Positions 1-39,940 of a stretch of DNA of 39,940 bases are shown one piece after another. A program made the translations under genes and the position numbers. Within the stretch, counting starts at the first letter, position 1. Each line of letters opens with the position of its first letter. The notes beneath the pieces were generated by a model, which did no database searches, was not told where the DNA came from, and saw only the letters and a program-made list of their open reading frames with translations. The stretch spans positions 1 through 39,940 of the forward strand of contig JAQVJP010000011.1 of NCBI GenBank assembly GCA_028695145.1, read 5' to 3'. The stretch is from Eubacteriales bacterium (GTDB lineage Bacteria > Bacillota > Clostridia > Saccharofermentanales > UBA5734).

Positions 1-119
1 CGAAGACTTCCTTCAGATTACACCTCGCGATGAACACCCTTGTCGTTGGCTGGACGCTTCCCGCTGTTAGGGCGCGTTGGGGACTTACACCCGTTAGAAT
101 ACGTTCGTGCTGGGCGAAC
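1..119 (-). mobile_element. Group II intron (IIC-like), 5' end of domain I, truncated by window edge
   Basis: Read on the minus strand from 119 downward, the sequence begins GTTCGCCCAGCACG, then GGGTGTAAGTCCCC, CAAGGGTGTTCATCGCGA and ATCTGAAGGAAG. These blocks, in this order, match from memory the start of domain I of group IIC introns such as the Oceanobacillus iheyensis intron (GUGUGCCCGGCAUG, AGGGUGAGAGUCCC, CAAGGGUGUCCGUGGCGA, AUCUGAAGGAAG). The third base of the usual GUGYG start is T here. The element lies immediately 3' of an intrinsic terminator, which is the known insertion preference of class C introns. The intron-encoded reverse transcriptase, if present, is outside the window to the left. 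The exact 5' boundary (119) is inferred from alignment to the consensus start. Confidence 0.85.
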
Positions 120-122
120 AAT

Positions 123-157
123 AAAAACGCCGTAGGATGAAACTCTACGGCGTTTTT
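123..157 (-). terminator. Intrinsic terminator of the GH43/toroid gene unit
   Basis: A perfect 13-bp stem (AAAAACGCCGTAG paired with CTACGGCGTTTTT) encloses a 9-nt loop. On the minus strand the GC-rich stem ends in a T run, about 75 bp behind the stop codon of the gene ending at 234. The A run on the other arm makes it work in both directions. The group II intron begins four bases after the T run. The stretch 158-233 between terminator and gene holds nothing else I can identify. Confidence 0.85.
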
Positions 158-233
158 CACGTACTAAATCTGAATATCCAAAATTAACCGTTGGTAATTT
201 TGACAAATTCTATTTTATCATTTACTTCATTCC

Positions 234-2279
234 TTATTTTCCAAGAAATTTTTCAGATCTCCCCGGACTGTAAAGCTCCCAAAGTGAAGCAACTGTCCAT
301 CCCGGAGCGAAAATATCATTATAGAATCCCTTTCCGTTTTTGCCATAATCCCACTGAGTATGTTGTACTACTTCAGGATAATAGCCTTTCTTTTCGACGC
401 CGCAAAGATTACCTTCAACAGGAAGTAACTGTTTCATTGAGCTACTTATCACTTTGGAAAAGCCTGAAAAACGCGGCTCTTTGTAATAATCTGACAGCCA
501 ATCAAGAACCGACGCAAACTCGAAGATAAAGACGTCGATATGGTTATTTTCGACAGATACATTACCCCATCCCCTGGTTTTGAGACCAAGGTCTCCCAAC
601 ATTTGTCCCCTTGCAAAAGGCACATCCCATACATAATACCAGGATAACGCAAAATACGACGCTCTCTTTGTAAGTGAAGCATAATGCTCCCGCTCTGCTC
701 CTTTGGAAACCAAAGCCAGATAATATGTAGCCGTTGCAGCATATAATGAAGCCTCCTTGTCCTCGCAGTTGGCATCCAGCGTAGATGAAAAGTAATCAGC
801 TTTAGATATGAGTTCCTTTTCAAGATATCCGGCAGTACGTTTGGCTCCATCAAGGTATCTCTTATCATTAAAATATTTGTATCCCATCACCAAGGGCAAT
901 GTAGCCGAAGGGGTACTCCCTCCGCTCTTATCGGCTATACTAAAATCATCTTTAAACTTACGGGGGAAACTTCCGTCACCTTGTTGTATACGTAAAAACA
1001 TGTCCAACATATGTTTCATTTTAGTCTCCCATTCCGGATGCTTTCGTCCATGTTCTTTTTCGTATTGCAAGTAGTGCAATATCGCATATACACCTTCAGA
1101 TTGTCGGCGAATACTAAGAGTCTTTTCTTCATAGCCTGTTTTAAAATCTACAAACTCTTTAAAGAATCCTGCAGAAGTAAAACCATTTGCCAGATAGCTG
1201 TCGAAAACTCTTTTACTTTGTGCAGGCAAGTCCGATCGTTTTTGTTGTTCACCATATTCCAGGGCATTATAGGCATTGAGCAGAACACGGCCCACAAAAC
1301 CCACTTCAGCAATACCGACGGGGGTACAATCATAGGTTGGCAGGTGTACACCCGAAGTGTAAACCAATGGTTTTTCGGTTACCAGACTTTCTGTAAAATA
1401 ATTGCTCAAGACCTCCTTCATCCGATCCGATGTATAAGGTGATTGTACTGGTTGAGGTTGATAACTATCGTATGCATATTCCCACATTTGTTGAACAAAA
1501 GCGGAATAGTCGGCCGACCTATTCTCCTGTATCTCCCATGTCAGAATAACAGTCTCTCCTTTTTTTACATATTGAAAAGCTTTAACTGCCGGAGCCAAAG
1601 TCAACTTCCGTATGTAACTACGGGGAGTTTCCTGATACGGAAATCCAAAAGAGAGATTAGCAACACCGTCTTGATTCTCGAACCCTGTATAGCCAAGTGA
1701 TGTTTTACCGGACAACACCACTTCACCCTCTTTATGAGTGGTTAAAGCTTCGTGAGCAAAATCATCCTTACGTGAAATGGTAAGAGATTCTCCGTTTTTT
1801 TCGTTAAAGATACCCGTAAGAGGAGCACTAAGGCGGTCTTCCCTTACAGTCCAACTATCCGACGTGTGGAAGGAAGGAGCCTCTTTTGGCGACCGCAGAT
1901 TGCGGCGATACCAGAACCCCGGCAGATAAAACAAACAATCTTCGTGACGATAACCGGTGCGGAGAAGCTGACTGTAATGAAGATAAACATCGTCTGATGC
2001 CGTAATAAAAACGGTCAATTCTTTCTTCTGTCCTTTTTCCACTACTTTTTGAAAAATAGTTACTGGCAATGGTTCTGCAGCAGTAAGCTGGTACGTAAAA
2101 TTACTGTTGGCAAGTCTGTTGAAAGTAAGCGGATACGTGTTAGAATTGTTTCCGGGTACTTTCAACGAAAGACTTGCAACGGTCTGCGATGGTTCATAGC
2201 TGTTGGCATGCAGACCAAAAATAGTAAGCGTGGAGGCTAGCAATGCTCCGAATGTGAATTTTCTAAATAAAATACTCAT
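234..2279 (-). CDS. Secreted protein of unknown function, probable alpha/alpha-toroid (glycosidase-like)
   Basis: 681 residues. The N-terminus has a signal peptide (hydrophobic stretch about residues 8-24, FGALLASTLTIFGLHANS), so the protein is exported. Residues about 30-260 look beta-rich; the remainder is helical, with repeated helix-hairpin style segments such as QQGDGSFPRKF and EDKEASLYAATATYYLAL that recall six-hairpin (alpha/alpha)6 glycosidases and lyases. I cannot assign a CAZy family and see no diagnostic catalytic motif. It starts 12 bp after the GH43 gene and shares its promoter and terminator, so a role in cleaving or binding the same pectin/arabinan-type glycan is likely by context. 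The call of fold is an inference from the sequence pattern; substrate is unknown. Confidence 0.6.
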   Translation of the reverse strand: MSILFRKFTFGALLASTLTIFGLHANSYEPSQTVASLSLKVPGNNSNTYPLTFNRLANSNFTYQLTAAEPLPVTIFQKVVEKGQKKELTVFITASDDVYLHYSQLLRTGYRHEDCLFYLPGFWYRRNLRSPKEAPSFHTSDSWTVREDRLSAPLTGIFNEKNGESLTISRKDDFAHEALTTHKEGEVVLSGKTSLGYTGFENQDGVANLSFGFPYQETPRSYIRKLTLAPAVKAFQYVKKGETVILTWEIQENRSADYSAFVQQMWEYAYDSYQPQPVQSPYTSDRMKEVLSNYFTESLVTEKPLVYTSGVHLPTYDCTPVGIAEVGFVGRVLLNAYNALEYGEQQKRSDLPAQSKRVFDSYLANGFTSAGFFKEFVDFKTGYEEKTLSIRRQSEGVYAILHYLQYEKEHGRKHPEWETKMKHMLDMFLRIQQGDGSFPRKFKDDFSIADKSGGSTPSATLPLVMGYKYFNDKRYLDGAKRTAGYLEKELISKADYFSSTLDANCEDKEASLYAATATYYLALVSKGAEREHYASLTKRASYFALSWYYVWDVPFARGQMLGDLGLKTRGWGNVSVENNHIDVFIFEFASVLDWLSDYYKEPRFSGFSKVISSSMKQLLPVEGNLCGVEKKGYYPEVVQHTQWDYGKNGKGFYNDIFAPGWTVASLWELYSPGRSEKFLGK

Positions 2280-2291
2280 AATTAATCTTTA

Positions 2292-3308
2292 TTAAAAAAC
2301 AGGCAGGAGTGATTGGACTGATGGCGAACTTGTTTCGATGCGTGGCCAGCCCTCCTTCCACTGCACCTTGTCGAGCAACAACACACGGCCATGGGGATTC
2401 TTTACATCCACGCCATGGTAAAAAATCCAGTCGTTGCCGGCTTTATCTGTAACTATTTCTGAATTATGACCTGTACCCACGAAAGAGTTGTTTTTCTGAA
2501 TCAGGACTTCGTGATGGTTGGTAAGCATACTTTGACCACTTTTATCGGCATAGGGGCCAAATAAGTTGCTGGAACGTCCCACCACTGTGGTATATGTACT
2601 CTTCAAACCTTCGCAGCAAGTTCCTGTAGAGGCAAACAGATAATAAAAACCATTTTTCTTATGGATATAAGTCCCTTCGTAGGCAGTTCCTGCAATTTGT
2701 TTTTTTTCAGCACCCGGTTTAACCGAAAGTCCGTTGTCGGCCAGTTCGATGGCAAAAATACCTCTGAAACTGCCCCAAAACAGATACCTGGAACCGCCCT
2801 CTTCTATATAAAAAGGATCGATGGAATTTTGCACGCCAATTTCATTACTTCTGAACAACATTCCATGATCCTGAAAAGGTCCTTCTGGCTTATCCGAGGT
2901 TGCAACACCAATACCGCAAGTCCACTCGCCACCCCAGACAGACATTGAGTAATACAATACATATTTATCTCCAATACGATTAATATCCGGAGCCCAAATC
3001 CCCCCCTTAGGTTCGAAATTGGGGCGTGTCTGATCGGTGAAAGCTGTGCCGACTTCCGTCCAGTTCACCAAATCGGACGAATGAAGGATAGGTACATTAC
3101 GGATATCTTCCGTTGCATATAAATAGAAGGAGCTATCTGCTGCCTGAATAGTTGTTGGATCGGGCAGACTAAAATTGACTACAGGATTTCTATAGGTAGT
3201 TTTCACATCTGGCACCTCAGGATTATCAGGCAATGGATCGCCCGTCACACCTGAGCCACAAGAAAGAAGAATACTGAGAATAAGGATCGGACTCATGACT
3301 CTTTTCAT
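2292..3308 (-). CDS. GH43 family lipoprotein, endo-arabinanase-like
   Basis: 338 residues from the ATG at 3308; an in-frame ATG at 3347 exists, but it overlaps the predicted -7 promoter element and would add residues before the signal, so the downstream start is preferred. MKRVMSPILILSILLSCGSG is a type II signal peptide with lipobox cysteine. GH43 five-bladed propeller landmarks are visible in order: SLPDPTTI (catalytic base Asp), GIWAPDI, SIDPFYI (pKa-tuning Asp), YEGTYIHKKNGFYYLF (general acid Glu) and GHNSEIV. The block FASTGTCCEGLKSTY followed by VVGRS and GPYADKSG is typical of endo-1,5-alpha-L-arabinanases. Expected to act on arabinan at the cell surface or in the periplasm. First gene of a two-gene unit with the 681-residue protein. 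Confidence 0.85.
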   Translation of the reverse strand: MKRVMSPILILSILLSCGSGVTGDPLPDNPEVPDVKTTYRNPVVNFSLPDPTTIQAADSSFYLYATEDIRNVPILHSSDLVNWTEVGTAFTDQTRPNFEPKGGIWAPDINRIGDKYVLYYSMSVWGGEWTCGIGVATSDKPEGPFQDHGMLFRSNEIGVQNSIDPFYIEEGGSRYLFWGSFRGIFAIELADNGLSVKPGAEKKQIAGTAYEGTYIHKKNGFYYLFASTGTCCEGLKSTYTTVVGRSSNLFGPYADKSGQSMLTNHHEVLIQKNNSFVGTGHNSEIVTDKAGNDWIFYHGVDVKNPHGRVLLLDKVQWKEGWPRIETSSPSVQSLLPVF

Positions 3309-3344
3309 ATAGTTTTTAAATTGAAACAGCGTGTTTGCTCTGCA

Positions 3345-3377
3345 CAAAAGTACCCTATTCGAATTATTTGAGATAAA
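3345..3377 (-). promoter_or_regulatory. Bacteroidota-type promoter for the GH43 unit
   Basis: On the minus strand TACTTTTG (3352-3345) fits the -7 consensus TAnnTTTG exactly, and TTTA (about 3377-3374) lies 21 bp upstream where TTTG (-33) is expected. Predicted transcription start near 3338 leaves a leader of about 30 nt before the ATG at 3308. This suggests that the glycosidase pair is transcribed separately from the regulator gene upstream. Confidence 0.5.
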
Positions 3378-3435
3378 ACAATCCGGTCAATCTATAAAAC
3401 AATCGAATCAAATGAGGATGAAAAAGCTCTTACGT

Positions 3436-6400
3436 TCAGGGATTCACAAAATCTTTGGGTAAAACGCCAAATTGTTTCTGGAAGCATTTGGCAAAATAAG
3501 AGGGTGTATTAAACCCTACCCGGTAACACACTTCATTTATCTTACACTCGCCTTCCTGTAACAAAGAGGCAGCCTTTTTAAGTCGTTCCAGTCGAATATA
3601 GTCGTTAGGGGTAAGATCAAGTATTCCTTTTATCTTACGGTTCAGACTGGATCGGCTCATGTGCATACTTGCCGCCAAATCATCCAGATTAAACTCAGGA
3701 TCCGACATATTACGTTCTACCTCTTCGTTCAATATCTTCAGAAAAGACTCGTCGGCTTTTGTGATCGCCAGCGTGTTTATCCCAATAAAAGGAGAGCTTA
3801 CAAATGCCTGATGCAATTTTTCACGATTTGTAAGCATACCAGAAATGCTGACAAGCAAGAATTCAATGGAAAATGGTTTTTCGATATAAGCATCAGCACC
3901 CGAACGGATTCCATCTATTTTAGCCTGTACATTGGTTTTGGCTGTAAGTAAAATGATAGGGATGTGACTATATGACAGATCCGATTTTATCCGGGAACAA
4001 AGCTCCAATCCGTCTATCTTCGGCATCATAACATCACTCACAATCAAATTTACATAATTTGTGTCCAACATTTCTATCGCCTCCTGACCATCAGCGGCAG
4101 CTAATACGGTGTAGTGTGGAGATAAATGACGACACAGAAAACCTCTCATCTCCTGATTATCTTCCACAACCAGAACTACTTCTTTTCTCTCGTTGGATTT
4201 CGTCTGCACGTTTGACAATTCAGGTTCGATGTCGTTCGTTTTTTGATCAACCGGGAGAATATCATACAACGGAGCAATAAACTCAGAAGTCGCATGTACA
4301 TCTTCCATAGCAAGCGGTACCTCAGAATTCAACCGGATAGTCTCTTTGTGATGAACCGGAAGGGTTAACCGGAAAACGTTCAGTTCAAGTGTTTCATCCA
4401 TCATCAGGGTACCCTCATGCAATTCTGCCAGCGAACGGGCCAAAGCCAACCCGATACCGGTACCCGAAGTCTGCTTCTTCCCTTTGTCATTATATTGTAC
4501 AAATGGTTTAAAAATAGCCTCTCTCATTTCGGAAGGAACAATCTCTCCGTCGTTAGCCACCACAACAGAAAACCAACCGGCAGGTTCTTCGGTCACAAGC
4601 TTTACATGAATAAAGCCACCCGCATGATTCAACGCATTGGAAAACAGATTACTCACAATCTTAATCAGAGCCTCTCTGTCGCATGAAACTACATAGCTAT
4701 CCAACGGAATATCCATTCTAAAATCAATACACCTCTGTTTTGCCAGCGGTATAAACCGCGCATGTATATCCTTCAGTAATGCTACTATCTCACATTCAAC
4801 AAAAGTTAGCCGGAAGGCATTATTTTCTGTCTTCCTGAAATCCAGAAGCTGATTGGTCAGATCCAATAACCGGTTCGCGTTCCTGCTCATAATCTGTAAA
4901 TCCTCTTCCACTCCGGGTTGAAATTCATTTTCTTTCAAAATATTTTCAAGGGGACTTTTTATAAGTGTAAGAGGAGTTCTGATCTCATGCGCCACCTGAG
5001 TAAAGAAGTCGACTTTAGCATTATAAAGTTCGCGCTCCTTTTCCCGTTCAAACTTTTCCATTTGCAGACGGTGCCTCTGTACACTTCGATTTTTCAGGTA
5101 ACGATAAACTCCGTAAAGCGTTGCCAGTACAACCAGGAAATAAAAGGCAAATGCCCAGAAAGTAAGGTAATAGGGTGGTAAAATATGTATTTCGAGTGTT
5201 GTTGGAGTAGCATTCCATAATCCATCACTGTTCGATCCTTTAACCAGAAAAGTATAGGATCCATAGGGCAGATTAGAATAATTGATTACCGGGGTTTCCC
5301 TAACGTAAAACCATTCCTTGTCGAATCCCTCCAGTTTATACATCAGCTTATTCATCCGCGGCGACTGATAACTTAGCGCTGCAATACGGAATGAGAATGA
5401 ATGCTGACTAGATTTAAGGGTAATGGCATCCAGCAAACTGATACTTTTGGGTAAAGGAGAATCTTTAGTCGCTACCGGCACCTTACGGTTGAACAAAAGA
5501 AAATCCGTAATAACCACCGGCGGTACATACCTGTTTTCTGTAAAGCTAGCCGGATCGAAACCGATAAAACCTTCAATTGTTCCCATATATATTTTACCGG
5601 AACGGTCTTTGAAAGCCGATTGATAGTTAAACTGATTGCTTAGCAACCCGCTGGAAACGGTATACACCTTTCCTGCCTTTGTTACGGGATCAAAACAAAA
5701 TAATCCGTCGTTGGTCGTTATCCAGAGCTTTCCGCTGTTATCTTCCACCATATTAAAAACAACATTGGATGGTAATGCAGAAGATTCGGAATTATAATGT
5801 TCAAACCTATCATGTACCTTATCATACATACAAAATCCACCTCCCTGAGTGGTAAACCATAACCGCTTAGCCGTATCCTGAAAAACGCTCAGCACCCTGT
5901 CGGTGGATAAGCTGTATGGATTATTTTCTTCGTGTACAAAGTGTTTCCATATATTATTAGCTGGATTAAAGCAATATATTCCGTTTGCATAGGTGGCAAT
6001 CCAAAGGTTACCCGCATCATCTTCCAACATATCGTAAATAAAAATACCTGTCAACTTTTCCACCCGTTTAAAGCGATCCGACTCTCTGTCGTAAGTATGC
6101 AAACCATAGGTTGTTCCAATCCATAATGTTCCTGATCTGGAACGACAAACCGAAAAAATATCATTCGAACTCAAGTCATCCTCTCTCATTCCCTTCTGAT
6201 AGTTCTTAACTCTTCCGGTGGGTAAATCAATGCGGTTGAGTCCCTTGGAAAAGGTGCCCACCCACAGAAAATTTCCATCCATGCACAGACCATGAACATT
6301 GTTGTACAATAACTTGTCTACAAAAGGCTTAATTTTTCCATTTTGAGGATCAAAAAGAAACAAGCCCTTATCCTCCGTACCAATCCATATGGTACCATCT

Positions 6401-7524
6401 TTCCCCTGACAAAATTCACGTACCCGTTTTCCCAATCTGAAATTATCCTCCTTTTTGGGATAATATTTTTCAAAGTAGGAGTATCCCTTGGGATAATAAT
6501 TTAGTCCGCCGAAATAAGACCCGATCCACATTCCACCTTCCTTGTCTTTGTATAATGAGTAAATCGCATTATCAGACAATGAATAAGAATCCGCTTCGTC
6601 ATGCACAAGATGATTTCTTTTCCCGCTAAGCAAATTATAGATATAAATCCCCGATTCGGTACCTATCCAAAGCTCGTCGTCTGTGTAGTATGCTATGGAG
6701 CGTACATAAGGTAACTTTCCATCTTTCATCGGCAATAAATCGCGAACCTTGTTCGATTGGATGTCAATCTCCTTCAGGCCCCCTTTGGAAGACCCCACGA
6801 ACAACGTATTATCCGGGCCCTCCACCAATTTATTGATAATATCGTCGCGGAAAGGCTTCTCTCCCGTATCCGACGAAAATGGATGAAGAGATTTAAACTG
6901 GTCGTCGGAATAATACAAGTTATCTGAATAGAAACTGATCCAGCAACGTCCTTTTGAATCGAACAAGAAATGTGTCACATTTCCCGTAACCATTTGTCCG
7001 GGGCCGTTAAACTGATAATTCTGTAATTTCCGGGTTTTCTTATTAAAACTAAACAATCCCTGCGAATCTACGGATATCCATATATTACCGGCTTTATCAC
7101 CCAAAATGGAAGTTACCGGTTGTGTAATTACCGTGTTCCGGTTGCTATTAATTGTGAATTTGCTGAACGACTCTGTCTCTTTCGAATAGACATACACCCC
7201 TATATCGGTACCCACCCAAATATTTCCATCGGTATCTTCATACAAAGTCGTAATAAAGTTGGTCCCCAGGGTACCTCCTTCTTTTCTGAAAACGCGAAAA
7301 GTAAGACCATCAAACCGATTTAAACCATCTTTGGTCCCAAACCACATAAAACCCTGACTATCCTGTAAAATAGCATGAACCGTATTTTGCGACAACCCAT
7401 CTTTACTATTCAACCTCTGGAAATAATACCTGGTATCCTGTTGATTAACGGAACACCTCGCCGAAGGGGCATTCGTCAACAAGCACAAAAGGAGGCAAAT
7501 AAATAAATAGAGCTGTTTATTCAT
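3436..7524 (-). CDS. Hybrid two-component system regulator (sensor kinase/receiver/AraC)
   Basis: 1362 residues from the ATG at 7524; the alternative ATG at 7551 overlaps the promoter element. Order of parts: signal peptide (1-25), about 14 Reg_prop propeller repeats forming two seven-bladed periplasmic propellers (to about 690; repeats such as GNIWVGTDIGVYVY and GTLWIGTTYGLHTY), Y_Y_Y domain (about 710-775), one transmembrane helix (785-808), HisKA with HEIRTPLTLIKSPLENIL (His846), HATPase (NLFSNALNHAGG, TGIGLALA), receiver (SDVMMPKIDGLEL, Asp1164) and C-terminal AraC-type HTH (about 1250-1360). Such proteins sense an oligosaccharide in the periplasm and switch on nearby polysaccharide utilisation genes; here the GH43 unit and GH20 gene are the obvious targets. 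All key residues are intact. Confidence 0.95.
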   Translation of the reverse strand: MNKQLYLFICLLLCLLTNAPSARCSVNQQDTRYYFQRLNSKDGLSQNTVHAILQDSQGFMWFGTKDGLNRFDGLTFRVFRKEGGTLGTNFITTLYEDTDGNIWVGTDIGVYVYSKETESFSKFTINSNRNTVITQPVTSILGDKAGNIWISVDSQGLFSFNKKTRKLQNYQFNGPGQMVTGNVTHFLFDSKGRCWISFYSDNLYYSDDQFKSLHPFSSDTGEKPFRDDIINKLVEGPDNTLFVGSSKGGLKEIDIQSNKVRDLLPMKDGKLPYVRSIAYYTDDELWIGTESGIYIYNLLSGKRNHLVHDEADSYSLSDNAIYSLYKDKEGGMWIGSYFGGLNYYPKGYSYFEKYYPKKEDNFRLGKRVREFCQGKDGTIWIGTEDKGLFLFDPQNGKIKPFVDKLLYNNVHGLCMDGNFLWVGTFSKGLNRIDLPTGRVKNYQKGMREDDLSSNDIFSVCRSRSGTLWIGTTYGLHTYDRESDRFKRVEKLTGIFIYDMLEDDAGNLWIATYANGIYCFNPANNIWKHFVHEENNPYSLSTDRVLSVFQDTAKRLWFTTQGGGFCMYDKVHDRFEHYNSESSALPSNVVFNMVEDNSGKLWITTNDGLFCFDPVTKAGKVYTVSSGLLSNQFNYQSAFKDRSGKIYMGTIEGFIGFDPASFTENRYVPPVVITDFLLFNRKVPVATKDSPLPKSISLLDAITLKSSQHSFSFRIAALSYQSPRMNKLMYKLEGFDKEWFYVRETPVINYSNLPYGSYTFLVKGSNSDGLWNATPTTLEIHILPPYYLTFWAFAFYFLVVLATLYGVYRYLKNRSVQRHRLQMEKFEREKERELYNAKVDFFTQVAHEIRTPLTLIKSPLENILKENEFQPGVEEDLQIMSRNANRLLDLTNQLLDFRKTENNAFRLTFVECEIVALLKDIHARFIPLAKQRCIDFRMDIPLDSYVVSCDREALIKIVSNLFSNALNHAGGFIHVKLVTEEPAGWFSVVVANDGEIVPSEMREAIFKPFVQYNDKGKKQTSGTGIGLALARSLAELHEGTLMMDETLELNVFRLTLPVHHKETIRLNSEVPLAMEDVHATSEFIAPLYDILPVDQKTNDIEPELSNVQTKSNERKEVVLVVEDNQEMRGFLCRHLSPHYTVLAAADGQEAIEMLDTNYVNLIVSDVMMPKIDGLELCSRIKSDLSYSHIPIILLTAKTNVQAKIDGIRSGADAYIEKPFSIEFLLVSISGMLTNREKLHQAFVSSPFIGINTLAITKADESFLKILNEEVERNMSDPEFNLDDLAASMHMSRSSLNRKIKGILDLTPNDYIRLERLKKAASLLQEGECKINEVCYRVGFNTPSYFAKCFQKQFGVLPKDFVNP

Positions 7525-7548
7525 TATCGATCCGGTAAAATATTCGTA

Positions 7549-7583
7549 CAAATATACTACAATTATTATATCTCAGGCTCAAA
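7549..7583 (-). promoter_or_regulatory. Probable promoter of the hybrid regulator gene
   Basis: On the minus strand TATATTTG (7556-7549) matches the -7 consensus; a TTTG (7583-7580) lies 23 bp upstream, slightly more than the usual 19-21. A start near 7543 would give a leader of about 20 nt to the ATG at 7524. The rest of the divergent spacer (7584-7758) is very AT-rich; a second TATATTTG at 7635-7642 on the plus strand could serve the GH20 gene but has no matching -33 element. Confidence 0.4.
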
Positions 7584-7758
7584 TTCTAATAGACCGATTT
7601 TTATCCAACCGCTCCCGTTATTATAAATATTTTATATATTTGCAATTATTATTTACAATATTTCAAATCAATCGCCGGATTAAATCATTCATAGCAAGAA
7701 TTTAGTCGTAAAACACAAATATATTTTATAAACTTCAACATACAAAAGAACTGTTTAA

Positions 7759-9771
7759 ATGAAAAAATTAATAATATTATTATTCATTGCATTGTGTACA
7801 GTGCAAGGGGTATATGCGGGAATTGATCATCTGTTACCCCAACCACAAAAAATAGTAAAGAGAAAGGGTGTTTTTAATCTGAACCGCACCATACAACTTA
7901 TTCTTCCTCCCACTACATCTGGTGATCCGTCAATTAAATCAGAGCTTGGAGGTTTCATTGGCATGAATGGAGGAAATGTTACCGAAAAACCCTCAAAAGC
8001 TGTTATCCGTATCAAGCTGACCGACAAAGTGGATGGATGCGAATTTCAGGAAGAGGCTTATTCATTAAACATTGAACCCTCGCAACTAACAATTCAGGCA
8101 ACAACGCTTCAAGGAGCTTACTGGGCTGTACAGACCCTCCATCAGTTGGCAGAAGGTAATAAGGGGAAATTACCGGCATGCACCATTACCGACTGGCCGG
8201 CCTTTCCCATACGTGGCTACATGCACGACATCGGACGAAGTTATATGAATTATGATGAGATACAAAAACACATTGTCAATTTATCCCGCTATAAAGTCAA
8301 CGTATTTCACTGGCATCTAACCGAAAACCAGGGTTGGAGATTGGAAAGCAAACGCTTTCCTCAGCTAAATGCACCATCCAGCTACACGCGTCATCCCGGC
8401 AAATATTACACCATTGAACAGGCAAAAGAATTGGTAGCCTTTGCTAAACAGCACAACATTATCGTAATCCCGGAAATAGATATGCCGGGGCATAGCGAGG
8501 CCTTTACACGGGCATTTGGCTATTCCATGCAAACACCGCAAGGATTGGAGACTTTAAAAGAGTTGATGAATGAAATATGCGATGTATTTAAAGATTCGGA
8601 ATGGATGCATATCGGCACGGATGAGGTAAAGATCACCATGCCTAACTTCGTACCGGATATGGTTAGCCACATCCGCAGCAAAGGGAAAAAGGTTATTTCA
8701 TGGAATCCAGGATACAAATATACTTCCGACGGTATCGATATGATCATGATGTGGAGCAACCATGGCCGGCCACTCCCCGGGAAACCGGCAATCGACTTAC
8801 GTTTTCATTATATCAACCATTTTGATACCTTTTCCGATTTAATTGGCATCTATAACAGCAACATAGCAAGACAGCCTAAAAGAAACGAACAATATGCGGG
8901 TGTGATCGTGGGAATGTGGAACGATCGAATAATGGAAAATGATAATGCCCTGCTTACACAAAACAACTTCTACCCTGCCCTGCTCGCCGTTGCAGAACGT
9001 GCATGGAAAGGAGGAGGAGATAAATATATACAGGAAAATGGCGTTCAACTGAACCCTTCGCAATCAGATTTCCCCGACTTTGAACGGAGACTTCTTTTCC
9101 ACAAGAACAATTATCTGAAAAACGAACCCATTGCCTATGTAAAACAGGTGGATGCCAGTTGGAAAGTTACAGACGCGTTTCCAAATTCCGGCAATCTTAC
9201 GGCCTCCTTCCCTCCGGAGAATAAGTTGTCCGACACATATTCATACGAAGGGAAAAGCTATAACACCCGGACCGTGTACGGATCCGGCATCTGCTTGCGT
9301 CACGTTTGGGACCCCATTGTATCTGGATTGTTTAAGAATCCACAACCCAACTCTACGGCCTACGCTTACACCTATATCTATTCTCCCAAAGTGCAAAAGG
9401 TTGGAGCCTGGATTGAATTTCAGAATTACAGCCGTTCCGAACCCGATCTTGCACCCCGCCAGGGTAAGTGGGATAATAAAGAGAGCCGAATCTGGATAAA
9501 CGATGCTGAAATTGCACCTCCTGTCTGGGAAAACACCCATACCGTACGCAATCAGGAAATACCTCTTAAAAACGAAAACATGGTCGCACGTGCACCTATT
9601 CCCGTTGAGTTGAAGAAAGGATGGAACACCGTATTCGTAAAACTCCCTGTGGGAGCATTTACAACTCCGGAAGTCAGATTAATCCGCTGGGGATTCTCGT
9701 TTGCACTTGTTACCCCCGATGGTAAAGATGCCATAGAGGGACTGATTTATTCGCCGGAGATGCGGAAATAG
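7759..9771 (+). CDS. Secreted GH20 beta-N-acetylhexosaminidase
   Basis: 670 residues with a signal peptide (MKKLIILLFIALCTVQGVYA). An N-terminal GH20b-like domain (about 25-145, ending in LQGAYWAVQTLHQLAE) precedes the TIM barrel, which opens with FPIRGYMHDIGRSYM and carries VNVFHWHLTENQGWRLE and IPEIDMPGHSEAF. The catalytic Asp-Glu pair is in HIGTDEV (Asp288, Glu289), as in substrate-assisted GH20 enzymes. About 230 residues follow the barrel core (from about 440), probably a beta-sandwich accessory domain. It should remove terminal GlcNAc or GalNAc from glycans in the periplasm or at the surface. The gene stands alone on the plus strand, divergent from the hybrid regulator, which may control it. 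Confidence 0.9.
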   Translation: MKKLIILLFIALCTVQGVYAGIDHLLPQPQKIVKRKGVFNLNRTIQLILPPTTSGDPSIKSELGGFIGMNGGNVTEKPSKAVIRIKLTDKVDGCEFQEEAYSLNIEPSQLTIQATTLQGAYWAVQTLHQLAEGNKGKLPACTITDWPAFPIRGYMHDIGRSYMNYDEIQKHIVNLSRYKVNVFHWHLTENQGWRLESKRFPQLNAPSSYTRHPGKYYTIEQAKELVAFAKQHNIIVIPEIDMPGHSEAFTRAFGYSMQTPQGLETLKELMNEICDVFKDSEWMHIGTDEVKITMPNFVPDMVSHIRSKGKKVISWNPGYKYTSDGIDMIMMWSNHGRPLPGKPAIDLRFHYINHFDTFSDLIGIYNSNIARQPKRNEQYAGVIVGMWNDRIMENDNALLTQNNFYPALLAVAERAWKGGGDKYIQENGVQLNPSQSDFPDFERRLLFHKNNYLKNEPIAYVKQVDASWKVTDAFPNSGNLTASFPPENKLSDTYSYEGKSYNTRTVYGSGICLRHVWDPIVSGLFKNPQPNSTAYAYTYIYSPKVQKVGAWIEFQNYSRSEPDLAPRQGKWDNKESRIWINDAEIAPPVWENTHTVRNQEIPLKNENMVARAPIPVELKKGWNTVFVKLPVGAFTTPEVRLIRWGFSFALVTPDGKDAIEGLIYSPEMRK

Positions 9772-9872
9772 AAAATTACAAACTTCTCAGCTTCAAAACT
9801 AATTTATTGCAAAACAAACTGTCATCCATCATTTTTACCACCCAAACAGCTGGTTAACAAAGATATATAAAA

Positions 9873-9916
9873 TGATAGATGGCATTTTCACATCTGTCAG
9901 CATGTGCCATCTGTCA
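9873..9916. repeat. 12-bp inverted repeat (hairpin)
   Basis: TGATAGATGGCA pairs with TGCCATCTGTCA over a 20-nt loop, with one wobble pair. Read on the minus strand it is followed by ATTTTATATAT rather than a clean T run, so it could be a weak terminator for the lytTR operon or a structured 3' end for the GH20 message. Function not determined. Confidence 0.35.
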
Positions 9917-10054
9917 CATCCCCCCGATCACGGAATTAGAGCTGATTTTGCAAAACACCACCACTTTTAAAGCTTTAATAGCGAGTAACTAAAAATTTCT
10001 CCCTATCAATTAGCTCCTTCTATTAAGACTTCTATTTTCCTCTATTAGGGGAAC

Positions 10055-10158
10055 TATTCGTTCAACAATTGTGTACTTTGCGTTTGACAATTGTTGAACG
10101 CAAAGTACACAGCTGTTGAACTTGCGTTTAACAGCTGTCAAACGAATAAGTATTCGTT
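10055..10158. repeat. Array of four 8-bp palindromes at 22-bp spacing
   Basis: ACAATTGT, ACAATTGT, ACAGCTGT and ACAGCTGT have their dyad centres at 10068.5, 10090.5, 10112.5 and 10134.5, exactly 22 bp apart. The second is the centre of a near-perfect 40-bp palindrome (10071-10110; arms GTGTACTTTGCGTT and AACGCAAAGTACAC). TATTCGTT (10055-10062) and AACGAATA (10141-10148) bracket the array symmetrically around 10101.5, and AACGAATA-AG-TATTCGTT (10141-10158) forms one more palindrome. The regular phase of two helical turns suggests cooperative binding of a dimeric DNA-binding protein along one face, or a recombination site. It lies in a convergent spacer, so it is not an ordinary promoter operator. 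Confidence 0.7.
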
Positions 10159-10283
10159 AACAAAAAATTAGATCATCGTAGTAAACCTATTACTTTCCTT
10201 AAGGGATTTGAATAAAGAACTGCTTGGCAATGACGTAGGGCAATGTATTGCGTCTAGTTTCTAATCGTGAAAGTCTGTGAGAT

Positions 10284-11042
10284 TCAGTGAATCCCATTTA
10301 CTATCCACGCTTTGAACTCAACCGCTTTATTTTTGCTTATATAAATCCGCTCCGGAACATCCACATCCAAGGTTATAAGAAGTCGGCTGTCAAACCATAC
10401 GGTAATATTTGTTACACTTTCTCTGGCAATAATATATTGTTTGTTGGCTCTGCAATAATCAACCGGGTTTAGCAATGAGTATATTTGTTCCAATGTTCTG
10501 GAATATGGGTATATATTGCCATCTTTCATATAGATGTAGGTATTTCTGTCGGTTGTATAAAAGCAGGAGACATCCTTTAAATTTACAGGGAGAAGTTTAT
10601 CTTTTAGAGGAACCAATAGTTTATCTATATACTTTTGCTCAACAGAAAGCTGCGTATACCTGGCAAAATAATGCATGAGGTCAGACTGCGTCCATTTTCT
10701 GAACTTTGCGAGAGCTCGCTGTAATTCTTCCGCTTTGATGGGTTTAAGCAGGTAATCAATGCTATTTACTTTGAAAGCTTCAATGGCATACTCATCGTAA
10801 GCTGTAGTAAAGATAACAGGAATTTCAACCTTAATATGTTCAAAAACGGAAAAGGCCAAGCCATCTGATAAATGAATATCCATCAGAATAAGATCCGGTA
10901 ACGGATTTCTCTTTAGCCATTCTACTGTCTGAAATATACTTTCAGTATTACCTACAACCTCTACGTCGGGCTCAATACTGACAAGAATATCTACCAGGTT
11001 CTCGTAAGCAACAGTTTCGTCTTCTACAATCAATATCCTCAT
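10284..11042 (-). CDS. LytTR-family response regulator
   Basis: 252 residues. The receiver domain (1 to about 115) begins MRILIVEDE and has the phospho-acceptor Asp55 in LILMDIHLSDG, followed by FTTAYDEYAIEAFKVNSIDYLLKPI with the conserved Thr and Lys. A LytTR DNA-binding domain fills the C-terminal half (about 145-245; FYTTDRNTYIYMKDG, YCRANKQYIIARESV, ISKNKAVEFKAWI). It overlaps the upstream LytS-type kinase gene by 4 bp, so the two are translated together and form a cognate pair. The target genes cannot be read from the sequence; the operon's own aquaporin and CobW genes or the nearby palindrome array are candidates by position only. Confidence 0.92.
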   Translation of the reverse strand: MRILIVEDETVAYENLVDILVSIEPDVEVVGNTESIFQTVEWLKRNPLPDLILMDIHLSDGLAFSVFEHIKVEIPVIFTTAYDEYAIEAFKVNSIDYLLKPIKAEELQRALAKFRKWTQSDLMHYFARYTQLSVEQKYIDKLLVPLKDKLLPVNLKDVSCFYTTDRNTYIYMKDGNIYPYSRTLEQIYSLLNPVDYCRANKQYIIARESVTNITVWFDSRLLITLDVDVPERIYISKNKAVEFKAWIVNGIH

Positions 11043-12061
11043 TTCAATGTACTCTTTAAAGGTAAATAAACGCTGAATGTATCCCCTTTATCTTCAATTC
11101 TAATCTGTTCATTCATTAATAGCAAAAAACGATTTTCGAGATTTCTAAGTCCGGTTCCATTTGTTACGGGAGGTGTGAGCTTTGGATATACTGGATTTGA
11201 CACAACCAATTCAAAACTTTCATTAAACCTGAAAGTTATAGTCATCTTATGCAGACTGTCTATCATGTTATGAACAACCACATTGTCAATGATGGGAAGC
11301 AATGAAAGAACGGGAATTTTGAGATTCATCATATCATCATCAATATCAATATCGAAAACCAATTTATTTGCAAATCTTACTTCCATCATATAACGGAACG
11401 CATCGACAAATTCAAGCTCTTCTTTAAGAGTAACCAACCCCTTCTTGTCACTCTGCAAAATATAGCGGAAAACATCCGACAGCTTATTCACATACTCCAG
11501 TGTTACCTCATCATCTTGCCTTCGTATCAAGGCCGTAAGTCCGTTAAGCGAATTAAAGAAGAAATGCGGGTTTATCTGGTTAGCAAGGGCGTTACAGCGA
11601 CTTTCCAGATTTTCAATCCGCAGCAATTCAATTTCCTGCTCCTTCCTTCTTTGTACTGAATAAAGATAGGAAACGTGACCTATAAAAGTACAAACAATAC
11701 ATACCACCAAAAACTGGAATAACAAAATACTGGTAAAACAATCTGCTTTAGTACAACATAGATAAGATATCGCTACGTACAATAAGTAAGCAATTATTGT
11801 TATAGAGAAAACGGACCAGAACCGTTTTTTGGCAGAGTGCATTTTAATTTTCCTCAAATTGAAGCTGATTAAGATCCAAATAAGTGAAACAAAAAACAGG
11901 AATCTAAAAGTAAAGAACACGATATGTCTTGTATACTCCTCTCCATCAAGAAAACTAAGTTCCCAAGGAAGGCAGGCAATATTGGGATAAACAACAAAAA
12001 GAGCACTAACCATGCTGATTAGCATAAGCTTAAATGAGCTGTAACTGTCAAAGAGATTCAT
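11039..12061 (-). CDS. LytS/YehU-type membrane sensor histidine kinase
   Basis: 340 residues from the ATG at 12061. A longer in-frame start at 12160 would overlap the end of the upstream GTPase gene and add a polar stretch before the membrane domain, so it is rejected. Four hydrophobic segments (about 11-28, 48-67, 82-101, 111-131) form the sensor; a short coiled coil (135-160, QRRKEQEIELLRIENLESR) leads to the His_kinase domain with NQINPHFFFNSLNGL (His166) and a terminal ATPase domain (LSLLPIIDNVVVHN, NGTGLRNLENRFLLL). The N-box Asn is embedded in an unusual DNVVVHN. It phosphorylates the LytTR regulator encoded next. No extracytoplasmic domain is visible, so the signal is probably sensed in or near the membrane. 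Confidence 0.9.
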   Translation of the reverse strand: MNLFDSYSSFKLMLISMVSALFVVYPNIACLPWELSFLDGEEYTRHIVFFTFRFLFFVSLIWILISFNLRKIKMHSAKKRFWSVFSITIIAYLLYVAISYLCCTKADCFTSILLFQFLVVCIVCTFIGHVSYLYSVQRRKEQEIELLRIENLESRCNALANQINPHFFFNSLNGLTALIRRQDDEVTLEYVNKLSDVFRYILQSDKKGLVTLKEELEFVDAFRYMMEVRFANKLVFDIDIDDDMMNLKIPVLSLLPIIDNVVVHNMIDSLHKMTITFRFNESFELVVSNPVYPKLTPPVTNGTGLRNLENRFLLLMNEQIRIEDKGDTFSVYLPLKSTLK

Positions 12062-12099
12062 CGATATTTTTTTTACAAAATTAAAACAATAATTCTGAT

Positions 12100-13191
12100 T
12101 TATAGCACTTTCGTAAAACGATAGGTAGGTTGTGGACGTCCTGGTTGTAAATATTTCCAAGCCAATATATCAGTAACATATTTATCGATTGTCAACGATT
12201 CGAGAGTTTTACGCACAATGCCATCAAGTTTTTCTGGAGATATCTCAACACGCGCATTGATAGTCAATCTGATCGAATTGCTTTGTCCAACTGAACCACG
12301 AAGGGAAAAAGCATTTGAAGTCCCGACAATATTACCTACAATAAACTTCTTATCATTTTCTAAAATTACTTTCACATGACCCACTGAATGGCGTTGCTTA
12401 TTAAATTCGGAAGAAAGGCTAGCAAGAAATTTATGGGTAAAAACATCCCAGTCAGTATTTTCACCCTTAATAATTACAGTTCCATTTAACCAGCCAAGAA
12501 TAGCTTCACCATTTGCATAAATATCATAATCTATCTCAACAATCTGCTTCCCTGCATCGCGACGGGATAAGACATCATCCAACCATTGTTCGACACCATT
12601 TCCTACAATGGCACTTACTTCAAATATCGTTGCTGCTGGAAATACTTGGGCTGTTCGCAGCTTCAGTCGATTCAGCTCTTCTGTAGTCAACAGGTCCGTT
12701 TTATTGATAAGGATAATATCGCTTTCCTCCAGTTGCTTCCGATATATATAGGCTGCATCGGGATGCAAACCTGCATTACCACCGTTAAGCATGGAGTCAA
12801 GACGGTTTGGATCTGCCAGAACAGATAGTGGTGCGATATGCAGTTCGCGGTTCCAAAATTCTTTGAGTGGCTGCATAATGGTGGCAGATAAATCTGTACA
12901 GCTTCCTACAGGTTCAGCGATAATTACATCGACATCTGCTTCTTTTTGCATCTCGCGGATAGCTTTCGTAAAACCATTGAAGTTGCAGCAGAAACAACTA
13001 CCACTAACCTCCAGGACATGCATATCATTAAGGAACAGCAGTTTACTATCAACTAATTCGGGAGCCTGATCGTTTGTAATTAATCCCACCTTAAGTCCCT
13101 TTCTCATTAGTTTCTGAGCTGCATACCAAAGCAATGTAGTTTTTCCGGCACCAAGGAAACCTCCGACAAGTATAAGTTTTGTTGTTTTCAT
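12100..13191 (-). CDS. CobW/COG0523-family metallochaperone GTPase
   Basis: 363 residues. P-loop GGFLGAGKTTL (10-20), the metal-binding CxCC motif GSCFCCNF (Cys66, Cys68, Cys69), EPVGSCTD (93-100) and NKTD (163-166) mark a G3E GTPase of the CobW/ZNG1 type; the C-terminal CobW_C-like region spans about 220-350. These proteins load a metal ion (zinc, cobalt or other) onto client enzymes or keep metal homeostasis. Gap of 13 bp to the aquaporin gene upstream and 38 bp to the kinase downstream point to one operon. There is no cobalamin gene nearby, so I do not call it CobW proper. The client is unknown. Confidence 0.88.
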   Translation of the reverse strand: MKTTKLILVGGFLGAGKTTLLWYAAQKLMRKGLKVGLITNDQAPELVDSKLLFLNDMHVLEVSGSCFCCNFNGFTKAIREMQKEADVDVIIAEPVGSCTDLSATIMQPLKEFWNRELHIAPLSVLADPNRLDSMLNGGNAGLHPDAAYIYRKQLEESDIILINKTDLLTTEELNRLKLRTAQVFPAATIFEVSAIVGNGVEQWLDDVLSRRDAGKQIVEIDYDIYANGEAILGWLNGTVIIKGENTDWDVFTHKFLASLSSEFNKQRHSVGHVKVILENDKKFIVGNIVGTSNAFSLRGSVGQSNSIRLTINARVEISPEKLDGIVRKTLESLTIDKYVTDILAWKYLQPGRPQPTYRFTKVL

Positions 13192-13204
13192 CTTTTTTAA
13201 TTTA

Positions 13205-14024
13205 TCAGTTTATATGTTTATCACATTTGCAGGCCTTTGAAGTCTGTTTCATTAGAGGCTCAATTATATGGAGAAAAAACAAAGAAGCCGCTGTTCCTCC
13301 AACAACCGGAGCCAATATGTACACAAAGAAAAAGCCCCCGTTATTGTCGGGAAACGCAGCACTTCCCCATCCAGTAAGCCAAGCCACGATACGCGGACCG
13401 AAATCACGCGCCGGATTAAGACCAGCTTGGGTGAGGGGAGCTAGCAGACAAATTATGGATGTTACCGCGAGACCGATAAACACCGGTGCAACCGTATCGC
13501 TGGGACGTCCAACGTTACAACCTTCGGTAAGCGCAAAAATTAGTAACAGCAAAAGAAATGTTCCAAACGCCTCGGCCCCCATTGCCAAATTCATAGATAC
13601 AACAGCTTTTGAACCAGAAAAGGAATAGAACTCCCCAAACATTTTCGCCGTCTCTATCGAAGCCTCCGTACCTCTTACAATTCCACGGCTACTTTCGTAA
13701 GCCTCAATGGAAGGAGAGAATAACATAAAAACTACCCCCCCCTGCTAAAAGAGCACCAAGGAATTGGGCACTTAAGTAAACCGGCAGTTTCCTTGCAAGC
13801 ATTCTTTTACTGATTACCATGGCTACGGATACAGCAGGATTTAAATGAGCGCATGATAAATGGCGGGTCAGATAAATTGCCAGCATTACACCGATACCCC
13901 ATACAATCCCAATCTGGAAAATACTGTTATATTCTCCAAACAAAACAGACGAAGCTACAGAACCACATCCAAACAGTACTAAAATAAATGTCCCCAAAAA
14001 TTCGCCAACAAATTCTTTCATCAT
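13205..14024 (-). pseudogene. Aquaporin/glycerol facilitator (MIP family), frameshifted at a G8 run
   Basis: Two overlapping reading frames together give a complete MIP channel of about 272 residues: 14024-13704 (MMKEFVGEFLGTF, first half-helix motif LNPAVS, residues 61-66) and 13726-13205 (GCNVGRPSD, second motif LNPARDFGPR, C-terminal helices). The join lies in eight G on the minus strand (13742-13735); seven G would restore LLAGGVVFMLFSPSIEAYE in one frame. NPARDFGPR with an Asp after the second NPA is typical of glycerol facilitators. As given the gene cannot make the whole channel. It may be a sequencing or assembly error, a true null, or a phase-variable switch. It heads an operon with the CobW-type GTPase and the LytS/LytTR pair. 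Confidence 0.85.
13735..13742 (-). repeat. Homopolymer run of eight G at the aquaporin frameshift
   Basis: Eight C on the plus strand (G on the coding strand) coincide exactly with the frame change in the aquaporin gene. Removing one base gives an intact gene. Runs of this type are prone to slipped-strand mispairing and to base-calling error. Confidence 0.9.
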
Positions 14025-14054
14025 ATTAATATCCGATTTAAGTAATAGTATCTG

Positions 14055-14096
14055 AATTGAATCACAAAAAAGCGGAAACTCTTTTGTGATTCAATT
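14055..14096. terminator. Perfect 15-bp hairpin between the large operon and the aquaporin operon
   Basis: AATTGAATCACAAAA (14055-14069) pairs fully with TTTTGTGATTCAATT (14082-14096) over a 12-nt loop. It lies 24 bp behind the stop of the last propeller gene and about 30 bp before the aquaporin start, both on the minus strand. It is AT-rich and has no T run beyond the stem, so it may be a terminator for the 18-gene operon, an operator for the aquaporin operon, or both. No clear promoter element for the aquaporin gene was found. Confidence 0.5.
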
Positions 14097-14119
14097 ATAA
14101 AAGTTAGTCTGTACGATTT

Positions 14120-15394
14120 TTATTTGATTTTATAAGCCATCAGGGCATTGCCGTGGCGTATGTAAAGCACTCCGTTTTGTATTACAGGGTGCGCCCAATG
14201 AGGTCCTTCGCCTTTAGTAACACGGAATTCACTTACTACATCAAACTTTTCGACACTGGGCTTTACCAACCCTACCGTACCGCGACGTTCGTCGTAACAA
14301 TACAACATGTTATCTGCTGCGACAATGGAACCTTTACCTTTTCCCCCGCTCCAGGGATTATCATAGAGAGTCTTTCCAGTTTTCCAGTCAACAGCCACCC
14401 AGTTTCCCTGGTTATTATTAATCCAGTTTGAACCAAACACAATGCCATTATGCAAAACAAATCCACCGTGATGAGTGTCTAGGTCGTTATTACGCCATAC
14501 AAGGCTTGCATTCGTGGCATCGACATTCAGTCTTAACATAAAGGCTCCTATATCGTAACCAAAAGAAAAGAAAAGATATCCATTGTCGTAAATCGGTGTA
14601 TTGGTAGCAATGTTTTCTCTTCCTGCGTCCTTGCTGCCCCAATCGTTAAATGTCCACTCAATGTTACCTGTCTCCGGATTAACACCCACCACATTATGCC
14701 CCGTAACTGCAATGATCTTCATTTTGCCGTTATTCATGATTAGCAGAGGTGAAACGTAAGAGCCGTTATCACTCAATGGTTTGCTTTTCCATACAACTTT
14801 GCCTGTCTCCGCATTCAGGGCAACCATAGTTGTTACATCTCCTCCTGGGGTATAAATCACTTTGTTATCGAATACAAGCGGACTTTCGGATGTTCCCCAG
14901 ATTCCGGTTTTCCTTTTAAATTCGTTGGCTCCATCTACTTTCCAAACGATGGCACCGTCTTTTATATTTATACACACAATCTCACCTGCTCCACTGATTA
15001 CATACGCCTTATTTCCTTCAATGGTTGGTGTGGTACGGGTTTCGGGATAGGTTTTATCCCAAGGAGAACCGTAAACAATCTCGTAAATCTTTTTTCCCGT
15101 CAATGTATAGGCAGAGAAAATCTCCTTGGTTTCATCTTCATTCATTCCGGTTACATACAAGCGATCTCCAAAAACTACAGGACTTGAATATCCTTTTCCT
15201 GCATCCAGGGTTTCCCATATGAGCTCCGGACCTTCGGTTGGCCAGGTTTTAAGCAGACCGGTTTCATAATAGTTACCATTACGCTCCGGACCTCTCCAAC
15301 TGTAGGGCGATTGAGCGGTTACCTCGACAGTAACCAGGCAAGCCAAGGCTACTCCTAAATAACAAAACTTCTTTTTTTGATCTGATGTCTTCAT
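14120..15394 (-). CDS. Secreted PQQ-like beta-propeller protein (BamB-like fold)
   Basis: 424 residues; signal peptide about 1-28 (YLGVALACLVTVEVTAQS), no lipobox. The mature part is a PQQ-like propeller with repeats such as ETGKVVWKSK, ETGNIEWTFNDWG and KDGAIVWKVDG, in which the W-containing blade ends alternate with SPLVFDNKVIYTPGG-type strands. Last gene of the 18-gene operon, 29 bp after the glycosyltransferase. It is a paralogue of the protein encoded at 31244-32449: both begin WRGxxRxGxYxETGL and end HWAHPVI..GVLY.RHG..LMAYKIK. No residues of a PQQ dehydrogenase active site are recognised, so a scaffold or binding role in the periplasm is more likely than catalysis. Confidence 0.85.
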   Translation of the reverse strand: MKTSDQKKKFCYLGVALACLVTVEVTAQSPYSWRGPERNGNYYETGLLKTWPTEGPELIWETLDAGKGYSSPVVFGDRLYVTGMNEDETKEIFSAYTLTGKKIYEIVYGSPWDKTYPETRTTPTIEGNKAYVISGAGEIVCINIKDGAIVWKVDGANEFKRKTGIWGTSESPLVFDNKVIYTPGGDVTTMVALNAETGKVVWKSKPLSDNGSYVSPLLIMNNGKMKIIAVTGHNVVGVNPETGNIEWTFNDWGSKDAGRENIATNTPIYDNGYLFFSFGYDIGAFMLRLNVDATNASLVWRNNDLDTHHGGFVLHNGIVFGSNWINNNQGNWVAVDWKTGKTLYDNPWSGGKGKGSIVAADNMLYCYDERRGTVGLVKPSVEKFDVVSEFRVTKGEGPHWAHPVIQNGVLYIRHGNALMAYKIK

Positions 15395-15423
15395 GTTGAT
15401 TTATATTAGTGTTAGACAAATTA

Positions 15424-16695
15424 TTATTGATTACCTGTAAATTGAGTATAAAGCATGAGTAAATTTTCTGCCATCACAAGTTCATTGTATCGTGAGGCGG
15501 ATAAATCAACAGCCTTCTCAGCGTAACTGACATATAATTCCTTATCGGTCAATAGCTTTTCAAGGGCATCTGCCAATGCGTCGGAGTTGTTGGGTTCGTA
15601 CAGTATACCGGCCTCACCCACAATTTCCGGAAAGGAACCGGTTGCTGGCTCCACGACAGGGCGACCAGCCGCAAATGCTTCACACAGATACAGTCCTACT
15701 CCTTCTTCAAAGGTGATAGGTACAGATAGTACGGATATTGAGTTGTAAAAACCAGCATGATCCTCCAGACTGTAATCATCGACTATCTCTACCACCTCTT
15801 TGTAGGGCGAAAGCAGACGCTTTATCTCCTTCATGAAGCGCTTGTCTTTTCCGGTATAACCTCCTGCTATTTTTAGTCTGAGGTTTTTGATTGTCCCCCT
15901 TTCCTTTAGCTTGATAAACGCATCAGCCAGTATATCAAGTCCGTTTTCACGATTCATCCGGTAGAAGAAACCGATTACCGGATCTTCGGGATAACCCGTG
16001 GAGGCATATTTTTGCCTGTCTACTCCGGGATAAATCACATCTATCTCCGTTAGTTGAGGAAGGCGCTGCCGGATGAACTCCTTGTAGAATTGGCTGGTTG
16101 TAATAAATCGGTCTACATATCGGCTATTATCAATAATTCCCTGCCAAGCGGCCGAAGCATCCTTTTTATTCATGCTGTCGATCCACACCTCTTCGTCTTG
16201 CACAGAACAGATAATGGGAATATCCATCTGCAAGCGAATCATCCGGGCAATACCTAGCAATAACGAACTGGAAAGGTGGATGATATCCGGCTTTTCCTGC
16301 TCTTTGATCCATTGAATCAATTGGGAAACCTGCTCTTGAAACACCGCATCCTCACCGTTGATCATGGATAATGTCATCGCCTCCGCACCTTGAGCCGAAG
16401 TTGTACCCGACATGGAAGAAGCAATATTCAACATCGCATTCGATGCGGTAAAACGTTCCAGCCACTTGGGCATCTTTCTTTTACAAAAAAACTTTTGTGC
16501 TGTATAGAAAGTAGTCGCCGGGAAAAACAAAGGGGCATCAGCCTGAAACGATTTATGTTTAAGGGGTAGATAAAGCGGCATAATAATTACCTTGTGTCCG
16601 GCTTTGCGTAATGCCGATGCCTGTAGATTATCACGGAAACAATTCCCGCAATAAAAGGAGTCGCCGGAGCCGGGTATGATAAATAATATCTTCAT
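15424..16695 (-). CDS. Glycosyltransferase family 4-like (GT-B fold)
   Basis: 423 residues. The N-terminal Rossmann domain begins MKILFIIPGSGDSFYCGNCF, an unusual Cys-containing acceptor-side motif (CGNCFRDN). The C-terminal domain has the GT4 donor-site pattern: VIGFFYRMNRENGLDIL, then FEEGVGLYLCEAFAAGRPVV and GSFPEIVGEAGILY. No membrane segment or signal, so it acts in the cytosol on a nucleotide sugar. It overlaps the permease gene by 4 bp, which suggests that it glycosylates the compound which the ABC transporter moves. By context the acceptor could be the terpenoid made by the cyclase of this operon; that is inference. Confidence 0.85.
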   Translation of the reverse strand: MKILFIIPGSGDSFYCGNCFRDNLQASALRKAGHKVIIMPLYLPLKHKSFQADAPLFFPATTFYTAQKFFCKRKMPKWLERFTASNAMLNIASSMSGTTSAQGAEAMTLSMINGEDAVFQEQVSQLIQWIKEQEKPDIIHLSSSLLLGIARMIRLQMDIPIICSVQDEEVWIDSMNKKDASAAWQGIIDNSRYVDRFITTSQFYKEFIRQRLPQLTEIDVIYPGVDRQKYASTGYPEDPVIGFFYRMNRENGLDILADAFIKLKERGTIKNLRLKIAGGYTGKDKRFMKEIKRLLSPYKEVVEIVDDYSLEDHAGFYNSISVLSVPITFEEGVGLYLCEAFAAGRPVVEPATGSFPEIVGEAGILYEPNNSDALADALEKLLTDKELYVSYAEKAVDLSASRYNELVMAENLLMLYTQFTGNQ

Positions 16696-19600
16696 ACGAA
16701 CAACCGTTTTGATTTTTCAATTTCTTCTTTAACCGATATCTTTACAAAAACCAATACGAAGACCATAAAGACAATTATAAAGATCAAAGCTAATAACCAT
16801 ATCCAAATACCTGCATTTGTAAATGTACTGCTTACCCCTATTAAAGCACTTATAAAACCTGTGGCAAGTGCGTACAACGGGACAAGCAGATTTTCTTTAT
16901 ACAAAAGCATCTCTATTCTCTTGTCTGTAAACCCCAATGTACGGTACATATTTATTTCCCTCATCCGCATGGAAAGATTTTTACGAATCACGATAACAAA
17001 GCCCATAATACCCAGCAATAATCCTAAACATCCAAGCGTCATAAAAATGGTCAGGTAGGTGTCTGTCACGGTATTGAATTGTCTGAGTCGGTCGTTTGTA
17101 GTTAAAATCCGCACGCCATATTCATTCAACGCTTGAGAGAGAAGACTTTTAACCTCTTCTTTCTCTGCTTCATCCACTTTAAGAAGAAATACCTCACTGC
17201 CGGTTGTTTCCTCCCATATTTCCCGAAACAAGGCCTGGTCTATCAAAATATTCCCTTGAAAGATGGAATTAGATAACGTTCCGGCCAGCTGTATGGCAAC
17301 CCGTTGTCCCTTGTCTCCTTCATACCAAAGGGTATCTCCCAAATTTAGCCTCAAACCCCAGGTAAGTACGGTGGCATCGACTAATGCCGGATAAACAGAA
17401 TCATTACGCGCCTTCATCTGTTCGAAAAAGGCTTTTCTTTCCAGAGGATACAAACTTTGTTCAATCTGAAAATCACTGGCAGACAAAGCGTTCATATCAA
17501 TCCCCAGCACTGTAGAGTTCTTTACTTTATTAAGATTCAGACAACTTGCATCATCGGCACTATACCGTAAACACTGGAGTATTTCCGTATCAGGAGGCAA
17601 ATCTGTAAGCGAAAGTTTTTCCCTGCCTGCCTGCGTTGCCATGGAATGATAAATAGGCACACTGCTTTCACACCAGAGCGCATATCCTCCCGTTCCGGTA
17701 CGAAGCTGCGAACTGTCGGCAAACCCTTTCCGGTTTAGTCCTACAGAAAAGACGATAAACACACCGGTTGCTAAAGCCAGAAAAGATAACATAGCCTGCT
17801 TTTTGCCAGCATATAAGGTAGACCATGTCAGGCTGGAAACATGAAAATTATCCTTCGCAGCAGATGCATTGCGGGTAATAAGGAAGTCCCCCCACAAAGC
17901 TGCCATTCCAATCAGCACAACTCCCGTTGTTACAAAAAGGGTTACTGAATGTAGAAAAAACACATTGATGCCTATCATACCTATCGCCAGCACACCCGAA
18001 AGGATAAGCAAAACTCTTTTAGTTCGGATACTTCCTTTTTTTCGTCCGGATACTTTCTGTTTCTCCTTCATCATCTTTACAAGCATCAGACGAAGCAGTA
18101 CCAAAGACAGCGTGATACCTGCAAAAAAGCCAATAAGTATAGTAATCAAATCCGGATATACAATAAAACCACCTGTTTGTGTGGCTCCTATCCACACATT
18201 TCCAAGCATCCACATCACCAGGCTGGTATATAGCAATCCGACCAAGACCCCGGCAACCGATGCTACCAGTACAACAGGAGCCAATTCAATCCAAAGGATT
18301 TTAACAATACGTTTCCGCGTATAGCCAAGTGATTGAAGCAGTTCTATTTCATGCCTCCGCTGATAAAGCATTTCGGTCAACGGAATCAGCATCAGCATCA
18401 TTGCGGAAACTATAATAAAGAAAGCGAGTGCAAGAAAAAGTCCGGAGAAATCTACGCCATTCTTTGCGGCATCCAATCCTGCTTCGCGGGGCGAAATAAG
18501 TTGAATACTAAATATGGCCGGAGTAAGTTCCGACAGATCGGGTTCCGCATTGGCCACCCTAACGGCTGTAGCATTTCCATAAGCATTGCCCCACTCCTTC
18601 GCCACTGCATCGTAAGCAATAATAGCTTTGGGAGTACTTCGGTAAAGTTTCCAATAGTCTTCGTCCTCATCAGTTATCAGATCCATATTAATGGGAAGAT
18701 CGCTATCCCAATCGGTACACCGTTCCACATCAGAAAGGCCCGGAAACTCGGCGCTCAAGGTGCTGTCTTGCCGCAATTGGGCCAATGGAACAATTTGCCG
18801 CACCTGAAATTGGATGGTATCCGTATGCAATATCTTTAATTCCTTGGAAGTAAAATAAGAAACCTTTATGGTATCGCCCACCCTGGCATGCAGCCTGCGG
18901 GCCGAATAATCGGAAAGAATAATCTCATTCTTCTTCAATAAATCTCCATTATACCGGTCTGTCGCTGTTACGAAAGAATAAGGAATGGAAGCCCCGTCCA
19001 ACTCTATTGAATTGGCAAAATAAGAGAACATCCTATTTGTCTCCCGGTTATTTAGCCGTATTGTTTCCACTACTTCTTCCTGCAGAAAAACCCGGTCGGA
19101 TGTAATTTCCGTATATCCGTTCTTTCGGTCCACCTTTAGTCCGGAACTGGTATAATCCCAGACTTTGGCCAGATCTGCATCAGATAAGGGCTTGTTGTTC
19201 AGTATGAGGTTTATTTTCCCTTCCACTTCAAGAACTTCTGCCAGTTTGTCGCGGTTTACAAAAATATTAAACGGAATGATTTGCTCGTTTTTCATGCTGA
19301 TGTTGCCACCGGATTTCGCATCCACAACCCCGCAAGATGATAGGCGAAGACTGGTTGTGTAGTTTTCGGTTACAAATAGAGAACCAGATGGAACCAATCC
19401 TTTTGCCGGCAGACGAAGTACGATATCAGCCGTTCCTTCCTGCTTCAGTTCATCAGCCAATGCAGAGTTCATCATGACAGAATCTTTGGAAATAGACATA
19501 TCGTCTACTCCCCAAACAAATACTGGAATTAGCTTTTGTCCCTGCGAAACAAAGCCATTTGTCAGCAAGATACCTCTGGCTGATTCTTTTAAAAGGGATG

Positions 19601-19823
19601 TTTTAAGCAGGTTGGAAGACATAAAAGAGTTTCTTGAGAAGATAACAATTTCAGTATCTCCAAAACGTTCCTCCACCTGCCTGACCAAAGTCATCCGGAC
19701 TGAATCCCCTACAACCAGACTACCCACGATTACGGCAACGGTAATAAGTGAAGCTACTGCTATTAATTTATAATAGCGTATATAAAAGGAGATATTCTTA
19801 CGAGCCAGATTTTTTATATTCAT
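16692..19823 (-). CDS. ABC transporter permease, FtsX/YbbP-type with 10 membrane helices
   Basis: 1043 residues. One helix near the N-terminus (about 17-38), a periplasmic domain of roughly 400 residues, then helices in GLFLALAFFIIVSAMMLML, LAPVVLVASVAGVLVGLLY, LITILIGFFAGITLSLVLL and two or three more (to about 690), a second periplasmic domain, and three helices at the C-terminus (YLTIFMTLGCLGLLLGIMG onward). Two FtsX domains are recognisable, each with the LQSLGYTRKRI or YRTLGFTDKRI sequence that contacts the ATPase. This is the layout of type VII ABC systems (LolCDE/MacB/YbbAP), which extract lipids or lipoproteins rather than import solutes. It overlaps the ATPase gene by 4 bp. Confidence 0.9.
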   Translation of the reverse strand: MNIKNLARKNISFYIRYYKLIAVASLITVAVIVGSLVVGDSVRMTLVRQVEERFGDTEIVIFSRNSFMSSNLLKTSLLKESARGILLTNGFVSQGQKLIPVFVWGVDDMSISKDSVMMNSALADELKQEGTADIVLRLPAKGLVPSGSLFVTENYTTSLRLSSCGVVDAKSGGNISMKNEQIIPFNIFVNRDKLAEVLEVEGKINLILNNKPLSDADLAKVWDYTSSGLKVDRKNGYTEITSDRVFLQEEVVETIRLNNRETNRMFSYFANSIELDGASIPYSFVTATDRYNGDLLKKNEIILSDYSARRLHARVGDTIKVSYFTSKELKILHTDTIQFQVRQIVPLAQLRQDSTLSAEFPGLSDVERCTDWDSDLPINMDLITDEDEDYWKLYRSTPKAIIAYDAVAKEWGNAYGNATAVRVANAEPDLSELTPAIFSIQLISPREAGLDAAKNGVDFSGLFLALAFFIIVSAMMLMLIPLTEMLYQRRHEIELLQSLGYTRKRIVKILWIELAPVVLVASVAGVLVGLLYTSLVMWMLGNVWIGATQTGGFIVYPDLITILIGFFAGITLSLVLLRLMLVKMMKEKQKVSGRKKGSIRTKRVLLILSGVLAIGMIGINVFFLHSVTLFVTTGVVLIGMAALWGDFLITRNASAAKDNFHVSSLTWSTLYAGKKQAMLSFLALATGVFIVFSVGLNRKGFADSSQLRTGTGGYALWCESSVPIYHSMATQAGREKLSLTDLPPDTEILQCLRYSADDASCLNLNKVKNSTVLGIDMNALSASDFQIEQSLYPLERKAFFEQMKARNDSVYPALVDATVLTWGLRLNLGDTLWYEGDKGQRVAIQLAGTLSNSIFQGNILIDQALFREIWEETTGSEVFLLKVDEAEKEEVKSLLSQALNEYGVRILTTNDRLRQFNTVTDTYLTIFMTLGCLGLLLGIMGFVIVIRKNLSMRMREINMYRTLGFTDKRIEMLLYKENLLVPLYALATGFISALIGVSSTFTNAGIWIWLLALIFIIVFMVFVLVFVKISVKEEIEKSKRLFV

Positions 19824-20491
19824 CTCAAAATACCTTCTTTAAGAGTTAAGATGCGGTGCGCTACTGAGGAGGTTTCTTCCGAGTGTGTAACCATCACGAT
19901 CGTTGTCTGCAAATTCTGGTTGATTTCCGAGAGTAACGAAGCAATATTCCACGCATTATCGGCATCCAGTTGTCCGGTTGGTTCGTCGGCAAGAAGAAGC
20001 TTGGGCTTCATGATCAAAGCCCGGCAAACAGCCACACGGCTTGCTTCCCCTCCTGATAAGGTTGAGGGATATTGATGTGCAACACCGGATATATTCGTTA
20101 GTTCCAGCAATTTGAGTGCATATTCAGTTTCTTCTTTTCCAGTGCGTGAAGCGTATGCCAAAGCTGGCAGTAAAATATTTTCCAGTACAGTATATTGAGG
20201 CATCAGCCGATGATCCTGAAATACAAAACCGAGCTGTTTATTGCGAACCATTGAATGATCGACTCCTGCTGTAGTCATTTCCGTATCATCCAATAAATAA
20301 CTACCGCCATCGGGTTGAAGCAACGTTCCCAGAATAGACAACAGTGTTGTTTTACCCGAACCTGAAGCTCCTTTTATAGCAACGAACTCACCCTTTCCAA
20401 TCTCCATATTTATTCCACGGAGCACGTTATTCAGCTGATTTTCTCCATCCCGGAAGCTTTTTTTTACATTTGATAGTTTGATTAATGACAT
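19820..20491 (-). CDS. ABC transporter ATP-binding protein (LolD/YbbA type)
   Basis: 223 residues. Walker A GASGSGKTTL (38-47), Q-loop FVFQDHRLMPQYTVLEN, signature LSGGEASRVAVCRAL, Walker B LLLADEPTGQLD and the H-loop in VMVTHSEET are all intact. Size and the QDHRLMPQYTVLEN pattern fit the LolD/MacB/FtsE branch. Partner of the FtsX-type permease encoded 4 bp overlapping downstream; together they form a complete exporter for which a dedicated extracytoplasmic partner may be one of the propellers. Confidence 0.95.
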   Translation of the reverse strand: MSLIKLSNVKKSFRDGENQLNNVLRGINMEIGKGEFVAIKGASGSGKTTLLSILGTLLQPDGGSYLLDDTEMTTAGVDHSMVRNKQLGFVFQDHRLMPQYTVLENILLPALAYASRTGKEETEYALKLLELTNISGVAHQYPSTLSGGEASRVAVCRALIMKPKLLLADEPTGQLDADNAWNIASLLSEINQNLQTTIVMVTHSEETSSVAHRILTLKEGILR

Positions 20492-20508
20492 ATATTTACA
20501 TATTTCGA

Positions 20509-21654
20509 CTATTTATTTCCAAAACATAAAAGCGTACCTTTTGTCGTAAGCACAAAAAAATGATCTCTAATAACGGCCGGCGATCCTATAATCTGTTCGC
20601 CCGTATCGTATTCCCATTCCAATGTTCCTTTTTGGGTGTCCAGGATGGTGACAATACCGGTTTTGGTACATACGATCACTCTATCATCGCAGACCAGCGG
20701 AGAGCTTTCGCCAACATTTCCTTTCAACAGATATTTCCAGTTCACCTTTCCGTCTTTACGGTTTATCGAATACAAATATCGCTCGTAGGAAAGCGCGTAC
20801 ACTGTTTCGGAGGTGATGGATAAGACTGAAACAAATGAGCTGTTCTCATTCGTTGATTTCATTATTTTCTTGTGACGGACAATCTTTCCCTTTTCCAGCA
20901 GAAGTTCGTAGATGTTGCCTGAATAATCGCCAACATAGCAGAAATCGCCCATAATGGCTGGCGATGCAGGTATATAAGCGTCGAGCAACAACGAATCTGT
21001 CGGCATACCTGTACGGGTGTTTATGATGCGCAACCAAGAGTCGCAACCTCCGAATATGACATGTTCCTTCCAGACAGCAACAGCTCCATTCAGGTAGTAT
21101 CCGGACTCGAAGCGGTTTATTTCGGACCCGTCGCGGGCATCCACACAGTAAAGGAAATTATCGTAACTGCCGAACACAACCGACTGCCTGCCTTCGAAAT
21201 TTACTGTATTGGGTGTGGCTGATACCTGTCCCATGGTCTCAAAATTCCAAAGGGTGTCTTTCTTACTTAGAGAAACAGCACTCAAAAAGCCATCGATGCG
21301 TCCAATATAGAGAATGGAATCGTGGATCATCGGAGTGGCTTCGACGGCTGTATTCAGATCATAACTGAAAGCCGGATTTCCTTTTATATCTATCCCCTGG
21401 ATGTGACCTTTTTTGTCGCACCAATAGGTTGTTCCTTTATCCACTACCGGCGAAGAGACCGTCCGGGTATTCCCTTTGTAGCTCCACAACAACACCGGAT
21501 CCTCGGGAAGAGGGGTATCTGTATACCCACTCAAAGCGGCATCTCCACGGAATAACTGCCAGTCCATGTCGCCTTTACCGTCGGAGAAACCGGGACTTCC
21601 GGCACAGCTCATCAATAAATACACCATTCCTGCAAACAGAACCAATCGTTTCAT
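20509..21654 (-). CDS. PQQ-like beta-propeller lipoprotein
   Basis: 381 residues. MKRLVLFAGMVYLLMSCAGS is a lipoprotein signal with the lipobox cysteine at 17. Seven or eight WxxxG-type blades follow (KKDTLWNFETMGQ, KDGKVNWKYLLKGN, QKGTLEWEYDTGEQ). It lies 17 bp before the ABC ATPase gene and 28 bp after the NuoG-like gene. Being membrane-tethered in the periplasm it could be the partner of the exporter or of the periplasmic redox proteins. The fold resembles BamB, but the gene is not next to der or other bam genes and five homologous propellers lie in the same operon, so BamB itself is unlikely. Confidence 0.85.
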   Translation of the reverse strand: MKRLVLFAGMVYLLMSCAGSPGFSDGKGDMDWQLFRGDAALSGYTDTPLPEDPVLLWSYKGNTRTVSSPVVDKGTTYWCDKKGHIQGIDIKGNPAFSYDLNTAVEATPMIHDSILYIGRIDGFLSAVSLSKKDTLWNFETMGQVSATPNTVNFEGRQSVVFGSYDNFLYCVDARDGSEINRFESGYYLNGAVAVWKEHVIFGGCDSWLRIINTRTGMPTDSLLLDAYIPASPAIMGDFCYVGDYSGNIYELLLEKGKIVRHKKIMKSTNENSSFVSVLSITSETVYALSYERYLYSINRKDGKVNWKYLLKGNVGESSPLVCDDRVIVCTKTGIVTILDTQKGTLEWEYDTGEQIIGSPAVIRDHFFVLTTKGTLLCFGNK

Positions 21655-21682
21655 ATTTACTACCTGAATTTTGTTTTGTTTT

Positions 21683-22648
21683 TCAAATTCTGTACAATGC
21701 TCCCGTAGGACACAATTCCGCTAATTCTTCCTTTATATTCTTCCGGTTTTCTTCCGGAAGCACTACTTGCATCCCGAACCCTCTGTCTCTAAAGGTAAAG
21801 CCGTTCTCACTGTTATAAACACATAATCCGCAGCGAATACATTTGGCCTGTTCGTACCATAAATTTCCAACAATATGTATTTTGGTCATGGCCGGTAAAG
21901 CCGAACTGGCTTCATACCGTGATCGTTTTATTCCTTGCAAAGTGGAATAATACCTTAATTTACAATCCCCTCGTCCCGAACAGGCACAGTGCAGGCAATT
22001 GGACGCCGAATGAATGTTCACTTTTAGAAAGGTTCTTTCTTTTTCCGTAAACCGTCCCAAACGAGACAAAAAAGCTTTTTTATCCGGTTTCGGGAAGCTC
22101 ATTTCCATAGCTGCAGACTCAGCATCGGCCATCCCTGCCACCTCACGGATAATCACACGGATTGATACAGGTTCATCCACCGTTCCACGGCGGCAGGCCT
22201 TTTCGCAAGGAGCTTTACAGTTGTCGCAGGCTATCTCCGGAAGTGAAAAGGCAGCAGCAAGGGTATCGTAAGCCTCCTTCTTCCGGTCCGCGTCATAATA
22301 GCCCAGCATCCGTTCAATATCTAACCCCTGGGGGCAGACCAAAGTACAGGGTGCTTCGCAATCTGCCCTATGGTCGCTTAGGAGCAATTCGAGCGACAAG
22401 GTACGTACAAGCCGAACCTCTTCACTATCAGTTTCGATCTGCATTCCTCCCACAGGAGTGGTGGTACATGAGGGTATAATTTGTCCTGTTGAACAGTTCT
22501 TTACGGCGCATACCATGCACGAAGATTTATGCCTGGCTCCCTTTGCATAACAAAGCGAAGGGATTGTATATCCGGCTCTGCGGGCAACTTCCAGCAAGGT
22601 TTCGCCCTCCAATACTTCAACATTGGTATTATCTATCGTAATCACCAT
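21683..22648 (-). CDS. NuoG-like Fe-S protein with inserted GltD-type helical ferredoxin domain
   Basis: 321 residues, cytosolic. Residues 1-75 form a plant-type [2Fe-2S] domain (PSLCYAKGARHKSSCMVCAV, then Cys in IIPSC). Next comes a segment like the helical Fe-S domain of glutamate synthase small subunits (SDHRADCEAPCTLVCPQG, CDNCKAPCEKACRRGTVDEP). Then a His-Cys3-like NuoG motif (HSASNCLHCACSGRGDCKLR) and a C-terminal ferredoxin part (CIRCGLCVYN, ELCPTGALY). The molybdopterin-like domain of true NuoG and the H-cluster domain of HydA are both missing. It is the electron acceptor for the NuoEF fusion encoded 67 bp upstream and probably passes electrons on to the membrane protein of this operon. 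Confidence 0.82.
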   Translation of the reverse strand: MVITIDNTNVEVLEGETLLEVARRAGYTIPSLCYAKGARHKSSCMVCAVKNCSTGQIIPSCTTTPVGGMQIETDSEEVRLVRTLSLELLLSDHRADCEAPCTLVCPQGLDIERMLGYYDADRKKEAYDTLAAAFSLPEIACDNCKAPCEKACRRGTVDEPVSIRVIIREVAGMADAESAAMEMSFPKPDKKAFLSRLGRFTEKERTFLKVNIHSASNCLHCACSGRGDCKLRYYSTLQGIKRSRYEASSALPAMTKIHIVGNLWYEQAKCIRCGLCVYNSENGFTFRDRGFGMQVVLPEENRKNIKEELAELCPTGALYRI

Positions 22649-22715
22649 ATTATTTCTATTTTGTATTGATTCTTTCTCTGTTTCGTATCAGGTATTATCC
22701 AAACCGGACATACCA

Positions 22716-25106
22716 TCAGTTTGCCTTTAAAGGCACTTTCCGAATGGCATCGTAATTACATTCGTTTACACACAATCCGCACAGAACACACTTACTTACG
22801 TCTATCGTATGAACCTCATAAGGCGTATAAGGTATGGCGTCTACCGGACAAGCTTTCGCGCATCGGGTACATCCGATACATTGTTCCGTAACCACGTATT
22901 TAACCATCTCTTTGCAGGTTCCCGTTTTGCATATTCCGTTCACGTGAGCTTCGTATTCTTCGCGAAAATACTTCAGGGTTGTCAGCACCGGGTTGGGGGC
23001 TGTTTTTCCCAATCCGCAAAGAGAAGCCTTCTTTATGTTCAATGCCAGTTGTTCCAACTTGTCGAGATCGGCCATCTCCGCTCTTCCACTGCATATTTTG
23101 TCTAGTATATCAAGCATTCGGCGGATACCCACCCGGCAAAATGTACATTTTCCGCAGGACTGGTCGCAAGTAAAACTCAAAAAGTAACGGGCCATATCAA
23201 CCATACAATCGCTTTCGCTCAGCACCACCAATCCTCCGGAACCCATCATGGCTCCCATCTGATTAAAGGCGTCGAAATCCACCTCAACATCGCATAGATG
23301 AGCAGGAATACAACCACCCGACGGACCACCAATCTGTACGGCCTTCAGCTTCTCGCCATGTTCCAGTCCGCCTCCGATATCCTCGATAATCTGATTGAGG
23401 GTTATTCCCATGGGTACTTCAATCAGTCCGCCGTGACGAATCTTACCGGCCAACGCAAAAACCTTGGTGCCTTTGCTGCTTGGGGTGCCAATCTGGCGAT
23501 AATAATCCGCTCCGTTATTTACTATATACGAAATCTGACTCAACGTCTCCACATTATTCACCAGTGTAGGCAAACCGTGCAATCCTGCCACAGCAGGAAA
23601 AGGAGGTCGTTGTTTCGGGAAACCTCGTTCCCCCTCGATAGAGGCGATAAGTGCAGTCTCTTCTCCACACACAAACGCGCCGGCTCCTTCAAAGATGGTT
23701 ATATCGAATGAAAAGTCACTTCCGGCAATGTTCTCACCAACAAGATTATGTTCGCGGCACATTTCGAGAGCCCTACGAATTCGGACAACCGCAAGCGGGT
23801 ATTCGGCGCGGATATAAAAGATTCCTTTATTGGCTCCCACGGCATATCCGGCTATAATCATGCCTTCTATCACACGGAATGGATAGGATTCAAGCATCAT
23901 GCGGTCCATAAAAGCACCTGGGTCGCCCTCGTCGCCGTTACAGATAACATACTTATCTTTCTTCCCGGAAGCAGCCACAATTTCCCATTTCTTTCCTGTT
24001 GTAAAGCCGCCTCCTCCACGTCCGCGGATGCCGCTTTTCAGAATGGTATTAATTGTTTCGGTAGTGCTACTGGTAAAGAGAACTTTCTTGAGGGCATCGA
24101 AACCGCTGTAAGAAATGTATTCGTCAATGTTAAGCGGCGCCAGAAATCCGAATCCCTGTGTTGAGATGTGTTTCTGTCCAGACAGAAAACTGTCTATCAC
24201 TCCTGTTCGTTCGTTTTCGGGCTTCCATATCACATTATCCCACGTGGAATCGGTATGAAATGTATCAACTTGGTTAAAGAAGCTGTTTTTCAAACGCTTG
24301 AGATAACCCGATGGTTTAAAATGATAATGCAGGATCTCTTTTATTTCGACTGCTTTTACATTCGGATAACGGGTAATTGAACCATCAGCATGCACCACAT
24401 CTATTAGGGGGACCTTATTACATACACCTACACAGCCCACCGGCTTGATGTTCACATCGATACCCAACTCCCCAGAAGCTTTTTGCAGCTCCTTATATAT
24501 GTCGGACGAACCACTGGCCTGACAACACGATCCCATCCCGAGACGGATTTCACCGGCTATCTTTCGTAATTTATTTTTAGTTTCCTCTTTCTCTGTTTTA
24601 TTTTGAAATCCAAGGAAATCCTCTATCACTTCGTTTACTTTCCCAGGTTGCACATGACCATATATTTTCTCATCAATCTGAACCACTGGGGCCAATGTAC
24701 AACAACCCAGACAGGCTATCTTCTCAATGGAGAAAAGCTGATCGTCCGAAGTAATATTGTCGCCTTCCATTTTCAATTCCCTGCGAAACGAATCATATAC
24801 GTTTCCAGCCCCTTTTACGTGACAGGCGGTTCCTGTACATACCTTGATAAGATGCTTTCCGTAAGGGATGTGACGGAACTGGGAGTAAAATGTTGAAACG
24901 CTGATCAATTGAGCCCGGTCTATCTCCGTCCGTTCATAAATATGCTCGAGAGCAGCCGAAGGCAGATAACTGAATTCGTGCTGCAAAGCTTGCAACAACG
25001 GAATAATAATCTGCCGTGATGTGCCAATCCGATCAATAATAGCGTCGACTTTGGCTATCATCTCCTCATTAGCTTCAACGATGTTGTTTTCACAATTACA
25101 TGCCAT
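22716..25106 (-). CDS. NuoE-NuoF fusion: NADH-oxidising flavoprotein with C-terminal ferredoxin
   Basis: 796 residues. Domain order: NuoE-type thioredoxin-like [2Fe-2S] (Cys90, Cys95, Cys132, Cys136; CTGTACHVKG, ACLGCCTLAP), a second thioredoxin-like [2Fe-2S] domain (about 185-260; GSCCQASGS, VGCVGVC), NuoF core with GRGGGGFTTGKKW and NGDEGDPGAFMDR (NADH and FMN binding) and GAGAFVCGEETAL, SLBB-like part, the [4Fe-4S] motif SCGKCTFCRVG, and a 2[4Fe-4S] ferredoxin tail (CIGCTRCAKACP, CVLCGLCVNECN). This equals HydC and HydB of trimeric hydrogenases joined in one chain. It should oxidise NAD(P)H and hand electrons to the NuoG-like protein. No hydrogenase or formate dehydrogenase subunit is in the window. 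Confidence 0.92.
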   Translation of the reverse strand: MACNCENNIVEANEEMIAKVDAIIDRIGTSRQIIIPLLQALQHEFSYLPSAALEHIYERTEIDRAQLISVSTFYSQFRHIPYGKHLIKVCTGTACHVKGAGNVYDSFRRELKMEGDNITSDDQLFSIEKIACLGCCTLAPVVQIDEKIYGHVQPGKVNEVIEDFLGFQNKTEKEETKNKLRKIAGEIRLGMGSCCQASGSSDIYKELQKASGELGIDVNIKPVGCVGVCNKVPLIDVVHADGSITRYPNVKAVEIKEILHYHFKPSGYLKRLKNSFFNQVDTFHTDSTWDNVIWKPENERTGVIDSFLSGQKHISTQGFGFLAPLNIDEYISYSGFDALKKVLFTSSTTETINTILKSGIRGRGGGGFTTGKKWEIVAASGKKDKYVICNGDEGDPGAFMDRMMLESYPFRVIEGMIIAGYAVGANKGIFYIRAEYPLAVVRIRRALEMCREHNLVGENIAGSDFSFDITIFEGAGAFVCGEETALIASIEGERGFPKQRPPFPAVAGLHGLPTLVNNVETLSQISYIVNNGADYYRQIGTPSSKGTKVFALAGKIRHGGLIEVPMGITLNQIIEDIGGGLEHGEKLKAVQIGGPSGGCIPAHLCDVEVDFDAFNQMGAMMGSGGLVVLSESDCMVDMARYFLSFTCDQSCGKCTFCRVGIRRMLDILDKICSGRAEMADLDKLEQLALNIKKASLCGLGKTAPNPVLTTLKYFREEYEAHVNGICKTGTCKEMVKYVVTEQCIGCTRCAKACPVDAIPYTPYEVHTIDVSKCVLCGLCVNECNYDAIRKVPLKAN

Positions 25107-25107
25107 A

Positions 25108-26853
25108 TCAATTTGCAGTTACACAGTAAATACTATTTTCGGTACGCACCACTATTTTATTGTCGGTAAAAGCTGGTGTTGCAAAAGTATGCTCACCCGT
25201 TTCGAACGAATCCAGCAGACGGAATTCTTTGTCGGCCGAGAATACAAACATCTTTCCATCGTTGCTGAAAAGATAAACTTTTCCCTCAGCAATTACCGGA
25301 GACGAATAAAACTCCGTATTCAGTTCATGCACTTTGCCGGTTTGTCCGGTTTTGGTATCAAAAGACGCTACTACACCATAGCTGGTTGCCAGATACAGAT
25401 TGTCTTTTGTGGCTACCGGACTGGATACCTCCGGCAGGTAATCGTTAGATTCCCAGAGCACACTTCCATCCGTAGCATTGATTGCCACCAACTTAGCATA
25501 TTCACTGGCACCAAACACGATTCCGTTGGCACTGCAAGCACTGGAACCTACTTCTCCGCTCAGACATTCAACACGCCAAAGTTGCTTTCCGTTATTGGGA
25601 TCATAGGCGGTGATTGCCGGGTTACCCATCAGAACAAGTTGAGGTTTGTTATTAACATAAGCGATAACAGGCGAACTCCAGGTTATCTTTTCCGTACGGC
25701 TTTTACTCCATCTTTCAGTGCCGGTAGCCATATCCAATGCTACCACTTTGGGAGAGTTCTGGTTATCGTACTGTACAAAAACCTCGTTTCCAAATGCCAG
25801 CAAAGAGGAGGCATATCCGTAATGGTTGCTCGGTGCACCCAGATTCTTAGCCCATAATTGCTTTCCATCCATATCTGCACATATAATATCGCCGGTGGCA
25901 AAAATAGCGCAGACCTGCTTGCCGTTTGTAGCCACACTGGATGCAGCCAATCCGGTATCCTTCGTTGTTTTTGGCATCTGTTTGGGAGAACCCTTGATAT
26001 TGACTGCCGCCAGTGACCAAAGCTTTTCCCCTGTATTCAGGTCGTAACAATAGAGTTCGCGGGCCTGATCATCAGCTCCGGAAAAAAAGACTTTATTCCC
26101 ATTAATAACAGGCGAATTAAATCCTTTGCGAGGTATGCTTTGTTTCCAGGCTATATGTGTACCACTGCTTAAATTCCATTTAACAGGAACTCCTTTCGCC
26201 GCAGATATTCCATTGGAATTGTTTCCCCGGAAAGAATTGTGGGTAACTTTTGAGGCTGCGACTTCCGATACTGCCTCCTCAGCGGCTGTTTGCAACGTAT
26301 CTGCTCCCGCTTCAGGTACTGCGGATTCTTCTGCAACCAAGGCTGTTTCCTGCGGATTTGTCTCAGCCGCACCATCTTTCGATGTTTTCTCTTTCGTGGT
26401 CAGATAAGGAGAACTCAGCAATACAAAAACCAAGGCTACGGCAGTCATCCCCGAAGCGACCCAAACAACATATTTGCGTGCCTGGGTTTTATCAACCCAC
26501 TCATCAACCGGATCTATTGTTTTAACCGGAATGTTTTTGTCTTTTGCAAAGTAAAAACGGGCGCTGACAATGAACACAACCAGCATGCCCAAAAGTATAT
26601 AAACACCAGCCATCAAATGATCAAGCCTCACAAAATAGGCTTTTCTGGCTAACAAATCCAGTTGACGTATCTGCTCCTGCAGTGCGAGATTAGTGTTATT
26701 CGCATCATTCAATTGTTTCAACGTTTCCACCACTTCTGTTTGGAGAGGTGTCGTGTCTCTTACCTGAAAATAATTGGTAATCAACATGATTGAGAAGGTT
26801 ACTATAAACAGAGCCGAAACAATGGCTATATTTCTTAGAATCGCTTTTTTCAT
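25108..26853 (-). CDS. Membrane-anchored PQQ-like beta-propeller with three helices
   Basis: 581 residues. Helices at about 8-27, 79-99 and 128-148; a coiled-coil-like stretch lies between the first two (about 35-75). An Ala/Glu-rich linker (about 150-205) leads to the periplasmic propeller, with blades such as NTGEKLWSLAAVN, ATGTERWSKSRTE and TDGSVLWESNDYL. It overlaps the NapH-like gene upstream by 4 bp and is 1 bp from the NuoEF gene, so it is likely a built-in part of the membrane redox assembly, linking it to periplasmic partners. A quinoprotein function cannot be excluded, but no catalytic motif is evident. Confidence 0.85.
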   Translation of the reverse strand: MKKAILRNIAIVSALFIVTFSIMLITNYFQVRDTTPLQTEVVETLKQLNDANNTNLALQEQIRQLDLLARKAYFVRLDHLMAGVYILLGMLVVFIVSARFYFAKDKNIPVKTIDPVDEWVDKTQARKYVVWVASGMTAVALVFVLLSSPYLTTKEKTSKDGAAETNPQETALVAEESAVPEAGADTLQTAAEEAVSEVAASKVTHNSFRGNNSNGISAAKGVPVKWNLSSGTHIAWKQSIPRKGFNSPVINGNKVFFSGADDQARELYCYDLNTGEKLWSLAAVNIKGSPKQMPKTTKDTGLAASSVATNGKQVCAIFATGDIICADMDGKQLWAKNLGAPSNHYGYASSLLAFGNEVFVQYDNQNSPKVVALDMATGTERWSKSRTEKITWSSPVIAYVNNKPQLVLMGNPAITAYDPNNGKQLWRVECLSGEVGSSACSANGIVFGASEYAKLVAINATDGSVLWESNDYLPEVSSPVATKDNLYLATSYGVVASFDTKTGQTGKVHELNTEFYSSPVIAEGKVYLFSNDGKMFVFSADKEFRLLDSFETGEHTFATPAFTDNKIVVRTENSIYCVTAN

Positions 26854-28130
26854 AATGCTATATTTCCTGATTCGTTTCCTATTTTATATTGTGGACAATA
26901 ACTAAAACATCTGGCGCATCCTACACAGGCAGCATGATCAATTTCATATTGTTTGCGTGTGCGTTTCACCGAAAGGCCAATCAGCGTGATTGCTACAACC
27001 AATCCCATTAGGGCACCTGCAATCGTTGTATATAGTTTAAAATCAGCCTGTACCTTTTCATACCTTTGCGTTAATCCTTCAATGGAATCTCCTTGTCCGT
27101 AAAAGGCTTCTAATTCCAGCGAAAGTACATCCCCCGGATTGGCTTCGTGTTGCATAACCATATCATACAGTCTTACTTCCTTATTGGCCCGGCTGAGTTC
27201 ACTGCTTACTGAACGCATTAAAAAAGCTCCGCAGAGTATCAGGAGAGGCAGGAGAACAAAATAATTTAAAAGTCTTTTTACTCCCCGCAGCCTGCTCTCT
27301 TTCGCTTTGTTGGCATAGGGCGGTCTGATAGCATCAACCGGACAGGCATTGTGGCAAAGTTCACAATTGATGCACGGTTTGTCCGTCAATTTAATTTTCC
27401 ATATGGATACGGAGGAGAATATACTGAGCAGAGCACCGTAAGGACAAAAGAAACGACAGAATGGCCTTCCGGTAAACATGGCCATAATCAGCAGTATGAC
27501 ACCGCATGTAATCATGCCAATATCACCGCCCAGACGGAAAATACCTATAAAAGGATCGAAACGGCAGATGATGAAACTACTCCTTGTTACAGCATAAAGC
27601 AGAGCAAAAATAAGGTAAAACCAGGGCATCATGCCTAATACGGTAGTGAGCGCTTTTGGCAATTTGTAATTCTTTATGTTAACCAATTCCTGTAAAGCTC
27701 CGAAAGGACATACACCTGCGCAGAAAACCCGGCCAAACAAGAAGGCAAACAAAACTGGCAAGATAAAAAACAGTAAAACGGACAAGGGCAATGCATACGT
27801 ATTGTCCGTCAGCGCAAGAGCTACATTCTGTACCGATCCGATACTACAGACACACCCCTTGCGAAAGAATCCAAAGTATGCCACAGATATAACTGAAACC
27901 CAGAGAATAGGTCCCCGGGTGCGCTTTTTGATTACAGCCCAGGATACGATACCCATTAACGCCACCAGCAGGATGATATCTATCGCTACAAGCAGCTCTT
28001 CATTGGGAATAGCGTGGTGAATTTCCGGATACTTGTATCCCGACTCAAAATCAGGTTTCGGAAACCTGTTTTGTGCCATACCTTCTCCAAGAATAAGAAG
28101 AAATAGACAGATATACAGTATTTTATTCAT
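26850..28130 (-). CDS. NapH/NosR-like membrane ferredoxin
   Basis: 426 residues from the ATG at 28130, which opens a signal-like sequence MNKILYICLFLLILGEGMAQ; the longer frame to 28274 runs into the upstream gene and is rejected. Several transmembrane helices carry the polyferredoxin signatures of the NapH/NosR/CcoG group: GRVFCAGVCPFGALQEL and CRFFCPYGALLSIFS (CxxxCP pairs), a [4Fe-4S] motif CINCELCHNACPVDAIRPP, then more helices and a C-terminal half-motif CVGCARCFSYCPQYKIG. Such proteins carry electrons between quinol or cytosolic donors and periplasmic acceptors. Its neighbours are a periplasmic Fe-S protein (7 bp upstream) and the NADH-oxidising module, which fits a role as the membrane step. 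Confidence 0.88.
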   Translation of the reverse strand: MNKILYICLFLLILGEGMAQNRFPKPDFESGYKYPEIHHAIPNEELLVAIDIILLVALMGIVSWAVIKKRTRGPILWVSVISVAYFGFFRKGCVCSIGSVQNVALALTDNTYALPLSVLLFFILPVLFAFLFGRVFCAGVCPFGALQELVNIKNYKLPKALTTVLGMMPWFYLIFALLYAVTRSSFIICRFDPFIGIFRLGGDIGMITCGVILLIMAMFTGRPFCRFFCPYGALLSIFSSVSIWKIKLTDKPCINCELCHNACPVDAIRPPYANKAKESRLRGVKRLLNYFVLLPLLILCGAFLMRSVSSELSRANKEVRLYDMVMQHEANPGDVLSLELEAFYGQGDSIEGLTQRYEKVQADFKLYTTIAGALMGLVVAITLIGLSVKRTRKQYEIDHAACVGCARCFSYCPQYKIGNESGNIAL

Positions 28131-28137
28131 AATTCTA

Positions 28138-28713
28138 TTAGTCTTTAAGTTTATAGGCCGTATCCATTGAAACGCGGGTGATGGCATCCGACGGACATAC
28201 TCTGGCAATTTTACATTCGTTGCAATCGGTACAGAGATCTCTTTTAATCTGCAAGTAAAGCGAGCCGTTCCCAAACGAGCTGCATCCCTTCACACATTTA
28301 CCGCACCCGTTGCACAGACTCTCGTCAATGGTATATTCAAAATAAGGATCCTCAACGAATTTGCGCTGGATAGCACCTGTAGGACACATCAGGTTTTCGG
28401 CCGCTGTATTCAGTTCTTTGGCATTGGAGCGGAAATAACCGCCGCACAAGTCACAGTAACCACATACTTTGTTTGCATGAAAACATTTGACTGCCGATAC
28501 CTGCAGTACACAATCGGTTTCACATCGTCCGCAATGGGTACATTTCTGAGGATCTATCTGCCAGTAATAGCTGGCCTCTTTTTCGTTTTTCAACCTGCTT
28601 GCCAATACACCCGACACAGCCAGTATGGATCCTCCTGCCACAGCCGTTCCAAGTACACGCAGGAACTTTCGGCGGGCTATCGGACTGTTTTTATTCTCTT
28701 TTTTCTGTTCCAT
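28138..28713 (-). CDS. Tat-exported poly-[4Fe-4S] protein
   Basis: 191 residues. The Tat leader has PIARRKFLRV (Arg14-Arg15) and a hydrophobic GTAVAGGSILAVSGVLA. The mature part contains about 16 cysteines in four ferredoxin-like sets: CTHCGRCETDC, CGYCDLCGG with a CPTGA, CNGCGKCVKGC and CTDCNECKIARVCP, so up to four [4Fe-4S] clusters as in the NrfC/DsrO/HybA type. It is expected to be folded with its clusters in the cytosol, exported by Tat and to accept or give electrons in the periplasm next to the NapH-like membrane protein. Its leader is closely similar to that of the next gene upstream, a sign of duplication. Confidence 0.88.
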   Translation of the reverse strand: MEQKKENKNSPIARRKFLRVLGTAVAGGSILAVSGVLASRLKNEKEASYYWQIDPQKCTHCGRCETDCVLQVSAVKCFHANKVCGYCDLCGGYFRSNAKELNTAAENLMCPTGAIQRKFVEDPYFEYTIDESLCNGCGKCVKGCSSFGNGSLYLQIKRDLCTDCNECKIARVCPSDAITRVSMDTAYKLKD

Positions 28714-28720
28714 GTTTCAA

Positions 28721-29764
28721 TCAAATATTTATTCCTTTACGTAACGGGCAATCGACAGAGCATGACGAACAGGCCGTTTCTTCCGCCGCTTGCAGATCGT
28801 ATTGGAATGTGGATATTTTATTTTTTGCTGCAACATATATCTTGTCCTTGTTTACCCTAAAATCGAAGGCAACATTCCCTCCACCCAGACTTTTGCTATC
28901 TAATAAAATGGTCCGGAACTCTCCTTCCGGACTGTAACAGCTGATACGGGGAATCCCTTTTTCGGAGGTAATTATTTCGCCGGCATTAAAGCTAAGATAA
29001 ACGGGATTACAGCATCCGCAGAAGTTTCCTGGAGCTGCTCCTGACTTTCCGAAGGAAGCTATAAATTCTCCTTCCAGGGTGTAATTTTCCACTCGGTGCC
29101 TGCCAGGATTTGAACAGAAGATACTTCCGTTGGCATAGGTAATACCAAAACAATAGCTGGGTACAACAAAGCCTTCGGGACTTTGAATGAATTTGACAAA
29201 ACCTCCTTCGGTTGTATATTTGCAGATGTTTTTATTAGATGCATCTGTTACAAATATAAATCCGGGAACGACAGCCAACGAGCAGTAATCAGATTCTTCG
29301 CTGCATGCTTCCCACTCACGCAAGCGCTCGCCCGTCATACTAAATACTTCAATCCGGGTAGGGTAAAGAACATAGATCATTTCTTTTTCTGCAACGATAT
29401 CACGGATGGTATCCCCTGCGGCAAATTGATGCAATAGGTTACCAGACAGATCATAGACGGACACTTTCTTTGAGGTTGCCACAATCAGCCGGTCTCCGGA
29501 GAATTCAAAACCCTCGATCGGATCAGTGGTTTTAAATGAAGAGGCTAATTTATAAGGCGATTTAAAGCCACCTTCTCCTGATTGCACGGAAGAATCCGAC
29601 TGGCTACCATTACTTCCTACAGAATGATTTTCAGGCTGAACTAATGCCCTATGCATCAACACTCCGGAAACAGCCAGGATACTTCCTCCTGCGACTACAG
29701 AACCACAAGTACGCAGAAACTTTCTGCGAGACAGTTCGCGATTATTATTTATTTCAGGCTTCAT
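28721..29764 (-). CDS. Tat-exported NHL/6-bladed beta-propeller with cysteine motifs
   Basis: 347 residues from the ATG at 29764; the longer frame to 29860 overlaps the end of the upstream propeller gene. The leader LSRRKFLRTCGSVVAGGSIL has the Tat twin arginine (13-14). The body has NHL-like repeats (VYDLSGNLLHQFAAGD, VENYTLEGEFIASFG, ISCYSPEGEFRTI). Two cysteine groups are notable: NFCGCCNP inside a blade and CSSCSVDCP near the C-terminus. Export by Tat implies that the protein folds, and may take a metal or Fe-S cofactor, before export, which is unusual for an NHL propeller. Lies 7 bp before the Fe-S protein gene. Confidence 0.8.
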   Translation of the reverse strand: MKPEINNNRELSRRKFLRTCGSVVAGGSILAVSGVLMHRALVQPENHSVGSNGSQSDSSVQSGEGGFKSPYKLASSFKTTDPIEGFEFSGDRLIVATSKKVSVYDLSGNLLHQFAAGDTIRDIVAEKEMIYVLYPTRIEVFSMTGERLREWEACSEESDYCSLAVVPGFIFVTDASNKNICKYTTEGGFVKFIQSPEGFVVPSYCFGITYANGSIFCSNPGRHRVENYTLEGEFIASFGKSGAAPGNFCGCCNPVYLSFNAGEIITSEKGIPRISCYSPEGEFRTILLDSKSLGGGNVAFDFRVNKDKIYVAAKNKISTFQYDLQAAEETACSSCSVDCPLRKGINI

Positions 29765-29781
29765 ATTATATTCTAGTAGAT

Positions 29782-31203
29782 TTATACAATTTTCAGACAC
29801 TTTACCGTATGAGCATCCCGTACGATCAGCATTCCATCGGCATAAGCCAATGGACCCCAAGCGTCGGCTCCTTCCATGATACGTTGCTTCTTCAATAGTT
29901 TCATGCTCCGGGCCTGTAATTCGTACACGTAAAGTTCTCCGTCGTCCTTAAATGCAAAAAGCAGGTTATTTATAACCACGTAAGGACCTAATCCAAAGCG
30001 TTCGTCGGATGCCGAACTCCACACCAAAGTGTGCAGGTCGGATGCCGAATAATAAACCAATCTCTCCCGCTGACCTCCACCGTCTTTTGGCATTACGCTG
30101 ATGATCATATTTTTATAGAGAACAGGAGTCTGCTGTTCGCTTGATAAACCTTCGTTCGGCTTGTATTGGTCCGTTACCGAGGCTGTCCATTTTCCACCCG
30201 AATTTGTTACCTGCAATAAGGCTCCTCCTGTTCCGTAACCGGCTACAAGAAAGAGACTGTTGCTGGAAATTTTCAGAGGTGACGGGGCAACAACAGACGG
30301 CTGCCATTTGCTGGTTTCCCATAACAGCGTTCCACGATCTGCTTCTTCTGCGGAAACTCCACACACACCGCCTACTCCAACATAGACATATGTTTTTTTA
30401 CCTCCCAACGTCATAGGCATCACAGACGAATGCGACATTTTATACTTCACCGAATTGGGGGTTTGCCAAAGCACCTCCCCCGATTCACAATTAACTCCTG
30501 CCAGCAAAGTTTCTTCTCCCGCAGGAGCGAGTATCAGTGTATTATCCTCCACACGCGGGCACTGTCCTGTGTACCAAAAAGGCACTTCTGTTTTAAAAGT
30601 CTTCTGCATATCGAGCGACCATTTCAAATCGCCTGTCAACGGGTCGCAACACATCACATGCCCTTGCGGTCCAATCGTGATAACGTACGTATCACTCACC
30701 ACCGGAACGGTTCTGGAGAAACCATGATTTCGTTTGATGGGAACACGGTACCATCTGCGCCAAAGCTCTTTACCTGTTTCCAGAGAGAAACAGCGAAGCG
30801 CATCCGATTTTAATCCCTCATCATAATCCAGCAGATAAACCCTGCCATTGTAAATAACCGGGGCGGCATGACCTTCTCCCGTTTCAAAGCTCCATAAGAC
30901 AGGATATTCATTCGCGGAAGTATTTATCTTTTCGGCAGTCTCAATCAGATTATCATAACGTTCGCCCCGAAAGCTGCTCCATTTTCCGGTAAGAGACGAA
31001 GAGGTCTCTCCATATTTCATAAAATACTCGCCGATAAGTACGTCATCAGCTTTCCGTGCAGACCCTTCCGGACGATTGTCGGCTCCCGGAGCCTGGACAA
31101 ATATATTTTCGCGGGGCGCATACAGATGCCAGCCTATGATGGCTCCGGCATAAATAAGCACCAGCAAGACGGTAACACTAACAATTATTTTTTTTTCTTT
31201 CAC
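29782..31203 (-). CDS. PQQ-like beta-propeller with N-terminal membrane anchor
   Basis: 473 residues. One hydrophobic anchor (about 5-27, IIVSVTVLLVLIYAGAIIGW) with no cleavage site or lipobox, then a periplasmic propeller with blades such as ETGKELWRRWYRV, LTGDLKWSLDMQ, ESGEVLWQTPNS and RGTLLWETSKW. The gene lies 40 bp after the related secreted propeller gene and 17 bp before the Tat-exported NHL gene. As with its relatives, the sequence shows the fold but not a catalytic site. Confidence 0.85.
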   Translation of the reverse strand: MKEKKIIVSVTVLLVLIYAGAIIGWHLYAPRENIFVQAPGADNRPEGSARKADDVLIGEYFMKYGETSSSLTGKWSSFRGERYDNLIETAEKINTSANEYPVLWSFETGEGHAAPVIYNGRVYLLDYDEGLKSDALRCFSLETGKELWRRWYRVPIKRNHGFSRTVPVVSDTYVITIGPQGHVMCCDPLTGDLKWSLDMQKTFKTEVPFWYTGQCPRVEDNTLILAPAGEETLLAGVNCESGEVLWQTPNSVKYKMSHSSVMPMTLGGKKTYVYVGVGGVCGVSAEEADRGTLLWETSKWQPSVVAPSPLKISSNSLFLVAGYGTGGALLQVTNSGGKWTASVTDQYKPNEGLSSEQQTPVLYKNMIISVMPKDGGGQRERLVYYSASDLHTLVWSSASDERFGLGPYVVINNLLFAFKDDGELYVYELQARSMKLLKKQRIMEGADAWGPLAYADGMLIVRDAHTVKCLKIV

Positions 31204-31243
31204 GATATACTTCGGAATTTAATTAATTGAAAGCAATGCTCCT

Positions 31244-32449
31244 TTATTTGATTTTGTAGGCCATTAAACTATCGCCGTGACGCACATAAAGAACTCCCTT
31301 ATAAATTACCGGATGCGCCCAGTGCTGTTCTGTTCCCTTTGTAATCTGAAAACGGCTTACTACTTCAAACTTTACTGGATTTGCTTTGGCAAGAACCATG
31401 TCTCCCCGGTCCGTATAGCAGTACAACATACCGTCGTCAGCAATGATATTACCCATCGCGAAACCTTTTTCTTTGTATTTTATTGCACCTGTTTTCCAAT
31501 CCGCACAGAACCAGAACCTGTTGTTATCTCCGGAACCATAAACATAAGCTCCTATTTTCACCATACCCCCGATACGATTGTCCATTTCTTTGGATGACCA
31601 TGCCTGCTCAACACTTCTACCTCCGTTTTTGAGGCGTAACATAATAGAGCCTGATCCGTATCCGCTGGTACACAAAATCATACCATCTCCGTAAACCGGT
31701 GTGTTGGCATGGATGGAATAACGGTTTGTGTGCTCATGCGACCATAGTTCCTTGCCCGTGTTAGCGTCGATACCAAGTATATGATTGGCTGTCATCGTTA
31801 CGATAAGCGGAACCTGCTGGTCTTTTATATATAATGGCGAGCAATAGGCAGCTGCATCACCTTCACCCAAGCTGCTCCATACCAAAGCCCCGGTGTTCTT
31901 ATTAAGAGCCACCATGTTGTGTTCTTTGCCTCCAGGGGTTGCAATAACCTTGTCGCCGACAATCAGTGGAGCTTCATTTATACCCCAGACAATATTCGAT
32001 GCCTTGAATTCTTTCAGTATGTTCTTTTTCCAGACCACATTCAGCGTAGCTACGTCGAAACAATAAAGATCGCCCACCCCGCTCATCAGGTAAAGCTTTC
32101 CATCGTTCAGGGTAACAGTGCCACGGGGACCGTTGTAACTTTCATTCCATTCCGGTCCGTACATCTTTTTATTCAGCAACTTACCTTTCAGGTCGAATAC
32201 GTACAGATAACCTTTGCCATCAGTCATCCCTGTCAGGTAAATCTTATCCGAAGCAATGGCTGCCGAAGAATGTCCTTCGCCCAGGGCATCGTAACTCCAT
32301 AACATTGCCGGACCTGCAGCAGGCCAGGATTTCATTAAACCGGTTTCAGTATAAATCCCCGTACGATCGGTACCTCTCCATTGAATGTTGTCTTGCGCAA
32401 ACAATGTCAACGAAGCAAGAGATAAAATTGCGATTAGTCTTTTTTTCAT
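31244..32449 (-). CDS. Secreted PQQ-like beta-propeller protein, paralogue of the operon's last gene
   Basis: 401 residues from MKKRLIAILSLASLTLFAQ at 32449; the frame could extend 21 bp upstream, overlapping the cyclase gene by 4 bp, but the signal peptide favours this start. Blades include NTGALVWSSLGEG, NTGKELWSHEHTN and WKTGAIKYKEKG. It shares start (QWRGTDRTGIYTETGL) and end (LMAYKIK) with the protein encoded at 14120-15394, so the operon begins and ends its propeller series with the same subfamily. It directly follows the terpene cyclase gene. Confidence 0.85.
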   Translation of the reverse strand: MKKRLIAILSLASLTLFAQDNIQWRGTDRTGIYTETGLMKSWPAAGPAMLWSYDALGEGHSSAAIASDKIYLTGMTDGKGYLYVFDLKGKLLNKKMYGPEWNESYNGPRGTVTLNDGKLYLMSGVGDLYCFDVATLNVVWKKNILKEFKASNIVWGINEAPLIVGDKVIATPGGKEHNMVALNKNTGALVWSSLGEGDAAAYCSPLYIKDQQVPLIVTMTANHILGIDANTGKELWSHEHTNRYSIHANTPVYGDGMILCTSGYGSGSIMLRLKNGGRSVEQAWSSKEMDNRIGGMVKIGAYVYGSGDNNRFWFCADWKTGAIKYKEKGFAMGNIIADDGMLYCYTDRGDMVLAKANPVKFEVVSRFQITKGTEQHWAHPVIYKGVLYVRHGDSLMAYKIK

Positions 32450-32466
32450 GATTCTATTATTTATTA

Positions 32467-34194
32467 TCAATCAAATACTGTCTGAAACTTCTTCAGCGCA
32501 TTAAGCGCGAATGTTATATTATACAGCCTCTCCGAATACCAGAGACGGGCGAAATAAAGTCCAATTGGTTCGGCCTGAAACAACTGTCCGGCTTCATATT
32601 TACGACGGAGGTATTCAAAAGCCTGCTCCATGGCTCCTCTTTCCGTTTCGGAAATCAGGTAAGAGGCAAGCGCACTCAGCGCGCGGGATGTGAGCGTCAC
32701 TTTAGAGGGTACACCTTTAGCTCCTCCCCAACCACCGTCGGCGTTTTGTACGGCCAGGATGTATTTTAATCCTTTCTCTCTCATCTCACGGGCCAGAGGT
32801 TCTTCCGAAGTGGCAAGATATTCGACCACCATTGACGTACCGTAAACTGGTGAACGTTCATCTTTAGCATGCTGATCTCCAAACCAAAGCGGCATCCATG
32901 AACCATCTTTCGCTTGGTTTTTCTGCATCCATTGCAACATATCTTGCACACTGTTTCTGCATCTCTTTTGCAATACTTCCGGGAGTTTATCCATCCATAA
33001 CTGCATGGCCAGCAACGCATGAGCGGAAATATCGGCACAACTCCTGTCGAAAGGAAGCTTACCCCATCCTTTACAGAAAGTAGGCATGCCACCATCCCTG
33101 TTTTGCAAAGCCAGCAACCATTTAATTCCTTTTTCGACTTCCTGACAATAAGCTCCATCCATGAGTATATGTAATGCAACCAGTGAACCGGAGGTATCAT
33201 CCGCATCAGGTGCTGCACCGGGTAAATCTGTCCAACCCCAGCCGCCTTCCATGGCACCGGTAAAAGGGTGCCGGGAAGCAAAAGCATTTCGTTTGATGCA
33301 ATTTGCCAATACCTGTTTATCTTCTATATCATCACCCAATGCCCTTACACTTAATGACGTAACCCAGCTTGAGAGATTTGTGTCGATAGGCCATGAACCA
33401 TCTTCACGAACCGTATTTGTAAGAAAACCCGCAGCCCTTTGTGTGGCTACATGTTCCCGGTAACCTGCTCCGGTCATACACATGGCAACAAAAGCAGTAA
33501 GAGGTGCCGCTTCGAGAAATCCGCCGTGAAGCGGTTGTAACTTTAGCAATACCTTCAGCGACCTGCCTATAAATGCTTCACGTATTGGCGAATCAATCCC
33601 TTTCTTACCCTTTCTGTACCGCATGATTCCCACGGCAATCAGCGCCGGAATAGCGTAACTCACCACAGGGAGCTGCAAGAAACGGAACAGTTGTTGAGGC
33701 AAAACCGACAACTCAAAGGGAAGCTGAGGAATCTCCTTCCAGCTTCTTATGACACCTGCCAAAGCACACATAACAAGTATGGGAGCCGAGAAAGTTAGGT
33801 CTTTACCGTAATAAGCCAGTACTCCCTTTATGATATCCTGATCTGTTGTTCCTCCAAATCGGACCGACAGGTATTCTTTCGTTTGCGATGGCGCACCATC
33901 AGTCGCATAAAGACAAGCGTAACTAAGCAACGTAGCAGTCAGATTAGAAGGACTTTCCATACTGTCGCCCCAGGAACCGTTGTTTTGCATCGTGTTTTTC
34001 AACCACTCCACACCTTTCCGGATATAGGAAGCATACCTCTCCTCATCAATCAGATGCAACGCAAAAACAGCCACAGAGGTTGAAATGGCACTGGAAGACA
34101 GCTGTCCTTTCCACATTCCCCCCGGTGTACGCGCCTGCAAAAGTTCGGCACGCAGCGTTCTGATCATCTCTTCTATCTCGTTTCTTTTATTCAT
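32467..34194 (-). CDS. Class II terpene cyclase, squalene-hopene cyclase-like
   Basis: 575 residues, shorter than usual bacterial squalene-hopene cyclases (about 630-650). It is built of alpha/alpha-toroid repeats with QW-type motifs: NNGSWGDSM, EDGSWPIDTNLSSW, QNRDGGMPTF, QAKDGSWMPLWF and QNADGGWGGAKG. The protonating DxDD motif is present as PDADDTSG (Asp330, Asp332, Asp333), preceded by GGWGWTDLPGA. Motif and repeats show a proton-initiated cyclase rather than a protein prenyltransferase. A hydrophobic region near 145-190 may be the monotopic membrane-binding part. Overlaps the upstream prenyltransferase-like gene by 4 bp and is two genes from a polyprenyl synthase, but no squalene synthase gene is near, so the substrate may be a linear polyprenyl compound instead of squalene. 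Confidence 0.88.
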   Translation of the reverse strand: MNKRNEIEEMIRTLRAELLQARTPGGMWKGQLSSSAISTSVAVFALHLIDEERYASYIRKGVEWLKNTMQNNGSWGDSMESPSNLTATLLSYACLYATDGAPSQTKEYLSVRFGGTTDQDIIKGVLAYYGKDLTFSAPILVMCALAGVIRSWKEIPQLPFELSVLPQQLFRFLQLPVVSYAIPALIAVGIMRYRKGKKGIDSPIREAFIGRSLKVLLKLQPLHGGFLEAAPLTAFVAMCMTGAGYREHVATQRAAGFLTNTVREDGSWPIDTNLSSWVTSLSVRALGDDIEDKQVLANCIKRNAFASRHPFTGAMEGGWGWTDLPGAAPDADDTSGSLVALHILMDGAYCQEVEKGIKWLLALQNRDGGMPTFCKGWGKLPFDRSCADISAHALLAMQLWMDKLPEVLQKRCRNSVQDMLQWMQKNQAKDGSWMPLWFGDQHAKDERSPVYGTSMVVEYLATSEEPLAREMREKGLKYILAVQNADGGWGGAKGVPSKVTLTSRALSALASYLISETERGAMEQAFEYLRRKYEAGQLFQAEPIGLYFARLWYSERLYNITFALNALKKFQTVFD

Positions 34195-35066
34195 ATTGCT
34201 CCTAATGCTAAAAGTCCGTAGAAAGTATATTCCACATCACTGTTCCCCTCTAAAAGCGTGGCAGAGAAACCTCCTGTATCCAGCCAATGGGCTTCTATAA
34301 AATGGCTGGGAGAAAAAGTAGGTTTTACCTCGTAACACTTCAGCATAAAAAGCGAAGTAGCAGTCGATAAAAGATCAGGAAGCGGAGAACCTATAGCAGC
34401 ACTGAATCCTCCTGTCTTCTCCTGAAGCCCCTGTAAATATAAAATATCCTCGTTTTTCCTGTAATTCGCCAAAGCTCCTCTTACAGCCAGAGCTGCCACT
34501 GTCGCATTTGTAGTTGCCCTTTCGCTGCCCGGTACATTTGCATATCCTCCCAGAGGCACATGGTATTCCGACAAGGAATCAAGCACAGTCTCTTTGTTTT
34601 TTACTGAATTCCCCGTATCCTCGAGCAACGACAACCAGATATATTGGGAATAAGGCGACTGCGGATCGTTATGCGGCACACCATTAAATTCAGACAAAGG
34701 CTTCACCTCAACCGAAGAGATTCTTTTAAACAGCAAACGGGAAATACCCCCTTCCATCAGGGTCAGCATCATACGGCAATGCATACAAGCAGCGTAGTGA
34801 ATCAGATCCATCTGCCCCATATCTTGTCTGGTAAGGTAAGCAGTCATTTTTTTTGTATCCAGCCTGACTCCTAACACGTAAGAAAGCATCCAGCCGAACA
34901 ACGTATAATAGATATCTTCCCTTCCACTTTTATTCATAAAACTGTCCACATCCGTCCTTTGCGAATTAACAAAGTCCGCCATCCGGTGGAGGGCTTCTTC
35001 GCTGAGCTTCTTTTTTCCCTTTTGCAGGGTCTTGAATAGCTTTATGGATAGGGTGTCTTTCATCAC
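34191..35066 (-). CDS. Prenyltransferase-beta/terpene-cyclase-like alpha/alpha-toroid protein
   Basis: 291 residues, no signal. The C-terminal half has repeats like those of protein prenyltransferase beta subunits and cyclase beta domains: GLQEKTGGFSAAIG followed by PDLLSTATSLFML, and DTGGFSATLLEG followed by DVEYTFYGLLALG. The N-terminal 120 residues contain a CMHCRM segment. There is no DxDD, and the zinc ligand set of protein prenyltransferases is not obvious. It overlaps the cyclase gene by 4 bp, so it may form a complex with the cyclase or carry out a second step on the isoprenoid. I regard the enzymatic role as unknown. Confidence 0.75.
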   Translation of the reverse strand: MMKDTLSIKLFKTLQKGKKKLSEEALHRMADFVNSQRTDVDSFMNKSGREDIYYTLFGWMLSYVLGVRLDTKKMTAYLTRQDMGQMDLIHYAACMHCRMMLTLMEGGISRLLFKRISSVEVKPLSEFNGVPHNDPQSPYSQYIWLSLLEDTGNSVKNKETVLDSLSEYHVPLGGYANVPGSERATTNATVAALAVRGALANYRKNEDILYLQGLQEKTGGFSAAIGSPLPDLLSTATSLFMLKCYEVKPTFSPSHFIEAHWLDTGGFSATLLEGNSDVEYTFYGLLALGAI

Positions 35067-35082
35067 TTTATTGTCGGCTTCT

Positions 35083-36639
35083 TTATTTCAAAATCCGTTT
35101 GGCTACTCTGAAAAGCAACCGTTTCAATTCAATATTGGATACTTCCTGCAATGCGTTTAAAGTCTCATCACGGTAATTATCAGCCATTTGTTCCACCCGA
35201 CTGATAGCGGCAAGCAGCAAAGGTTTATTCTCGGGAAGCGACAAAAAGGCTTTCAGGTTTTCTGTTTGTAAGAGCGTTTCGATAAACACAGGATCTGCCG
35301 ATTGCTCACAAAGAGCAGCCAGTACCGACGACGGGCGCAACTCTACCGGTTGATCCGTTTCAAAATCCTCTATATCATCCAGCAATTGGTAAGCAATTCC
35401 CAACGCACGGGAATATTTATGCAAAACGCCGCGAAGTGCTAAATCATCGCCGGAACAAATGATGCCCATGATTAAAGAAACATCAAAGGCCGGCACAGTC
35501 TTGTTACAAAAGATATCTATCACAAAATCCATCGTAAGCGAACGAGGAGAAAGACTCCATTCCAATTCCATACCCTGTCCTTTACAGAGGGCAATATGTG
35601 CTTCGGAAGCAACCTTTATCAGTTCCATTGTTCCCGTTTCTACGAGCAAACGATAACCTTCCCCTAAAAGCATGTCGCCAACGTTGATGGCAACGGGAAC
35701 TCCATAGGCAGAATTAACAGTCTGTTTACCATATCGTTCGGAGTCATTATCCTGAATATCGTCGTGAACGAGAGATGCCTTATGAAAACATTCCACAGCA
35801 ACAGCCGCCAGCTGAACCGCATTCGGAAATTCGTTGTCGTGGCTCAGTGCCTGGTAAGTTGCCGCCAGCAAATAAGGACGCCACCGTTTCCCGTCTCCCC
35901 CAAGCCAATCAACGGAAATTTGTGAAGTTTGCTCCATCGCGGGAGAAAGTAACCGCTTCAGATTGTCGGTCGAAAACCATTCCCTGATAGTCGATTTCAG
36001 GTGATTATAATCCAGTAACGTGACTTCAGTGTCCGAAAGCATGCTCATCAGGCTACTTACGTAATTTAAATCCACATCCGTATCCTTGCATCCGGCTTTA
36101 TTCAGCGGAATGGCAAGACCCGGAACGGCATTGTTTATGAGTAGCGGGAAAGCTTTTTCCAGCGACTCAAGGCAGCTCACCCCAATGACCACATCCACCA
36201 CCCTGTTCTCAATCAACCCGATCACCGAGGTAAAACCTTCGGCAACCAGACTCATCATACCAAGGCTGTCAGCTTTATCCTGCAAATCTGGTATAGAGCA
36301 ACGGTTGCATTTATGGCACAACAATCCCAGTTCATCTACCTCAGCCTCGCATTTTGAAGAGTTGCTTAAACATTTGGGAAGCAGCAATATTCGTTTTTCA
36401 TAAGGAACTGACGAAACAGTCTCCTGCCACACACAGTTGTTAATCTCAACCATCATCCAGCCTTTAATTTCCGGATCAAGTAAGTGCTCTTTTATCATTC
36501 CGTCGGCCAGGGAAGACAGATCATCCATCGACAAGGGAGGTCTGAGCAACCGGCTGCCGATAAAGGAATTAATAAGCGTTCGCAGTTCGCTGCGCTTTTT
36601 GTATGTATCCGGTACGGTATGTAACATTTTGTTTTTCAT
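35083..36639 (-). CDS. DUF116-polyprenyl diphosphate synthase fusion
   Basis: 518 residues, about 200 more than a normal polyprenyl synthase. Residues about 60-200 match the DUF116 pattern: LLLPKCLSN (Cys90), CHKCNRCSI (Cys108, 111, 114), VIGVSCLESL (Cys156) and NKAGCKDTDVD (Cys184). Residues about 235-518 are a trans-polyprenyl synthase with GDGKRWRPYL, first Asp-rich motif DDIQD (293-297), KTVPAF, and second motif DDIEDFETD (421-429). The residue five before the first motif is Ala288, small as in long-chain synthases such as IspB, so a product longer than C20 is likely (inference). The Cys-rich DUF116 part may hold a metal or Fe-S site. It feeds the cyclase encoded two genes on. Confidence 0.88.
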   Translation of the reverse strand: MKNKMLHTVPDTYKKRSELRTLINSFIGSRLLRPPLSMDDLSSLADGMIKEHLLDPEIKGWMMVEINNCVWQETVSSVPYEKRILLLPKCLSNSSKCEAEVDELGLLCHKCNRCSIPDLQDKADSLGMMSLVAEGFTSVIGLIENRVVDVVIGVSCLESLEKAFPLLINNAVPGLAIPLNKAGCKDTDVDLNYVSSLMSMLSDTEVTLLDYNHLKSTIREWFSTDNLKRLLSPAMEQTSQISVDWLGGDGKRWRPYLLAATYQALSHDNEFPNAVQLAAVAVECFHKASLVHDDIQDNDSERYGKQTVNSAYGVPVAINVGDMLLGEGYRLLVETGTMELIKVASEAHIALCKGQGMELEWSLSPRSLTMDFVIDIFCNKTVPAFDVSLIMGIICSGDDLALRGVLHKYSRALGIAYQLLDDIEDFETDQPVELRPSSVLAALCEQSADPVFIETLLQTENLKAFLSLPENKPLLLAAISRVEQMADNYRDETLNALQEVSNIELKRLLFRVAKRILK

Positions 36640-36650
36640 ACTTATTCAAA

Positions 36651-37868
36651 TTAACCGTAAGCACCAAAACCAAAAAAATATTTCTTTTTAGCCAGTTTGT
36701 AGAAAATACTCTGTTCAGGTATTTCTTCACCCTCCATATTATGACCAGCCAGAGAGGTCATTTCCTTATATTCTTTCAGCACGGTACCACGGCTGGTAGT
36801 ATCCGTTGCCTGATGTTTTTCGAGAAATTCCGCCAGCTTTTGAGGATTCTCCAGCAAGATACATCCCCTTGAAGTTTCGGCAGTCATCTTTCTAAGGTCA
36901 GCCAAAAAGGTTGAATTTTCGAATAACTCCGCCAGATTGGAGGCATCTTCATTGATATAATCCTTTGCCATCTGTAAAGGAGGACAAAATTCCACAGCTC
37001 CCGAAGGAGAGATATGGTGACTCATTCCTGTGGCAGCCGGACAAATTGCATTGCCTTTGTCGTCCCAATAAGTTTCGATAAGAAATAACGGAGCATCCTT
37101 GCGTTGTTCAACAATAAAACGGCGAAATTCCCTAATCTGCTCCTTGTCAAGCGCATTTTCCGGATGTGGATCGCTTCCTACAGGACGATATATATAGTAC
37201 CAAAGGTAATGAACACCTTCTTTGGCAAGCAATTCGATATAGCTACGGTTCACCAGGTCGTTGTAATTGCTTTTGCAAATACTGGCTGACGCACCGAAAA
37301 TTAATTTTGCTTTGTGGCAAGCCCTAACGCCAGCCAATGTCCGGTCAAAAACATCGTTTTTTCCGCGGCGGGCATCACTCTCCTCTTCCAGCCCTTCGAT
37401 GCTGATAAGCGGTGTAATATTGCCGGCCTTTTTAAGACGCATAGCCAACTCTTCAGTAAGCAGCGTTCCATTGGTAAACAGCTGGAAGTAGCATTCCGGA
37501 TGTCTCTCCAGCACTTCCAGCAAACCCTTATACATCAATGGTTCTCCACCAAGTATTCCAAAGAAATAGGACCCCTTCTTTTTGCCGCTTTCAATAACCC
37601 CTTCGAGCTGTTGCATGGACAATGATTGTTTTCCGCCCTTCGATACCCAGCAGCCGCTACAAGCCAGGTTGCAAGTCTCCGTTACAGAAATCATCACAAA
37701 AGCCGGAAAAAAAGGTTTGCCTTCTTTCTGCCTCTTTTCAAACCGGTTCATATTCATTACACTTTGCCATCCGAAGTTGTAGAAAAACTTCCATATCAGC
37801 CGGGGGGAGCTTTCCCTTGCAACGCGCAGCGAAGTCTTTGCCGTTGTTATATATTCTTTATACGTCAT
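36651..37868 (-). CDS. Radical SAM protein
   Basis: 405 residues. The CxxxCxxC motif TCNLACSGCW (Cys66, 70, 73), GGEP (in FFGILGGEPLMYKG), and later radical SAM barrel strands (LFTNGTLL, TPLISIEGLEEE) are present. A later CPAATGMSHHISPSGAVEFCPPLQ resembles the start of a SPASM or twitch auxiliary cluster, with another Cys in RGCILLEN. The N-terminal 60 residues are an unusual extension (WKFFYNFGWQSVMNMNRFEKR). The position between a ferredoxin-type gene (3 bp) and the polyprenyl synthase (11 bp) suggests modification of the terpenoid or of a partner protein. It is not a clear HpnH: that enzyme lacks the downstream Cys-rich part and differs around the motif. Confidence 0.85.
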   Translation of the reverse strand: MTYKEYITTAKTSLRVARESSPRLIWKFFYNFGWQSVMNMNRFEKRQKEGKPFFPAFVMISVTETCNLACSGCWVSKGGKQSLSMQQLEGVIESGKKKGSYFFGILGGEPLMYKGLLEVLERHPECYFQLFTNGTLLTEELAMRLKKAGNITPLISIEGLEEESDARRGKNDVFDRTLAGVRACHKAKLIFGASASICKSNYNDLVNRSYIELLAKEGVHYLWYYIYRPVGSDPHPENALDKEQIREFRRFIVEQRKDAPLFLIETYWDDKGNAICPAATGMSHHISPSGAVEFCPPLQMAKDYINEDASNLAELFENSTFLADLRKMTAETSRGCILLENPQKLAEFLEKHQATDTTSRGTVLKEYKEMTSLAGHNMEGEEIPEQSIFYKLAKKKYFFGFGAYG

Positions 37869-37871
37869 ACG

Positions 37872-38585
37872 TTACTGATCTTTGAGTAGTGAAACGCCTG
37901 CCTTACGTTGGGCAAGGCGCATTTTAAGTCTTTCTCTGTACATCGCGTCCATTTCTTCGGAAGCGAAGTGTTCTTCTTCGTCCAGACCACCATTTACAGG
38001 AGATTTTTCGTATTTTGGAAATATGATAGCTTTACTTGGGCACATGCGGGCACATGCCGGGCAGTTGTTTTTACAGTTTTGTGGTTGGGCCACCTTTATT
38101 TGTCTATTTTCGAAAGTGTATACACCAAACAGGCAGAAGTCACGGCACCTTCCACATTCCGAACATCTTTCTTTATCTATAACAGGATACCAGGCATCCG
38201 TACCGTTTTCTACAGGAAAGGCATCTATTTCCTTTCGGGTGGATTCTTTTCCGGGTAAATTTTCTTTATCAGAACAAGGTTTTATCTGTAATTGGTCTAG
38301 AATTTCGTCACAACCCGAATTTCGGATATCCAAAATTCTTTCTGCAACTAGATTCAGTCTGTGTAAATGAGAGCGAATGGCACGGGGATAACATGCAATA
38401 ATAAGAGAGGAAGCTATTTCCGTTATTTCGGACGATGTCTGTATCACTTTTTCGCAAAGATCAGGTATAACGGTTACTGAGTATTCTTCATTTCTCAATA
38501 TAGCAGCAATTACGGCCACTTTATCTTTATTGACAAAAGAGCGCGACGCGCAAGCACAAATCGTCACTTTCTTATTTTGTATCAT
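37872..38585 (-). CDS. 2[4Fe-4S] ferredoxin-like protein with N-terminal Cys domain
   Basis: 237 residues; first gene of the 18-gene operon. The C-terminal part has two cluster motifs: CSECGRCRDFC (Cys141, 144, 147, 151) and CKNNCPACARMCP (Cys171, 175, 178, 182). The N-terminal 100 residues begin TICACASRSF and include DLCEKV and IIACYPRAIR, vaguely like the N-terminal part of HdrA-type proteins; I do not recognise the domain with certainty. It is a cytosolic electron carrier and a natural reductant for the radical SAM enzyme 3 bp downstream. Upstream, CATATTTG (38614-38607, minus) resembles a -7 promoter element with one mismatch, without a -33 partner. Confidence 0.8.
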   Translation of the reverse strand: MIQNKKVTICACASRSFVNKDKVAVIAAILRNEEYSVTVIPDLCEKVIQTSSEITEIASSLIIACYPRAIRSHLHRLNLVAERILDIRNSGCDEILDQLQIKPCSDKENLPGKESTRKEIDAFPVENGTDAWYPVIDKERCSECGRCRDFCLFGVYTFENRQIKVAQPQNCKNNCPACARMCPSKAIIFPKYEKSPVNGGLDEEEHFASEEMDAMYRERLKMRLAQRKAGVSLLKDQ

Positions 38586-38868
38586 GATTTGAATTAGTTA
38601 GATACACAAATATGTAAAAAAGCATAAAGCTATGTACCTATTCGTTCATGAAAAGGAAAAAAGCAAGGGTAAACACGAAAGATTCTAAAACTATTAATCA
38701 GCGCTTATTGTCTCTAAATCTTTTACTAAAGATTTTATCCTAATTCTGACAATTCAATAACTAAAGTGGCCGTCAAGTAATTCTAATATGCCCAAGAATA
38801 GCAATCGATATAGATTGCTATTCTTGGGCATATTAGAATTACTTATAACATAGATTCCTTTAAATCAT
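38586..38868. other. Spacer upstream of the 18-gene operon
   Basis: About 280 bp with no credible gene. It should hold the operon promoter (only a weak -7-like match at 38607-38614) and the end of the TraB/GumN unit. Its one strong feature is the long perfect inverted repeat at 38775-38844. Confidence 0.6.
38775..38844. repeat. Perfect 32-bp inverted repeat with 6-nt loop
   Basis: Both arms of 32 bases pair without a mismatch (left 38775-38806, right 38813-38844; inner part GCCCAAGAATAGCAATC), loop GATATA. It lies 25 bp behind the stop of the TraB/GumN gene on the minus strand, so it probably ends that transcript, although no long T run follows. The length and perfection exceed a normal terminator and recall a small palindromic mobile repeat or a cruciform-forming site. 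Confidence 0.85.
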
Positions 38869-39906
38869 CTACATGGGCTCCACCGTATATCCGGCATCAC
38901 GAAGTAGCTGGATAAGTCCTTCCTCTCCGGGAAGATGAGCTGCTCCTACAGCAATAAAGGTAGATTTATTCTTAATGTATGTTGGAATATGCTTCATCCA
39001 ATCTCTGTTTCTATCTGGGCCCAATGATTGCCTTGTTTCTTCCATTTGATTTTTTAACCCTGAATCCATTTTAACAATCTCATCCATCAGTTTCTGTTTT
39101 TCATCTTTCACTTTGTGGATGTTCTGTTCGCGGTAAGCATCCCGAACACCACCGACCATAAGATTCTTGGTATTTACAATATCATCAAAGCCTGAACGAT
39201 TTATGAATTGAACAAGGGAATCGGCTTGTTGTTTCAATGTCATATCAGTAGTAAATATTGCATTATGCTCATATTCAATAAGTTCATCCAATCCTATTAA
39301 TTCCAACCCCTTTGCTTTTGCTTTTTTAAGTAAGGCAATATCCATAATATCCTGTTCACTATAAAGTTGTTTTCTTCTGGCAATTACAACCGAATCAGGA
39401 AGACGGGTTGAACTTTCAAGAATCATCACCTTCTGCCGGATCCGGCTTCTAACCGTATCTTCAGATATCATCTCATAAAACATAAAAGATAAGACGTTGG
39501 GTCGCAGGTTCATTTTGTCCGAGGTTACCTTTAATTTCTTTGTTAGAAAGGTATCAAGTACATTTATTTGTGACTTATCCAGCAGATCGCTATAGGTAGT
39601 ATCCGTGGGCAACAATATCAGTGCCCTAAGTTTATCTTGAGAAGAATTAGTAGCTTTTGGTAATACAGCAAATCTGTTTTCGCACATAAACTGCTTTGCG
39701 GAGCGAAAAGAGGCATGAAAACCGGGCACACTGTCAAGAAAAGACTGATTGCGGAGCTCGGTATCTCCGTGCCATGTACCAAATAGATAAGAGGGTTGGG
39801 TTAGGCCGTTGCCCGAAATTTTCCATAAAAGGCCCTCTTTGGGAGCCTTACCATAAGTACAGAAAGTAAAAAAGATCAGTAAAAGAAAGGGAAAATAGTT
39901 TTTCAT
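38869..39906 (-). CDS. TraB/GumN family protein (TIKI-like putative metalloprotease)
   Basis: 345 residues with a signal peptide (NYFPFLLLIFFTFCTYG). The family start LLWKISGNGLTQPSYLFGTWH contains the first GxxH motif, and the C-terminal FIAVGAAHLPGEEGLIQLL the second (GAAH); these are the proposed metal ligands in TIKI proteases. A conserved acidic helix region (ELIGLDELIEYEHNAIF) lies in between. Likely periplasmic or surface attached; substrate unknown. It is a single-gene unit: the hairpin at 38775-38844 separates it from the large operon. Confidence 0.88.
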   Translation of the reverse strand: MKNYFPFLLLIFFTFCTYGKAPKEGLLWKISGNGLTQPSYLFGTWHGDTELRNQSFLDSVPGFHASFRSAKQFMCENRFAVLPKATNSSQDKLRALILLPTDTTYSDLLDKSQINVLDTFLTKKLKVTSDKMNLRPNVLSFMFYEMISEDTVRSRIRQKVMILESSTRLPDSVVIARRKQLYSEQDIMDIALLKKAKAKGLELIGLDELIEYEHNAIFTTDMTLKQQADSLVQFINRSGFDDIVNTKNLMVGGVRDAYREQNIHKVKDEKQKLMDEIVKMDSGLKNQMEETRQSLGPDRNRDWMKHIPTYIKNKSTFIAVGAAHLPGEEGLIQLLRDAGYTVEPM

Positions 39907-39930
39907 AACCTGTAGATTTCGTTAATGCTT

Positions 39931-39938
39931 CAAAGTTA
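39931..39938 (-). promoter_or_regulatory. -7 promoter element for the TraB/GumN gene
   Basis: TAACTTTG on the minus strand matches the Bacteroidota -7 consensus TAnnTTTG exactly and lies 24 bp before the ATG at 39906. The -33 element would fall outside the window. Confidence 0.45.
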
Positions 39939-39940
39939 GT

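Follow-up and report, generated by a model that had tools for sequence, protein, structure and literature searches.

The palindrome array of the window (the whole 39,940-nucleotide stretch analysed here) belongs to a family of non-coding repeats, dispersed between the genes of Bacteroidales and commonest in Tannerellaceae, of which it is one copy. The repeat is apparently undescribed: no published account of it was found in the open-access literature searched. We read this new family as one that operates on the DNA itself, each copy most likely presenting putative protein-binding sites in helical phase, and give this reading a probability of about 0.5.

The array is formed by four palindromes of about 18 bp enclosed in a larger dyad (10055-10148). 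The cores of the first two read ACAATTGT (10065-10072 and 10087-10094) and those of the last two ACAGCTGT (10109-10116 and 10131-10138). We verified the geometry described in an earlier note on this DNA: the core centres at 10068.5, 10090.5, 10112.5 and 10134.5 are exactly 22 bp apart, and the outer pair TATTCGTT/AACGAATA is symmetric about 10101.5. TATTCGTT is also found a third time, at 10151-10158. The second palindrome, P2, had been described as extending to a near-perfect one of 40 bp; an extended dyad is present there, but it is larger, with 31-nt arms that cover 62 bp and are 87% complementary, while one half of each of P1 and P3 has diverged. Among the 151 perfect 8-bp palindromes of the window this array is the only phased group of three or more (spacings of 9-59 bp tested). 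Folded as single-stranded RNA, the array reaches z = -8.9 against shuffled sequences, none of 200 shuffles being equally good. It lies, as the note had stated, between two convergent genes, which encode a GH20 enzyme and a LytTR regulator. The core element scores 85.8 and 80.9 bits with two covariance models, the window element itself being part of both model alignments.

Table 1. Positions in the window of the array, its parts and its neighbours
Feature	Position	Strand	Basis
Core element: dyad-symmetric array of four palindromes, 22-bp pitch, centre 10101.5	10052..10151		Palindrome and dyad analysis; covariance-model matches
Palindrome unit P1, GTTCAACAATTGTGTACT, right half diverged	10060..10077		Palindrome scan
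Palindrome unit P2, GTTTGACAATTGTTGAAC	10082..10099		Palindrome scan; G592 ortholog keeps the palindrome
Palindrome unit P3, AGTACACAGCTGTTGAAC, left half diverged, complementary to P1	10104..10121		Palindrome and dyad analysis
Palindrome unit P4, GTTTAACAGCTGTCAAAC, complementary to P2	10126..10143		Palindrome scan
Left end arm, TATTCGTT	10055..10062	+	Dyad; end arms covary with each other in relatives
Right end arm, AACGAATA	10141..10148	+	Dyad; end arms covary with each other in relatives
62-bp inverted repeat centred on P2, with P1 and P3 arms pairing	10060..10121		Complementarity; P1R:P3L covariation in G592-type copies
Predicted left flank, about three A/T-rich 22-bp units in core phase	9994..10059		Extent inferred from many-copy averages
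Predicted right flank, about three A/T-rich 22-bp units in core phase	10148..10213		Extent inferred from many-copy averages
Longer repeat of about 435 bp enclosing the element; three copies in G592, one being the ortholog	9799..10233		Comparison with G592
Flanking gene, glycoside hydrolase family 20 (context)	7759..9771	+	ORF context
Flanking gene, LytTR-type response regulator (context); missing at this place in G592	10284..11042	-	ORF context

Taken alone, the bin to which the window is assigned and its relatives would favour a one-off. By BLAST, the sole match in the bin is the array itself, and across the bin's relatives, family and order (188 genomes of the order) nothing significant was found besides the window; one 19-bp match (E 0.08) was seen among the relatives. 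The unit motif is not enriched in the bin (53 occurrences versus 61 in a reversed control). A pattern scan of 391 genomes of the class returned the window only, and the same kind of scan found no arrays in viral contigs. The array is not present at orthologous LytTR loci in other Bacteroidales, and Rfam gave nothing at the gathering score, with generic hairpin matches below threshold only. The window contig (G000:C65, 1-39940) is itself probably a Tannerellaceae contig misplaced in the wrong bin, or else the product of a recent transfer, because positions 1-10231 are 98.25% identical to G592, a genome of another family, and because the LytTR gene is missing in 24 relatives of the bin.

G592, which belongs to the PF5-9 family, carries the element at the orthologous position (L119). 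The sole difference within the element, window versus G592, is AATT to AGCT in the core of P2, a double change that leaves the palindrome intact. About 20 further copies exist in G592 beyond the ortholog, two of them within a unit of about 435 bp that matches window positions 9799-10233. Of 10 G592 loci that were scanned, 4 (L156, L161, L164 and L169) have tRNA genes close to the repeat, at a distance of a few hundred bp at most. To the right of the array, positions 10232-38860 form a 28.6-kb block that is not found at this place in G592 and whose left edge is the end of the 435-bp repeat. It encodes LytTR/histidine kinase proteins and, with names read from the translations only, a CobW-like GTPase, an aquaporin, several repeat-rich beta-propeller-like proteins, HymB/NADH-type, terpene-cyclase-like and polyprenyl-synthase-like proteins and a radical SAM protein. 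At its right edge, a long inverted repeat (AAGTAATTCTAATATGCCCAAGAATAGCAATC/GATTGCTATTCTTGGGCATATTAGAATTACTT, about 38780-38860) is probably a terminator.

The entry point to the family was a blastn match in a plasmid collection, to Bacteroides finegoldii (E 0.05), that spans exactly window positions 10055-10149. This locus has the identical four-unit, 22-bp layout with different letters; one B. finegoldii copy shares 72% identity with the window element along precisely that element's length, and additional copies occur in other records of this species, in P. distasonis and in gut contigs filed as phage. With covariance model R1, counting matches on both strands, we found at least about 75 places in Parabacteroides sp. 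PF5-9 (a lower bound) and about 20 in PF5-6. R1 matches 58 of the 120 Tannerellaceae genomes (the Parabacteroides family), roughly half of those sampled, and copy number within the family ranges from 0 to at least about 75; the second model, R2, has matches in only 13 of 395 genomes class-wide. The suggestion of an undescribed repeat made in the earlier note is thus strongly supported by the copies in B. finegoldii, Parabacteroides and G592, while its alternative of a recombination site found no support. The absence from relatives and of any further copies, which the note had named as counting against its reading, was not what we saw: other genomes have copies and an orthologous locus, although BLAST gave no second copy in the bin.

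Several records deserve comment. Those of B. finegoldii and P. distasonis TSDC17.2 filed as plasmids (L052, L054, L055, L210 and L211) look like chromosome pieces, since they carry rpoB, dnaE, pyrH and housekeeping genes; among the B. finegoldii records, two have rpoB or dnaE. In PF5-9 (G566), copies lie some 100 bp into contigs C7, C10, C17, C19, C21, C34, C35 and C36, which suggests that the repeats break draft assemblies; contig ends and repeat thus coincide in at least one draft. A weak match on the Spirosoma plasmid NZ_CP087141.1 (L053:4997-5034) comprises two palindromes at 22-bp spacing, near recombinase and AAA ATPase genes.

An alignment of 62 elements, drawn from many genomes, spans 100 columns at the 22-bp pitch and needs no gaps; the consensus unit is GTYYRACARYTGTYRRAC, with 4-bp linkers. 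Nearly every copy examined keeps the pitch and the global dyad, whereas sequences vary widely between genomes; the literal motifs ACAATTGT and ACAGCTGT are not the conserved feature. Four units per copy are usual; copies of three or five also occur, differ by whole 22-bp steps and retain the inverted ends. Because the letters change but the spacing and the mirror symmetry do not, it is probably the geometry itself that matters. Three independent sets showed self-similarity at lag 22, absent at lags of 20, 21, 23 and 24, which around the core extends from about -65 to +154. This periodicity beyond the core points to about three weaker, A/T-rich units on either side, giving a full element of about 220 bp, core and flanking phased units together; this extent is seen across copies and is predicted for the window's own flanks.

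Covariation of the dyad was analysed on 35 sequences (alignment A3). In the global dyad 83% of cells are paired, with two-sided compensatory changes at 44 of 48 pairs; the outer 17 pairs, which form the end arms, are 89% paired over the 35 elements. The local palindromes are 79% paired and covary too. None of 500 shuffles reached the observed pairing; slid controls gave 31-43% for the global dyad and 27-45% over all these measures. Because R1 and R2 were built with the dyad structure, the set of elements favours that structure and part of the signal was selected for, a bias that the slid and shuffled controls remove only partly. In G592-type copies, P1R:P3L covariation is strong and P2R:P4L covariation less so, with weak local palindromy of P1 and P3; a P3R:P4L hairpin seen in the fold of the window element is unsupported in these copies.

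Copies are nearly all intergenic by simple ORF calling. Forty copies of PF5-9 and PF5-6 lie in 19 tandem, 14 divergent and 5 convergent gaps (2 undetermined), and 21 copies of G592 in 9 convergent, 8 tandem and 4 divergent ones. The presence of all orientations argues against the family as a whole acting as terminators or simple promoter operators. The earlier note had excluded a normal promoter operator on the grounds of the convergent position; the exclusion agrees with the family contexts, but that position is no rule. A terminator was rejected on gene context together with the missing T-run. G-T versus A-C mismatches per copy fit strand symmetry (257 observed, 258.7 expected), so G-U wobble was rejected as a signal of an RNA strand. 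This absence of strand preference speaks against RNA and supports an element that works as double-stranded DNA. A structured RNA, whether mRNA stabiliser, terminator or small RNA, could draw on the very stable predicted fold and the numerous compensatory changes, but the two strands differ little in how well they fold (z -8.9 and -8.2), the G-U asymmetry is not seen, divergent gaps contain copies, no T-run follows the hairpin and no Rfam family reaches the gathering score. We regard it as very unlikely.

From the dispersal of the repeat, its DNA-level dyad and its helical phasing, all of which are observed, we infer a complex with one dimer per palindrome. A pitch of 22 bp corresponds to about two helical turns and would place all palindromes on one face of the helix. 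A putative dimeric DNA-binding protein would occupy each of them, and the dimers may join in a complex of two-fold symmetry by which the DNA is bent or wrapped, much as Lrp/AsnC-type octamers, which consist of four dimers, or other nucleoid proteins do; the copies would have spread without genes of their own. The nucleoid or segregation protein site proposed in the earlier note fits this phasing, the bound protein being putative. Some observations weigh against a protein array. The complementarity of the ends and of P1 with P3 would fit equally well with a mobile element that ends in hairpins or inverted repeats, and the long-range complementarity could come from palindrome-correcting replication errors. 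Moreover, sequence drift between genomes demands a drifting binding specificity, and a range from 0 to at least about 75 copies within one family is odd for an essential site. In a more specific and rather unlikely version, the repeats would be lineage-specific chromosome-organising sites, scattered symmetric phased arrays of about 220 bp that nucleate a wrapped complex, with the specificity of a putative protein co-drifting with the repeat, a Bacteroidales counterpart in function of BIME, matS or parS.

The main rival, itself compatible with a protein array, is a purely selfish MITE- or REPIN-like element in which a transposase acting in trans would recognise inverted ends or a long single-strand hairpin; the palindromes would then be transposition signals without a host function. 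We hold this to be a real possibility, if a less than even one. It would account for a high number of dispersed, intergenic, non-coding copies, for the strong covariation of the end arms and for the 435-bp version copied to unrelated places in G592, and it has a precedent in BrickBuilt of P. gingivalis, a described MITE with a 23-nt tandem repeat (PMC4596501). However, no target duplication was seen at the ends of the three 435-bp copies, and a hairpin signal needs no helical phasing, which here extends into the flanks. The Y1 tyrosine transposase (PF01797, RAYT-type), the sole class tested, is missing from copy-bearing genomes (G592, G566, G583, G599, G632, G635, G679 and G576), copy-rich ones included, and present in genomes without detected copies, a distribution that disfavours RAYT/REPIN mobilisation. 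Integron attC sites were considered because of the folded shape and set aside; the copies occur singly among ordinary genes. The array might also be a relic of mutation only, a 22-bp palindrome duplicated in tandem and kept symmetric by template-switch correction without selection. Units do appear shuffled and homogenised within genomes, and their number changes in 22-bp steps, but four units dominate, the geometry is retained across very diverged genomes and so are the end arms and flanking phased units, which makes such a relic very unlikely.

Spread through a common gut family, where one genome has at least about 75 copies, and occurring in cultured species such as P. distasonis and B. finegoldii, the repeat offers a directly testable target in the search for a candidate Bacteroidales protein that binds or mobilises it. 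As its invariant is geometry and not sequence, it escapes ordinary similarity searches, while a structure-aware model detects it at once.

The repeat falls into the broad kind of dispersed palindromic repeats. With the GTAG- or CGTC-tagged REP/BIME/REPIN elements (PMC3733652) it shares short intergenic palindromes, many per genome, in families that drift between species, and some of its subfamilies start with CGTC. It differs from them by its self-palindromic units, fixed 22-bp pitch, usually four units per copy and global dyad. A GTAG tag at the palindrome end is missing in the window element, in the B. finegoldii copies and in the GTTTGAC subfamily of PF5-9. The CGTC REP layout (CGTC, an 8-9-bp stem, a 4-5-nt loop and a CCA-like tail) is likewise not seen, the units being self-palindromes of about 18 bp, mostly in subfamilies without CGTC. 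As in MITEs, the copies are non-coding, intergenic and present in tens, with terminal inverted repeats (outer 17 columns 89% paired). BrickBuilt has a 23-nt unit, AGAYCATARTATCCTCTCRTRTG, in tandem, with 18 full repeats in one element and IS5-type ends (PMC4596501); it resembles the present repeat as a multicopy, intergenic Bacteroidales element with tandem short units between inverted ends, but the unit here is 22 bp and by eye unrelated to the AGAYCATARTATCCTCTCRTRTG consensus. Imperfect inverted repeats of 13-17 bp, clustered in alignment with the helix, are bound by Lrp dimers, whose octamers wrap DNA (PMC2995911). Lrp/AsnC operator clusters are alike in their helix-aligned imperfect inverted repeats, four-dimer octamer and wrapping, an analogy that claims no membership; they are single control regions, whereas this repeat is dispersed and any binding by Lrp would be hypothetical. 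Its defining features thus set it apart from REP, CGTC-REP and BrickBuilt within that broad kind.
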